A DNA stretch of 64,000 bases from Paraglaciecola sp. MB-3u-78 (GTDB taxonomy: Bacteria > Pseudomonadota > Gammaproteobacteria > Enterobacterales > Alteromonadaceae), in the NCBI RefSeq assembly GCF_002835935.1, contig NZ_PJCF01000006.1, positions 310,001 through 374,000 of the forward strand, written 5' to 3'. The notes beneath the pieces were generated by a model. The model saw only the letters and a program-made list of their open reading frames with translations. It was not told where the DNA came from and searched no databases. Shown here one piece after another: positions 1 to 64,000 of this stretch; positions within the stretch are counted from its first letter, which is position 1, and every line of letters starts with the position of its first letter. The position numbers and the translations under genes are program-made.

Positions 1-521
1 AGGTATTAAGTGTGGTTAATGACCAAGGGTTAACTCAATCATTATTGCATGAAGACCGGCCAACAGAGCGCACCCGACATAGTTTCTATTGGCAAACAAA
101 ATATGCCTTGGATGTTGGTGTAGCTGATGTTTCTTATCGGTACGCCACCGATGACTGGGACGTCTCATCGCATACGATAGATTCTAGATTTCGATTTAAT
201 TTGAGTGATAATACTTATATTCAGCCTCATTTTAGGTATTACCAGCAAAGTGCTGCGGAGTTTTATCAACCATTTCTAATGGAAGGTACAACCCTACCTA
301 CATTTGCCACTGCAGATTATCGTTTAGGCGAAATGACCGCTTACACCTTAGGCATAAAATACGGAATGAAAATGTCTAGTGGTAATGAATGGGCATTTAG
401 GTTGGAATATTATCAGCAAGATCCTAAAAATGCTGGTTTCGACGAGCCCGGTGCTTTACAGCAACTCGACTTATATCCCAGCGTGAAAGCAGTGGTTGCA
501 CAAGTCAGCTATAGCTTTTAA
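1..521 (+). CDS. DUF3570 family outer-membrane protein, C-terminal part
   Basis: The open frame runs in from the left window edge (frame of position 3), so only about the last 172 residues are present. The text is rich in alternating aromatic and polar residues, contains DERTRH-like and YPSVKAVV segments and ends in SYSF, a terminal aromatic typical of outer-membrane beta-barrels. This matches my memory of the C-terminus of DUF3570 proteins, which are often encoded next to an ApbE flavin transferase, as here (28 bp gap to the next start). The biochemical role is unknown; linkage to ApbE suggests an envelope process using a covalently flavinylated partner. The 5' end and any signal peptide lie outside the window. 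Confidence 0.75.
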   Translation, partial: VLSVVNDQGLTQSLLHEDRPTERTRHSFYWQTKYALDVGVADVSYRYATDDWDVSSHTIDSRFRFNLSDNTYIQPHFRYYQQSAAEFYQPFLMEGTTLPTFATADYRLGEMTAYTLGIKYGMKMSSGNEWAFRLEYYQQDPKNAGFDEPGALQQLDLYPSVKAVVAQVSYSF

Positions 522-549
522 AGTAGGATTTTTGCCCTAAGGACTGCCT

Positions 550-1449
550 TTGTCAACAGGCTCTTTTAATTTAGAACAAAAAGGCGACCATATGATTGGT
601 CGCTTTTCTGCTATGGCCAGTCCATGCGAACTTTTGATAGAAACGCAAGACTCTTTGCTTGCCAATCATCTTACCTCCCTTGCCTATAAAGAAACCAAAC
701 GTATAGAACAGAAATTTAGCCGTTATTTACCTAACAACCCTATGGCTAAGATTAATCATAGTATGGGTAAAACGGTGGTTATTGATGAAGAAGTTTTTCG
801 ACTGCTGGAATTTGCTAATAGCTGCTTTGAGTTAAGTGAAGGTATGTTCGATATTACCTCTGGTGTATTACGACGGGCATGGAAATTCGATGGCTCAGAT
901 AAATTACCTACCCCTGAAGCGGTAAAAGCATTAATGCCTTATATCGGTTGGCAAAAAATCAAATATGATCAGTCTTCAATCACACTGGCAAAAGGAATGG
1001 AGTTGGATTTCGGTGGCATAGGCAAAGAATACGCTGTGGATTGTGTCGCCAAGTTATGTAACGAATATACACCAACCATATCAGTAGTAGTGAACTTTGG
1101 TGGTGATATTCAGGTGACCCGCCCACGACAAAATAAGCAGTCATGGCATATCGGTATTGAAAGCCCTGAAGATGAAAGTAAAAAGACCACTCACACCCTG
1201 AAAATCATCAATGGCGGATTAGCCACCAGTGGTGATGCAAAGCGTTATCTATTAAAAGACGCTAAACGTTACAGTCATATCCTTAATCCTGAAACCGGAT
1301 ATCCCATTGAAAAGGCAGCCCGCTCGGTGACTGTTGCTGCCCCCCATTGTATCCAAGCTGGATTGTTAGCAACTATGGCTTTATTAAAGGGCCCTAACGC
1401 AGAAGTATTTTTAGAACAGCAGGATGTCAAGTTTTGGTGTTATCGATAG
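550..1449 (+). CDS. apbE: FAD:protein FMN transferase, ApbE family
   Basis: ApbE enzymes attach FMN from FAD to a threonine of target proteins outside the cytoplasm. The 299-residue frame shows the family order: an N-terminal SAMASPCEL segment (cf. AMGT), the GGIGKEYAVD motif, VNFGGDI, and SGDAKRY followed by HILNPETGYP. The start taken is TTG at 550 with AAGGA 7 nt upstream; ATG at 592 is an alternative and sits closer to the conserved start. No clear lipobox or signal peptide is visible, unlike many ApbE proteins. In the C-terminal metal motif, usually ADALAT, the sequence reads AGLLAT, so the Asp expected to bind magnesium is Gly. It is probably co-transcribed with the DUF3570 gene just upstream. 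Confidence 0.88.
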   Translation: MSTGSFNLEQKGDHMIGRFSAMASPCELLIETQDSLLANHLTSLAYKETKRIEQKFSRYLPNNPMAKINHSMGKTVVIDEEVFRLLEFANSCFELSEGMFDITSGVLRRAWKFDGSDKLPTPEAVKALMPYIGWQKIKYDQSSITLAKGMELDFGGIGKEYAVDCVAKLCNEYTPTISVVVNFGGDIQVTRPRQNKQSWHIGIESPEDESKKTTHTLKIINGGLATSGDAKRYLLKDAKRYSHILNPETGYPIEKAARSVTVAAPHCIQAGLLATMALLKGPNAEVFLEQQDVKFWCYR

Positions 1450-1608
1450 AGTACAGGTGGGTAACTAATCTTATTTCGATAGGTGTGATGCTTGAAGCAG
1501 GTTTTGATTTTATATAACTGAGCTCTATAGGCGATAAACGGTCCTTCAAACGATTGTTTGGGAACTAAATAAAGTAGACTGGTATGTTGAAACGTAAGTT
1601 TACTGACC

Positions 1609-3222
1609 CTGAGGTATCTCCACGAATAATACATAAAAAACAATGAGTTAAAGAAATAAAAATGAACTTTCGTGGTGTTCGCTGATCAGATCAGTTGATT
1701 ACACCTACCAATCAGGAATAAACACCATGAAAGTTAAAAATATTGTAAATGATTTTCTCATCAATTCCAGTCCCATGCACAAAATGAGACGGCTGGCTCT
1801 GGTCGAATGCATCAACAGCATTGTTAATGGCCATTCCCTTACGGTCACGAGTATGGGCGTGGTATTGAGAGCAAGACCTTTGAAAAGCATTCGATCAAAC
1901 GAAGTGACAGACTGTGTTCCAACGACCACCTCCACAGGGAGGGGAGAGAACAGAGATATATGGCGGCATCTGTAAACTCTGGATCCCCGCAAGTGCTCGC
2001 CCTGTTATCCTCGTTGACTGGTCTGATTTAGACGAGTGCAAAAGTGCGTTTCTTATCAGTGCCAGGCTTGCCTGTGATGGCCGTTCAATCACGCTCTATC
2101 TGGAAGTCCATCCGCTGAATAAGAAAGAGAAACCCGCCATCCATAAAGCATTTTTGGCAACACTTGCCAGTCTGCTGCCCGTTCACTGTCGTCCCATTAT
2201 CGTCGCAGATGCGGGCTTCAAGGTACCCTGGCATCAAATGGTATTATCATTGGGATGGGATCATGTTGGCCGGGTCAGAAAACCCAATTTTTACAAAATT
2301 GAGGGTGAGAATAAAGATTGGCAGTCCGTTAATGTGCTTTTCAAACAGGCGACCTCAACTGCGCAGTGCTTCAGGGGGCAACTGACCAGAAGTAACCGTT
2401 TTGACACCACCTTTGTTTTGTACTAGGGGGCAGCCAAAGGCCGGCACAAGCTGACAGCAGAAGGTAATACCAATCCGTATCAAGAGGTGCCGTTCAAAAC
2501 ATTCACAGCAGCAAGCAACTGGCGGTAGCGAGCCATGGCTGCTTACCAGCTCACTGCCTGTGACGAGTCAACTTGCCAAGCAGGTGGTCAATATATATTC
2601 GAGCAGAATGCAGATTGAAGAGGGGTATAGAGATATGAAAAGCAAGCTCTATGGCTTGGGCTTTAATGAAAGCGAAAGTTACAAAATAAGAAGAATAGAG
2701 ATACTTATGTTGGTCGCAGTACTAGCCGCAATGTTGCTGATACTGATTGGAGCCGCAGCCGAGCAGGCGGACTACGCCCGACACTTTCAGGCTAATACCA
2801 TTAAAAGCGCAGGGTTATTTCGCTTCAGTATCTGGGACTCAGGATGATTGCCAATCCCCATCTGGCTTTAGAGCAGGAGCATTTCGTCAAGGCCGCCATG
2901 TATATGAAATACATGATCGCCCAGGCAGATAATGGGTTTTAATCAATCTTCCTATTACATCAGTAAAATTAGATAGAACTCAAAAAACAATCAAACGTAC
3001 CTGAATATTCAGGCTGCCTATTCGTGCGCACGATAGGCAATATTAGGCAAAATTTAGAGGAGACATCACTAAAATGACATAAAAACAGTTCAACTAAAGG
3101 AAAGCTGAGGTTGTTCATTTTTACGACCCATTTCGCACCCATATAATCCCTTATTTTTTAAAAAATAGAGGGGAATTAGGGCGGAATGCCCTGAAACCAT
3201 GTTATTCGTGGGGATACCTCAG
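1609..3222 (+). mobile_element. Decayed IS4-family insertion sequence
   Basis: Near-perfect 21-bp inverted repeats lie at 1609-1629 (beginning CTGAGGTATC) and 3202-3222 (ending GGGATACCTCAG), with one mismatch. They enclose a broken IS4-type transposase gene, giving an element of about 1.6 kb. No convincing target duplication is seen next to the repeats, which fits an old insertion. The element separates the apbE gene from the end of the tldD operon. Confidence 0.7.
1727..2935 (+). pseudogene. IS4-family transposase, inactivated
   Basis: Translated pieces in several frames line up as one IS4-type transposase. MKVKNIVNDFLINSSPMHKMRR begins at 1727. The frame is lost near 1857, where MGRGIES is expected but a base is missing. 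The next piece carries LWIPASARPVILVDWSDLDE, including a probable catalytic Asp, and runs to a TAG at 2424-2426 in the middle of conserved text. After another shift near 2530 a piece with YSSRMQIEEGYRDMKS, holding the catalytic Glu region, ends at 2847. At least two frameshifts and one nonsense mutation make the enzyme non-functional. Confidence 0.85.
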
Positions 3223-3417
3223 ACTTAAACCCCAAAAACTACTGTTTGTGTTTGGCTTCATTTAATGCTCGTTGGTGTCGCTACGCTAGGCCTTTATCTT
3301 AAATGTAAGTAGCTTCTTCCCTTATCCCCTAATGCTGCTGCGTTGTTGGCTGCGCTCACCCACTTTTATCGCCAAGCATTTCACTTAGTACACCTAAGCT
3401 CTTGGGGCTGAGTAAAG
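2936..3417. other. Gene-free interval between IS remnant and tldD
   Basis: The left part is the non-coding right end of the IS4-family remnant up to its inverted repeat at 3202-3222. The rest is downstream of tldD. I see no gene, RNA structure or clear terminator here. Confidence 0.5.
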
Positions 3418-4860
3418 TTAAGCTGTACCACCGACAGTTAACTCATCTACTTTAAGGGTGGGTTGACCCACACCTACGGGCAAACTTTGCCCGTCCTTAC
3501 CGCACACACCTACTCCTTTATCTAAGGCTAAGTCATTACCTATCATAGAAATCTTTTGCATGGCTTCTGGGCCATTGCCAATTAAGGTGGCGCCTTTGAT
3601 AGGAGTGGTGATTTTACCTTTTTCGATTAAGTAGGCTTCGGATGTAGAAAATACAAATTTGCCTGAGGTGATATCAACCTGACCACCACCAAAGTTAGGT
3701 GCGTAAATGCCCTTGTCTATAGATGCAATGATCGCTTCTGGTGCAAACTCACCGCCTAACATATAGGTATTGGTCATACGTGGCATAGGCAAATGAGCAT
3801 AAGATTCACGTCGGCCATTACCTGTTGGGGCAACACCCATCAAGCGCGCGTTGAGTTTGTCTTGCATGTAACCTTTAAGAATACCGTCTTCGATTAATAC
3901 ATTGTGTTGAGTCGGTGTGCCTTCGTCATCGACACTGAGAGAACCGCGTCTATTGGCTAATGTACCATCATCAACAACTGTGCAGCCTTTGGCTGCGACT
4001 TGTTCACCGATACGACCACTGAAAGTAGATGCGCCTTTACGGTTGAAGTCACCTTCTAAACCATGTCCTACTGCTTCATGTAACAATACGCCTGGCCAAC
4101 CACTTCCTAACACAACTGGCATTTTCCCTGCTGGGGCTGGCACAGCTTGAATATTCACTCTTGCCATATGAATGGCTTCATCAGCTATTTGTTGATAGCG
4201 GGGGCGACCAGCGTCATCCGCGACAAAATAATCATAGGCATAGCGTCCACCGGCACCTGAACTGCCTCTTTCTCGGCGTCCGTCTTTTTCCATCAATACT
4301 GAACAGTTGAAACGGATAAGTGGGCGAATATCGGTACAAAAGGTGCCGTCTGTGGCCGCTATTAAGATTTCCTCATATACTCCGCTAATACTAATAACCA
4401 CTTGACTCAGGGCACTTTCCTGCTTGCGGATGTATTCATTTGCCGCTCGCAATAGCGCTATTTTTTCTTGTTCTTGCATACCCAAAAGTGGATTTTCATC
4501 ATGATATCGGCTGGCAGGGGTACTTTGTTTGAGTGACGCGACTTTATGTTTGCCACCTGACTTTGAAATACTGCGTGAGGCTATTGCCGCTTTCATTAAA
4601 GCTTCTGGGGATATTTCATCAGAATAAGCAAAGCCGGTTTTTTCACCGCTAACGGCACGAACACCCACACCGCGCTCAATATTGTAACTACCTTCTTTAA
4701 TAATACCGTCTTCTAGTACCCAGGTTTCGTGTTGACTTGACTGAAAATACAAATCAGCAAAATCGTTGTCATGTTGATATATGGCGTCTAGCGCTGTCTC
4801 TAATGTGGCGCGGGTTAGATTCGATGCATCTAGTAAGTTTTCTTCTACCAAATTAGACAA
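3418..4860 (-). CDS. tldD: Metalloprotease TldD
   Basis: TldD forms a heterodimeric zinc protease with TldE (PmbA); in other bacteria it acts in microcin maturation and CcdA antitoxin decay. The protein carries the metal motif HEAVGH at about residues 261-266 and glycine-rich C-terminal text ([12 protein letters not shown]) typical of the family. The frame is open further upstream, but I place the start at TTG 4860 because an AGGAG ribosome site lies 5 nt before it and the resulting 480 residues match the usual length (about 481). The start overlaps the end of the nitrilase gene by 8 nt, so translation is probably coupled. It is the last gene of the mreB operon. No pmbA/tldE gene is in the window. 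Confidence 0.93.
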
Positions 4861-5692
4861 GGTGACTCCTGAATTTGTTGTGCTGATAAACGGGCATTTT
4901 AGTGCGGATATCAGCGAGTAATTGATGATCAATTTGGGCATGTATCATGCCGGTATCATGGGGTAATTCAAGTAACGTATCGCCCCAAGGTGAGATGATA
5001 CAGGAGTGACCATAAGTTTGTCGCTTATTCCTATGTTCACCGGTTTGATTAGCGGCAACGATATAACACTGATTTTCTATAGCCCGGGCCCTGAGCAATG
5101 AATGCCAGTGAGCTTTCCCCGTTTTTTGAGTAAAAGCAGCGGGTAAGGCCAATACGTCGAGCGGTGCAATCTGATTCATGGCTGCGAACATGCCAGCAAA
5201 ACGAATGTCGTAACAAACAGCTAGGCCAAGGTTACCAAAGGGGGTCTGAGTGACGATTACTGTATTGCCCGCCTGAGTAAGGCGAGACTCCAGATATGTG
5301 CCAGTATTGTCTGCCACTTGCACATCGAAGAGGTGGATTTTTTGATACTCTTCGACCATCTCCCCTTGGTCATTAATTAATAAACAAGATGCAGTGAATT
5401 TATCGGCGGATGCACATAAAATTGGCAAGCTGCCCGCCACTAACCAGATATCATATTGTTTAGCAAATTGCTTAAGCTTGTGTTGAATGGGGCCTAGGTG
5501 CAAGTCTTCTGCGATATCCAGCATTAATTTGTCACCACCTCCAAAACAAGCAAAACATTCTGGTAATACCACCAAACAGGGTCTTTGTGTGGGCAATAAT
5601 TTGAGCTGCTGTTCTACAAACAAAAGGTTATCTTCAACTTGGGGTGAAGATGTCATTTGAATTGCTACAATATTTGGGCATACATTAGCCAC
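4853..5692 (-). CDS. Carbon-nitrogen hydrolase (nitrilase family), deaminated-glutathione amidase-like
   Basis: This 279-residue protein has the nitrilase catalytic triad: Glu45 (VLPECF), Lys118 (YQKIHLFD) and Cys160 (LAVCYDIRF). The text fits the Nit1/NitB branch, which repairs deaminated glutathione, although other omega-amidase activities cannot be excluded. The start is GTG at 5692. It overlaps yhdP upstream by 8 nt and tldD downstream by 8 nt, so it sits inside a tightly coupled operon. A cytoplasmic enzyme is expected; no signal peptide is visible. Confidence 0.88.
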
Positions 5693-8600
5693 TTACTGGT
5701 ACCTCATCAGGTAATTTTATATTAACCGGTGTGTCTAACTGTCGGTCTATAGACGGGGGTATTTCTAATTTAGGCTCTGGATTTGCCCGGGCTGGTAACG
5801 ATACTTCTTTACTATCGCGACCTAACTCTGTGAGTTGTGGATCGTCTAAGGTGCCAGTGAGTGAAAACTTGATATTAGAAATCACTTTTGCTGAAGTTAA
5901 CATTTGATCCAGCGCAAGTGCTGCCAATGCTGTAGCTGGATTAACCATCCATGCAACTATTACCGGTAAGCTGGATGTCACATTTGGGGCGAACTCGATT
6001 TGGTAATTAACTTGCTGGGCGTTTAAGTCGGTGTAACCTTTCATGGTGATTTCGCCAGCCCCTCCATCCACTAAGGTATCTTGGGTATAAGCAGTGCCAT
6101 TTTCTAGCTGAAAACTGCCGTTAATTTTGTCGTAGAAAAAACCTTTGGCAAAGATGTCTCTAAAATCAAGCTGCAGTTTGCGGACCAAGGAGTCAAGGCT
6201 AAGCAGGCTGAATATTCGTGAGCCTTGATCACTTACTTCAGTCAAATAGCCATCTGATAGACGCCAGTCTATATGACCATTCAGTGTCTCAAAGTTGAAT
6301 TCGTAAGGTGCGCGCTTCCAACTTAAATCAAATTGGGAACTGGCTTTTGAGTCCTTGATCCCTGAATCTAATTTAAGACCTTTGAGAAATGCACCAAAGT
6401 CTGAGCTACTAAACTCACCTTTTAAACGGGTACTGCTTTGGCCGTTGGTTAAAAACCAGTCTCCTGAGCCATAAAACAGACCATGAGCATTATTTAAGCG
6501 CACCTGATCTATCTTCATACCTGTGGCAGACCGAGACAGGTCAAAATCAATTTTGCCTAAGTCCTTCTCCAGAAAACGACAGCGGATACAAGAAAAGCTA
6601 ACAGGCGGTAAGGTATCAATGTTGGCAGCAAACTGCATAGGCCCAGCAGATAGCGTCTCGTCATTATTAGATTGGGGGTCCTGCCATTTGGTGAACTCAA
6701 TAAAATCAGCGTTAATCTCCACACCTTTTTTTAACCAATCTTTATATAGAGCCACTTCCATCCGTGTTTCTTTGGCATTGATATCAAAAAGCCAACTGTC
6801 ACTGGTATTTTTGGCTACTACCTCTAACCCCGTAAGCCGTTGTGATGCGAACAGAGCGTTGTCTGCTTGGATAAAAATACGTTTCGGTGCCTTGAGTAAT
6901 GGTTTGTCGTTGTTATCAGGAAGGTCATTGATAAGAGTATTAACGGCCTCATACCATTCGCTAACATCTAAGTCTAACAAATTGGCAGAAACACTAAAAC
7001 CTAAGCCCATGCCCATCAAATTTGATTGGCCAATGGCTAAGTGAGCTCGAGAAAACTGCATATCTTGATGGGGTAAATTTCCGTTAAATTCAACGTCCTG
7101 TCCCAGGGTGACTTTGATGGATGAGGCTTGCTCATTACCTTGACTGGTGACTAATAGGGGTAATGCTTGTTCTGAGGTCTTAGCAAATGGTGCGGGTAAT
7201 ACCGAGTTTAGCTGGGTGAGTTCACTGAATATTTTTGCGGAGTATTCGTAGCCTTGACTGGGTAGCGTTAGGGCAATGTCTGCGGTCCAGTTGCTGCTTC
7301 CAGATAGGTATTTAGTTAAGCCATCAGAAAATGATTCAAGCAGAGGTGTAACCTGCCAATTTCCCTTAATATTAATATCTGTTTGATAACCTTTATCCTC
7401 CTGGGCACCAGTTAAACTAAGGTTTATAGGTTGTTTTAACAATTGCGCCTTAAGACCACTTGCTGTTATTTTATTGTTGATAAAACTGACTGTGCCATTA
7501 GTGCGCTCCATTAAAATATCTAAGCTAGGTAGTTCAACCTTATTATTTGTTAATAATACTTTGCCTTTTGCAACCAATTCTTCACCAGACAGAGGAATGT
7601 ACAGATTTAATTGTGTTTTTAACAACCCACTCACTTTGATTTGTTGTAAGGTTTTACCAAGCGTATCCGCAAGGTTACTTTGCAGCATCAAATCAGTCAC
7701 TTGTTGCCCATTGGCTTGGGCATTTGTATCTATATTTAAAACAGCATTGGCTGCCAATTCGGGAATTGTTGCCGATAAGTCAGCTAGCTCTACATCGAGT
7801 AATCGCCCTTTTTGGCTGGTCATGGTCAAACTTTTGTTTTCGAATAGTAACTTGACATCAAAATCCCTCAATGCCGGCCATTGTGGGGAAAATTTCAACT
7901 TCCCATCAGCCACTTGTACTTTTGCCTGGAAAACCCCTTGGCCTTGCTCAAAAGGAAAATCGTTGACCGTACCATGCCATAATAATTGGGCACTTTTTAT
8001 TTGCCCTTGTTGTAAACATTCGACTAGATAATTTTTAGTACTCACACCCATAAGTTCTGTGGGATAAATTTGTGATAACTGTGGGACATCGATGGCTTCA
8101 ATGTTTGTCGATAAAGATAAGAAATTATCGATGCTGCGATAATAAACATTGGGCCGTAAACTAATAAGGTCGCTTTTAAATAACGTATTTTCAGCCAGAA
8201 TACTGATGTTTTTTTCAGAGGTTTGAATATACAAATCAGCGTAAAAACGCTGGTAGTCAATATTGTCTGGTAACAACCGATTGATCGACAGTTGTCCTGA
8301 TTTACCTTTTAATCTTAAGCGCCCATTACCGTTAAACCAATTTAGCTCGGTTGCTAAGCCAGCCATACCGGGAATAAATTTTGCCTGTTGCCACTGTAGA
8401 TCGCTAATTGAGGCCTTAACTGCCAAATCGCCGCTTAGGGTACGATGAATATCTAAAGAGTTTAATGTTGCTTGGGGTTGCAATGATTCAAGTGATTGTA
8501 TTTGGCTAGGCTCCATAGCCAAGGCTAACATGGGTAATACCGACTGCAATTTTATCGGATGGTTATGTTGCAAGGTTAATGCGCCAGTTTGGTCTATCTT

Positions 8601-9623
8601 ACCTAACCAGTTTGATACCAGCACATTGTCATTTATTTGCATGGTCAAATTATTGAGATTAAATAGCCATTCATTATTTACAGGACTGGCATTAATTTGG
8701 CCACCCAGTACTGCAGCCTTGAGGTTGTTTTCTGGGCTAGCATTTTCTGGATTTTGCCAATCAAAGCGACTATTAGACAAATCAAGTTGCACCGACTGTA
8801 GTGATTTATCTTTTATCGTCGCCCACATAACAAAACTACTACGACTCTCAACTAATTTGTTTTTGCTGGGTATCCATTGTTCCACCCAAGGAGATAAGTC
8901 AACTTCTTCACCTTTTGCGAAAAAAGTGCCGTGGAGTTTTTCTTGATTGCCATATAAGTCGAGAACAAAAGAGGTAGAGTTTTTTGCGATTTCTTCTATT
9001 TGCAGCTGACCAACACCTTGGTGATGTTCTTCCTTATTAACCCAAGACACTTGGTCAATGAGTACTACTTGCTGTTGATTATTTTTAGTATTGATAATTA
9101 TTTTGCTTTGACTAATAGAAAACAGCTGCAGTTGTTGTAAAAATAACTTTTCTAATGCCTCCACTAATGGATATTGAGTCTCTTCTTGATCTAAAGAGGC
9201 GATATCAATACTCAATTCCATTTCCCGCAAATCGAACTTCTTTGATTGAATTTGACCGGCTCGTACAGATTGCCAAAAATCAACCTCTATGGCTGTTTCG
9301 GCAATGGTTAGGCTAATGGGGGATGTTGAGTTTTGAATGAATGGGGTGTTTTGAATTAACTGTATATCCCGAAGTATTATTGCGGGCCCTACTCCTTGCC
9401 ATTTTGCACTAATTTCGCCAATTTTTAACTCGGCTCCTACTTGCTCTGATAACCATTGTTCTAGGTAATGTTTTTGATCATTCATATAGGGCAGTGAATA
9501 ACGAACCACACTGAGGGTCACAGCAACCACAACCAAACTCAAAGCAACCAATGCCCAGAGTTTTTTGATCAGATAGGCGGCATAAAATGACACACTTTTA
9601 GTTTTGGTATTGACGTTTTTCAT
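5685..9623 (-). CDS. yhdP: YhdP-family AsmA-like envelope protein
   Basis: This 1312-residue protein has one N-terminal membrane segment (about residues 18-40) followed by a very long periplasmic region rich in beta structure. The C-terminal part carries the DUF3971/AsmA-like text seen in YhdP. YhdP is an AsmA-like repeat protein implicated in phospholipid transport between inner and outer membranes. The length is close to the E. coli protein (about 1266). It lies 4 nt after rng and overlaps the nitrilase gene, matching the rng-yhdP-tldD order of other gammaproteobacteria. Confidence 0.9.
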   Translation of the reverse strand: MKNVNTKTKSVSFYAAYLIKKLWALVALSLVVVAVTLSVVRYSLPYMNDQKHYLEQWLSEQVGAELKIGEISAKWQGVGPAIILRDIQLIQNTPFIQNSTSPISLTIAETAIEVDFWQSVRAGQIQSKKFDLREMELSIDIASLDQEETQYPLVEALEKLFLQQLQLFSISQSKIIINTKNNQQQVVLIDQVSWVNKEEHHQGVGQLQIEEIAKNSTSFVLDLYGNQEKLHGTFFAKGEEVDLSPWVEQWIPSKNKLVESRSSFVMWATIKDKSLQSVQLDLSNSRFDWQNPENASPENNLKAAVLGGQINASPVNNEWLFNLNNLTMQINDNVLVSNWLGKIDQTGALTLQHNHPIKLQSVLPMLALAMEPSQIQSLESLQPQATLNSLDIHRTLSGDLAVKASISDLQWQQAKFIPGMAGLATELNWFNGNGRLRLKGKSGQLSINRLLPDNIDYQRFYADLYIQTSEKNISILAENTLFKSDLISLRPNVYYRSIDNFLSLSTNIEAIDVPQLSQIYPTELMGVSTKNYLVECLQQGQIKSAQLLWHGTVNDFPFEQGQGVFQAKVQVADGKLKFSPQWPALRDFDVKLLFENKSLTMTSQKGRLLDVELADLSATIPELAANAVLNIDTNAQANGQQVTDLMLQSNLADTLGKTLQQIKVSGLLKTQLNLYIPLSGEELVAKGKVLLTNNKVELPSLDILMERTNGTVSFINNKITASGLKAQLLKQPINLSLTGAQEDKGYQTDINIKGNWQVTPLLESFSDGLTKYLSGSSNWTADIALTLPSQGYEYSAKIFSELTQLNSVLPAPFAKTSEQALPLLVTSQGNEQASSIKVTLGQDVEFNGNLPHQDMQFSRAHLAIGQSNLMGMGLGFSVSANLLDLDVSEWYEAVNTLINDLPDNNDKPLLKAPKRIFIQADNALFASQRLTGLEVVAKNTSDSWLFDINAKETRMEVALYKDWLKKGVEINADFIEFTKWQDPQSNNDETLSAGPMQFAANIDTLPPVSFSCIRCRFLEKDLGKIDFDLSRSATGMKIDQVRLNNAHGLFYGSGDWFLTNGQSSTRLKGEFSSSDFGAFLKGLKLDSGIKDSKASSQFDLSWKRAPYEFNFETLNGHIDWRLSDGYLTEVSDQGSRIFSLLSLDSLVRKLQLDFRDIFAKGFFYDKINGSFQLENGTAYTQDTLVDGGAGEITMKGYTDLNAQQVNYQIEFAPNVTSSLPVIVAWMVNPATALAALALDQMLTSAKVISNIKFSLTGTLDDPQLTELGRDSKEVSLPARANPEPKLEIPPSIDRQLDTPVNIKLPDEVPVSG

Positions 9624-9627
9624 CTAC

Positions 9628-11091
9628 TTACATCATGACGACATCGAACTTGTCTTGGTTGTATAGAAGCTCAGTATGAACCTTAATCTGTTTTGTGACG
9701 AATATCTCCAGTTCAGCCAACATATGGGACTCTTCTCCAAGTAAAGCGTCGGCAACGGCTGGTGATGCGTAGACTACAAATTTATCTGCATCATAGGCCC
9801 GATTGACGCGAACAATTTCGCGCATAATCTCAAAACACACGGTTTCTACGGTTTTTATCGAGCCGCGCCCTTTACATACTGGGCATTCACCACATAAAAC
9901 ATGTTCTAAACTTTCACGGGTTCTTTTGCGGGTCATTTCAATCAGGCCAAGCACAGTAAAACCGTGGATATTGATTTTGGCTCTATCTTTATTGGTGGCT
10001 ACTTCAAGGCTATGCATCACTCTTCTTTTGTGATCTTCTACCGTCATATCGATAAAGTCGATTAGGATCATGCCTCCCAAGTTGCGCAATCTGAGTTGTC
10101 GGGCAATGGCTAGAGTGGCCTCAATATTAGTATTGAAAATGGTTTCTTCTAAATTACGATGACCCACAAAAGCACCAGTATTGATATCGATGGTTGTCAT
10201 GGCTTCAGTTTGGTCAATGATTAGATAACCGCCAGATTTTAAATCTACTCGCCTTTCTAAGGAGCGCTGACATTCATTTTCTACATCGTATAAATCAAAA
10301 ATAGGTCTTTCGCCGGGGTAATATTCTAAAAGTTTATGTAATTCTGGTACATATTCTTTGGTAAATTGCTGCAACTCTTGTAAAGACAGCTTCGAATCAA
10401 TTCGAATTCGATCTAAAGTAGTACCCACAAAATCTCTTAAAACGCGACGCGCTAAGGGTAAGTCTTCATACAAAATGTGTGATTTGTTTTTCATTCGAGA
10501 ACGAATTTTTTGCCACAAGCGTTTCAGGAAATCAGCATCCTGAGTCAGTTCTTGCTCTTTTACGCCTTCGGCTGCAGTACGTAAAATAAAACCACCCTCT
10601 TCGCTGCAAAAACTTTGGACTAAGGATTTGAGGCGCGCTCTTTCTGCCTCATCTTCAATGCGTTGCGACACGCCAACGTGTTCCACACTTGGCATAAATA
10701 CCAGATAACGAGACGGGATAGTAATATCGGTGGTAAGTCTTGCGCCTTTGGTACCAATTTGGTCTTTAACCACTTGAACAACAATATTTTGTCCGTCTCT
10801 TACTAGCTCGCGGATATCACGCTTTTCGATATGGTTAGGTGAAACATCTTCTTCCACTTCACTATGAACAGCAATGTCAGAGGCATGCAAAAATGCCGCC
10901 TTATCTAAGCCGATGTCTACAAACGCCGCTTGCATACCGGGCAATACTCGACTCACTTTCCCACGATAAATGTTACCCACCAAACCAAGTTTTGTGTGCC
11001 GTTCTATATGGATTTCTTGCAGGATACCGTTTTCAATCAAGGCTACACGTGACTCAGAAGGGGTAACATTGATTAATAGCTCAGCACTCAT
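9628..11091 (-). CDS. rng: Ribonuclease G
   Basis: RNase G is a single-strand endoribonuclease that processes the 5' end of 16S rRNA and decays some mRNAs. The protein has an N-terminal S1-like region (about residues 35-125, KLGLVGNIYRGKVSRVLPGMQAAFVD in part), the RNase E/G catalytic Asp motif in MTTIDINTG followed by LIDFIDM, and a zinc-link CPVC motif (CGECPVCKGRG). I choose ATG 11091 (MSAELLINVTP), giving 487 residues as in E. coli; the frame is open slightly upstream. The start overlaps the end of maf by 11 nt, indicating coupling. It lacks the long C-terminal scaffold of RNase E. Confidence 0.95.
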   Translation of the reverse strand: MSAELLINVTPSESRVALIENGILQEIHIERHTKLGLVGNIYRGKVSRVLPGMQAAFVDIGLDKAAFLHASDIAVHSEVEEDVSPNHIEKRDIRELVRDGQNIVVQVVKDQIGTKGARLTTDITIPSRYLVFMPSVEHVGVSQRIEDEAERARLKSLVQSFCSEEGGFILRTAAEGVKEQELTQDADFLKRLWQKIRSRMKNKSHILYEDLPLARRVLRDFVGTTLDRIRIDSKLSLQELQQFTKEYVPELHKLLEYYPGERPIFDLYDVENECQRSLERRVDLKSGGYLIIDQTEAMTTIDINTGAFVGHRNLEETIFNTNIEATLAIARQLRLRNLGGMILIDFIDMTVEDHKRRVMHSLEVATNKDRAKINIHGFTVLGLIEMTRKRTRESLEHVLCGECPVCKGRGSIKTVETVCFEIMREIVRVNRAYDADKFVVYASPAVADALLGEESHMLAELEIFVTKQIKVHTELLYNQDKFDVVMM

Positions 11092-11653
11092 TAATAATCC
11101 CAAATTCAGTTAACAACATTCTTGTTTGGTATAAAGGCAATCCTACAACTGCGCTATAACTACCGTTAATATGTTTCACAAATTGTCCGCCTAGGCCCTG
11201 TATGCCATAGCTTCCGGCTTTATCTTGAGGCTCACCAGTTTTCCAATACCATGCAATTTGCTCTTTACTTAGAGGCCCAAAACAGACTTGAGTTTCAACG
11301 ACTATGGTTTTTTGTTGTTTATAGTTAGTGATAGTGACGGCTGTTAATACTTGGTGGGTGTTATCGGACAGTAAACTCAACATACGCACCGCGTCAGATT
11401 TGTTTTTTGGTTTCCCTAAAATACTGCCTTCAGCTACCACTATTGTGTCCAAACCCAATACTAGCTTTTTGGCTCCTGCTCTTTTATAACCTAAACTAGA
11501 CTTTTCTTGAGCCATTCTTCGAACGTAGTTGTCAGGGGTTTCATGGTCTAGCACAGTTTCATCAATATCTACTGGATATTGGCTGAATGGTACGCCTATT
11601 TGTTTCAGTAATTCAGCTCTGCGAGGAGACTGTGAAGCGAGAAGTAACATCAT
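11081..11653 (-). CDS. maf: Maf-like dTTP/UTP pyrophosphatase (YhdE type)
   Basis: Maf proteins hydrolyse nucleoside triphosphates and keep modified or non-canonical nucleotides out of nucleic acids. The 190-residue protein begins with the family motif LLASQSPRRAELL and holds LGLDTIV and GSYGIQG blocks. Position between mreD and rng identifies the YhdE branch, known to act on dTTP/UTP. Either of two adjacent ATG codons at 11653 and 11650 could start it. It is adjacent to mreD with essentially no gap and overlaps rng. Confidence 0.92.
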   Translation of the reverse strand: MMLLLASQSPRRAELLKQIGVPFSQYPVDIDETVLDHETPDNYVRRMAQEKSSLGYKRAGAKKLVLGLDTIVVAEGSILGKPKNKSDAVRMLSLLSDNTHQVLTAVTITNYKQQKTIVVETQVCFGPLSKEQIAWYWKTGEPQDKAGSYGIQGLGGQFVKHINGSYSAVVGLPLYQTRMLLTEFGIINEC

Positions 11654-12129
11654 TAATTTAGGCGCAGTTGGCGGCGGATTTTACGGAGTAACCAGAATAA
11701 CCAAGGCCATATCACCATTGAACTGGCTACGGGCCAGAGATAATCTAACAAGAAATAAATATCGGTGAGTAAATGTTGCACCCAAAAAATAACCAAGTTG
11801 TATAAGGCCGCCATAATGCCAATAATGATAGATTGTTGCCAAACCGAATAATTGCGAAGACGTTTATGATTTGCAGCTAATACATAAATACATAAGCACA
11901 TAGCGAAGCTATGCACACCCATGCTGGTGCCAAGTAATATATCTAGTATTAGGCCAGTAAAAAACGCCACGCCTACGTTGACTCTGTTGGGTAGCGCCAA
12001 GGCCCAGTAACTCAGTACCAATAAGACCCAATCTGGGCGGTACAAATCCGCGATAGCGGGCATGGGCATAATCTGCAGTACCAATGCGATGACGATGCTC
12101 AGCGCGATAGAATAATTGCGTAAGCTCAT
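11653..12129 (-). CDS. mreD: Rod shape-determining protein MreD
   Basis: MreD is an integral membrane protein of the elongasome that links cytoplasmic MreB to peptidoglycan synthesis. The 158-residue sequence is almost entirely hydrophobic, with about five membrane segments, and length matches the family (162 in E. coli). It overlaps mreC by 4 nt (ATGA-type junction) and abuts maf, so translation along the operon is coupled. Confidence 0.93.
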   Translation of the reverse strand: MSLRNYSIALSIVIALVLQIMPMPAIADLYRPDWVLLVLSYWALALPNRVNVGVAFFTGLILDILLGTSMGVHSFAMCLCIYVLAANHKRLRNYSVWQQSIIIGIMAALYNLVIFWVQHLLTDIYFLLDYLWPVASSMVIWPWLFWLLRKIRRQLRLN

Positions 12130-12989
12130 TTTGGAATAATCTCTTTTACTGCTTGTTTATCTTCAGATGTGCGCTCAGACCAGAGTAATAATAAGTACTT
12201 TAACCTATCAAGTTGAGCAATAGGTTTTGCTCTAATTTGGGGGAATGGCCTACTTTCATCTCGAATAATGGATGTGATAGTGGCTACTGGGTAACCTTCT
12301 GGGAATATATTACCCAAGCCTGAGGATATCAATATATCGCCTATTTTTAGATCACTACTATGGGCCACATGTTGGATCAATAACTCATTCAAGCTGCCAG
12401 AACCAGAAACGATTAAACGCACGTTATTTCGGGCTACCCTGACCGGTATGGCATGGGTGACATCTGCTATGAGTAACACCCGGCTATTAGTTGAACTCAC
12501 TTGCATAATTTGTCCAACAATACCTTTATCATCTAAGACGGGTTGCCCTTCAAACACTCCATTAATAGCCCCTTTGTTAATGACTATCTGATGGCTATAA
12601 GGGTTGTTATCCACTGCCATAAGCTCGGCGACAACTTTGCGGGTATTGTCTTGTACGGGAGAATTTAAAAGGCTGCGTAAGCGGTCATTTTCTTCTTGCA
12701 AAAAGGTTAAGCGTTGCAGTTGGCCGTTCATCACCATGGCATCATGAGTCAATTTAGCATTGTCATCAAACAAACGTTCGTGAGAAACAAAACGACTTGC
12801 GCTAGCGTTGAGTAATTGTCCGGGTAGGTTGGCTAAGTATTGCAGGGGGCTGACCAATGAATTGAGATACACTCTAGTGGTGCCAAATCCATCAAACTTG
12901 TGATCGAACAGAATAAGTGCGACAGACAGCAAAAGACCCAGCGCAAGTCGGTTTGGCAGAGAGGGTCCACTTGAAAACATTAAATTCAT
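12126..12989 (-). CDS. mreC: Rod shape-determining protein MreC
   Basis: MreC is a bitopic scaffold of the cell-elongation machinery. The 287-residue protein has an N-terminal membrane segment (about residues 13-30), a coiled-coil stretch (about 65-105, LQRLTFLQEENDRLRSLL) and a C-terminal beta-rich periplasmic domain with the GVFEGQPVLDDKGIVGQI segment typical of MreC. It follows mreB after 58 nt and overlaps mreD by 4 nt. Confidence 0.95.
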   Translation of the reverse strand: MNLMFSSGPSLPNRLALGLLLSVALILFDHKFDGFGTTRVYLNSLVSPLQYLANLPGQLLNASASRFVSHERLFDDNAKLTHDAMVMNGQLQRLTFLQEENDRLRSLLNSPVQDNTRKVVAELMAVDNNPYSHQIVINKGAINGVFEGQPVLDDKGIVGQIMQVSSTNSRVLLIADVTHAIPVRVARNNVRLIVSGSGSLNELLIQHVAHSSDLKIGDILISSGLGNIFPEGYPVATITSIIRDESRPFPQIRAKPIAQLDRLKYLLLLWSERTSEDKQAVKEIIPK

Positions 12990-13047
12990 TATTGTTTGCT
13001 CAAAGGCGACATCTGTCGCCTTGTTTACTATGAAATTTCAATTGCTA

Positions 13048-14208
<1,161 letters not shown>

Positions 14209-14296
14209 TTATGAATTAAGCGGCAAAAGAAACTACAAAACTGTGTTATTAACTATTATAGGTATGAAGTTTAAGCGATAAACATTAAGAATTCCG

Positions 14297-15931
14297 ATGA
14301 ATGAAGAAACATTAAATAAACGTTATCAAAGAGAGCGGCAAGCTCGGCGATCTGCAGAAATTATTTTAGAACAAAAATCTTTAGAACTATTTCAGCGTAA
14401 TCAAGAGCTAGAAGATTTCAAAGAGAACTTAGAAAAACAGATTTTAGAGCGCACCCATGAAGCAGAAAAAGCAAAAACCGAAGCCCATGCGGCAAACCAA
14501 GCGAAATCAGAATTTTTAGCCAATATGAGTCATGCAATCAGGACACCTTTGACCGCTATTATTGGTTTTGCGGAGGTATTATTGCAACATAGACTGAGTC
14601 GCGAAGAAAGTGCAGAATATCTCACTACTATTATCAATGGTGGTCGCCACTTAACCACCTTGTTAAGTGAAATATTAGATATAAGCAAGATTGAAAATCA
14701 AAAGTTAGAACTTGAAACCATCCGCTTTAACCTTCCTAACTTGCTACATGACATTGAACAAATTTACCTTTTTAATTGTAAAAAAGAACAGCTAGATTTT
14801 GCCCTGATAATTGACTCTGTTATACCTGAATGGATAGTGGCAGACCCAACACGACTCAAACAGGTGATACATAACTTGTTAAGCAATGCGATTAAGTTCA
14901 CTAAAACTGGAACTATCAGTTTGCATGTGAAATTTATAATTAGCAGCAGCACCTTACAGATAGAAGTGATTGATACCGGTGAGGGCATTGCCAGTGATAA
15001 ACAAGCTTTGATATTTGAATACTTTCGCCAAGCTGATTCTAGTATCACCCGCAATTTTGGTGGCACTGGATTGGGATTATTTATCACTAAAAGTATGGTT
15101 GAATTAATGGGAGGCGTTGTTGAATTAGAGTCTACCTTAGGTAAAGGCTCAAGATTCTGTGTGACTATTGTGTGCCAAAAATATGAAGGTGAATGCGACT
15201 CAATCCTTAACCGAAACATTCTTGCTTCTAAACCTTTAGTGACACCTTCATTAGTCGGCAATATTTTATTGGTAGAAGACACTGAAGTGAATCAACAGTT
15301 GATCATCTTTAACCTTGAGCGAACAGGAGCGCGGGTGGATTTGGCAGTAAATGGGCTAGAAGGATTACAAAAGGCACTGGCAATTCAATATGATTTGGTC
15401 TTGATGGATATTCAGATGCCAGTCATGGATGGTAAAGAAGCAATGAAATCACTGCTGCAACTCGGCATAAGTACACCTATTTATGCCCTGACTGCCAATG
15501 TTATGCCCTCAGATATACAGGAATATGCGGCTATTGGTTTTACTGGAGCCTTAAGTAAACCTCTTGAGTTAGAAAATTTATACGCAGTACTCAGCCAACA
15601 TTTATCTGTTTGTGACGACACAGACAATAATGAGCCACAAGGTACCCAATTATTCATTTCGGATCCTAAACTGAGCAGGCTATTTTATACAGAGTTAGCT
15701 AAGCAACATACTGAAATAACTAAAAACATACGCAACCTCGATTATGCTAGCCTGATTAAAGCTGTGCATATTATCAAGGGCTCAGCAGGGAGCTTTGGTT
15801 ATGATGATTTAACCCATTTAGCTGCAGATTCTTTGCTGCTACTGAGACAAAAGCAGTATGTACAAGGAGTCCAACATTGTACTAAACTCAATCAAAAAGT
15901 AGCGGAAGTATTAAATGAGCATAACGATTAA
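14297..15931 (+). CDS. Soluble hybrid histidine kinase with receiver and HPt domains
   Basis: The 544-residue protein has, in order, an N-terminal coiled coil (about residues 5-75), a HisKA dimerisation domain with phospho-acceptor His79 in MSHAIRTP (the usual Glu after His is Ala), an HATPase domain with N (LLSNAIKF), G1 (DTGEGI) and G2 (GGTGLGL) boxes, a receiver domain with Asp371 in LMDIQMPVMDG, and a C-terminal HPt domain with His491 in HIIKGSAGSFG. No membrane segment or sensor domain is visible, so the input is unknown and probably cytoplasmic. It overlaps the next gene, a stand-alone receiver, by 17 nt; that protein is the likely output partner. The divergent neighbour is mreB. Confidence 0.9.
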   Translation: MNEETLNKRYQRERQARRSAEIILEQKSLELFQRNQELEDFKENLEKQILERTHEAEKAKTEAHAANQAKSEFLANMSHAIRTPLTAIIGFAEVLLQHRLSREESAEYLTTIINGGRHLTTLLSEILDISKIENQKLELETIRFNLPNLLHDIEQIYLFNCKKEQLDFALIIDSVIPEWIVADPTRLKQVIHNLLSNAIKFTKTGTISLHVKFIISSSTLQIEVIDTGEGIASDKQALIFEYFRQADSSITRNFGGTGLGLFITKSMVELMGGVVELESTLGKGSRFCVTIVCQKYEGECDSILNRNILASKPLVTPSLVGNILLVEDTEVNQQLIIFNLERTGARVDLAVNGLEGLQKALAIQYDLVLMDIQMPVMDGKEAMKSLLQLGISTPIYALTANVMPSDIQEYAAIGFTGALSKPLELENLYAVLSQHLSVCDDTDNNEPQGTQLFISDPKLSRLFYTELAKQHTEITKNIRNLDYASLIKAVHIIKGSAGSFGYDDLTHLAADSLLLLRQKQYVQGVQHCTKLNQKVAEVLNEHND

Positions 15932-16319
15932 CATATTATTAGTAGACGATGTCGAAAACAGCAGAGAGCTTTTACGCGCCGCTTTGTTAGCCTGTATTAA
16001 CGAGCACAAAGTGGAAATTGAAGCTAATTTCTTTCATGCTGCTACGGGTGAATTAATACCCGCGCAAATTATGCAACATAGGATTGATTTGGTGTATCTA
16101 GACATCGAATTACCCCACACCAGCGGCCTCGAGGTGTTAAAGCAAATTCGTCAAGCCAAGTCAGATATCATGGTGGTGATGGTGTCGGGTGAAAGTTCCC
16201 AAGAAAATGTGTCTGCTGCAATCAAAACTGGAGCCAATGGATTTATTGTTAAACCTTTTAATTCTGGACGTATTTTAGACTCATTACAAAATTACCTTAA
16301 GAAAGCGCAATCATTATGA
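15915..16319 (+). CDS. Single-domain CheY-like response regulator
   Basis: The 134-residue protein is a bare receiver domain: acidic pair Asp11/Asp12, phospho-acceptor Asp63 (VYLDIELP), and Lys113 in VKPF. There is no DNA-binding or enzymatic output domain, so it should act by protein contact like CheY. Its start lies 17 nt inside the end of the hybrid kinase gene, so the two are probably translated together and form a phosphorelay. The stop overlaps the convergent end of the mshQ-like pseudogene by 6 nt. Confidence 0.88.
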   Translation: MSITINILLVDDVENSRELLRAALLACINEHKVEIEANFFHAATGELIPAQIMQHRIDLVYLDIELPHTSGLEVLKQIRQAKSDIMVVMVSGESSQENVSAAIKTGANGFIVKPFNSGRILDSLQNYLKKAQSL

Positions 16320-18060
16320 AAGCGTTAACCGCCCAGCATCGGGGTAATTGAGTCCAGACAAATTGGACACACCTAGTTCATCAAATATAACGGTTAAAGT
16401 GCTTGTGTTATCACCAGAACCATTGGCATCAATGGGGATGCCACTTAATGGGGTGAGGCATTGATCGGGTGAATCACAATTATAAGACAGGCTTATTTCT
16501 TGTGTGCCTTCTAACAAAGGTTCACACACATTTTTGTTACTGCGAACTGCCCGTAAATTGACATTTATAAAGTTACTAGCGGCCAGTTGGTCAGGTAATG
16601 AGTCTGCAATATTTGCTCCATAAATTTCAAAACCATCAACGAAAATTTTTGCAGTGATATTGGTGACATCCCAAACAAACGCTAAGTGTTTCCACACCCC
16701 AGCCCTAATTGAGAGTGCATCATCAGTCGTCTTCTGGTCATCGCCATCATTTCCATCTTCAAAGAAAAATTTGACTCGACCGTCAGACCCAATTTCTGCA
16801 AAGAAATATTTATTTCCGTCATTGGCATCAAACAGTCTTTTGTCAGTTCCAGAGCTCCAGTCACTATTACCTTTGTACCAGAGGCTGATCGTCCCACTGG
16901 AACCAATAACTGTATACAGATCGTCCCCGGTATCAACGGCTTCGAATATCGATGCATTGTTATTATTTGGAATTTCAGCTGCATTACAAATTTTTACGGT
17001 TGCAGTGGTAATGCCTCCAACTGCCCTTCCGTTATAGTTATTACCTGAACTATCCAATACCTCTTCGCTATTGCCAGTCCAACTTAGTTCATCAAAGCGG
17101 TATTCTAATACAACTGATTTTGGACAGCGTCCAAACTTTACCTTATCGCTGAGAGCACCTTCACGGAGAATTTCATAAGCAGTGGTCGAGGTAGAATTAA
17201 GGAGGTCATTTGCAATGGAGACTTCTAAAAAGTCACCACCGGTACGTTCAAAAAATATAGCGGTTATCTCAAATATAGAGTCTTGAGTTAAAGAAAAGAT
17301 CCACCTGTTTGTGAATTGCCGGTTGGGTTTTAATATCTCAACTCATTTCTCTCACCATTTCTTGAGCTACCAAATTTGTTAAATGTGACAGTGTCACCAT
17401 CAAGCGTATCCATAATAAAACTAAAGCCTTCATCACTCTCAACATAAATCGTATAATCCCCAAGGGGAAGGCTTAAGGTGCTTGAGGCGTGTACTAAAAA
17501 ATTTGAAAAAATCTCATCGCCACCAAAGTCAAGTCGGTCAACTGTGCTGGCAACACTTTCAGTAACATTATATGTGCTATTAGCTATGAATCCCGATGCA
17601 GGTGAACCTGCATTTACCCAAGCAGCATGAATGTTTAGTGATTCACTTATTGTGTCTATTTGATTGTCACTGCCACCGCTGACAATTCTAATACCCACGG
17701 CGTTTAGCTCACCAGGGATCAAGCCACAAATATATTCACACTGCATAACATCACGAGTGGTGCCATCGATGTATAAACATACATTTTTAGAAACTCTTGT
17801 AACCACCAAGTGATGCCAATTACCATCAGTTAATTCAATATTGCTCGTTAGGACTTCACTGTTATCTCTTACCTTTATGTAAACAGCATGACTATCACTC
17901 AAGAAAATCTCTAATTCGTCGTCGTTAGAATCCTTGCCGAGTGCATGAAATATTTCTTGTTGAGATTTATTTACCGATGTTTTAAACCACACCGTCACTG
18001 AGAAGTCATCTAAACCATCAACCGCGCTGCTTGGTACCAGATCTTCCGCACCACTTTTAA
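16314..18060 (-). pseudogene. mshQ-like LamG surface protein, broken fragment
   Basis: Two leftward open pieces belong to one protein. The right piece has a LamG jellyroll domain (FSVTVWFKTS ... DGNWHHLVVTR ... YIDG) and a PA14-like part. It stops at TAA 17330-17332. The reading frame then shifts near 17300, in a T run (complement) that seems one base short, and continues through VLEYRFDELSWTGNSEEVLD into a second LamG domain and a short tail NYPDAGRLTLS. EYRFDE plus LDSSGN text and location next to mreB match MshQ of the MSHA pilus cluster. MshQ normally exceeds 1000 residues, so both the 5' part (replaced by IS1634-type elements) and the 3' part (ending against the response regulator) are missing. 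Confidence 0.7.
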
Positions 18061-19658
18061 TAATAAATATGCTGGTATTCACTGCCCAGACAATCAATGA
18101 TTATTTTTTGTCGTTCTTTTAGGTTTACCACTAACTCTTTCCCCTCAATATACAAGAGGGTCACCCCTTGAAAACACTGAAATACCCAACGGGCGGTGGG
18201 GTTTTGACTGGGTTTCTTCTTCATGTCTGGGAAGTAACGGTTTTGGACTTTTAACTGTTTACGTATTTGATGTTCTAACGAAGCGTAAACCATTAAGCAG
18301 CTGGTCATCACCATCAGTAGTGCTTCAATACGCTCTGGTTTTTTAAGGTAAATAGCACTGGTTAAAAAGTCGGGGCTCTTTAAGAATCGAAAGCCTTTTT
18401 CTACGGACTGCTGGGATTTGTAGGTACTGAGTATCTTTTCCATGCTTAAATCATCCGCTAAATCATTACTAGCGATGATAAATAAGCCCAGCTGCTTCAA
18501 CGCATCCTGTCGTTTTGCAAGACCAGTATAGAGGCTCCCTGTGATGTGATAATACTCACGTTTAGGCTGTTTGTCCTGGGAAGGGCGCCCTGCACCCGCG
18601 TAAACAGGCACCTTGTTGATCTGGCTGTCGACCATCAGATAAGGCTGTTTGACTTCCCACTGCGCTAAAGCTTGTTTGGCATCCTCTTGGCATGCAAACT
18701 CCTGTTGACCCAATTTCTTGAAGGACTTACGGCCTTGTTCAAACTGTTTGAGCATCCGCTTATCCAGATTATGGCCTTCACGTTTTCTGGCTTGCTCACT
18801 GCATACCAGCAACCATTTTTGCGCCACATCACCATAGCTCGTTTCGTGCCACACGCCTTGATAACCGTCGCTTATATCAACAAAGTCCAGTTGATGGGCT
18901 TGAGCGATTAAACTTTTCGCCTCGTTCAATGTTTGAGGAACACGGGTAATAAACAACTGATTGATTGCATCAAGATGAACAATACTTTCTTTGACATACA
19001 GCGCCGCATCGGCCACCAGATAGCGGCTCGCTTGTGCGGCTTTTAAGCTTTGGATATGAGACTTAACAATTTTTTTGAAACCTTCCATATCATTAGTGTT
19101 GCCGCTGGACGGCTTCATATATACCGGAATGCCCGACTGGTTTTCGCAAATAAGATTTAAGATCACCTGATTGAGCTCAGGTCGATGCTCTCTGGAGTAG
19201 CCTTTGGCGACCTGGATGCAGTTGAACTCATCCTCTGCTGGCCTACCTTGGCCGTCATAATGGAAACTCGTGGAGTCGAGATGAACAGAGTCACAAGGCA
19301 AGTCTAGGTGTTTAACTACGGCTTCACCAAGGGTTTGATAAAGGGCTGAAACGCCTTTTTCATACAGCGCATCCAGACAGCGACCTAGGGCATCATCGTT
19401 GATATGCTCAGGCTCGATCCCGGGTGCAATCAGTCGCTCAAGAGGTTTGTCCTCGAAATATTCGCTGTACATATGCAGGGTACGGCCAGTAAAGCCCAGG
19501 CCATTGATAATCATGGCGACAAAGAGCTGTCCAAAGCTGATATTTCTCTTGTCTGAGACGCCAAGAGCTTGATCAATAATTTGGGCTAAGCGGATTTCTT
19601 TGCAAAAACCGGCAACCAGACCGTGGTGTTCTAATGTTTTAGTAAAAGGTGAGGACAT
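18057..19658 (-). CDS. IS1634-family transposase
   Basis: The 533-residue protein (from ATG 19658, MSSPFTKTLEHHGLVAG) has the N-terminal DUF4277-like region and DDE transposase core of the IS1634 family. Visible catalytic candidates are Asp in YLVADAALYVKE and Glu in SVEKGFRFLKSPDF. The frame is open to 19712 but that extension crosses the neighbouring element. It is intact and could be active. It shares architecture but only moderate identity with the next transposase. A perfect palindrome CTCTCAAAAGAGAG at 19667-19680, just upstream of the start codon, could fold over the ribosome site. Confidence 0.88.
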   Translation of the reverse strand: MSSPFTKTLEHHGLVAGFCKEIRLAQIIDQALGVSDKRNISFGQLFVAMIINGLGFTGRTLHMYSEYFEDKPLERLIAPGIEPEHINDDALGRCLDALYEKGVSALYQTLGEAVVKHLDLPCDSVHLDSTSFHYDGQGRPAEDEFNCIQVAKGYSREHRPELNQVILNLICENQSGIPVYMKPSSGNTNDMEGFKKIVKSHIQSLKAAQASRYLVADAALYVKESIVHLDAINQLFITRVPQTLNEAKSLIAQAHQLDFVDISDGYQGVWHETSYGDVAQKWLLVCSEQARKREGHNLDKRMLKQFEQGRKSFKKLGQQEFACQEDAKQALAQWEVKQPYLMVDSQINKVPVYAGAGRPSQDKQPKREYYHITGSLYTGLAKRQDALKQLGLFIIASNDLADDLSMEKILSTYKSQQSVEKGFRFLKSPDFLTSAIYLKKPERIEALLMVMTSCLMVYASLEHQIRKQLKVQNRYFPDMKKKPSQNPTARWVFQCFQGVTLLYIEGKELVVNLKERQKIIIDCLGSEYQHIYY

Positions 19659-19697
19659 AATTCTAGCTCTCAAAAGAGAGTAATAGATCAAGATCTG
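18057..19697 (-). mobile_element. IS1634-family element (first of two)
   Basis: This contains one full-length IS1634-type transposase gene. It interrupts the mshQ-like gene on its left and abuts a second IS1634-family element on its right. Terminal repeats could not be fixed: the only match is CAGATCTT at 18038-18045 against its complement at 19690-19697, with no target duplication, so boundaries are approximate. The right end may have been altered when the second element inserted at 19706. Confidence 0.6.
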
Positions 19698-19705
19698 AGA
19701 TCTAC

Positions 19706-21456
19706 CTGACATTGATCAGACCCCCACGCTACTTTTTTGAATATTATACAAATGCAGCGAATGGCCTCCAATCAAATTAATGATTTTTGTCCTTAGTTTA
19801 TCGAATCCATCTAAGTAAGTGCTTGTTTTATCATAGGTTTCTTCAGGCTGAACGAGGTTGATACCCTCGAAGCATTGAAACACCCAGCGCAGTGTGGGGG
19901 TAGCAGAGGGTATGTTAATCTGGTTTGGGATGGTTTCATTGGCTTTTTTCATGCTCGCGCGCATGCGTCGTTGCGCGATTGAGTAAACCAATAAAGATAA
20001 GGTCATGATCATTAACAATGCGTCGATACGACTAGGCTTTTTGATGAACAAGGATGACACAAAAAACAGTGGGTCTTTTAGGAATCTAAACCCTCTTTCT
20101 ACCACCGATTGCGCCTTGTAATGATGCAGAATTCCCTCAGGTGATAGCGCTTTTTCGTCGGCATTTGTGGCGAGTATAAAGCATGATTTTTGTTCAATAG
20201 CATGTTGAATTGCTTTATCATTTAGCTCAACCACCGCGCTCGTTTGCCATACAATTTGTTTGACTGGTGCATCTTTTTTAGGTCGGCCTTTTCCCTCGTA
20301 AACCTTGTGTGCTATGCAGTTAAGCTCAGTCAGTTGGTGATACTTTTGTCGCTTGTTAAGCGCGGCCAACGACTTCAGTGCGTCCTCTTTGCAAGTGAAG
20401 CGCTGGGCTTGCAAATGAAATAACTCTTTGTCTAATTTTTCCTTGGCGCGGTCGGCTTGTCTGCCAATCGTTTTTGTTGCACGCTCACCTGCGGCTTTTG
20501 AATTGACGACTATCCAGCGCTGTTTAATATCCATGTGCTCTACTTCATTCACTGTGTACTGGTAGTTGTCATCAATAGTCGTCCATTCTTGCGCAGTTAG
20601 GGCTTCTGTAATGAGTGTTTTTTCTAGTTTAATAGTGGACGGGATAAGCGTAATAAACGTCAGTTGCGATAAGAACTCAGCATTGTCTTTATGGTAAAGC
20701 TTACAGTCAGCGACCAAGTAGTTAGGCTTGGGCGCAGTTTTCACCATCTTGACCAGCGCCTTAGCGCGCTCTTTAAACACTTTTGTATCAGCGCTATTAC
20801 CATCCCAATTTTTAACGGCCAAGGGTATTCCTCCGTCTTGACTGACAATCATTTCTTGTACAACTTGTTTTAAATCAGGGCGATGCGCTTTGCTATGACC
20901 GTGTGTAATTCTGATAACATGCTCGTCACAGCCTTCCTCATCATGCGCATACTCGCCGGTTAACGAATGACTTGTGGTATCAAGGGATTTAAACTGGCAA
21001 TCTACAGCCTCTATTTCGCAGGCCTGATGCGATACCAAGGAAAACAGACTTTCACAACCAAAGTCATAACATTGGTCCAGTGTTCGGCCTAGTTTATGGC
21101 GATTAAAGTGAGATGCCTCAACGCCTTCACGAAATAGATGCTCCATCGGGAGATTGGCAAAAAACTGAGGGCTAAGCGTCAAAGGGCGATTACAAAACCC
21201 CAGGCCATTCATTATCATGCCCTTTATCGCCTCGCCCGGGCTAATTTCTTGAAGATCATCTTGCGGCAAATGCTTATCTAACAAAGGCACCATGTTTAAG
21301 TCGTCGATAACGCCAGCAACAATGCCATGGTGGTCTAACCGTTTGATTTTCATTGTGATTTCACCCTCAAAAGTTGAGGTGATATTGTACTAAACCCGCG
21401 ATCTTGTGGGAAATATTATAAATAGAAATTATTCAATTTGGTCTGATCAATGTCAG
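19706..21456 (-). mobile_element. IS1634-family element (second) with defined ends
   Basis: Perfect 17-bp terminal inverted repeats, CTGACATTGATCAGACC, lie at 19706-19722 and (complement) 21440-21456. They are flanked by a direct 6-bp target duplication ATCTAC at 19700-19705 and 21457-21462. The element is 1751 bp and contains one intact transposase gene whose stop codon lies inside the left repeat. Intact ends and duplication indicate a recent insertion, only about 40 bp upstream of the transposase start of the first element. Confidence 0.92.
19716..21353 (-). CDS. IS1634-family transposase
   Basis: The 545-residue protein starts MKIKRLDHHGIVAGVIDDL and shows the DUF4277-like N-terminus, the Asp motif YLVADCKLYHKD and the Glu motif VVERGFRFLKDPLFF of IS1634-type DDE transposases. 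The stop codon (19716-19718) falls inside the terminal inverted repeat. The gene is intact. A palindrome CCTCAAAAGTTGAGG at 21365-21379, 12 nt upstream of ATG 21353, overlaps the likely ribosome site (GAGG), a feature shared with the neighbouring element. Confidence 0.92.
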   Translation of the reverse strand: MKIKRLDHHGIVAGVIDDLNMVPLLDKHLPQDDLQEISPGEAIKGMIMNGLGFCNRPLTLSPQFFANLPMEHLFREGVEASHFNRHKLGRTLDQCYDFGCESLFSLVSHQACEIEAVDCQFKSLDTTSHSLTGEYAHDEEGCDEHVIRITHGHSKAHRPDLKQVVQEMIVSQDGGIPLAVKNWDGNSADTKVFKERAKALVKMVKTAPKPNYLVADCKLYHKDNAEFLSQLTFITLIPSTIKLEKTLITEALTAQEWTTIDDNYQYTVNEVEHMDIKQRWIVVNSKAAGERATKTIGRQADRAKEKLDKELFHLQAQRFTCKEDALKSLAALNKRQKYHQLTELNCIAHKVYEGKGRPKKDAPVKQIVWQTSAVVELNDKAIQHAIEQKSCFILATNADEKALSPEGILHHYKAQSVVERGFRFLKDPLFFVSSLFIKKPSRIDALLMIMTLSLLVYSIAQRRMRASMKKANETIPNQINIPSATPTLRWVFQCFEGINLVQPEETYDKTSTYLDGFDKLRTKIINLIGGHSLHLYNIQKSSVGV

Positions 21457-21498
21457 ATCTACGTCAAGTTTTTTTTCATTATTCTTTAAATCGTCTGT

Positions 21499-21735
21499 TT
21501 ATTGACCAAAATTAATGGTTAATTTAAGTGCGGAACGACAGATAAGGCTGTGCCGATCCCGGTTTCCCCTACTTAGTAAAATGTGATGTGGGCATTGATG
21601 TGATAAATTGAAAATAGGCTGGTTCAGCTCATTAATCGTAATTTCTGGTTGAGATAATTGAATAACGTGCTGAACTGTTAACCTTGAGCGAGTGACATGG
21701 CTAAAAGTGTTTTTGTAATGTGATTGAACTGACAT
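21499..21735 (-). CDS. Small unassigned open frame
   Basis: A 78-residue frame beginning MSVQSHYKNTFSHVTRSRL and ending KLTINFGQ. I recognise no family, membrane segment or signal peptide. It lies between the right end of the second IS1634-family element and msrA. It may be the remnant of a longer gene cut by rearrangement, or not coding. A chance frame is a real possibility. Confidence 0.2.
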   Translation of the reverse strand: MSVQSHYKNTFSHVTRSRLTVQHVIQLSQPEITINELNQPIFNLSHQCPHHILLSRGNRDRHSLICRSALKLTINFGQ

Positions 21736-22004
21736 TCAAATGATTCTATTTTGATTGTCTTTACCTTCAATAAGTTGAACTACTTTCAAGTATAACCACC
21801 AATTTTGTTGAACAGAGCCAACTTTATGCAGTATATGAGTGTCTTTATTATTGTAGCTCTGCTGGAACTTTGTAGCGCAAATCTACAGACAATAACGGTT
21901 GAAATACTAATTCCCCCACCGATCGTTTATCACACCTTAACTGTCTTTAAGATTAGACCTAAATCTGGATAATTTTTTGTAATATTAAGTGCTAATCCAT
22001 TTAA

Positions 22005-22595
22005 TCAGTGTGTTGTTTTATCACCCCAAATGTCTGTTAAGCGCTGATCACGACCACAATTCCAACGATACAATTTGTATCTAACTGAATTGTTTTTGTA
22101 ATAGTCTTGGTGATAACTTTCATTACCTTTTATGGGGTAAAAAGTTGTAGTGGGTAGGATTGGGGTTACTACCTTTTGATTAGGGAATTGGGTGATGATG
22201 CTTTGTTTGGATAGTTCCGCAAGTTTACGTTCTTTTTCATCGGCCACAAACACAGCGCTGAGATAACTGAACCCTTTATCACAGAATTGCCCTTTATCAT
22301 CAAAGGGGTCGATATTTACCCAAAAATGTTCTAGTAAACCTTGGTACGTCACTTTCTTGGGATCGTAGGTGATTTCAACCGCTTCATAATGACCAGTATG
22401 ATTACCACCATAAGTTGGGTTTTCTAAAGTACCACCGATAAAGCCAGATATAACCTCTGTCACCCCTTCAAGCTTTTCAAAATCTGATTCCATACACCAA
22501 AAACAACCTCCAGCAAAAATTGCTTTGTCCGCTGTTGCTTGGGACGTATATAAGACAATAATAGCGAATAACGGTAATAATATATTTGATTTCAC
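22005..22595 (-). CDS. msrA: Peptide methionine sulfoxide reductase MsrA, exported form
   Basis: MsrA reduces the S-epimer of methionine sulfoxide in proteins. The 196-residue protein has the catalytic GCFWCME motif with Cys31 as nucleophile, GGNHTGHYEAVEI, and a further Cys in YRWNCGRD near the C-terminus likely used for recycling. An N-terminal hydrophobic stretch (about residues 5-22, ending SQATA) looks like a cleavable signal peptide, so action in the periplasm is likely, unlike cytoplasmic E. coli MsrA. It stands alone downstream of the ATP synthase operon terminator. Confidence 0.92.
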   Translation of the reverse strand: MKSNILLPLFAIIVLYTSQATADKAIFAGGCFWCMESDFEKLEGVTEVISGFIGGTLENPTYGGNHTGHYEAVEITYDPKKVTYQGLLEHFWVNIDPFDDKGQFCDKGFSYLSAVFVADEKERKLAELSKQSIITQFPNQKVVTPILPTTTFYPIKGNESYHQDYYKNNSVRYKLYRWNCGRDQRLTDIWGDKTTH

Positions 22596-22683
22596 AACAT
22601 TTCCTCAATGACTAGATAGGTTTAATTACTTTGAGAGTAAATATTAAGACCAAAGTTTTGCTGCAAACTTTCAACTATTTGTA

Positions 22684-22726
22684 AAAACAAAAACCCAGCA
22701 AGATATATAATCAAGCTGGGTTTTTA
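22684..22726 (-). terminator. Terminator of the ATP synthase operon
   Basis: Arms AAACCCAGC (22691-22699) and GCTGGGTTT (22715-22723) form a stem. On the minus strand it is followed by a T-rich run, 17 nt after the atpC stop codon. The plus strand also has T residues, so it may work both ways. Confidence 0.85.
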
Positions 22727-22742
22727 AGTATTACAGTTCTGA

Positions 22743-23156
22743 TTACTTACGCAGTTTTCGGATCAACCTTAACTGGGCAATTGCTTCAGCTAACTCGATA
22801 GCTGCTTCTGCATACTCAAAATCAGCAGTCGGGTTGGCGATATGCTCTTCTGCGCGTTTTTTCGCATCAAGCGCCGCTTGTTCGTCTAGGTCTTCTGCAC
22901 GAATAGCGGTATCAGCCAATACAGTGACTGAGCCAGGTTGTATCTCTAGCACGCCACCGTTGATGTAGATACTTTCTTCATCACCAAATTGCTTAACCAG
23001 ACGCACCATTCCAGGTAATAGAGTAGTTATTAAAGGTGCATGTCCAGGATGGATACCTAGTTCACCTTCACTACCCGTAATCTGAATAGCTTCGACTAGA
23101 CCAGAGAAAATACTGGTTTCAGCGCTTACTACGTCTAGATGTACGGTCATTGCCAT
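22743..23156 (-). CDS. atpC: F1Fo ATP synthase epsilon subunit
   Basis: The epsilon subunit is part of the F1 central stalk and inhibits ATP hydrolysis. The 137-residue protein has the N-terminal beta-sandwich text ([20 protein letters not shown]) and a helical C-terminus (AEEHIANP ... [16 protein letters not shown]). It ends the atp operon. It is separated from atpD by 132 nt, longer than in E. coli, and that gap contains a possible stem-loop. Confidence 0.95.
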
Positions 23157-23196
23157 AAAAACCTCCTAAATAGGATCCTTAAAACATGCTTTTCGA

Positions 23197-23282
23197 GTCC
23201 ATTTAGTTTGGGATACAAGAGGAAGCGCGCAATGTATAGGTATACCTGAGCACTTCCGACAACGAGTCCGGACTAAATGGGC
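23197..23282 (-). other. Possible stem-loop between atpD and atpC
   Basis: GTCCATTTAGT at 23197-23207 pairs with ACTAAATGGGC at 23272-23282 (one G-T mismatch), and a 10-bp palindrome AGGTATACCT lies inside. The structure would sit in the operon mRNA between the beta and epsilon cistrons. Function is inferred only. Confidence 0.4.
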
Positions 23283-23288
23283 CGAAAA

Positions 23289-24692
<1,404 letters not shown>

Positions 24693-24705
24693 CTAAAACC
24701 ATTGC

Positions 24706-25566
24706 CTAAACCGCTGCAGCGCCAGCTACAATTTCACTAATTTCTTGTGTAATTGCTGCTTGACGTGCTTTGTTATATACCAATTGCAAGTCATCAATTA
24801 TGTCACCCGCGTTATCGGTAGCCGCTTTCATGGCCACCATACGAGCAGCTTGCTCAGACGCGACATTTTCAATCACGCCTTGATATACTTGAGACTCTAT
24901 AAATCGAACCAGTAACATATCTAGGATAGGTTTTGGATCAGGTTCGTAAATATAGTCCCAACGGTGTTGTAATTCTTTTTCGTCAGACTTAGGCAAAGGC
25001 AACAATTGATCGATCTGCGGCTCTTGCGCCATGGTATTAACAAACTTATTAAACACCAAATATAAACGGTCAATTTTACCGTCATTAAATGCATCTAACA
25101 TGATACGTACCAAGCCAATGATTTCACTGATACTGGGTGCATCACCTAAACCAGTTTCGGCCGCTAATACACTGCCACCAAAACGGTTAAAAAATGCAAC
25201 AGACTTAGCACCTAATGCAGCAAAATCTATTTGAACATCTTGTTCTTGCCATTTTTTCGCATCTTTCACGACCATTTTGAATTCGTTGGAGTTTAATCCC
25301 CCACATAATCCACGGTCAGTAGAAATCACGATATAACCAACGCGTTTTACTTCGCGGTCTTCCAAATATGGATGGCGATATTCAAGGTTAGCGTTTGCTA
25401 GGTGACCGATTACGTTTCGAATATTCTCAGCATATGGACGACCTAAGGCCATACGGTTTTGCGCCTTTTTCATTTTGGACGCTGCAACCATTTCCATAGC
25501 GCTGGTGATCTTCTGCGTATTTTTAATACTGCCGATCTTACCTTTTATCTCTTTACCGCTAGCCAT
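24706..25566 (-). CDS. atpG: F1Fo ATP synthase gamma subunit
   Basis: Gamma is the rotating central stalk of F1. The 286-residue protein starts [28 protein letters not shown] and ends with the conserved helical segment [35 protein letters not shown]. Length matches E. coli (287). It lies between atpA and atpD in the standard order. Confidence 0.97.
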
Positions 25567-25638
25567 AAACTCTATCTCCGATTATTCAACATAGTGACAG
25601 TGGTGTTTTTATGAATAAAAGCACCACTGTCTAATTGA

Positions 25639-27180
25639 TTACCACGTTTGTGTTGCTTTAAATTTTTCTAAAGCTTCATTTAACGTAGCTTCAATTCCTT
25701 TGTCGAAATTACCCGTTGTGTTGATAGTGTTCATCAGCTCGCTATATTCACTGCTCATGAAAGAGTGTAAAGACGCTTCAAAATCTAGAATTTTATCTAG
25801 TTCAATGTCTTTTAAATACCCTTTCTCTACAGCAAACAATGAAACACCCATGTCTGCAACTGAAAGTGGTGCATATTGGTTTTGCTTCATTAATTCCATC
25901 ACTCGCTCACCATGCTCAAGTTGAGCTCGGGTGGCGTCATCAAGGTCAGATGCAAACTGCGAGAACGCCGCTAATTCACGATACTGAGCTAGGGCTAGAC
26001 GGATACCGCCACCTAACTTCTTGATGATTTTAGTTTGCGCAGCTCCACCAACACGAGAAACCGAGATTCCAGCATTAACCGCAGGGCGGATACCAGCGTT
26101 GAACAAATCTGTCTCAAGGAAGATTTGGCCATCGGTAATTGAAATCACGTTAGTTGGAACAAAAGCGGATACGTCACCTGCTTGGGTCTCGATAATAGGT
26201 AATGCAGTTAAAGAACCTGTTTTACCTTTTACTTCACCTTTAGTGTAACGCTCAACATATTTATCATTTACACGTGCAGCACGTTCTAGAAGACGTGAGT
26301 GAAGATAGAAAACATCTCCAGGATACGCTTCACGGCCTGGCGGACGACGCAACAATAGCGAAATCTGACGGTATGCAACGGCTTGTTTAGACAAGTCATC
26401 ATATACGATCAAAGCATCTTCACCGCGGTCACGGAAATACTCACCCATGGTACAACCAGAGTAAGGTGCCAAGTATTGTAATGCTGCAGATTCAGATGCA
26501 GAAGCTGCAACAACTATCGTGTGACCCATAGCGCCGTGCTCTTCTAGCTTACGTACCACGTTGGCGATAGTAGAGGCCTTTTGGCCAATCGCAACATAGA
26601 TACATTTAACGCCTGAATCTTTTTGATTGATAATGGCATCAATCGCTAAAGCAGTTTTACCGGTTTGACGGTCACCGATAACCAATTCACGCTGTCCACG
26701 ACCCACTGGGATCATGGCATCAACTGATTTATAACCAGTTTGAATAGGTTGGTCGACCGATTGACGTTCAATTACGCCCGGTGCAATTTTTTCTATAGGT
26801 TCAAAACCATCTGCATCGATAGCGCCTTTGCCATCGATAGGAGCACCTAGTGTGTTAACAACACGACCAAGTAGGTTACGACCTACTGGTACTTCTAAGA
26901 TACGACCTGAAGATTTTACTTTTACGCCTTCTTGTAAATCAGCGTAAGGACCCATTACTACCGCACCTACAGAGTCACGCTCTAGGTTTAATGCGATAGC
27001 GTAACGACTACCAGGAAGCTCAATCATTTCGCCTTGCATTACATCTGCAAGGCCATGGATACGGATTATACCGTCGGTTACACCAACAATAGTCCCTTCA
27101 TTACGAGCTTCACTGATAACTTCGAACTTCTCAATACGTTGTTTGATTAGTTCGGCAATTTCAGTGGAATTCAGTTGCAT
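25639..27180 (-). CDS. atpA: F1Fo ATP synthase alpha subunit
   Basis: This non-catalytic nucleotide-binding subunit has the P-loop GDRQTGKT, the [27 protein letters not shown] block and typical 513-residue length. It is 12 nt after atpH and 72 nt before atpG. Confidence 0.97.
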
Positions 27181-27192
27181 GCTCTTTCCCCG

Positions 27193-27726
27193 TTATGCTT
27201 GTAACGCGTCTGATAGACGGTTTAATTTACTACGAAGTGAACCATCAATTACTGTGTCACCGGCTTTTATAAGCACACCAGCAATCAGTTCAGGATCCAC
27301 GCTACAATTTAGCTTAACCTTTCGTGCAAGACGTTTTTCAAGAGACTTACCGATATCTGTTTGTTGTTTTTTGTTGAGTTTGACCGCTGAAGTAATATCA
27401 ACATCAATCTCTTTATCATGATCAGCTTTTAGCTGATTAAACATCACAGAAATTTCAGAAAACGCTTGTAGACGTCTATTTTCAGCCAAAATCTTTACTA
27501 GATTTTGACCCTGTAGGTCGAGTTGTTCACCGCACACGCCATTAAAAATCTCAGCTAATTTTTCTGCTGCTATCGAGCCAGTTAGTAAAGACTTAACTGT
27601 TTCGTTTTTAGAAACTTCAGCAGCAAACAAAAGCATTTCTTGCCATTGTGCAATGGTTTTATTCTCGACCGCGTAATCGAACGCAGCTTTTGCGTAAGGG
27701 CGAGCGATAGTTGTCCATTCAGACAT
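27193..27726 (-). CDS. atpH: F1Fo ATP synthase delta subunit
   Basis: Delta connects the peripheral stalk to the top of F1. The 177-residue protein begins [12 protein letters not shown], a family hallmark, and ends with the beta-structured [21 protein letters not shown] segment. It follows atpF after 13 nt. Confidence 0.95.
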
Positions 27727-27739
27727 AGCTCATACTCCC

Positions 27740-28210
27740 TTATAGCTCAGCGACAAGTTTTGCAACTATGTCACTTTGTGCCGCAGCATCAATTTCACGT
27801 TCAAGGATCTTTTCAGCACCGGCAATGGCCAAAGCTGCGACTTTTTGACGCAACTCTTCTTTTGTACGGTTTTTTTCTGCTTCGACCTCTGAGTATCCCT
27901 GAGCAATGATTTTCTCACGCTCGGAATGACCACGTAGGGTTTCTTCTTCAACAATTGTCGACCCACGCTTTTTGGCTTGCTCGATGATTTCTGCTGCTTG
28001 AGCTTTCGCTTCTTTAAGCTGATCTGTGGCTTTAACTTGTGCTAGTTCGAGATCTTTTTCACCTCGTTCAGACGCGGCTAAACCGTCAGCAATTTTCTGT
28101 TGGCGTTCTTCAATAGCGCCGATAATAGGCGGCCATACATACTTCATGCAAAACCACACGAAGAATATAAATGCTATTAGTTCACCAAGTAGAGTGGCAT
28201 TGATATTCAA
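27740..28210 (-). CDS. atpF: F1Fo ATP synthase b subunit
   Basis: Subunit b forms the peripheral stalk. The 156-residue protein has one N-terminal membrane helix (about residues 5-26) and a long charged helix rich in Ala, Glu and Lys. Length equals that of E. coli. It lies between atpE and atpH. Confidence 0.96.
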
Positions 28211-28259
28211 GACCGCTACTCCTCTTTAATAGTTCGTTAAAAGAAATGGAAAACTACTA

Positions 28260-28508
<249 letters not shown>

Positions 28509-28557
28509 TCACCTTTATGTTTAAGTTAAAATTAAAAAATAAAACGTTTATATTTAG

Positions 28558-29516
<959 letters not shown>

Positions 29517-29541
29517 CTATATTCAGTCTCGTTATCGTATA

Positions 29542-29931
29542 TCAACGGATAACGCGACTTACTAAAATTATGATTGGCCATTGAGCCATTAAGGTTACTA
29601 CATAGCTGATTAACAGCGGTAAAGGTTGTAAATTTGGTGATTTATAAGCCATCACAAACAACACTATCGTAATAATAAACTTAAGTTTGCTTCCTTTGTT
29701 AAAACTCCGCACTACTAGCTTATTTTGACTAGCACCGGCATATCTAAACGCTAACAATGCAAATACCATTCCTGGTAACACACATATCAAACCACCATAA
29801 AGTGCTGATATCCCTGAGTATTTACCCAAAAAAAGGAAAAATATACAGGCTAAAATCATGGTAATTAGGCTTTGAAAAAAAAGCACTTTCCTAGCCAACT
29901 GTCGCCCTTCTTGGGCCAAGCTAGTTATCAA
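29542..29931 (-). CDS. atpI: ATP synthase subunit I (AtpI family)
   Basis: The 129-residue protein has four hydrophobic segments and an N-terminal charged stretch (EEGRQLARKVLFFQ-like), fitting AtpI, a helper in c-ring assembly or cation supply. It is first in the atp operon. The promoter should lie in 29932-30189, where I see no other gene. Confidence 0.85.
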   Translation of the reverse strand: MITSLAQEGRQLARKVLFFQSLITMILACIFFLFLGKYSGISALYGGLICVLPGMVFALLAFRYAGASQNKLVVRSFNKGSKLKFIITIVLFVMAYKSPNLQPLPLLISYVVTLMAQWPIIILVSRVIR

Positions 29932-30189
29932 TTAGTCTCTCGATACGTTTAAACCCTAACAAAAAGCGCCAAAAGTATACTTTACTGGTGACAATTTACA
30001 ACAGTAAACTCTAATTTGGTGCATAAAAGCACTGATATGGATATTCCCACAAAGCCTTTGTTTTTATAGGGATTAAGGTTTTAAACGGTTTAAGTTACTT
30101 ATCGTTGCACCTACTTCAACATACTTTGCAATAAATACAAAATAGGAATTCATTATGCTCAACATTTTGTTCCGTTATTAGACATCAAT

Positions 30190-31059
30190 CTACTTAATAT
30201 GACCTAGAATTCCGTCTAGTTGATCAAGGCTGGAAAAGTTAATCACTAACTTTCCTTTTCCTTTGGCATTGTGAGCAATACTGACGGGAGCACCGAGGTT
30301 TTCGGATAATTCTGTTTGTAAGCGTTGTACGTCAGGATTTTCTTTAACGGCTACTTTTTCTTTTGCAGGCTCTAATAATCGCCGTACTAGGTTTTCTGTG
30401 TCTCGAACAGTGAGACCTTTGCCTGACACTATTTGTGCAGCTTCATTTTGGACAATACCTTGAAGAGCTAACAAAGCTCTCGCATGACCCATTTCAATAT
30501 CCCCATGTTCTAATAGTAATTTCACATCATCGTTTAAATTATTCAAGCGCAACAAGTTAGTCACTGTTGTTCTGGGTTTACCTACAGCAGTGGCCACTTC
30601 TTGATGGGTGAGTTCAAATTCAACCATTAAGCGGTCAAGAGCCTGTGCTTCTTCCATAGCGTTGAGATCTTCACGTTGAATATTCTCAATCAGAGCAATA
30701 GCCACAGCTGATTCGTCTGGTACATCTTTAATTAAGCAGGGAATAACATCTAGTTGTGCTATTTGCGCTGCGCGCCAACGTCTTTCACCGGCAATAATTT
30801 CATATTTATCTTCGGCAATTTGACGCACAACTATGGGCTGTATAATCCCTTGTGAACGTATCGATGAGGCTAAGTCTTCGAGGGCTTCGGATGACATGTC
30901 TTTGCGCGGCTGATACTTACCAGGCTGTAAAAATTCTACCGGGATTTTTTGCAATTCAGTTAGTTTTTCAGATAACTCTGAACCGCTGCTTCTGCCTGTT
31001 TGACTAGTGGCTAATAACGCATCCAGTCCTCTACCCAAACCTCTTTTTTTCGGCGACAT
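30190..31059 (-). CDS. parB: Chromosome partitioning protein ParB
   Basis: ParB is a CTPase DNA clamp that loads at parS and segregates the origin. The 289-residue protein has the N-terminal GLGRGLDALL motif, the CTP-binding GERRWRAAQIA (GERRxRA) box at about residues 95-105, the ENIQREDLNAMEEA segment, a helix-turn-helix (TVTNLLRLNNLN) and a C-terminal dimer domain. It lies 44 nt after parA. Likely targets are the two parS sites in recF in this same window. Confidence 0.96.
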   Translation of the reverse strand: MSPKKRGLGRGLDALLATSQTGRSSGSELSEKLTELQKIPVEFLQPGKYQPRKDMSSEALEDLASSIRSQGIIQPIVVRQIAEDKYEIIAGERRWRAAQIAQLDVIPCLIKDVPDESAVAIALIENIQREDLNAMEEAQALDRLMVEFELTHQEVATAVGKPRTTVTNLLRLNNLNDDVKLLLEHGDIEMGHARALLALQGIVQNEAAQIVSGKGLTVRDTENLVRRLLEPAKEKVAVKENPDVQRLQTELSENLGAPVSIAHNAKGKGKLVINFSSLDQLDGILGHIK

Positions 31060-31103
31060 GTTGTCCTCTGTATTGTGCTTTCAATTTTTTATTTACACTA
31101 ACT

Positions 31104-31886
31104 TCAGTTAGCTATTTTATTGGCTTTTCCGCGTCTTAATATCTCACCTGCTAAGGCTAAGTAGGCTTTTGCACCTGTAGACGATTTATCATAATACATA
31201 GCGGGTGAACCAAAACTAGGTGCCTCTGCCAATCGTACATTCCTAGGTATAACAGTTCTATACACTTGATCGCCGAAATGCCGTTTAAGTTGTTCGGACA
31301 CATCATTGGCAAGCCTATTTCTAGGATCGTACATAGTGCGCAGCACACCTTCAATTTTTAATTTTGGGTTAACTACAGACGCTAGTTTTTTGATGGTATC
31401 CATTAAAGCTGTTAGCCCTTCAAGGGCATAATATTCGCACTGCATAGGTACCAATACCGAATCTGCTGCTGCCATGGCATTCACTGTCAGTTGGTTTAAC
31501 GAGGGTGGACAATCAATAAAAATATAATCGTAGTAGTTTTTGACGGGGGCTAACGCATTGCGAAGTCGTAATTCCCTAGCAAAGACTTCCATTAATTTAA
31601 TTTCTGCAGCTGTGATATCACTGTTACCTGCTATAAGGTGATATTTTCCAGACGTTTCTTTGATAATGACTTCATCTATGGGCTTTTCTTCAATCAATAA
31701 TTCGTAACATGTGTTGTCTACATTGTACTTATCAACACCACTGCCCATAGTCGCATTACCTTGAGGGTCGAGATCAATCAAGAGTACTTTGCGTTTTGTG
31801 GCAGCCATTGATGCAGCTACATTAACAGCAGTTGTGGTTTTACCCACTCCACCTTTTTGATTAGCAATTGCAATGATTTTGCCCAA
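31104..31886 (-). CDS. parA: Chromosome partitioning ATPase ParA
   Basis: ParA (Soj) is the Walker ATPase that drives origin segregation with ParB. The 260-residue protein has the deviant Walker A KGGVGKTT (residues 11-18), LLIDLDPQGNAT, and FIDCPPSLN. It sits in the classical order mnmG-rsmG-parA-parB. There is no N-terminal DNA-binding extension, as expected for a chromosomal type. Confidence 0.96.
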   Translation of the reverse strand: MGKIIAIANQKGGVGKTTTAVNVAASMAATKRKVLLIDLDPQGNATMGSGVDKYNVDNTCYELLIEEKPIDEVIIKETSGKYHLIAGNSDITAAEIKLMEVFARELRLRNALAPVKNYYDYIFIDCPPSLNQLTVNAMAAADSVLVPMQCEYYALEGLTALMDTIKKLASVVNPKLKIEGVLRTMYDPRNRLANDVSEQLKRHFGDQVYRTVIPRNVRLAEAPSFGSPAMYYDKSSTGAKAYLALAGEILRRGKANKIAN

Positions 31887-31963
31887 AATAATCGTCCACT
31901 TTTTTATTTAAAAGGCCAGAATAGAAAAGACATTTAATTTGCTAAGAGTCGCAGTGATAGCTT

Positions 31964-32620
31964 CTAGCCAACTGATTGTTTTTTAATTTTGACAATATAA
32001 CGTTCGCCTTCAAGGCCTGGGACGTCTAGTTTAATTGTTTCTTGTAAAATAAATCCTAAAGGTAAACTATGCAACTCATCTGCAGAAAGTTGACCTTTTA
32101 ATGCAAGAAAAACACCTTGAGAATCTACCAGATGTTGGCACCAGTGCAACATATCTTTTAATGATGCAAAGGCTCTGCTCAATACTCCATCAATTTCCAC
32201 ACTAGGCACAAAATCTTCAACTCTTGATTGCACAGTTTGGATATTGTATATTTTTAATTCATAGGCAACCTGTTTCATAAATCGTACACGTTTGCCTAAG
32301 CTATCCAATAAAATAAACTGTTTGTCCGGACACATTATAGCCAGAGGGATCCCCGGTAACCCAGGACCCGTACCTACATCAATATAGTGAGTTTTATCTA
32401 AAAATGGTGCAACCACTATAGAATCAACTATATGTTTGATCACCATTTGCTGCGGATCTCGTACTGAAGTCAAATTGTACGCTTTATTCCATTTATGCAT
32501 CATCAACACATAATGAATCAGTTGCTGTTGCTGCTCTTCAGTGACAACGAGCTCACAATTTTTCATACTATTTTTTAAAATAGTTAATAATTCATTTTCT
32601 AAGCTTGCTTGCTCATTCAT
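31964..32620 (-). CDS. rsmG: 16S rRNA (guanine527-N7)-methyltransferase
   Basis: RsmG methylates G527 of 16S rRNA; loss gives low-level streptomycin resistance in other bacteria. The 218-residue protein has the SAM-binding motif [15 protein letters not shown] and the [19 protein letters not shown] region. Its start codon overlaps the mnmG stop by 1 nt, so translation is coupled. Confidence 0.95.
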
Positions 32621-34533
32621 TAGGCTGAAATTTTCTTTTGATCTTTACTGGTGCCAATCAACAGTCCATGTTTTTTCAAATATACTAATAGTAATGAAAC
32701 TGCAGCAGGTGTAATGCCTGATATTCTGCCTGCTTTACCGATAGTTTCTGGACGGCTATCAGTTAGTTTTGCAACGACTTCGTTGCTCAGTCCAGAAATC
32801 TGACTGAAATCAAATTCCAACGGTATTAAAGTATTTTCATTACGCATGGTTTTAGCAATTTCGTCTTTTTGACGCTCTATGTATCCAGCATATTTAATTT
32901 GGATTTCAACTTGCTCAGATGCTTGTTTGTTTTCGATTTTAGGTCCAAATGCTTCTATTTGCATCAAGGTTTGATATGTCATTTCTGGACGACGGATTAA
33001 ATCTTCTAAGGTGTTTTCTTTAGTCACCGGGTTCTTTAGTAAAACATTTAATGCTTTAGTGGATTCATGAGATGGATAAACCCATGTTGATTTGAGGCGT
33101 TGCCTTTCCAATTCGATAGCTTCTAATTTTTGATTAAAAGCTTTCCATCGTTGTTCATCAACTAAACCAATTTCATGACCTTTTGCTGTTAAACGTATAT
33201 CTGCATTATCTTCACGTAACAACAAACGGTATTCAGCTCGGCTGGTAAACATTCGGTAAGGTTCTTTAGTGCCCATAGTAGATAAATCGTCAATTAAGAC
33301 GCCCATATAGGCTTCATCACGACGTAAGGTAAATTCGTCTTTTTGTTGTACTTGTAAGGCTGCATTTGCGCCTGCTATTAACCCTTGGGCACCGGCTTCT
33401 TCATAACCCGTTGTTCCATTAATTTGACCGGCAAAAAATAATCCACTAATAAATTTAGTTTCTAAGGTTTGTTTAAGATCCCGAGGATCGAAAAAATCAT
33501 ATTCGATTGCATAACCTGGACGAATAATATGTGCATTTTCAAAACCGATTATTGAACGTACAAAGTTCATTTGTATGTCAAAGGGTAAACTTGTTGATAT
33601 ACCATTTGGATACATTTCGATGCTGTTTAAACCTTCTGGCTCGACAAATATTTGATGTGAGTTTTTATCAGCAAATCGATGGATTTTATCTTCAATAGAT
33701 GGACAATATCTTGGACCTATTCCTTCTATTACGCCCGTGTACATTGGAGATCTATCTAGCCCACCACGTATAATTTCGTGGGTTTTTTCATTAGTGTGTG
33801 TGATGTAACAAGGGATCTGTTTAGGATGATCGCTGGCTTGTCCCATATATGAAAATACCGGAACAGGTGTATCCCCATGTTGTATTTGCATCACGTCAAA
33901 ATTAAGGGTACGAGCATCTAATCTGGCAGGCGTGCCGGTTTTTAAGCGATCAACTCTAAAAGGTAATGCACGAAGTCTATCCGCTAATGCGATCGAAGGA
34001 GGATCGCCAGCACGGCCTCCTTTGTAGTTTTCCATACCAATATGAATGGTGCCGCCTAAAAATGTGCCTACGGTGATAACAACGCTTTTGGCATGGAATT
34101 TAAGACCCATCTGTGTGACCACACCCACAACGCGATCCTGTTCAACGATTAGATCATCACAAGATTGTTGAAACAACGTCAGATTCTCTTGGTTTTCAAC
34201 TAGGTTACGAATTTCGTTACGGTATAGGGATCTGTCTGCTTGTGCACGAGTGGCCCGAACGGCGGGACCTTTGCTTGAATTTAAAGTTCTAAATTGAATA
34301 CCGGCTTTGTCAGTTGCTAAGGCCATAGCACCACCTAATGCGTCTATTTCTTTGACTAGATGGCCCTTTCCAATGCCGCCAATAGCGGGATTGCAAGACA
34401 TTTGCCCTAAGGTTTCAATATTGTGAGTTAGCAAAAGAGTACTTGAGCCCATGCGTGCAGATGCCAATGCAGCTTCTGTCCCTGCGTGGCCACCACCGAC
34501 AACGATAACGTCAAAATGTTGTTGATAAAACAT
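32620..34533 (-). CDS. mnmG: tRNA U34 carboxymethylaminomethyl-modification enzyme MnmG (GidA)
   Basis: With MnmE this FAD protein modifies the wobble uridine of several tRNAs. It has the Rossmann motif [15 protein letters not shown] near the N-terminus, [17 protein letters not shown], and the [17 protein letters not shown] block. Start at ATG 34533 (MFYQQHFDV) gives 637 residues; a GAGG ribosome site is just upstream and an extension to 34545 would begin inside it. It borders the origin, as in many bacteria. Confidence 0.97.
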
Positions 34534-34639
34534 GATTTTCCTCAAAAGCTAAATGATCAAATTGACCCAAGTAAATTGGGAGGCATATTCTATATAGATT
34601 TCAGCGTAAGTAAAATGCTTAAAAACTATTCAATTCCTG

Positions 34640-35010
34640 TTTTATTGATCCCTTAATCTTTATAAGATCTTTTAGATCTTATGTTTATTATTACTATTAC
34701 TAAGGAGCCAACTTTCTGTTAGTAAGTCATTATTCTTTATTTATATCAAGGTGTTATAGGGAAGATAATTATGTGAATAAGGTTTGATCAAACTGGTATA
34801 AGGTGGGTGTAACTAGCTGTTTTATCCACAGGGTGATTTGATCCTAATGTTACCCAGTGGATATAAACTGCTTTTACATCAGTTATACATAAAACTATCC
34901 ACAACGAATAACATCTTTTGATCTAACTGTGTGTAACTTGTGATCAAAAATTAGTGTCCACAAGGTTAGATCATGATTTATAAAGGAAAGATCAAAACTA
35001 ATCCTCTGAG
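34640..35010. other. oriC: Chromosomal replication origin oriC
   Basis: The region beside mnmG shows origin signals. An AT-rich unwinding-like block with closely spaced GATC motifs lies at about 34645-34690. A perfect DnaA box TTATCCACA is at 34822-34830, with near matches TGTGAATAA (34772-34780), TTATACATA (34883-34891), CTATCCACA (34895-34903), TGTGTGTAA (34928-34936) and GTGTCCACA (34954-34962). Nine GATC sites occur at 34647, 34666, 34675, 34786, 34840, 34920, 34942, 34970 and 34990, consistent with Dam/SeqA control. Layout resembles the E. coli origin. No gene lies between mnmG and 35226. Confidence 0.9.
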
Positions 35011-35225
35011 GTTAGTATTAGAGGCCAAAACTTCAGACGTCACTTAAAAAATTTTTGTATTTAGTAAAATAAATTTGTGTTTAGAGCAAAAACTTAGCCA
35101 AATATGCCGATTACATGATTATCAAGGTAAGTTTGTGAATAGATTGACGACTAATACTTCACAAACTTAATAATAATTGCCATGAAAATAGGAGTTTTAT
35201 GCTTAATTTATCAGCGTTTAAGTGA

Positions 35226-35713
35226 TTAAATTTCTATGATATTGATACTGCCTCCACTGGTTTTTAAGGTTAATTTTTGTTCACCACTAGTTGAAGCATT
35301 AATATCTACTTGAACATCAGGTATGAGATAAGCAGTAATTGAGCCTCCAGACGTGGTGAGTTTGGCATCTTTTGTTAGTTGTTTATCCATTGTCACCATA
35401 ATGCTTCCACCTGATGTATGGGCATCAAGATTGCCGCTAATGGTATCTGTATTAATTGATCCACCAGAAGTTCATGGCGATAAGAGAAATCATCACCTTC
35501 TTTATTTTAAATATTAACCCGTAGCTCTATTGTTGCTTGATCATGAGTTTCTATTTTGATCGAGCCAGCGTCGGTTTTGATGGTCAATTGACCGCTTAAA
35601 CTAACATCGAAAGTCTCTTTGAAGGTTTCAGCAAAAAGGGATGTGGAATAAAAGAGTATGAGATAAATTAATATGGCGTTTAAATAAGTGCTCAATTTAA
35701 TAGAATTTTTCAT
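35226..35713 (-). pseudogene. DUF4097-type secreted protein, broken and shortened
   Basis: The 5' piece (start 35713) encodes a signal peptide (MKNSIKLSTYLNAILIYLIL, ending LFAE) and KTDAGSIKIETHDQATIELRVNI, then stops near 35507. In another frame downstream, from about 35475 to the stop at 35226, the text has three or four TSGGSI repeats typical of DUF4097 beta-helix proteins and ends SGGSINIIEI. A TGA precedes this part in frame, and the total is shorter than normal for the family, so deletion plus frameshift is likely. It lies between the origin and the dnaC-like gene. Confidence 0.75.
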
Positions 35714-35805
35714 TTGTAATATCCTTGATAAGTACCCAGTGTGTAAACAATGGGTAAGTAGCAGGTATATCTAGAAATGTTTAAATAGACCGTTTTTTAT
35801 AGCAA

Positions 35806-36630
35806 TTATTTTACTTGATTTGGGCGATAACCAGAGGTTGTTTGAGGCTGTTGAGGTTCTGGTTGAGCAGGAATAATTTCTTTGCGCCTACTTGGGCCTG
35901 AGAATTTTACCTTGTAAGTATCGTATTCCTTGATTGATTCAAAACAATATCGGCCTAAAGCGTTTTCTAATTCAGCCAGGTTGTGATTAGTGATCATAAT
36001 ACAATTTTTATGATGAGCCAGTCTTTGTCTTAATACATTGCCTAACCAGCTTTGAGCATTTTTCTTCAAAACACTTTCGTTAACACAAACCTCATCGAGT
36101 ATGAGCAAATCCACATCAAGTAATTCTTGGTTTATCTCACGAAATTTCTGTCCAACATTATCTTGGGCATTGTAATCATAAGAAAAGAAACGCATTTCTA
36201 AAATGGTAGATAGTTGTCTGTATAGAACCGAAATTTCATATTTTTCAATTAGTTCATGAGCAATAGCCCCGGCCGTATGAGATTTTCCGCGGCCATAATC
36301 GCCGTAAAAAATCATCATATGGGCTCCACTTCTTCGCCAATTCATATCTTCATGAGCTGCGATAAAAGATTTAGCAATGCTGACTGCTTCTTTTACATCA
36401 TTGCTGTCTTCAATTAGATTAGCGAAAGTCCATTTGGGATTCAGTTCAGAGCGACCTTGAATGTCTTGGATGCGTTGCTTTTTGCCTTCTCGTTGTAGCT
36501 GTTTTACATCACGATTGGCTAACGCTTCATATTCAGATTTTAAGTCGGCATAGTTGGTATATTTTTCAGGAACATATTGGCGACCTAGTGCTTTACCTAA
36601 TCTTTGAATTTTGTCTTTAATGCTGTCCAC
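35806..36630 (-). CDS. DnaC-like helicase loader ATPase
   Basis: The 274-residue AAA+ protein has Walker A GDYGRGKSHTAGAIAHEL, Walker B LLILDEVC, a sensor ITNHN, and a C-terminal Arg-rich FSGPSRRKE. This matches DnaC, which loads the replicative helicase DnaB. The start is GTG 36630 with no strong ribosome site visible. Placement next to a DnaT-like gene and the origin supports a replication role. A phage-type or IstB-like ATPase is less likely given the DnaT-like partner. Confidence 0.82.
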   Translation of the reverse strand: MDSIKDKIQRLGKALGRQYVPEKYTNYADLKSEYEALANRDVKQLQREGKKQRIQDIQGRSELNPKWTFANLIEDSNDVKEAVSIAKSFIAAHEDMNWRRSGAHMMIFYGDYGRGKSHTAGAIAHELIEKYEISVLYRQLSTILEMRFFSYDYNAQDNVGQKFREINQELLDVDLLILDEVCVNESVLKKNAQSWLGNVLRQRLAHHKNCIMITNHNLAELENALGRYCFESIKEYDTYKVKFSGPSRRKEIIPAQPEPQQPQTTSGYRPNQVK

Positions 36631-36693
36631 GAGTTATATTATTCCGATTGATAAATATGAAATTTACTATGCTATTACTTAGTATATAGCCGT

Positions 36694-37350
36694 TTACTGT
36701 GTGTTTGTTTTATTATATTTAGCCACTAAATTTTTAGCGTTTTCATCAGCGTGAATACCTGCCTTAGTTTGCACTATTTGCTGACCCACTTTTTCAACAT
36801 TTTTAAATCCATGGGCTAAACGCATTTTTTTTAAGTTAAAAACAAACTTTTGAGTCCATTGATATTCGCTAAACTGTGACACTGGCCTACCTAACCAATA
36901 AGCAATAAAATCACCTAACTCATTTGTAGTGTAATCATAATCAATAATACCCAGTAGTTTGGCCAAATCTGTGATTAATTTTTTATTAGGGAGCCAATCA
37001 ATATGCATGGCATGCCAATTAAGATGTAACCTTGAATACTCATCAGCTTTCATTGTGATCAAAGGCAGAATCAGGGTTTTACCATTAAAACTATGATTAA
37101 GTTCTATCTCGTCTTGAAAATTGACTAGGCCTACACTTAGCAGCTCTTTTATTAAGCTGTTAACTTGTCGACCCAAAGTATATTTCTCTTCTTTAGCATT
37201 TAAAATGGATAGCAAAGACTTATAATTTAATGTTGCCGTTGCTCCGCTAGACTCTTCAGCAGTAGGTTTTATCCCAAGAATATACAATATACGTGCATCA
37301 TTGCTCAAAGGCTGAAGTAGGGCTGTTTGTTCTGCTTTATTTAATTGCAT
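36694..37350 (-). CDS. DnaT-like primosomal protein
   Basis: The 218-residue protein carries in its C-terminal half the DnaT-type DNA-binding signature: W-LPNKKLITDLAKLLGI, LGDFIAYWLGRP, and SQFSEYQWTQKFVFNL. The N-terminal half (winged-helix-like, VNSLIKELLSVGLV) matches less clearly. DnaT helps DnaB/DnaC loading at restart sites in enterics. It is transcribed together with the DnaC-like gene 63 nt downstream. Confidence 0.7.
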   Translation of the reverse strand: MQLNKAEQTALLQPLSNDARILYILGIKPTAEESSGATATLNYKSLLSILNAKEEKYTLGRQVNSLIKELLSVGLVNFQDEIELNHSFNGKTLILPLITMKADEYSRLHLNWHAMHIDWLPNKKLITDLAKLLGIIDYDYTTNELGDFIAYWLGRPVSQFSEYQWTQKFVFNLKKMRLAHGFKNVEKVGQQIVQTKAGIHADENAKNLVAKYNKTNTQ

Positions 37351-37380
37351 AAAAGTTTATTGGGTAACTTCATTGAGTAT

Positions 37381-37827
37381 CTATGCTGTTTGTTCATTAT
37401 TTTTTAGCCAGTCTTTAAGCCATTCAACTGCAGCATCTTCAGGGATAGGATGATTAAGTACATCAATATGCAGGGCAGGGCACAATAGTTTCGCGCCAGC
37501 TTTCACCATAATATTTTCTATTTGTATGGATCCGTGGCAGTAGGTGTCATAACTGCTATCACCTAAACCAACGACTAAAAACGGCGTGGTGGTTAAAGTT
37601 TGAGTCTTCAATTGATCTGCAAAAGGTTGGATATTATCTGGCAAGTCACCCGCGCCATGAGTAGAAGTACAAATAACCCAATTAGCACTTTGATCTAATT
37701 CTGATAACCGTGGGGTTAAATGAATTTCAGCACTATGGGTATGACTTAATAAAACTTCTTGTAGTGCGTCGGCGACATATTCACTAGCGCCTAATACACT
37801 GCCTACTATAATTTCAAACTTAGCCAT
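37381..37827 (-). CDS. mioC: Flavodoxin-like protein MioC
   Basis: The 148-residue FMN-binding protein has the flavodoxin fold motifs VGSVLGASEYVAD, STHGAGDLPDNI and VVGLGDSSYDTYC. MioC sits beside oriC in enterics and transcription through it affects initiation there. Here it is 31 nt upstream of the dnaT-like gene and all three are leftward, pointing towards oriC, so an operon mioC-dnaT-dnaC is plausible. Confidence 0.9.
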   Translation of the reverse strand: MAKFEIIVGSVLGASEYVADALQEVLLSHTHSAEIHLTPRLSELDQSANWVICTSTHGAGDLPDNIQPFADQLKTQTLTTTPFLVVGLGDSSYDTYCHGSIQIENIMVKAGAKLLCPALHIDVLNHPIPEDAAVEWLKDWLKNNEQTA

Positions 37828-37874
37828 TTATTTACTTTATCATTTCTTTAATCTTAGTATTGTACATTGTGACT

Positions 37875-38055
37875 AATACCAATCCCAGTAAAGAAATGAC
37901 CGCTCAGCGAGATTTAAAAAAGCTTAATCAAGACGCGTGAATGCAGGAATAGCCGGCCTCTTTTAAATTCATGCAACGCTGAGTAAGCTTTTTTAAACCT
38001 CTAACATCCGTTACGGGGCTTTCTGAGTGAACACTTCTTTACCGGGATTGGTATA
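37875..38055. repeat. Fold-back (MITE-like) repeat of about 180 bp
   Basis: Outer arms at 37877-37895 (TACCAATCCCAGTAAAGAA) and 38035-38053 are reverse complements with one mismatch. Inner arms TTTAAAAAAGCTTA (37913-37926) and TAAGCTTTTTTAAA (37984-37997) are perfect. No open frame is inside. The nested inverted arms let the whole segment fold into a cruciform or long hairpin, as in small non-autonomous elements. Confidence 0.75.
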
Positions 38056-38188
38056 GGTTCACCATGCCTAATTCATCCCTATATTCCATCTATTGTCACT
38101 ACTTTATCGTTGTTAAACACTTAACTATTTCAACTAAGTTGGTTTAATCAATATTTTATCTCTAGTAGATTTTATATTTGGGCATTTT

Positions 38189-39399
38189 ATGGAACGTCGT
38201 TATGACCTGGACTGGTTAAGAGTGTTAGCTTTTGCTGTTTTGATTTTTTATCACATTAGTATGTTGTATGTAGCTGATTGGGGATTCCACTATAAAAGCC
38301 AATATCAGAGTGAAATTTTGCAAAATTTTATGTTGTTGGTTAATAGATGGCGCTTACCCTTATTATTTTTTATATCTGGTGTCGCTTCGCGTTATTTATT
38401 AGAAAAATATTCACTTATTCATTTTGCTAAAGCACGGACTTGGCGTTTGTTGTTGACATTATTGTTTGGGGTATTGGTGATAAGTGCCGCCACAACTTTA
38501 TGTAGAGATGACAGCTAAAGACGATTTACAATTTGGCTATTGGGATTTTTATCTCGCTTATTTTGATTTAGATAATTCTATTTTTACAGATTATCAATCT
38601 GGAATACTGCCGTATATGGATGTAAACCATCTTTGGTATTTACGTGAGTTATGGTGCTTTTCATTAATATTGTTATTTCTTCACCCGATTTTGTCTTTAG
38701 TAAAAATAAACCAAGTGTTGATTGGGTTGGATCTCGCCTTGGTATTGCAGCAATATTGTATTTACCAGTTATATTTTTGTCGGCTGCGGCACTATTATTA
38801 TTTCCTGAATCTGATGAAGGCATAAGAATAGCCCGCGGGTTTTGTTTCTTTTTTTTTGGATATATTATTTGGCAAAGAGAAAGTAGTTGGCAACCCATTC
38901 TTAAGTATCGAAGAGTAAACCTAGGTCTATCCTTAACTAGCTATGTAGGGCTGTTATATTATTACTATTTCGTACAGAGCCACTAGTTGCGGTTTATTCA
39001 AATATAGAAACGAGTTTGTTGCTAGCCAATCGTTGGGTATGGGTTTTAGCTATTTTAGGTTATGGCTATGCTTACTTAAATAAACCAAGTTCTGCATTAA
39101 ATTATATTGCTCGAGTTGTTTACCCAAGTTATTTGTTGCATCAAAGTGTATTAATAGTGGCAGCTTTTTCCTTAAGTGTACTAATGTTAGGGCTTTTTTT
39201 AGAGGCGTTTTGGGTCACTGTGATAACCGTTAGTTTTTGTTTAGTGAGTTACGAAATATTAAAAAGAATAAATATTTTACGACCTTTAGTTGGGATCTCG
39301 TCTGAAACTTATGAAGCAGAACATTCATTATTTTATAAAATATTTGTATTGCTGGGATGGGCATTAATATTGGCGCTAGGTTATTTAATATTGTTTTGA
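38189..39399 (+). pseudogene. Acyltransferase-3-type membrane protein, frameshifted
   Basis: The start MERRYDLDWLRVLAFAVLIFYH and segments RLPLLFFISGVASRYLL, VNHLWYLRELW and a C-terminal run of membrane segments fit the acyltransferase-3 (OafA-like) membrane family. The frame breaks near 38505, again near 38700-38820, and a stop lies at about 38984 with loss until 39016. Four overlapping or adjacent pieces in different frames thus represent one dead gene. It lies convergent with mnmE. Confidence 0.82.
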
Positions 39400-39418
39400 G
39401 AATGACAATTTTCGAACC

Positions 39419-40801
39419 TTATTTTCCAATACAAAATGAAGAAAATATCTTAGTGAGTAGGTCGTCGGAGGTGAATTCACCCGTGATTTCATTGAGGTGT
39501 TGTTGGGTTAAGCGCAGTTCTTCCGCTAGTAATTCGCCGGCAAGGTGTTCTTCCAATTGGTGTTTACCCAGATACAAGTGTTCCGCTGCTCTGTCTATGG
39601 CATCTAAATGGCGTCTGCGAGCGATAAACTGCCCTTCTGAGCTTGCACTAAAGCCCATGCAATCTTTTAAATGATCAGTTAAAAAGGTGAGTCCCTGCTC
39701 ATTGCTGGCAGAGATTGAAATGACTGGGTAGTCGCCACTATCATCAAAACCAATGGATTCATTAGACAGATCTATTTTATTACGGATAATACTTAGCCCA
39801 ATATTTTTGGGTAGTTGCTGGTAAAACTCTGGCCATATCTTTTCAGGATGGGTTTCTGTTGATTCAGTACTGTCGAGCATAAATAACACGCGATCAGCTT
39901 GATTGATTTCTTGCCAAGCCCGTTCAATACCAATTTTCTCTACCTTGTCAGGACTATCCCTTAAGCCTGCAGTATCAATTATGTGTAAAGGCATACCATC
40001 GATATGAATATGCTCTTTGAGCACATCACGAGTCGTTCCAGCAATATCAGTGACTATGGCTGCGTCTCTTCCTGCTAATGCATTAAGTAAGCTGGATTTA
40101 CCTGCATTAGGTTTTCCCGCTATAACTACTCGCATTCCTTCTCTAAGTAACGCACCTTGTTTAGTTTGCTGACGCAAGGTTTCAAAGGATTTGATTATTA
40201 TTTCTAAGTCTTTTTGAATTTTTCCGTCGCTTAAAAAATCGATTTCTTCATCAGGGAAATCAATTGCTGCTTCGACGTACATACGCAAATGAATTACTTG
40301 TTCGACCAAAGTATGAATATGGTGGGAAAACGCTCCTTGTAAAGAACGTAACGCACCTTTTGCTGCTTGTTCAGAACTGGCATCAATGAGATCGGCTATG
40401 GCTTCGGCTTGCGCTAAATCCAATTTGTCATTTAAAAATGCACGTTCACTAAATTCGCCTGGTCGAGCAATGCGTAACTTGGGTATTTTTAAAATAGCAT
40501 TTAACAACATGTCTAATACGACTTGGCCGCCATGGCCTTGCAGTTCGAGCACATCTTCACCGGTAAATGAGTTTGGTGCTTTAAAGAATAAGGCTATGCC
40601 TTGGTCGATAAGGTTATTGTTTGTGTCAGAAAAAGGTAAATATTCTGCTTTGCGGGTTTCAGGTAGTTTACCTAATATTGTTTGCGCAGCGGCACTTGCT
40701 AGATTGCCAGAAATTCGGATTATCCCAACACCACCACGACCTGGGGCCGTGGCTTGTGCAACAATAGTATCTTGCTGTGATGATAAACCTGTTACAGCCA
40801 T
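39419..40801 (-). CDS. mnmE: tRNA modification GTPase MnmE
   Basis: MnmE works with MnmG at wobble uridine 34. The 460-residue protein has the N-terminal folate-binding domain, the G1 motif GKPNAGKSS (residues 229-237), [12 protein letters not shown] and the C-terminal CIGK motif with essential Cys458. It lies 7 nt after yajQ in a leftward block with yidC. Confidence 0.97.
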
Positions 40802-40808
40802 ATTTTTA

Positions 40809-41291
40809 TTAGTCTCTGAAGTTAGTAAATTGTAATGGTTGTTCTAAATCAGCATCTTTTGCTAATGCCATAACTTGTTGCAAGTCGTCGCGTTTTTTAC
40901 CTGTGACTCGCACTTGTTCGCCCTGTATTTGAGTTTGCACTTTTATCTTGGCATCTTTGATAAGTTTAATAATCTTTTTGGCTACAGGCTGTTCAATACC
41001 TTGCTTAAAAGCGATGGCTTGTTTATAAATTTTGCCAATGTGCTGTACATCTTTTTCTTCGAAGGCTGCGGTGTCTACATTACGTTTCACACATGTGCCA
41101 CGTAGTATATCGAGCATCTGTTTGAGTTGGAAATCATTGTCAGCAATCATAGTAACTATGCTTTCTTTTAGTTCAAAGCTGGCCTCTACACCTCTAAAAT
41201 CAAAACGTGTACTTAATTCTCTATTAGCGTTATCGACAGCATTAAGTAATTCGGCTAAATCAATTTCTGAAACTATATCTAATGATGGCAT
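40809..41291 (-). CDS. yajQ: YajQ-family nucleotide-binding protein
   Basis: The 160-residue protein begins [22 protein letters not shown] and has [14 protein letters not shown] and [15 protein letters not shown], typical of YajQ. Members bind nucleotides; in Xanthomonas and Pseudomonas a member is a c-di-GMP effector. Presence between yidC and mnmE is unlike E. coli. It is 7 nt upstream of mnmE. Confidence 0.92.
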
Positions 41292-41334
41292 GTGGATTCC
41301 TAAGCTTGATGGATGACTGCATTATTGTATGCAC

Positions 41335-41380
41335 AAAAAAGCCCGTTTTATATGTAAATAAAGTATAAAACGGGCTTTTG
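41335..41380 (-). terminator. Terminator after yidC
   Basis: Long arms at 41337-41352 (AAAAGCCCGTTTTATA) and 41364-41379 (its complement), ending in a T run on the minus strand, placed just downstream of yidC. It would separate yidC from yajQ-mnmE and could work in both directions. Confidence 0.85.
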
Positions 41381-41394
41381 ATAAAATTACAAAC

Positions 41395-43029
41395 TTACTT
41401 GGTTTTTAACCCGCGCTTTTCCATTGAAGCGTAAATTATTTTAGCTTGAATTAAAGTAATAACGTTACTTATCAACCAGTAAAGTACTAAACCTGCTGGG
41501 AATATAAAGAAGAACAGACTCATAGCAACAGGCATAAACTGCATGATTTTTTGTTGCATTGGGTCTGTCATTGTCATTGGTTGCAGCTTTTGTAGAAACC
41601 ACATACTGAGACCAGTCAACACAGGTAATACAAAAAACGGGTCTTTTGCACTTAAATCAGTGATCCAAAATATAAAATCAGCATGCCTAAGTTCAACACT
41701 TTCAAGTAGTACCCAATATAATGCTAAAAATATTGGCATTTGAAGTAAAAGAGGGAAACAGCCACCCATAGGGTTAACCTTGTCTTTCTTATACATTTCC
41801 ATCATGGCTTTTTGCATTTTTTGTTTGTCATCGCCAAAACGTTCTTTGAGTGCATCCATTTTGGGTTTAAGGGCACGCATTTTGGCCATAGATTCGTATT
41901 GTTTTTTGGTAAGAGGATACATAGCACCTTTAACGACTATGGTAATAAGGATGATAGAGAATCCCCAGTTACCGACTAGGCTATGAATGAATTGCAAGAA
42001 AGAGAAAAGTGGTTGAGATATCATAAACAAGAAACCGTAGTCTACTGTTAGATCAAGACCTCTAGCTATGCCGGCTAAGGTATCTTGATCCTTGGGTCCA
42101 AGGTATAAGATGCTATTAATCTGTGCTGTCTCACCTGCTTGAATAGTCACAGATTCACCGGTAAACCCAATCACACCGTTTGTTTGTTGTAATATTCTGC
42201 TAAATAATTTGTTTTTTTGGTCTTGTGGCGGTACCCAAGCCGATACAAAATAATGTTCTATCATTGCTGCCCAACCTGCAGCAGTGGTTTTTTTAAGGTC
42301 GATATCTACCATATCGTCGAAGGCATATTTTTCGTAACGGTCTTCTTCTGTCGAATAGGCGCCGCCACGATAGATAGGCATAAACATACTGCCTTCTTGT
42401 TCAAGCATACTTTGTTTGAGTTGGCCAAACTGCTGAACTTGTTTAGGATCACTGGTGTTGTTTTTGATGATATAACTCACATCAATTTTGTGGCTGTCAC
42501 GAGTGAAGGTGAAGTTTTTTGTGACTTGTAAACCTCCAGGTGTTACTAATTCAAGAGGCACCGTCAGGGAATCACCTTCTAAAAAGTAACTATCTTTTGC
42601 AACAGTATAAGTTGGACGTGCTTTACTATCGGTGCCATCTCGACCGATTAAGCCGCTTTGTGCAATAAATAACTTATCACCATTGGGTTTTAGTAAACTA
42701 TATGATTCACTTGAACCTTCCTCTAAAGGAAACTTAGCTAAGTTAGCTGATACTACATCACCGCCTTTGGTATCAATGCTAATAATTAGTGTGTCAGTGA
42801 TGACTGATATTATTTTCCCGCCGCTTGTAGATCTCGCTATCAAGCCCTGTTCGTCTGAACTAGCCACCGGAACATCATCTGAGCTAGGCATATCTAATTC
42901 AGTGCTAGTTGGTGCGGATGTTGTTATAGGTGCTATAGGCTGTGGGCCATAATCTAATTGCCATTGTTGCCATAATAAAAAGCCGACCATAGCGAGGCCA
43001 ATTAATAAAAAACTGCGTTGGGATTCCAT
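41395..43029 (-). CDS. yidC: Membrane protein insertase YidC
   Basis: YidC inserts and folds inner-membrane proteins, including ATP synthase subunit c. The 544-residue protein has the N-terminal anchor (about residues 6-22), the large periplasmic domain found in Gram-negative YidC, and the C-terminal insertase core (about 345-540) with five membrane segments and GCFPLLLQMPIF. It follows yidD in the standard order. Confidence 0.97.
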   Translation of the reverse strand: MESQRSFLLIGLAMVGFLLWQQWQLDYGPQPIAPITTSAPTSTELDMPSSDDVPVASSDEQGLIARSTSGGKIISVITDTLIISIDTKGGDVVSANLAKFPLEEGSSESYSLLKPNGDKLFIAQSGLIGRDGTDSKARPTYTVAKDSYFLEGDSLTVPLELVTPGGLQVTKNFTFTRDSHKIDVSYIIKNNTSDPKQVQQFGQLKQSMLEQEGSMFMPIYRGGAYSTEEDRYEKYAFDDMVDIDLKKTTAAGWAAMIEHYFVSAWVPPQDQKNKLFSRILQQTNGVIGFTGESVTIQAGETAQINSILYLGPKDQDTLAGIARGLDLTVDYGFLFMISQPLFSFLQFIHSLVGNWGFSIILITIVVKGAMYPLTKKQYESMAKMRALKPKMDALKERFGDDKQKMQKAMMEMYKKDKVNPMGGCFPLLLQMPIFLALYWVLLESVELRHADFIFWITDLSAKDPFFVLPVLTGLSMWFLQKLQPMTMTDPMQQKIMQFMPVAMSLFFFIFPAGLVLYWLISNVITLIQAKIIYASMEKRGLKTK

Positions 43030-43147
43030 AAAATACTCTTATTAACTACTAATTATGTGTGTGACTTATTCATGTCAAAACATTAAACCACGGCGATGTT
43101 ACTGTTTACTTTTGACCAGATTATTTATGAGGGCAAAAGTGTAAAAA

Positions 43148-43399
43148 TCATTCTTTATTTTGTTTTTTTTCTGGCACTGGATCATATCCACCATCATTGA
43201 GTGGATGGCATTTTAATATGCGTTTGATGCTTAGCCAACACCCTTTTATCATTCCGTGTTCAGTAATAGCGTCAATTGCATAATGAGAGCAACTGGGGTG
43301 AAATCTGCATGTAGCTCCTAACATCGGAGAAAGCACTGTTTGATAGAGCTTAATTATACCGATTGGGATTTTTCGCAGCGCGACGCTAACTTTTTCCAT
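43148..43399 (-). CDS. yidD: Membrane protein insertion efficiency factor YidD
   Basis: The 83-residue protein has [18 protein letters not shown] and [12 protein letters not shown], hallmark YidD text, and an N-terminal amphipathic helix. It assists YidC-dependent insertion. Its start lies 46 nt inside the end of rnpA, the conserved overlap in this locus. Confidence 0.96.
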
Positions 43400-43722
43400 A
43401 ATTTACTCAGCAAAAAAAACAATTCCTGATTCGACAGCTTATCTAAACCACTTTTACCGACTACAACTATATCAATATTTGGAAACGAATGACGTTGTAA
43501 ACGAAAGCTTTCGCGTATAACGCGTTTTAGTCTATTTCTGTCGTGGGCATGTTTGACCCTTTTTTTAGCCAAAGTGATGCCCAAACGAGGATTGTTTGAA
43601 GTATTAAATCTGGCTAGTAAGGTAAGTTGGGGTGATACAGATGGTATTGCATTCTTGAAGACATATTCAAAGTGGGTGGGAGTAAGTAGCCTTAGCTCCC
43701 TAGAAAAATGATTTTCACCCAC
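43354..43722 (-). CDS. rnpA: Ribonuclease P protein component
   Basis: The 122-residue basic protein begins with GTG 43722 and contains the RNR signature [17 protein letters not shown] and [11 protein letters not shown]. It binds the catalytic RNA to mature tRNA 5' ends. It lies 9 nt after rpmH and overlaps yidD. Confidence 0.96.
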
Positions 43723-43731
43723 CTTGGATAA

Positions 43732-43866
43732 TTAAGCTGATAAGCGCGCACGGCCTTTAGCACGACGATTGGCAATAACCTTGCGGCCATTTTTAGTCGC
43801 CATACGGGCACGAAAACCGTGTGAACGCTTACGTTTTAAGTTGCTTGGTTGAAAAGTTCTTTTCAT
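43732..43866 (-). CDS. rpmH: 50S ribosomal protein L34
   Basis: A 44-residue basic protein, [20 protein letters not shown] at the start and KGRARLSA at the end, reads from ATG 43866 to TAA 43732-43734. It is the universally conserved L34 and first gene of the leftward rpmH-rnpA-yidD-yidC block. Its promoter lies in the shared upstream region with dnaA. Confidence 0.98.
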
Positions 43867-44408
43867 GACCTAGTCCCGCTATACATAAGGTTTAAACAAA
43901 ATGAGCATTTATATGAAAACCTTAATAGAGGTTTTCATCGTGCTCAAAAATGACGCTGAATAATAGAGATCACATTACATTTTGTCAATCATTTACTCTA
44001 ACTAAAAGCATTCTGGTTTGATAGCATCGAATTTTTAGAACATGAATATTTGATAACTGTTCAAAATGTTCATTTTATCCACAGATAGAACGATAAATTA
44101 GTTGGTTATTTATAATTTACATATATTTCTGGCATTAAATATGCCTCAAGAGACCTTTCACTTGTACATTGGTTAATTGAAATTATTTCCATTAAAACAA
44201 TTAGATATAAGTAACGTTGAAGTTATTGCTATTTAATTTTAAATGTATGTTGCGTTAGTATGCTGATTAACGAGATAATTCACAGCTAGTTTTAAGTTTG
44301 CTCTTAACTGACTAATAATAATACAGCTATTACTTTTCCCTTTGGTTTTGTAATTTCTTTTTTATACCTTTTTGGCCTTTATTTATAAGGGGGGAGTTGT
44401 TTTTTTCG
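43867..44408. promoter_or_regulatory. Divergent rpmH-dnaA control region with DnaA box
   Basis: This 540-bp AT-rich gap has no gene. A perfect DnaA box TTATCCACA is at 44075-44083, consistent with autoregulation of dnaA. GGGGAG at 44391-44396 is the likely dnaA ribosome site. Promoters for rpmH (left) and dnaA (right) must lie here but I could not place them with confidence. Confidence 0.7.
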
Positions 44409-45815
44409 ATGTCTATATGGGATAAGTGTCTAGATAGGTTACAGCAGGATTTACCTATACAACAATTTAGTATGTGGATAAGACCACTTCAAGCCGATCA
44501 TGGCGATGCTCACATCACTCTCTTCGCACCTAATCGATTTGTCTTGGATTGGGTTAGGGATAAATATTTTTCGCATATTAATAATTTGTTGGCTGAATTT
44601 TGTGGAGACAAAGCACCCCAGTTAAGATTTGAAGTAAAGGTTGTCAATGTAGATGCTAGTAGAAACTTCGGAGCAAATAGTCCCCCTTCATCACCAGTAG
44701 TGCAAAACAGGCAACACAATAATAGTCAAGTACCATCACCACCCTCAGTAGCGGTTTCCAATACCTTCGTTGCTGCACCCATCGCAGCAGGTCATAAAAG
44801 CAACATTAACTTAACCTACAAATTTGATAATTTTGTTGAAGGTAAATCTAATCAATTAGCAAGAGCCGCTTCCCAACAAGTTGCCGATAATCCTGGTGGT
44901 GCCTATAACCCATTGTTTATTTATGGAGGTACCGGTTTAGGTAAAACCCATTTATTACATGCTGTGGGTAATGGCATCATGGACAAAAAGAAAAATGCGA
45001 CTGTTGTATATATGCATTCAGAACGGTTTGTTCAAGACATGGTTAAGGCATTACAAAACAATGCTATAGAAGAATTTAAACGTTATTATCGCTCAGTTGA
45101 TGCACTACTTATTGATGACATTCAATTTTTTGCCAATAAAGAACGCTCACAAGAAGAGTTTTTTCATACTTTTAATGCTTTATTGGAAGGTAATCAGCAA
45201 ATAATTCTGACTTCTGATCGCTATCCAAAAGAGATAGTTGGTGTTGAAGATCGTTTGAAGTCTCGGTTTGGTTGGGGTCTTACCATCGCTATAGAACCGC
45301 CTGAATTAGAAACGCGTGTTGCGATTTTGATGCGTAAGGCTGTTGAGAATAAAATATTTTTGCCTGATGAGGTCGCTTTTTTTATTGCTAAACGCTTACG
45401 TTCAAATGTGCGTGAGCTAGAAGGAGCGTTAAACCGAGTAATAGCGAATGCGAACTTCACCGGTCGTCCCATCACTATAGACTTTGTGCGTGAAGCACTT
45501 CGTGATCTATTGGCGCTGCAAGAAAAATTAGTCACTATTGATAATATTCAAAAAACGGTAGCAGAATATTATAAGATTAAGATGGCTGATATCTTGTCAA
45601 AACGACGTAGTCGCAGTGTTGCAAGGCCTAGACAAATGGCTATGGCTTTATCTAAAGAACTAACTAACCATAGTTTACCAGAAATTGGTGATGCGTTTGG
45701 TGGTCGAGACCACACCACAGTATTGCACGCCTGCAGAAAAATAGTGCAGCTAAGGGAAGAAAGTCATGATATAAAAGAAGACTATCAGAACTTAATTCGC
45801 ACACTATCCTCATAA
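44409..45815 (+). CDS. dnaA: Chromosomal replication initiator DnaA
   Basis: DnaA opens oriC. The protein has domain I ([19 protein letters not shown]), a Pro/Ser-rich linker, the AAA+ domain with Walker [10 protein letters not shown] (residues 173-181) and Walker B LLIDDIQF, and the C-terminal DNA-binding signature [14 protein letters not shown]. The frame is open from TTG 44397, but ATG 44409 (MSIWDKC) matches the family and gives 468 residues. It heads the rightward dnaA-dnaN-recF-gyrB group, about 9 kb from oriC. Confidence 0.96.
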
Positions 45816-45833
45816 GAATTCACGAGTAAAAAG

Positions 45834-46937
45834 ATGAAATTTAGTATTAGTAGGGAAAACTTCTTACAGCCACTTCAACTGGTTTCAGGCGCTGTTGAGC
45901 GTCGCCACACACTGCCTATATTATCTAATGTTTTGATAAAGGTTAGTGATAACTCACTATGGTTGACAGGCACGGATTTAGAGGTTGAATTAATATCTAA
46001 TGTCACCTTAAGTGGTGAGTTAGTTGAAGGTGAGATAACTGTCCCTGCTAAAAAATTATTAGATATTTGTAGGGGACTAAACGAAGGAAGTAATATAGAT
46101 TTTAGCGTTGAATCCAACAAAGCGTTGTTGAAATCTGGACGCAGTAAATACAGTTTATCAACATTGTCTGCCGACGATTATCCAAATCTTGAAGATTGGC
46201 AAGGTGATTTAGAGTTCGAAATATCTCAATCAGATTTAAAGCGTCTCATCGATAGTACGCATTTTTGTATGGCGCAACAAGATGTGCGTTATTACCTGAA
46301 TGGTATGTCTCTTGAGACTGAAGATAATCTCATTCGTACTGTCGCCACTGATGGCCACAGGTTGGCACTGTGCCGTTTAAATTACACAAGCGCAATCTTA
46401 CCTAACCGCCAAGTCATCATACCTCGAAAAGGTGTTCTAGAGATAATTCGCTTAATTGAAGATAGTGAAAAGTTGGTGAAAGTACAGGTCGGTTCAAACC
46501 ATATTAGAATTTTCTCTACAGATTTTATATTCACCAGTAAGTTAGTTGACGGGCGTTTTCCTGATTACAGACGCGTCTTGCCAAAAGACGGCGACAAAAA
46601 AATTGAATCTAGTAAGGATGTTTTGAAGCATGCCTTTTCTAGAGCCTCCATCTTATCAAATGAAAAGTTCAGAGGTGTACGTCTAAATCTATCGAACGGT
46701 GAGCTAAAAATCACAGCTAATAACCCAGAGCAGGAAGAGGCTGAAGAAATCGTAGATGTTGATTATCAAGGGGATAGTCTGGAAATTGGTTTTAATGTCG
46801 CCTATTTAATTGATGTTATGAATGGCTTAAATTGTGAAGATGTACGCATTACTCTGGCCGACTCAAATAGCAGTGCATTGATTGAAGACTCTAAGGATGA
46901 TTCCGCGTTATACGTCATTATGCCAATGAGATTGTAA
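45834..46937 (+). CDS. dnaN: DNA polymerase III beta sliding clamp
   Basis: The 367-residue protein has the clamp start MKFSISRENFLQPLQLVSGAVERRHTLPILSN and the C-terminus SALYVIMPMRL. Three repeated clamp domains are expected from length (366 in E. coli). It follows dnaA after 18 nt and precedes recF. Confidence 0.98.
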   Translation: MKFSISRENFLQPLQLVSGAVERRHTLPILSNVLIKVSDNSLWLTGTDLEVELISNVTLSGELVEGEITVPAKKLLDICRGLNEGSNIDFSVESNKALLKSGRSKYSLSTLSADDYPNLEDWQGDLEFEISQSDLKRLIDSTHFCMAQQDVRYYLNGMSLETEDNLIRTVATDGHRLALCRLNYTSAILPNRQVIIPRKGVLEIIRLIEDSEKLVKVQVGSNHIRIFSTDFIFTSKLVDGRFPDYRRVLPKDGDKKIESSKDVLKHAFSRASILSNEKFRGVRLNLSNGELKITANNPEQEEAEEIVDVDYQGDSLEIGFNVAYLIDVMNGLNCEDVRITLADSNSSALIEDSKDDSALYVIMPMRL

Positions 46938-46965
46938 TTAGTTTATATAAGAAGTTTCGTTCCCT

Positions 46966-50479
<3,514 letters not shown>

Positions 50480-50498
50480 TTTAAACAAGCATATAAAA

Positions 50499-50525
50499 AA
50501 GGCCGCTATCTAGCGGCCTTTTTAT
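50499..50525 (+). terminator. Bidirectional terminator after gyrB
   Basis: AAGGCCGCTA (50499-50508) pairs with TAGCGGCCTT (50511-50520), followed by TTTTT on the plus strand and by a T run on the minus strand. It serves gyrB and the convergent lipoprotein gene. Confidence 0.92.
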
Positions 50526-50537
50526 TTACTTTAAAAA

Positions 50538-50981
50538 TCAATTGGTTATGATTTCAATCGATACTTTAGGAGCGCCAAATCCACTAAAATCTATAGTAAA
50601 TTGGAAGGTCCCAGTTTCGTCTGGTGTAAAGCGAAAGTTTTCATCCGTAGTTTCGCAACTAGATCTTACAGAGTCACCAACAACAATCACTTTATCTGAC
50701 TCACTGGCATAGCCGCAGTTCTTCCCTGGCGACCAAGTGGCGTCGGCAATTTTAAAATCATAGGGTTGTCCATCGGCTATCAATTCAATAGTGGTTGAAT
50801 AGACTTGATCAGAGCGTTCTACTAACTTATATTTTTCGTCCGCTTCCCACCAAGAAAAAACACCTCTAAGGTAGAGGCCATCGTAGTTTTGTTCTTTGAT
50901 AAAGCTATCAATAACATTTGTTGCACAGCCGCTAAGCAAGCTAGCAAAAATGGCCACTGATACAAATCCTATTTTTTTCAT
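50538..50981 (-). CDS. Small lipoprotein with starch-binding-like fold
   Basis: The 147-residue protein begins with a lipoprotein signal peptide whose lipobox is LSGC (Cys19). The mature part has YLRGVFSWWEADEKYKL, PYDFKIADATWSPG and GTFQFTIDF, which resemble the small beta-sandwich modules near pullulanases and other alpha-glucan enzymes. A glucan-binding role is inferred from this resemblance only. It lies alone between gyrB and glyS. Confidence 0.6.
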   Translation of the reverse strand: MKKIGFVSVAIFASLLSGCATNVIDSFIKEQNYDGLYLRGVFSWWEADEKYKLVERSDQVYSTTIELIADGQPYDFKIADATWSPGKNCGYASESDKVIVVGDSVRSSCETTDENFRFTPDETGTFQFTIDFSGFGAPKVSIEIITN

Positions 50982-51032
50982 ATTGGTTTAACGTCCTAAA
51001 TTACATGACTTACAAACTGCGAGATTATTAAA

Positions 51033-53099
51033 TTAATTGAGTACTGAAATGTCCGCACAGCATAGAAATAAACCTCTAAGTCTTGATAATAAGGTTAACC
51101 TATTTCGTTTAACTGATTCATCCTCTGCCATAACCATAACAGTTTCGAAAAATTCATCAATTGGTTGTCTAAGTTCAGCCAAAACAACCAATGCATTGGT
51201 ATAATCTGACTGAGCAAGCATGGGTTTAATTCGTGCTTCTACAGACTCCAAATTGCTTGCCAAGGCAATTTCAGCTGGTTCAAGCAATAATGCCTTATTG
51301 AAAGACAACTTGTCCTCAAATACGTTCTTAGCCAATATATTTGCAACACGTTTGTTAGCTGCAGCGAGAGAATCTGCAGACTCTAAGGTGTTGAATGATT
51401 TGACCGCTTCAACTCTTGCAGCAAAATCGGCTGGACGAGTGGGGCGATTAACTGCAACCGCTTGCACTACGCCTGTAGCTATACCCTGTTCTGCATACCA
51501 AGCTTTAAACCTTGCCAAAATAAAATCAATGACTTTTATTTGTAGATTTTCAGTTCTTATCTTGTCGCCAAATGTAGAAATTGATGCATCAACTAAATCA
51601 CTCAAGTCTAGTGGTAAAGTCTTGTCAACTATAATACGTAAAACGCCGATAGCAGCGCGACGTAACGCAAAGGGATCTTTATCACCCTTAGGTATTTGGC
51701 CTATACCAAAGATACCAACCAGAGTGTCAATTTTATCTGCAAGGGCAACACATACACTGACTTCTGACGCCGGTAGGTTGTCACCAGCGAAACGTGGCAT
51801 ATATTGTTCGTTCTGTGCTAATGCTACAAGCTCTGATTCACCATCTAATCTGGCATAATGCATGCCCATTAAACCTTGGACATCAGGAAACTCCATAACC
51901 ATATTAGTCATTAAGTCTGTTTTACATAATAAACCTGCTCTATATGCAGTTTCTTGATCGGTACCTAACATTACTGCAATACATTTTGCCATAGATGCAA
52001 TACGTTCAGACTTCTCATAAAGCGTACCTAATTGTTTCTGAAATAATATCATTTTTAAACTTTCAAGACGTGATTCTAAGGTCTGTTTTTTATCGGTATT
52101 AAAGAAAAACTCAGCATCAGCTAATCGGGGTCGAATCACTTTCTCATTACCGCTAATGATTGTTCCAGGATCTTTACTTTCAATGTTGGTGATAAAGATA
52201 AATCTAGATTTTAATTGGCCGTGTTCATCTAATAAGGGAAAGTACTTTTGATCGTCTTTCATTGTATATATTAGTGCTTCTTTTGGTACGGCTAAAAAAG
52301 ACTCATCAAAATTAGCAATTAAAGCAACAGGCCACTCAACAAGTGATGTAACTTCGTCTAACAATTCTTCATTAACGTCTGGAGTTGCGTTTTCTTGTTT
52401 TGCTAAGGCTTGAATCTGCTCTGAGATAATTGACTTACGACGACTGTGGTCTGCGATAACAAAGTGTTGCTCAAGTTGACTAAGATAGTTATCTGCACAG
52501 TCTAGTTCAAAAGGTGCGTCACAATGGAATCTGTGTCCATTTATCAAACGCGCTGAGCTAACATCTAACACTTTGCCTTGTATAAGGTCAGTGCCATACA
52601 ACATGGTTATTGTATGAATTGGTCGAATAAACTGAGTAGATTTTGTTCCCCAGCGCATAGGTTTAGGAATAGGCAGAGCCTTCAATGCTTTTTCAACTAA
52701 CTCTGCTAGAAGTTCCTTAATAGCTAGTCCTTTGACTTGTGCTTTAAACAACAGCCATTCGCCTTTGTCTGTCTTCAATCGTTCGGCTTGATGCACTTCA
52801 ATTCCATTAGAGCGTGCCCATCCTTGTGCTGCTTTGGTAGGCTCGTCATTTTGATCAAATGCTGCTGAAACTGCTGGACCACGTTTTTCGACGTCTTTGT
52901 CTGCTTGGAATTCAGACAAGCCATCAACTAGGACCGCGAGTCGTCTGGGTGAGGCGTACCAGTTTACGTGGCTGAATGTTAGGTCGTTATCAGAAAACCC
53001 TGTCTGTATGTTTTCCCTAAAAGCTAGAGCCAATTTGGCCAACGACTTTGGAGGTAATTCTTCTGTTCCAATTTCAATTAATAGATTGTCAGTTCGCAT
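51033..53099 (-). CDS. glyS: Glycyl-tRNA synthetase beta subunit
   Basis: The 688-residue protein begins [16 protein letters not shown] and holds [14 protein letters not shown] near the C-terminus, as in bacterial GlyS. Together with GlyQ it forms the heterotetrameric enzyme charging tRNA-Gly. It follows glyQ after 2 nt. Confidence 0.97.
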
Positions 53100-53101
53100 G
53101 G

Positions 53102-54007
53102 CTACTTCTCCTTATTACACATTGGAAAGCCAAGTGCTTCCCGCGCTTCGTAATACACTTTTGCGCAGGCCTTTGAAAGGGTTCTTACTCTTAAAATATA
53201 ACGCTGGCGCTCTGTTACAGAAATAGCATGCCTGGCATCTAAAAGGTTAAACGCATGAGAAGCTTTCATTACTTGTTCATAAGCGGGTAAGGGCAAATTA
53301 GCCGCAATCAGTTTTTCACTGTCTTTTTCGCACTGGTCAAAAGTGGCAAATAAAGCGTCTACATCGGCGTGCTCAAAGTTATAAGATGATTGTTCGACTT
53401 CGTTTTGGTGAAAAACATCACCATAAGTGACAGTTCCCATTGGCCCATTGGTCCACACTAGGTCGTATATGCTGTCTACACCCTGGATATACATTGCCAG
53501 GCGTTCTAACCCATAAGTTATTTCCCCTGTAATAGGTGAACATTCAATACCACCCACTTGTTGAAAGTAGGTAAATTGAGTGACTTCCATACCATTCAGC
53601 CAAACTTCCCAGCCTAGACCCCAAGCACCTAAAGTAGGTGATTCCCAATTATCTTCAACAAACCGAATATCATGAACTAGAAGATCAAAACCAAGTTCTT
53701 TTAACGAACCCAAATACAACTCCTGAATATTCTCAGGTGAGGGCTTAAGCATGACCTGAAACTGATAGTATTGTTGCAGACGATTAGGATTTTCACCATA
53801 TCGGCCATCGGTAGGACGCCGACAAGGTTGCACATAAGCACTACTGATGGGCTCCGGGCCTATGGATCTTAGGAAAGTCATAGGATGAAATGTACCAGCA
53901 CCTACTTCCATATCTAGAGGTTGAATAATCACACATCCTTGACGCGCCCAATAATCTTGCAGCGCTAAAATTAATCCCTGAAATGTCTTACAATCAAACT
54001 TTTGCAT
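53102..54007 (-). CDS. glyQ: Glycyl-tRNA synthetase alpha subunit
   Basis: The catalytic alpha subunit has [27 protein letters not shown] and [16 protein letters not shown], matching GlyQ closely. ATG 54007 ([10 protein letters not shown]) equals the E. coli start and gives 301 residues; in-frame GTG 54031 and ATG 54019 upstream are alternatives nearer to an AGAGG sequence. The tag gene remnant lies just upstream and divergent. Confidence 0.96.
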
Positions 54008-54551
54008 ATGTTCTAGCATTTCCTCTGCCACACTAGGGCTTGCCCTATAATTAAATTTAAAAAAACGCCGGCAAGTATACCTTTTGTGGCTGACTCTATG
54101 TAGGCTAAAAGGTGATTAAAACAGCATTTCGGCGGGGAAGTGGACTTAAAATCCAAAAACACGCTGTAGTTGGGTAAGTAAAGATGAGTGTTATCAAAAA
54201 TACCATGACAAAGAGTGGGGTAAAGCTGACTAGATAGCCAAGAATTGTTTGCAAAACTCTTCCTTGATGGTCAACAAGCTGGACTAAGCTGGATCACCAT
54301 ATTAAAGAAACAAGCCAATTATGAAGTGGCCTTTTATAATTTTGACCCTGTGAAAATTTCAACCTTTACCGAAAAAGATGATGAGCGGTTGATGCAAAAT
54401 TCCGGGATAGTCCGCAACCGTTTAAAAATCCGTTCTATTATAAAAAACGCTCAGGCATATTATTAAGCGACAATTAACTTGACCAGCTAGCGGCAACCAT
54501 CTTGACCGGTCGTTCTGTTAAGGTTCGATACTGAAATTCGGAGGGAATTCA

Positions 54552-56045
54552 GTGTCGGGTAATCACATTACAGAAAGACAAATCAGGTTATATATGAAGT
54601 TACGAGAGAATTTCACACAGGAAGTCGCAGCGAGTAAATCTAGCATTTCCGTCAGCACTGCCGGTCGTATTGAAGGTAATCGACACCAACCTAAAAAGAA
54701 TAAACGAGGGTGGCGAACCAGAGTAGATCCGCTTGAATCAATATGGGATACAGTTGTTTTACCGCTATTAAAGCAAGATGCAAACATAAGCCCTGTTGGT
54801 GTCTTCGACCACTTATGCGATGCCCATTCCGATAAATTCAGTTCATCATCCAGACGAACACTTGAGCGGCGTATCCGCAAGTGGCGACATTTACATGGTC
54901 CTGCTCAAGACGTGATGTTTATGCAGCACCATGAACCTGGAAAGCTCGGGATATGTGATTTTACCCACATCAAGAGTCCCGTAACCATTGATGGTAAGAC
55001 GTTTAAACACATGCTGTTTAATTATCGTTTGCCCGCCAGCGGTTGGGTGTACTCACACGTTATTTATGGTGGAGAAAGCTTTGCTGCCTTCTCCGATGGC
55101 TTACAAAATGCGTTTGCTAAAAGCGAAGGTGTGCCTCAGGAAGTGCGTACAGATAGCTTAAGTGCCGCGTATAAAAACAACAGTTCCGTTGAGGATTTTA
55201 CCGCCAGTTATCAAGAGTTGATCGCGCACTATGGGTTTATTGCAACGCGCAATAATACCGGCGTAGCGCATGAGAATGGCGCGATTGAATCAAGTAATCG
55301 CCATATTAAATCTCAGGTTGAGCAAGCCCTTAAAGTGCGAGGCTCATTCGATTTTAATTGCCGGGTAGAATATGAGTCCTTCGTTCAAAGCGTCACCAGT
55401 CGGCGCAATAAACGCATTGCCGCTAAGTTCGCGCAAGAGCAGCGACAATTACAAGACTTACCTGTGCATAAGAGCGTCAATTACTCACAAGAATACGTGC
55501 GAGTGACGCGCACCAGTACCATCAATGTGAAACGTGTCATGTACACGGTGCCCTCTCGATTAGTGGACAGTCAGGTAAAGGTGCATGTCTATGATGACCA
55601 CTTAGACTTGTTCTTAGGCCACGAACTGACCTATCGCTTAGAGCGCGTTTATGCGTCAGGTGCAACACGCAAACGCAGCGTCAATTACAAACACGTAATC
55701 GACGCACTCGTGAAAAAGCCAAGGGCTTTTAGATGCTCACAATGGCGTGATGAGTTGTTGCCTAATGAGGATTACCGCACCATCTGGCAGTACGTTGAGG
55801 CTACCATGAAGGCAGATGATGCCAGCCGTTACATGGTCAGAATATTACATCTGGGCAGCAAGTTGGATAATGAAATGCGCTTAGGTCGCTTCATAACTAA
55901 CCAACTCAATATCAGTCGATTACCGAGCTTATTTGATTGCCAGGAGCGCTTTGGCGCGAAGCCTAAGGACATCCCACAGGTAAATGTGATGCAGCATCAG
56001 TTGTCGCAATACCAGTCGTTACTGCAAGGCGGTCGTCATGAATAG
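54552..56045 (+). CDS. istA: IS21-family transposase IstA
   Basis: The 497-residue DDE transposase starts with GTG 54552 preceded by GGAGG. It has an N-terminal helix-turn-helix (ITERQIRLYMKLRENFTQEVAA), catalytic candidates in GICDFTHIK (Asp), VRTDSLSAAY (Asp) and GAIESSNRHIK (Glu), and the C-terminal Mu-like beta-barrel region. It overlaps istB by 8 nt. Confidence 0.95.
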   Translation: MSGNHITERQIRLYMKLRENFTQEVAASKSSISVSTAGRIEGNRHQPKKNKRGWRTRVDPLESIWDTVVLPLLKQDANISPVGVFDHLCDAHSDKFSSSSRRTLERRIRKWRHLHGPAQDVMFMQHHEPGKLGICDFTHIKSPVTIDGKTFKHMLFNYRLPASGWVYSHVIYGGESFAAFSDGLQNAFAKSEGVPQEVRTDSLSAAYKNNSSVEDFTASYQELIAHYGFIATRNNTGVAHENGAIESSNRHIKSQVEQALKVRGSFDFNCRVEYESFVQSVTSRRNKRIAAKFAQEQRQLQDLPVHKSVNYSQEYVRVTRTSTINVKRVMYTVPSRLVDSQVKVHVYDDHLDLFLGHELTYRLERVYASGATRKRSVNYKHVIDALVKKPRAFRCSQWRDELLPNEDYRTIWQYVEATMKADDASRYMVRILHLGSKLDNEMRLGRFITNQLNISRLPSLFDCQERFGAKPKDIPQVNVMQHQLSQYQSLLQGGRHE

Positions 56046-56790
56046 TGCAACGGCTTCATTGCCTTTAATGCTCAAACAACTACGTTTAAGTGCCGTTACA
56101 GAGCAGTGGGAAGCTATTGCTGATAAAGCCTTGCACGACCAATGGCGACCCGAACAGTATCTCAGTGAACTATGCCATATTGAACTGGCCAGTCGCACTG
56201 ACAAACGTCAAATGCGCTACATAAAAGAATCGCTGCTGCCGTCTGGCAAGCACTTAGGTGGCTTCGACTTCACGGCCATTGAAGGCCTTAACAAAGCGAG
56301 AATGTACGAGCTTGCGGACAATCACGACTGGGTAAGAAAGGGTGCTAATTTATTGTTGTTCGGAGCCAGTGGCGTAGGTAAAACACATCTGGCGAGTAGC
56401 TTAGGGTACAGCCTGATTGAAGCGGGTACCCGTGTGAAATTCTACTCAGCCAGCGCATTAGTCCAACAGCTACAAGAAGCCAAACAGTCACTCAAATTAC
56501 AAGATGCACTCAACAAACTTGATAAATACCCAGCGCTTATCATTGACGACATTGGTTACGTTAAAAAGACCGAACAAGAAACCAACGTGCTGTTTGAACT
56601 GATTGCACATCGCTATGAAAGACATAGCTTGATCATAACCTCAAATCAATCGTTCGAAGACTGGGACGAGCTATTTACAGATACCACCATGACCGTCGCC
56701 GCTATAGACAGACTAGTTCATCATGCTCACATCATTCAATTAACAGGAGAAAGTTATCGCAGAAAAACAGCTATGAAAGAAGGGAAATAA
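56038..56790 (+). CDS. istB: IS21-family helper ATPase IstB
   Basis: The 250-residue AAA+ protein has Walker A GASGVGKTHLA and Walker B ALIIDDIGYV and the C-terminal GESYRRK motif of IstB. It is needed with IstA for target selection and transposition. The start ATG 56038 overlaps istA, so expression is coupled. Confidence 0.95.
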   Translation: MNSATASLPLMLKQLRLSAVTEQWEAIADKALHDQWRPEQYLSELCHIELASRTDKRQMRYIKESLLPSGKHLGGFDFTAIEGLNKARMYELADNHDWVRKGANLLLFGASGVGKTHLASSLGYSLIEAGTRVKFYSASALVQQLQEAKQSLKLQDALNKLDKYPALIIDDIGYVKKTEQETNVLFELIAHRYERHSLIITSNQSFEDWDELFTDTTMTVAAIDRLVHHAHIIQLTGESYRRKTAMKEGK

Positions 56791-57152
56791 AACGGTGGCA
56801 ACTGGTCAAGATAATTGCCGCTGACCGGTCAAGATAGTTGACGCGCTATAGGCATATTTACGTATAGAGGCGACCGGTATAGCTTTTAGTGATTATATTT
56901 GGGCCTTTGTTGACGGTAAAACTATCATCAATACTTGGTCTACAAAAGATGATGTGCCTACTTCAACTACACAATCCGACAGCATGGCAAGAGATCTTAA
57001 GAAGCAGGGGCTTTCATTTTTAGGCACAACAAGTTGTTATGCTTTTATACAAGCTGTCGGTATGTTTAACGAGCATACAACTGACTGTTTTTGTCATGAA
57101 AGTAGCACTTTAGTTGTTAAGTGATAAGGGCCTGTTTCATTTAAAAGATAGA

Positions 57153-57593
57153 TTAAACAGCAAAGGTCTTTAACACTGAGATATCTTTCAGAATTTGAGA
57201 TTCCAACTGGGATTCTAATTCTTCTCTTTGTAAGTCTTGTTGTTTAGTTTCTCTTTTACTTTGTGATTTTCTAACGTTATGAGTTGGAAAGTCTTTCACT
57301 TGTTCGTAGAGAGAGTAAAGCCCCGTAAACTGCTGAGAAAAATCAGGTTTATCTTTTACGGGTAAAGCTTCTAGAAGATGAAACAGCCTTATGCAGCCCT
57401 CTGACAAATTACATTGTTGCTGTTCCAAAGCTTTAGCAATGGTTTGAATACTTTCAGAAATGTTGTCGATTCTTTGTTGCGTTTTTTGATTGCGTAGTTG
57501 CTGCTGTGTTCTTAGTTTACACATTAGAGAACCGGCATAAAAAGCAAGACCGGCAATAATAGATAGTGCAACAAGGAAAAAAGCTATATTCAT
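57153..57593 (-). CDS. DUF2489 family membrane-anchored protein
   Basis: The 146-residue protein has one N-terminal membrane segment (about residues 3-25) followed by a charged helical region (QQLRNQKTQQRIDNISESIQTIAKALEQQQCNLSEGCIRL in part). This fits DUF2489 proteins, which in related bacteria lie beside yihI, as here (11 nt after yihI). Function is unknown. Confidence 0.75.
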   Translation of the reverse strand: MNIAFFLVALSIIAGLAFYAGSLMCKLRTQQQLRNQKTQQRIDNISESIQTIAKALEQQQCNLSEGCIRLFHLLEALPVKDKPDFSQQFTGLYSLYEQVKDFPTHNVRKSQSKRETKQQDLQREELESQLESQILKDISVLKTFAV

Positions 57594-57604
57594 AATTCTA
57601 TTCG

Positions 57605-58114
57605 TTAATCTTTAAAATCATTAATATTGATAGATTCAAACTGGGAATAAAGATCTGTTTGTTGCTCAGATGATTTTATAGGTTTCTCAGACTCTTCTGT
57701 AAGTCCAAGCATTTCACATAGTACCTTATGTCTTGCTAATGTTTGATTTACGTAGTGCTGGTCTTCTCTGGCAATTTTTTTGCCGAGGTCAATTTTATCC
57801 AACAGGGTAGCTAAACGGGGATCTTGTTCGATTGCGGCAAGTTCCTGATTCGGAGAAAAGTATTTAACTGTTTTTGCTGCTGATTTTTGTGCTTTTGTTT
57901 CTGCAATTAAGCTAACAGGTTTTTTACTTCCATGTCTTGGATCTTTATTGATTTTTTTGGAATCTTGATTAACTGTTTGGGCTTCGTTGTTACGACTTCC
58001 TGCAGGTTTCCCAAGATGTTTTTTGCTTCGTTTTTCAGTCGGTTTACGTACGTTTGAAGGGGTTTTCGAGATGCCTATTTTACCAACTTTTCGAGATTTT
58101 TTTTGCCTAGCCAT
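57605..58114 (-). CDS. yihI: Der GTPase activator YihI
   Basis: YihI stimulates GTP hydrolysis by the ribosome-assembly GTPase Der. The 169-residue protein has a basic N-terminal half (ARQKKSRKVGKIG, KRSKKHLGKPAGSRN) and an acidic conserved core (LAAIEQDPRLATLLDKIDLGKKI). Length equals that of E. coli. Its position relative to the CsrC-like RNA and engB is as in E. coli. Confidence 0.92.
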   Translation of the reverse strand: MARQKKSRKVGKIGISKTPSNVRKPTEKRSKKHLGKPAGSRNNEAQTVNQDSKKINKDPRHGSKKPVSLIAETKAQKSAAKTVKYFSPNQELAAIEQDPRLATLLDKIDLGKKIAREDQHYVNQTLARHKVLCEMLGLTEESEKPIKSSEQQTDLYSQFESININDFKD

Positions 58115-58320
58115 AAATCACCTGTGTAGGGCTTAATAATGGGCATGATTCTACCTTAATTTACTAGGGCCTGTTGATCTTTCATATGCTTTGAGATTGA
58201 AGACTTTTATTTGGATACTAAATAGTGTCTTCTTTATTATTAATTACTTTGAGGAAAATATGCACGCCTTATAAAAGGTCAATACGTATTGATAGCGTGT
58301 TTATAGTAAATTTTTGATAG

Positions 58321-58352
58321 AAAAAAAGCGATAGTTCAACTATCGCTTTTTC
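58321..58352 (-). terminator. Terminator of the CsrC-like RNA
   Basis: Stem AAAAAGCGATAG (58323-58334) with CTATCGCTTTTT (58340-58351), T run on the minus strand; the A/T-rich arms could also stop plus-strand transcription. Confidence 0.88.
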
Positions 58353-58593
58353 GTAGATCAGAGTGTCAGCAGACACTTCACCCAATATCTGTTCTTCCTG
58401 AACAACTAATATCCATTTTATCTTCACTTATTATTAATTTTTTCGAAGATTATTTTATTGTTATTGATCGTCCTGATACTTTATGTTCCGTCCATGCTTT
58501 CCCCATTGGGGATTTAGAATGCAAAACAACTCATGTTGTGTTGCTACTTCCCTGACAAGCAATATGCTTGTAATTCCTTTTTGATCTTATTAG
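58321..58593 (-). ncRNA. csrC: CsrB/CsrC-type regulatory RNA (candidate)
   Basis: The gap between yihI and the engB locus is where E. coli carries csrC, and orientation is the same relative to polA and yihI. On the minus strand a promoter-like TTGTAA, 16-bp spacer and TATTCT (58600-58605) is followed by about 270 nt with GGA-type CsrA motifs: AAGGA, CAGGGA, GGGGA, TGGACGGA, CAGGA, ATGGA and CAGGAAG. It ends in a strong hairpin with arms 58323-58334 and 58340-58351 and a T run. Such RNAs sequester CsrA. No open frame is inside. Exact 5' end is inferred. Confidence 0.7.
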
Positions 58594-58677
58594 CTCAGGA
58601 GAATACAGGATTAACAAAAATTTACAACTTATTTACAATTGAGATATAAAATAAGTGAACTTTTTCTGAAATATAAA

Positions 58678-58712
58678 AACGCAACTAATAACAAATTGGC
58701 TATTAGTTGCGA
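58678..58712 (-). terminator. Terminator after cytochrome c4
   Basis: Arms CGCAACTAATA (58680-58690) and TATTAGTTGCG (58701-58711), followed on the minus strand by TTTTT. It separates the cytochrome gene from the downstream CsrC-like RNA, which therefore needs its own promoter. Confidence 0.88.
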
Positions 58713-58722
58713 AAATACTTAA

Positions 58723-59346
58723 CTAATGAAGGCCAGCAACGTAGTTTGAAATCACTTGAATGTCTTCGTCAGTTAATCTTTTAGCAATGTCAGCCATCAT
58801 GCCATTTAAAGAATTGGCTCTTTCACCAGAACGAAAAGATTTTAGCTGAGTGGCTATATAATCTGAATGTTGACCACTTATGTCGGGAAAACCAGAAAGG
58901 CTAGTGCCATTGCCTTTTGGGCCATGACAGGCAATACATGCTGTTATACCTCGTTTTAAATCTCCACCAACATATAGTTTGTTACCTTGTACGACAGCAT
59001 CTTGTGAAGATTCGCCTGGTGTTGCCTTTTGACTTGAAAAATATGCGGCCAAATCAAGAATGTCTTGTTCCGATAACGCAGCTGACATGCCATTCATTAC
59101 CGCATTATTTCTGCCTTCTTTTCCACCTGTTGTGCTGGCTAATTTAAATTCTGTTAATTGTTTAACTAAATATTGTGCATGTTGCCCAGCAAGTTTCGGG
59201 TTCATTGGTATTGCACTATTTCCATCTGCGCCATGGCATGCGCCACAAGTAACAGATTTCACCTTACCGTTTTCAGCATTACCTTGTTCAGCCGCATTGA
59301 CACTTAAGCCCATAAACAAACAGACTAGCAGACCTATTTTTTTCAT
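58723..59346 (-). CDS. Dihaem cytochrome c4
   Basis: The 207-residue periplasmic protein has a signal peptide (KKIGLLVCLFMGLSVNA) and two c-type haem sites, CGACH and CIACH, each followed by a downstream Met ligand region (NGMSAALS and NGMMADIA). This duplicated structure is that of cytochrome c4, an electron donor to terminal oxidases. ATG 59346 is chosen; ATG 59364 upstream lacks a signal-peptide-like start. It is divergent from engB, a pairing common in this group. Confidence 0.93.
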   Translation of the reverse strand: MKKIGLLVCLFMGLSVNAAEQGNAENGKVKSVTCGACHGADGNSAIPMNPKLAGQHAQYLVKQLTEFKLASTTGGKEGRNNAVMNGMSAALSEQDILDLAAYFSSQKATPGESSQDAVVQGNKLYVGGDLKRGITACIACHGPKGNGTSLSGFPDISGQHSDYIATQLKSFRSGERANSLNGMMADIAKRLTDEDIQVISNYVAGLH

Positions 59347-59549
59347 CTTTATCTCATTAAGCATTTAATTAGCTGCCTATTCTTAAATCATTGACTGAGT
59401 ATTTTACACATTTACGCCGACAGTAAAATAAAATCATTTAATAAGTTGTGTTTTTATCTGATTTTAAAGAGCACAGTGATTCTCCTTTTCCCTGATATAA
59501 TGATCAGAATTATGATAAAAACAGTTTTGTAGAGTTTTCAGGAGTAAGT

Positions 59550-60158
59550 GTGAGTCATTATAGTCAAGCAAAGTTTAGTATCAGCGCCCCTGATATTACG
59601 CACCTAGGACCAGACGAAGGTATAGAAATTGCTTTTGCCGGTCGTTCAAATGCCGGCAAGTCCAGCGCGTTAAACAAATTAACTCGGCAAAAAGGGTTGG
59701 CACGAACTAGCAAAACGCCGGGTCGGACACAATTGATCAATGTGTTTCAGCTAGATGGAAACCGGCGGTTAATAGACCTGCCGGGCTATGGGTATGCAAA
59801 AGTACCCATAGCTATAAAAAAGAAATGGCAAAAATCTTTGGGTGAATATTTACAAAAAAGAGAGAGCATTAAAGGACTAGTAGTATTGATGGACATTCGT
59901 CACCCCTTTAAAGACTTAGATCAAGACTTAATACATTGGGCAGTCGCTGCAGATTTACCTGTACTTGCGCTTCTCACTAAAGCTGACAAATTTAAATCTG
60001 GTAAACGTAAAAATCAGCTAATGATGGCCCGAGAAGCGGCGCTGGCTTTTTGTGGGGATGTAACTGTTGATGTTTTTTCGTCCCTGAGTGGCATTGGACT
60101 GGAAAATTTGCAATTAAAGCTAGATGGCTGGTATGGCTATGAAAAGAATATTATTTAA
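59550..60158 (+). CDS. engB: Ribosome biogenesis GTPase EngB (YihA)
   Basis: EngB is an essential GTPase for 50S assembly. The 202-residue protein has G1 GRSNAGKSS (residues 31-39), G3 DLPGYGYAK and G4 TKADK. Start is GTG 59550 with AGGAG 6 nt before it. It is transcribed against polA. Confidence 0.96.
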
Positions 60159-60267
60159 TTTATAAACGGTCAAAACAAATTTTTAGGACAAAGCAAAGAC
60201 GAAATATATAAAAACTGAATGATAAACAATCCAATATTTCAAAATAGTTTTTTCTTTCATTATTTTA

Positions 60268-60296
60268 GGCAAAAAAAAACCCATTAAAAAATGGGG
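60268..60296 (-). terminator. Minus-strand terminator downstream of engB
   Basis: CCCATT (60280-60285) pairs with AATGGG (60290-60295) and nine T residues follow on the minus strand. It would stop leftward transcripts from the polA side before they run into engB. Confidence 0.75.
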
Positions 60297-60379
60297 TAAA
60301 ACACATAGAGACACACATAAACTATAAATAAGAGCCTAGCAAAAACATAAAGTTCAAAATAATTTTATTTTTTTGAGAT

Positions 60380-60437
60380 AAAAAAAACCGGCATTGACCG
60401 AGGTTTAAGCAACGGTTAGAAATATCTGACCTCTACG
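60380..60437 (-). ncRNA. Possible small RNA at the Spot 42 position
   Basis: On the minus strand, TTGGCT, a 17-bp spacer and TAAACT form a promoter-like pair, followed 6-7 nt later by GTAGAGGTCAGATATTTCTA. This start resembles the conserved 5' part of Spot 42 (AGAGGTAAGAT...CTA). The transcript would end about 58 nt later at an AACCG...CGGTT hairpin with eight T residues. The site downstream of polA matches Spot 42 in other gammaproteobacteria, but it is shorter than the usual 109 nt and the hairpin is imperfect. Confidence 0.35.
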
Positions 60438-60505
60438 CACAGAGTTTATTCAAAAAGTACCTTTAAGCCAAGTTTGTTTTGTAATTTAAGCGCTCGATTG
60501 AATAA

Positions 60506-60770
60506 TATACTCATACCACCTCAAAATGTCGGATTCAGCGGGAGTCTAAAGCGGTTTAGTCGAGGCGGCTATTTGTAGGCTTAGTAATCTAAGTCAAAAA
60601 TGGCCAACGCAGAATAAATCGCTTTAAAACCCGACCGAAGGGAACGACTGGGGCACTCCACTTCTTCGTTGAGTCAATTCAGAAGGTGGCCAACATTCAG
60701 TCATTGACGCGCCTTAAATTGAAGCGCCCCAGTCGTTCTGAATCACACATTTTGAGGTGATATGGGTATA
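60506..60770. repeat. MITE-like element of 265 bp
   Basis: Terminal inverted repeats at 60506-60538 and 60738-60770 share CACCTCAAAATGT and GATTCAG with a few mismatches over 33 bp. Inside, GAACGACTGGGGC (60642-60654) and GCCCCAGTCGTTC (60726-60738) form a second perfect pair. No coding frame is present. TA at both outer ends is compatible with TA target use. It lies between the RNA candidate and polA. Confidence 0.75.
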
Positions 60771-60777
60771 GATAAGC

Positions 60778-63528
60778 TTAGTGGGCTTCATCCCAGTTTT
60801 CTCCAACCCCTGCTTCAACAATGAGTGGGACATCGAGCTGCACCGCTTGCTCCATTAGCGAAATAATTTTGTTTTTATATTCGGTTAACTTATGTTCTTT
60901 AATTTCAAAAACCAGTTCGTCATGCACTTGCATGATCATACGCACATCATCAATAGGTAACGTTTCAATCCAGTCATCCACCGCTAACATAGCTTTTTTG
61001 ATGATGTCAGCTGCCGTTCCTTGCATAGGTGCATTTATCGCCGCGCGTTCTGCGCCTTTTCTGCGCATACCATTACTGGCATTAATTTCGGGTAAGTATA
61101 AACGCCTACCAAAAACAGTCGAAACATAACCTTTCTCTTTGGCAACCTGTCGCGTGTCTTCCATATAAGTTAATACCGATGGATAACGTTCAAAATACAA
61201 ATCCATATATTTTTGTGCATCGTAACGGGAGATATTGAGTTGTTTGGATAAACCAAATGCAGACATACCGTAGATTAAACCAAAGTTGATGGCTTTAGCA
61301 TTTCTACGTTGTTCAATACTGACCTCTTTAAGTGGGGTATCGAACACTTCTGAAGCCGTTGCAGTATGGATATCTTGTCCAGTAGCAAATGCATTCAATA
61401 AGCCCTTGTCGTTTGATAAATGTGCCATAATCCGTAATTCAATTTGTGAATAATCAGCGGCAACAATTTTATAACCTTCTCTGGCTATGAACGCTTGTCT
61501 AATTCGTCGTCCTTCTTCAGTTCGAATAGGAATGTTTTGTAGATTGGGCTCTGTAGATGACAATCGACCTGTTGCCGTAATCGCTTGATGATAAGAGGTG
61601 TGTACCCTGCCTGTTCGAGCATTTATCATCTTTGGAAGTTTATCTGTATATGTATTTTTTAACTTACTCAAACCTCGGTATTCCATCAACAATTTGGGCA
61701 GTGGGTAATTGATGGCTAATTCCTGTAAAACTTCTTCAGCAGTTGAGGGGGCGCCTTTTGGGGTTTTCTTTAGAACGGGTAAATCCATTTTATTATAGAG
61801 GATTTCCTGCAATTGTTTCGGTGAGCCTAAATTAAACTCTTCACCAGCTAGTTCATGAACCTCTTTTTCCAATTCTAAAATACGTACTGCTAAGTCTTGG
61901 CTTTGTTGCGCAAGCTTTTGGCTATCGATGAGTACGCCGAATTGTTCCATTTTTGCTAACACTGGGGATAGTGGTAGTTCTATTTGCTTAAAAACATTCA
62001 CTAAGTCTTTTTCTTCACTTAATTTTTGCCAAAGAACCTTGTGTAACTGTAACGTTATGTCTGCATCTTCGGCCGCATAAGGAGTTGCTTTATCCAGTGG
62101 AATTTGATTAAAGGTTATTTGTTTAGCGCCTTTTCCGGCAACATCTTCAAAGTGAATAGTTGTTTGACCCAGGTAGGTTTCTGCCAAACTATCCATATCG
62201 TGACGGGTGGCAACACTATTCAACACGTAAGATTCAAGCATTGTATCGAACGCGATGCCTTGTAAATTGATATCGTAATTGGCCAGCACGTTTTTATCAT
62301 ACTTAAGATGTTGTCCTACTTTTTTGATTGCAGGGTTTTCTAGAAGTGGTTTAAGTGACGCTAATACTTGAGCTCGGTCTAATTGGTCTGGTGCATCCAA
62401 ATAATCATGAGCAACAGGTAAGTAAGCCGCTTCGCCTGCGGACACAGAAAATGATACGCCTACCAATTCGGCATCCATATAATTTAAGCTGGTCGTTTCG
62501 GTATCAAACGCAAATAAATCAGCAGTTCTTAGTTTGTCTAACCAAATATCAAAGTCATTTTGGGTTAAGATTGTGTGGTAATTGCCAGATGCAGATACTT
62601 GTTCGTTCGGCTCTTTTGATGCAGTATTTTCCACTGTAGCTGTTTGCTTTACTTTTTGTTGGGTTTCTGTCAACAAACGTTTCAATTCAAACTGGGTACT
62701 CAAAGTAATTAATTTATCAAAATCGACTGCAGTTGCTTTAATGTCTTGTACGTTTTCGGGCAAATCCACGTCCAATCTGATCGTGGCCAATTCGTACGAT
62801 AACGGAAGGTGACTAAGTGCGTTACGCAAATGTTCGCCAACTTTCCCTTTTACATTGTCGGCGTTGGCCATTACTTGTTTAAGAGTGCCGTGTTCAGCCA
62901 GCCACTTAGCTGCTGTTTTAGGTCCACACTTGTCGACACCAGGAATATTATCTACTTTGTCACCCATCAGAGCTAAATAGTCGATTATTTGATCGGGTCT
63001 TACAGCAAATTTTTCTTCTACACCCGCTTCGTCCATCTCGACATTTGTCATGGTATTGATTAACCGAACATGAGGTGTAACAAGTTGCGCCATATCTTTA
63101 TCGCCGGTAGAAATGACGGTTTCCATTCCTAGTTTAGATGCTTGGTTAGCCAGTGTACCAATCACATCATCCGCTTCTACACCTTCAATAACCAACAACG
63201 GTAGTCCCATTGCTTGGATAATATCATGTAAAGGTGCAATTTGTGTTCGAAGATCGTCTGGCATTGGTGGGCGATTGGCTTTATATTCTGCATACATCTC
63301 GTTGCGAAAGGTTTTCCCTTTGGCATCAAATACCACCACTATATTTCCACTCGGATAGTCCTTTTGTAGACTCTTTATCATATTCAACACACCCGTAATA
63401 GCACCTGTAGATTGGCCATAAGAGGTGGATAACGCTTGTAGATAAGGTACGTGGTAAGCTCTGAATAAATAAGATGAACCATCTACTAATACTAGAGGGT
63501 TGGAGGGTGATTTTGCTTCAGATGCCAT
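60778..63528 (-). CDS. polA: DNA polymerase I
   Basis: The 916-residue protein has the 5' nuclease domain ([25 protein letters not shown]), a 3'-5' exonuclease domain with intact Asp342 and Glu344 in AFDTETTSL, and the polymerase domain with [14 protein letters not shown], the finger motif [16 protein letters not shown] and QVHDELVFE. Length is near E. coli (928). Proofreading residues are present. Confidence 0.97.
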
Positions 63529-64000
63529 AATAGGAGCCCATATTTTTATTTTAGAAGATTGTCAATTTGCGAGAATGTCATAAGTGCAGGTATTTATCAT
63601 TAATCCAGAAGGAAATCTGTGGATAACTATGTAGATAATGTATTAGAAAATTCATTTATTGCTAATTATAAATACTTAGGAGTAATAAAAAAATCTTAAT
63701 AAACATATATTTATAGTGAATAAAAAAACTCAACAAAGAAACGCTTTATGATAAGTGTTTTGTGGATAAGATTTTAACGTTAACTATAGTAACTTTAAAA
63801 CCAGCGTAGAAGATACACACATGTTGAGCACTAGAAAAGAACATTTTTAAATTATTTCAGTTACATTTATGGATAAATATTGATAAAAAATTATAAGCCT
63901 TGATTTACCTATTCTGTAAGCATGTTTCATCAAAAATCCAACAAAAAATTGATGTGAATTATAGTTTGTAAGCGCTTGCAAACCAAATTGTAGGTTTTTA
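63529..64000. promoter_or_regulatory. AT-rich region upstream of polA with DnaA boxes
   Basis: No gene is seen. Two perfect DnaA boxes TGTGGATAA occur at 63618-63626 and 63761-63769 in the same orientation. A LacI-type palindrome TTTGTAAGCGCTTGCAAA is at 63965-63982 and may control a gene beyond the right edge. Confidence 0.5.
63965..63982. promoter_or_regulatory. LacI-family operator-like palindrome
   Basis: TTTGTAAGCGCTTGCAAA is an 18-bp palindrome with one mismatched pair around the AAGCGCTT core used by many LacI/PurR-type repressors. The regulated gene would be to the right of the window. Confidence 0.45.

Follow-up and report, generated by a model that had tools for sequence, protein, structure and literature searches.

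Results

A small RNA gene between a cytochrome c4-like gene and yihI

In the window, by which we mean the whole 64-kb stretch of DNA that was analysed, a putative small RNA gene of ~275 nt occupies the minus strand of the gap that separates a cytochrome c4-like gene from yihI (58321..58593, predicted start ~58593). It was assigned to the CsrC/Pf3 type from its match to R1, a covariance model built from the genus alignment A1, from its fold and from its conservation in the genus. Downstream lies a yihI-like gene (57605..58114, minus strand; ORF of 169 aa), upstream the cytochrome c4-like gene (58723..59364, minus strand; ORF of 213 aa with two CxxCH motifs), and homologues of both were found at the equivalent places in relatives. 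A divergent gene for an EngB/YihA GTPase (59550..60158, plus strand; ORF of 202 aa) served as anchor, and an engB match was obtained in all 118 family genomes searched. The names yihI, cytochrome c4 and engB/yihA are those we take to fit the neighbouring ORFs. Further away, two adjacent plus-strand ORFs of 497 and 250 aa (54552-56790) were seen near a hypothetical gene beside yihI; this pair reads like istA/istB of the IS21 type. A search of plasmid DNA with the locus gave no match. A search for Spot 42, which is located at polA/yihA in Salmonella (PMC2515195), gave no match up to E = 10 in the engB-polA gap (60159-60777).

The first-pass annotation had described the gap as free of reading frames. 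Indeed, only a 52-aa frame with a GTG start was found (58427-58269), which reads across the terminator of the RNA gene and whose start codon is missing in relatives such as L004. There is no convincing protein frame in the RNA gene.

Promoter and terminator

The proposed promoter-like pair is present on the minus strand and comprises TTGTAA (58627-58622), a 16-nt spacer and TATTCT (58605-58600), with a TG ahead of TATTCT. Of the 21 genus loci, L012 alone lacks a recognisable pair. The extended -10 element TGTATTCT (58600..58607, minus strand) is exact in 17 of the 21 loci, one base off in three and absent from L012. The -35 element is the downstream copy of a direct repeat, TTGTAAA-4-TTGTAAA, with a period of 11 nt (58621..58638, minus strand); the form TGTAAA-5-TGTAA is kept in 20 of the 21 genus loci and, judged by eye, in ~20 of the 42 rows of a wider alignment. 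A UvrY/GacA box is frequent, though not universal, upstream of Csr sRNAs. With up to three mismatches to TGTAAGN6CTTACA, none was listed near the RNA promoter. As a marker of Pseudoalteromonas, the GacA box given for Pf1 was looked for in 118 family genomes and occurred in 0 of them. The TTGTAAA repeat is distinct from the palindromic UvrY/GacA box, and the TGTAAA-5-TGTAA repeat is the better candidate for a control element. A consensus scan for promoters and terminators listed neither the promoter pair (8/12 matches, under the limit of the scan) nor the main terminator, and a promoter pattern that was drawn too tightly gave nothing in 131 loci, though the alignments show the element clearly.

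The RNA gene ends in an intrinsic terminator with a stem of 13 bp (58321..58351, minus strand). Its segment folds with -16.1 kcal/mol (z -5.4), which bears out the strong terminator that had been claimed; 94.7% of the alignment cells are paired, and seven of the 13 pairs have double changes. As far as can be read from the DNA, the gene thus has its own promoter and a Rho-independent terminator and encodes no protein, as is typical of a Csr sRNA. The cytochrome gene, which lies upstream on the same strand, could suggest that there is no RNA gene at all, the gap being made up of a 3' region or terminator that belongs to the cytochrome gene and of a purine-rich spacer that arose by chance. This reading is very improbable: directly behind the cytochrome gene there is a separate terminator-like hairpin (58680-58711, minus strand), which parts the cytochrome gene from the RNA gene, and the conserved promoter, the covarying helices and the R1 matches contradict it.

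Fold and covariation

The whole RNA folds with -68.9 kcal/mol (z -4.9), and none of 200 shuffled sequences folded as well. The consensus structure was derived from alignment A1, which contains 19 of the 21 genus loci; before it was built, L012 was dropped for its diverged 5' end and L017 as a near-copy of L016. The structure has six helices, all on the minus strand, with 91.3% of cells paired and 18 pairs changed on both sides. The first hairpin, ACAAGC-AUAUU-GCUUGU (58555..58571; segment -6.9 kcal/mol), has double changes in four of its six pairs, with only 71.9% of cells paired. It is followed by a short hairpin, AUC-AGGAC-GAU (58467..58477), with a GGA in the loop and 100% of cells paired; nine of the 19 rows close this loop with A-U and ten with G-C, and the isolated segment has no fold of its own (0 kcal/mol). 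A third hairpin, AUCUUC-GAAGAU with a loop of 19 nt rich in A/U (58420..58450), is paired in 93.9% of cells and has double changes in four of six pairs. The hairpin UGUUC-AGGAA-GAACA (58390..58404; segment -3.9 kcal/mol, z -3.1) has a GGA in its five-base loop, which we take to be the classic shape of a CsrA site; 88.2% of its cells are paired, with one-sided changes only. The hairpin GUGUC-UGCU-GACAC (58363..58376; 100% of cells paired, two pairs with double changes) precedes the terminator.

The covariation score of the A1 structure was 0.300 compared to 0.188 +/- 0.010 for shuffled alignments, and none of 500 shuffles reached 0.300; this control leaves the relatedness of the rows unremoved. 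Controls in which the structure was slid along the alignment, and which keep the relatedness, peaked at 0.153. A further measure, based on how many pair types occur, did not exceed that of shuffled alignments (249/500 shuffles).

GGA motifs

About eight GGA motifs in ~270 nt had been noted. Exactly eight were counted in 278 nt, compared to one TCC, with their first G at 58577, 58551, 58502, 58493, 58489, 58473, 58414 and 58398 (span 58396..58577, minus strand). The count alone is weak evidence: at least eight GGAs occurred in 378 of 5000 dinucleotide and in 168 of 5000 mononucleotide shuffles, so that by itself it is not significant against dinucleotide shuffles. When both strands of the 64 kb were cut into 12,746 overlapping segments of 278 nt, 24 of these had at least eight. 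The count reached p < 0.05 in only seven of 19 genus copies, and a shuffle test on whole gaps gave p < 0.05 in few loci, being uninformative where gaps are long.

It is conservation, as seen in the genus alignment, the covariation and the R1 matches, that turns this weak count into a firm result. In a comparison with the 18 other A1 rows, six of the eight motifs recur in 72-100% of them; those at 58502 and 58489 are common to only one of the 18. Over the genus alignments, one without L012 (20 rows) and the other A1 (19 rows), the mean conservation of GGA triplets was 0.68 compared to 0.36 for all triplets; TTT, which is carried by the terminator, equals GGA at two decimals, these two triplets ranking highest, and 274 of 100,000 random triplet sets matched the conservation of GGA. 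A GGGAGA site of many relatives reads GGGTGA in the window copy.

Folding had been proposed as a way to see whether the GGAs fall in loops, and it gave a mixed picture. Two of them lie in the loops of small conserved hairpins, and four of the eight have an unpaired probability of at least 0.5 at all three bases. In two, the first G is unpaired with ~0.3 and the other bases with at least 0.7, whereas the GGAs at 58551 and 58502 are mostly paired in the fold of the window RNA.

A conserved small RNA that acts differently, for instance by base pairing, and whose GGAs are incidental purine-rich spacers would fit with the unremarkable number of GGAs against dinucleotide shuffles and with conserved blocks that are not GGA, among them AUAAAG and the A/U-rich loop of the third hairpin. 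We consider this unlikely; the retention of six of the eight GGAs speaks against incidental motifs.

Distribution in the genus, the family and beyond

The RNA was found at the equivalent place in 21 of 22 genus genomes by a combination of DNA search, loci fetched via EngB or cytochrome matches, and R1; the DNA search alone matched 18 of the 22. In 19 of the 21 loci it has the cytochrome c4 gene on one side and yihI on the other, and in L008 and L014 the contig ends before yihI is reached. The remaining genome, G018 (L128), had no R1 match at E ≤ 0.1, and its cytochrome match was only 50% identical. R1, whose E-values are rough, matched the window RNA with 255.9 bits over model positions 1-279, a score obtained with a training set that included the window sequence; among the matches listed this was the only full-length one in the genome of 6.48 Mb. 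The two loci left out of A1 were matched as well, L012 with 117.8 and L017 with 248.4 bits.

Outside the genus, 58 family loci were drawn from 113 family genomes, one for each of 48 genera and ten more, and 20 loci were drawn from 55 genomes of other families. With a limit of 23.7 bits, which was chosen after the list had been seen, R1 matched in the correct gap and on the correct strand in 37 of the 58 family loci and in four of the 20 loci from other families. Where yihI was in reach, 34 of 36 family loci had a match; without yihI there were three of 22, and for these three the check covered only the strand and the cytochrome side of the gap. Nineteen of the 58 family loci (L046, L048, L051 and 16 more) lack both: yihI is out of reach of engB, and no R1 match attains 23.7 bits. 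The strongest match in other families was L123 with 53.8 bits, which shares the AUAAAGUGUC.GGAUGACC core, whereas the 23.7 bits of the enterobacteria-type locus L113 came largely via the terminator. R1 also matched a CsrB-type locus, L026, weakly (19.7 and 18.5 bits). In L114, L117, L121 and L123, all from outside the family, 11 to 16 GGAs were counted in 260 nt between engB and yihI, and these GGA-rich stretches gave no Rfam match at E 0.1. From the sequences, a common descent of the gene is likely for the marine genera.

Relation to enterobacterial CsrC

The first-pass annotation had suspected that the RNA is too diverged for automatic annotation, and Rfam was indeed silent on the window copy: nothing was found in the 64-kb window at gathering thresholds, and up to E = 10 the locus gave no Csr family, RF00018 and RF00084 both being without a match. 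Other low-scoring matches at the locus (a snoRNA, a plastid family and a Streptococcus sRNA) were taken as chance. In relatives, a covariance-model search left the assignment standing. RF00084 (CsrC) matched in the same gap and on the same strand in four of the 19 genus relatives searched, with 31.0 bits in L044 (E 1.5e-5), 29.2 in L018, 25.2 in L016 and 21.3 in L045, and in one locus from another family (L109, 24.4 bits), so that even the best relative, with 31.0 bits, stays below the gathering threshold of 61. Rfam searches with E-values covered 20 of the 58 family loci and 16 of the 20 from other families. In L064, RF00084 matched on both strands with the terminator part of the model only, and these matches were not counted. 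In L113, the RF00084 match listed is likewise confined to the terminator and lies on the opposite strand; on the right strand RF02767 scored 48.5 bits, under its gathering threshold of 279. The RF00084 matches in relatives argue against a small RNA of another kind.

In Salmonella, csrC is located between yihA and yihI in the orientation '<- -> ->' (PMC2515195, Table 2). The window RNA adjoins yihI on the same strand, with engB divergent, and thus takes the place of a csrC orthologue; the claimed equivalence of place and orientation was correct, with one addition, the cytochrome c4-like gene between engB and the RNA. The window RNA therefore resembles CsrC in its position and orientation beside yihI and engB/yihA, in its several GGAs and its terminator, and through the sub-threshold matches of its genus relatives. 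It differs from CsrC in that the window copy itself has no RF00084 match and that a cytochrome c4 gene intervenes; moreover, the similarity of R1 to the enterobacteria-type L113 is mostly in the terminator, and L113 lacks the excess of AAN triplets described below. A descent of enterobacterial csrC from the same gene is probable rather than proven, and it is the gene order that argues for it.

Relation to Pf3 of Pseudoalteromonas fuliginea

A core pattern was run over named genomes and matched in P. fuliginea KMM 216, in which an A/U-rich RNA with nine GGAs occupies the same gap (engB / cytochrome c4 / [RNA] / yihI). The core common to this RNA and that of the window is TCAGGAnGA(C/U)CnAUAAnAAUAAA. 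R1 scored 28.7 bits on the P. fuliginea RNA, with a large correction for composition (bias 32.9), and this score is partly selected, because the locus was fetched by a pattern taken from alignments of the window and L062; L062 itself had been matched by R1 before the pattern search. Among 19 matches of the core pattern, ten had an R1 match with E < 1e-4 and nine had none; the latter, by title from Bacteroidota, Desulfobulbaceae, Nitrospinae and Aminicenantes, look like chance.

Three Csr sRNAs with 25, 21 and 9 GGAs are described for P. fuliginea, the third of which is Pf3 (PMC11882849). In that work, CsrA retarded Pf3 in EMSA; CsrA RIP-seq of the wild type gave its third-highest peak on Pf3, and in E. 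coli Pf3 increased glycogen. We infer that the gap RNA is Pf3 from the species, the nine GGAs, the AAT-richness and the gap; Pf3, with the locus tags D172_RS16045/RS16040, is from a different strain, BSW20308. On this assignment, the window RNA would be a homologue of Pf3 in the same gap, and an RNA that binds CsrA at the same place in Pseudoalteromonas is a further argument against a small RNA of another kind. The window copy differs from Pf3 in having eight GGAs and only three AAN motifs compared to 17 in the P. fuliginea RNA. Outside Pseudoalteromonas, the available text of PMC11882849 names one bacterial match to Pf3, in Thalassotalea sp. LPB0316, besides eukaryotic sequences; the zebrafish sequences aligning with Pf3 are noted there to contain TAA/AAT-rich repeats. 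Csr-type sRNAs are also described for another marine relative, Alteromonas macleodii Te101, in which a single gap of 404 nt (Te101_04650/04655) gives rise to three short RNAs, Aln1a-c, whose A(N)GGA motifs are single-stranded (PMC5864184).

CsrA and a second Csr RNA in the genome

CsrA is encoded in the same genome (PF02599, 87.5 bits). A large CsrB-type RNA was found elsewhere in it (G000:C45:358170-358494; L129:1501-2010, minus strand), with 35 GGAs in the 510 nt examined and an RF00018 score of 33.8 bits, compared to a gathering threshold of 71. Being below that threshold, the CsrB RNA, too, may be missed by automatic annotation. RF00018 matched in 19 of 60 relatives, in nine above the cut-off; the sole genus member matched among these 60, G010, had its match at another place than the engB/yihI gap. 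The window RNA shares with CsrB that it is GGA-rich and of the Csr type, whereas the CsrB of this genome is much larger and denser in GGAs, has other neighbours and is matched by RF00018.

AAN triplets and Hfq

Many RNAs of the family carry AAN triplets between their GGAs. In 29 RNAs, about one per genus, the strict form AA.AA.AA (N not A) occurred 74 times compared to 9.1 expected; none of the other ways to place six A in eight positions, 28 in total, was as enriched. The loose form was counted 166 times in the RNAs, with 34.8 expected; in the 75 nt upstream (24 RNAs) 9 were counted and 8.6 expected, and antisense 4 and 2.9, so that neither shows an excess. AAN coverage was above that of shuffled sequences (p < 0.05) in 16 of 19 genus RNAs, 19 of 29 other family RNAs and three of three Pseudoalteromonas RNAs. 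The 29 RNAs of the triplet count and the 57 used for coverage were hand-picked, mostly from R1 matches, and since the sequences are related the counts are not independent. Ten of the 29 other family RNAs were without enrichment, L113 and the genome's own CsrB had no excess, and the window copy has three motifs covering 19 nt compared to 7.0 expected (p 0.08).

Hfq, whose distal face binds triplets of this type, is encoded in the same genome (103.6 bits). CrcZ of Pseudomonas (RF01675) titrates Hfq via A-rich stretches, which bind its distal face, and another RNA, RsmY, is stabilised by Hfq binding (PMC4063720). The RNA could thus have a dual function, as a cross of CsrC and CrcZ, in which the GGAs hold CsrA and the AAN tracts hold the distal face of Hfq, the molecule titrating both proteins or being protected by them. 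We regard this as possible, though doubtful; it extends the explanation as a CsrA sponge and does not exclude it. The P. fuliginea RNA gave faint RF01675 matches (E 0.03 and 0.065; 17.1 and 15.9 bits) under a gathering threshold of 95, whereas the window copy gave none, and in the available text of PMC4063720 CrcZ is not described as a GGA/CsrA sponge. Salmonella CsrC was not enriched on Hfq, with 63 reads in the control and 64 with Hfq in the available data of PMC2515195, and a plain alternative is that the AAN tracts are mere unstructured spacers. The available text of PMC11882849 reports no test of Pf3 against Hfq. A dual CsrA/Hfq RNA was unnamed in the titles and abstract openings searched, a statement that concerns these and not the printed literature as a whole.

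Discussion

The first-pass annotation had placed a CsrB/CsrC-type RNA at the csrC position, and this is supported by the conservation, the covariation, the RF00084 matches in relatives and the R1 match to P. fuliginea. We consider it highly probable that the gene encodes a stand-alone, non-coding, CsrA-sequestering RNA of the CsrC/Pf3 type, which exists beside a larger CsrB. By place and similarity, the window RNA appears to be an orthologue of the RNA taken as Pf3, and probably of enterobacterial CsrC, too.

By analogy with Pf3, the RNA would be transcribed in Paraglaciecola and would bind and sequester CsrA. RNA polymerase would start near 58593 at TTGTAA/TGTATTCT and stop at the terminator near 58321. 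Several CsrA dimers would bind to the GGA motifs and would thereby be drawn off their mRNA targets, so that the level of the RNA would set that of free CsrA. Because the genome has CsrA, Hfq and a much larger CsrB elsewhere, the window RNA may act together with CsrB as a minor, differently driven sponge.

For Paraglaciecola, this would add an unannotated global regulator. Pf3 would gain a place in a family-wide gene and a probable link to CsrC, and a csrC-type gene that escapes Rfam thresholds proves traceable from one marine genus to another through gene order combined with a covariance model. More tentatively, the Csr RNA linked to engB/yihI may be a two-protein sponge in the family, of which the window copy would have lost most of the Hfq part. 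If so, the two global RNA-binding systems of CsrA and Hfq would be joined in one molecule, and the AAT repeats set beside zebrafish sequences in the Pf3 paper would be Hfq sites; the excess of AAN triplets makes this link between CsrA and Hfq directly testable.
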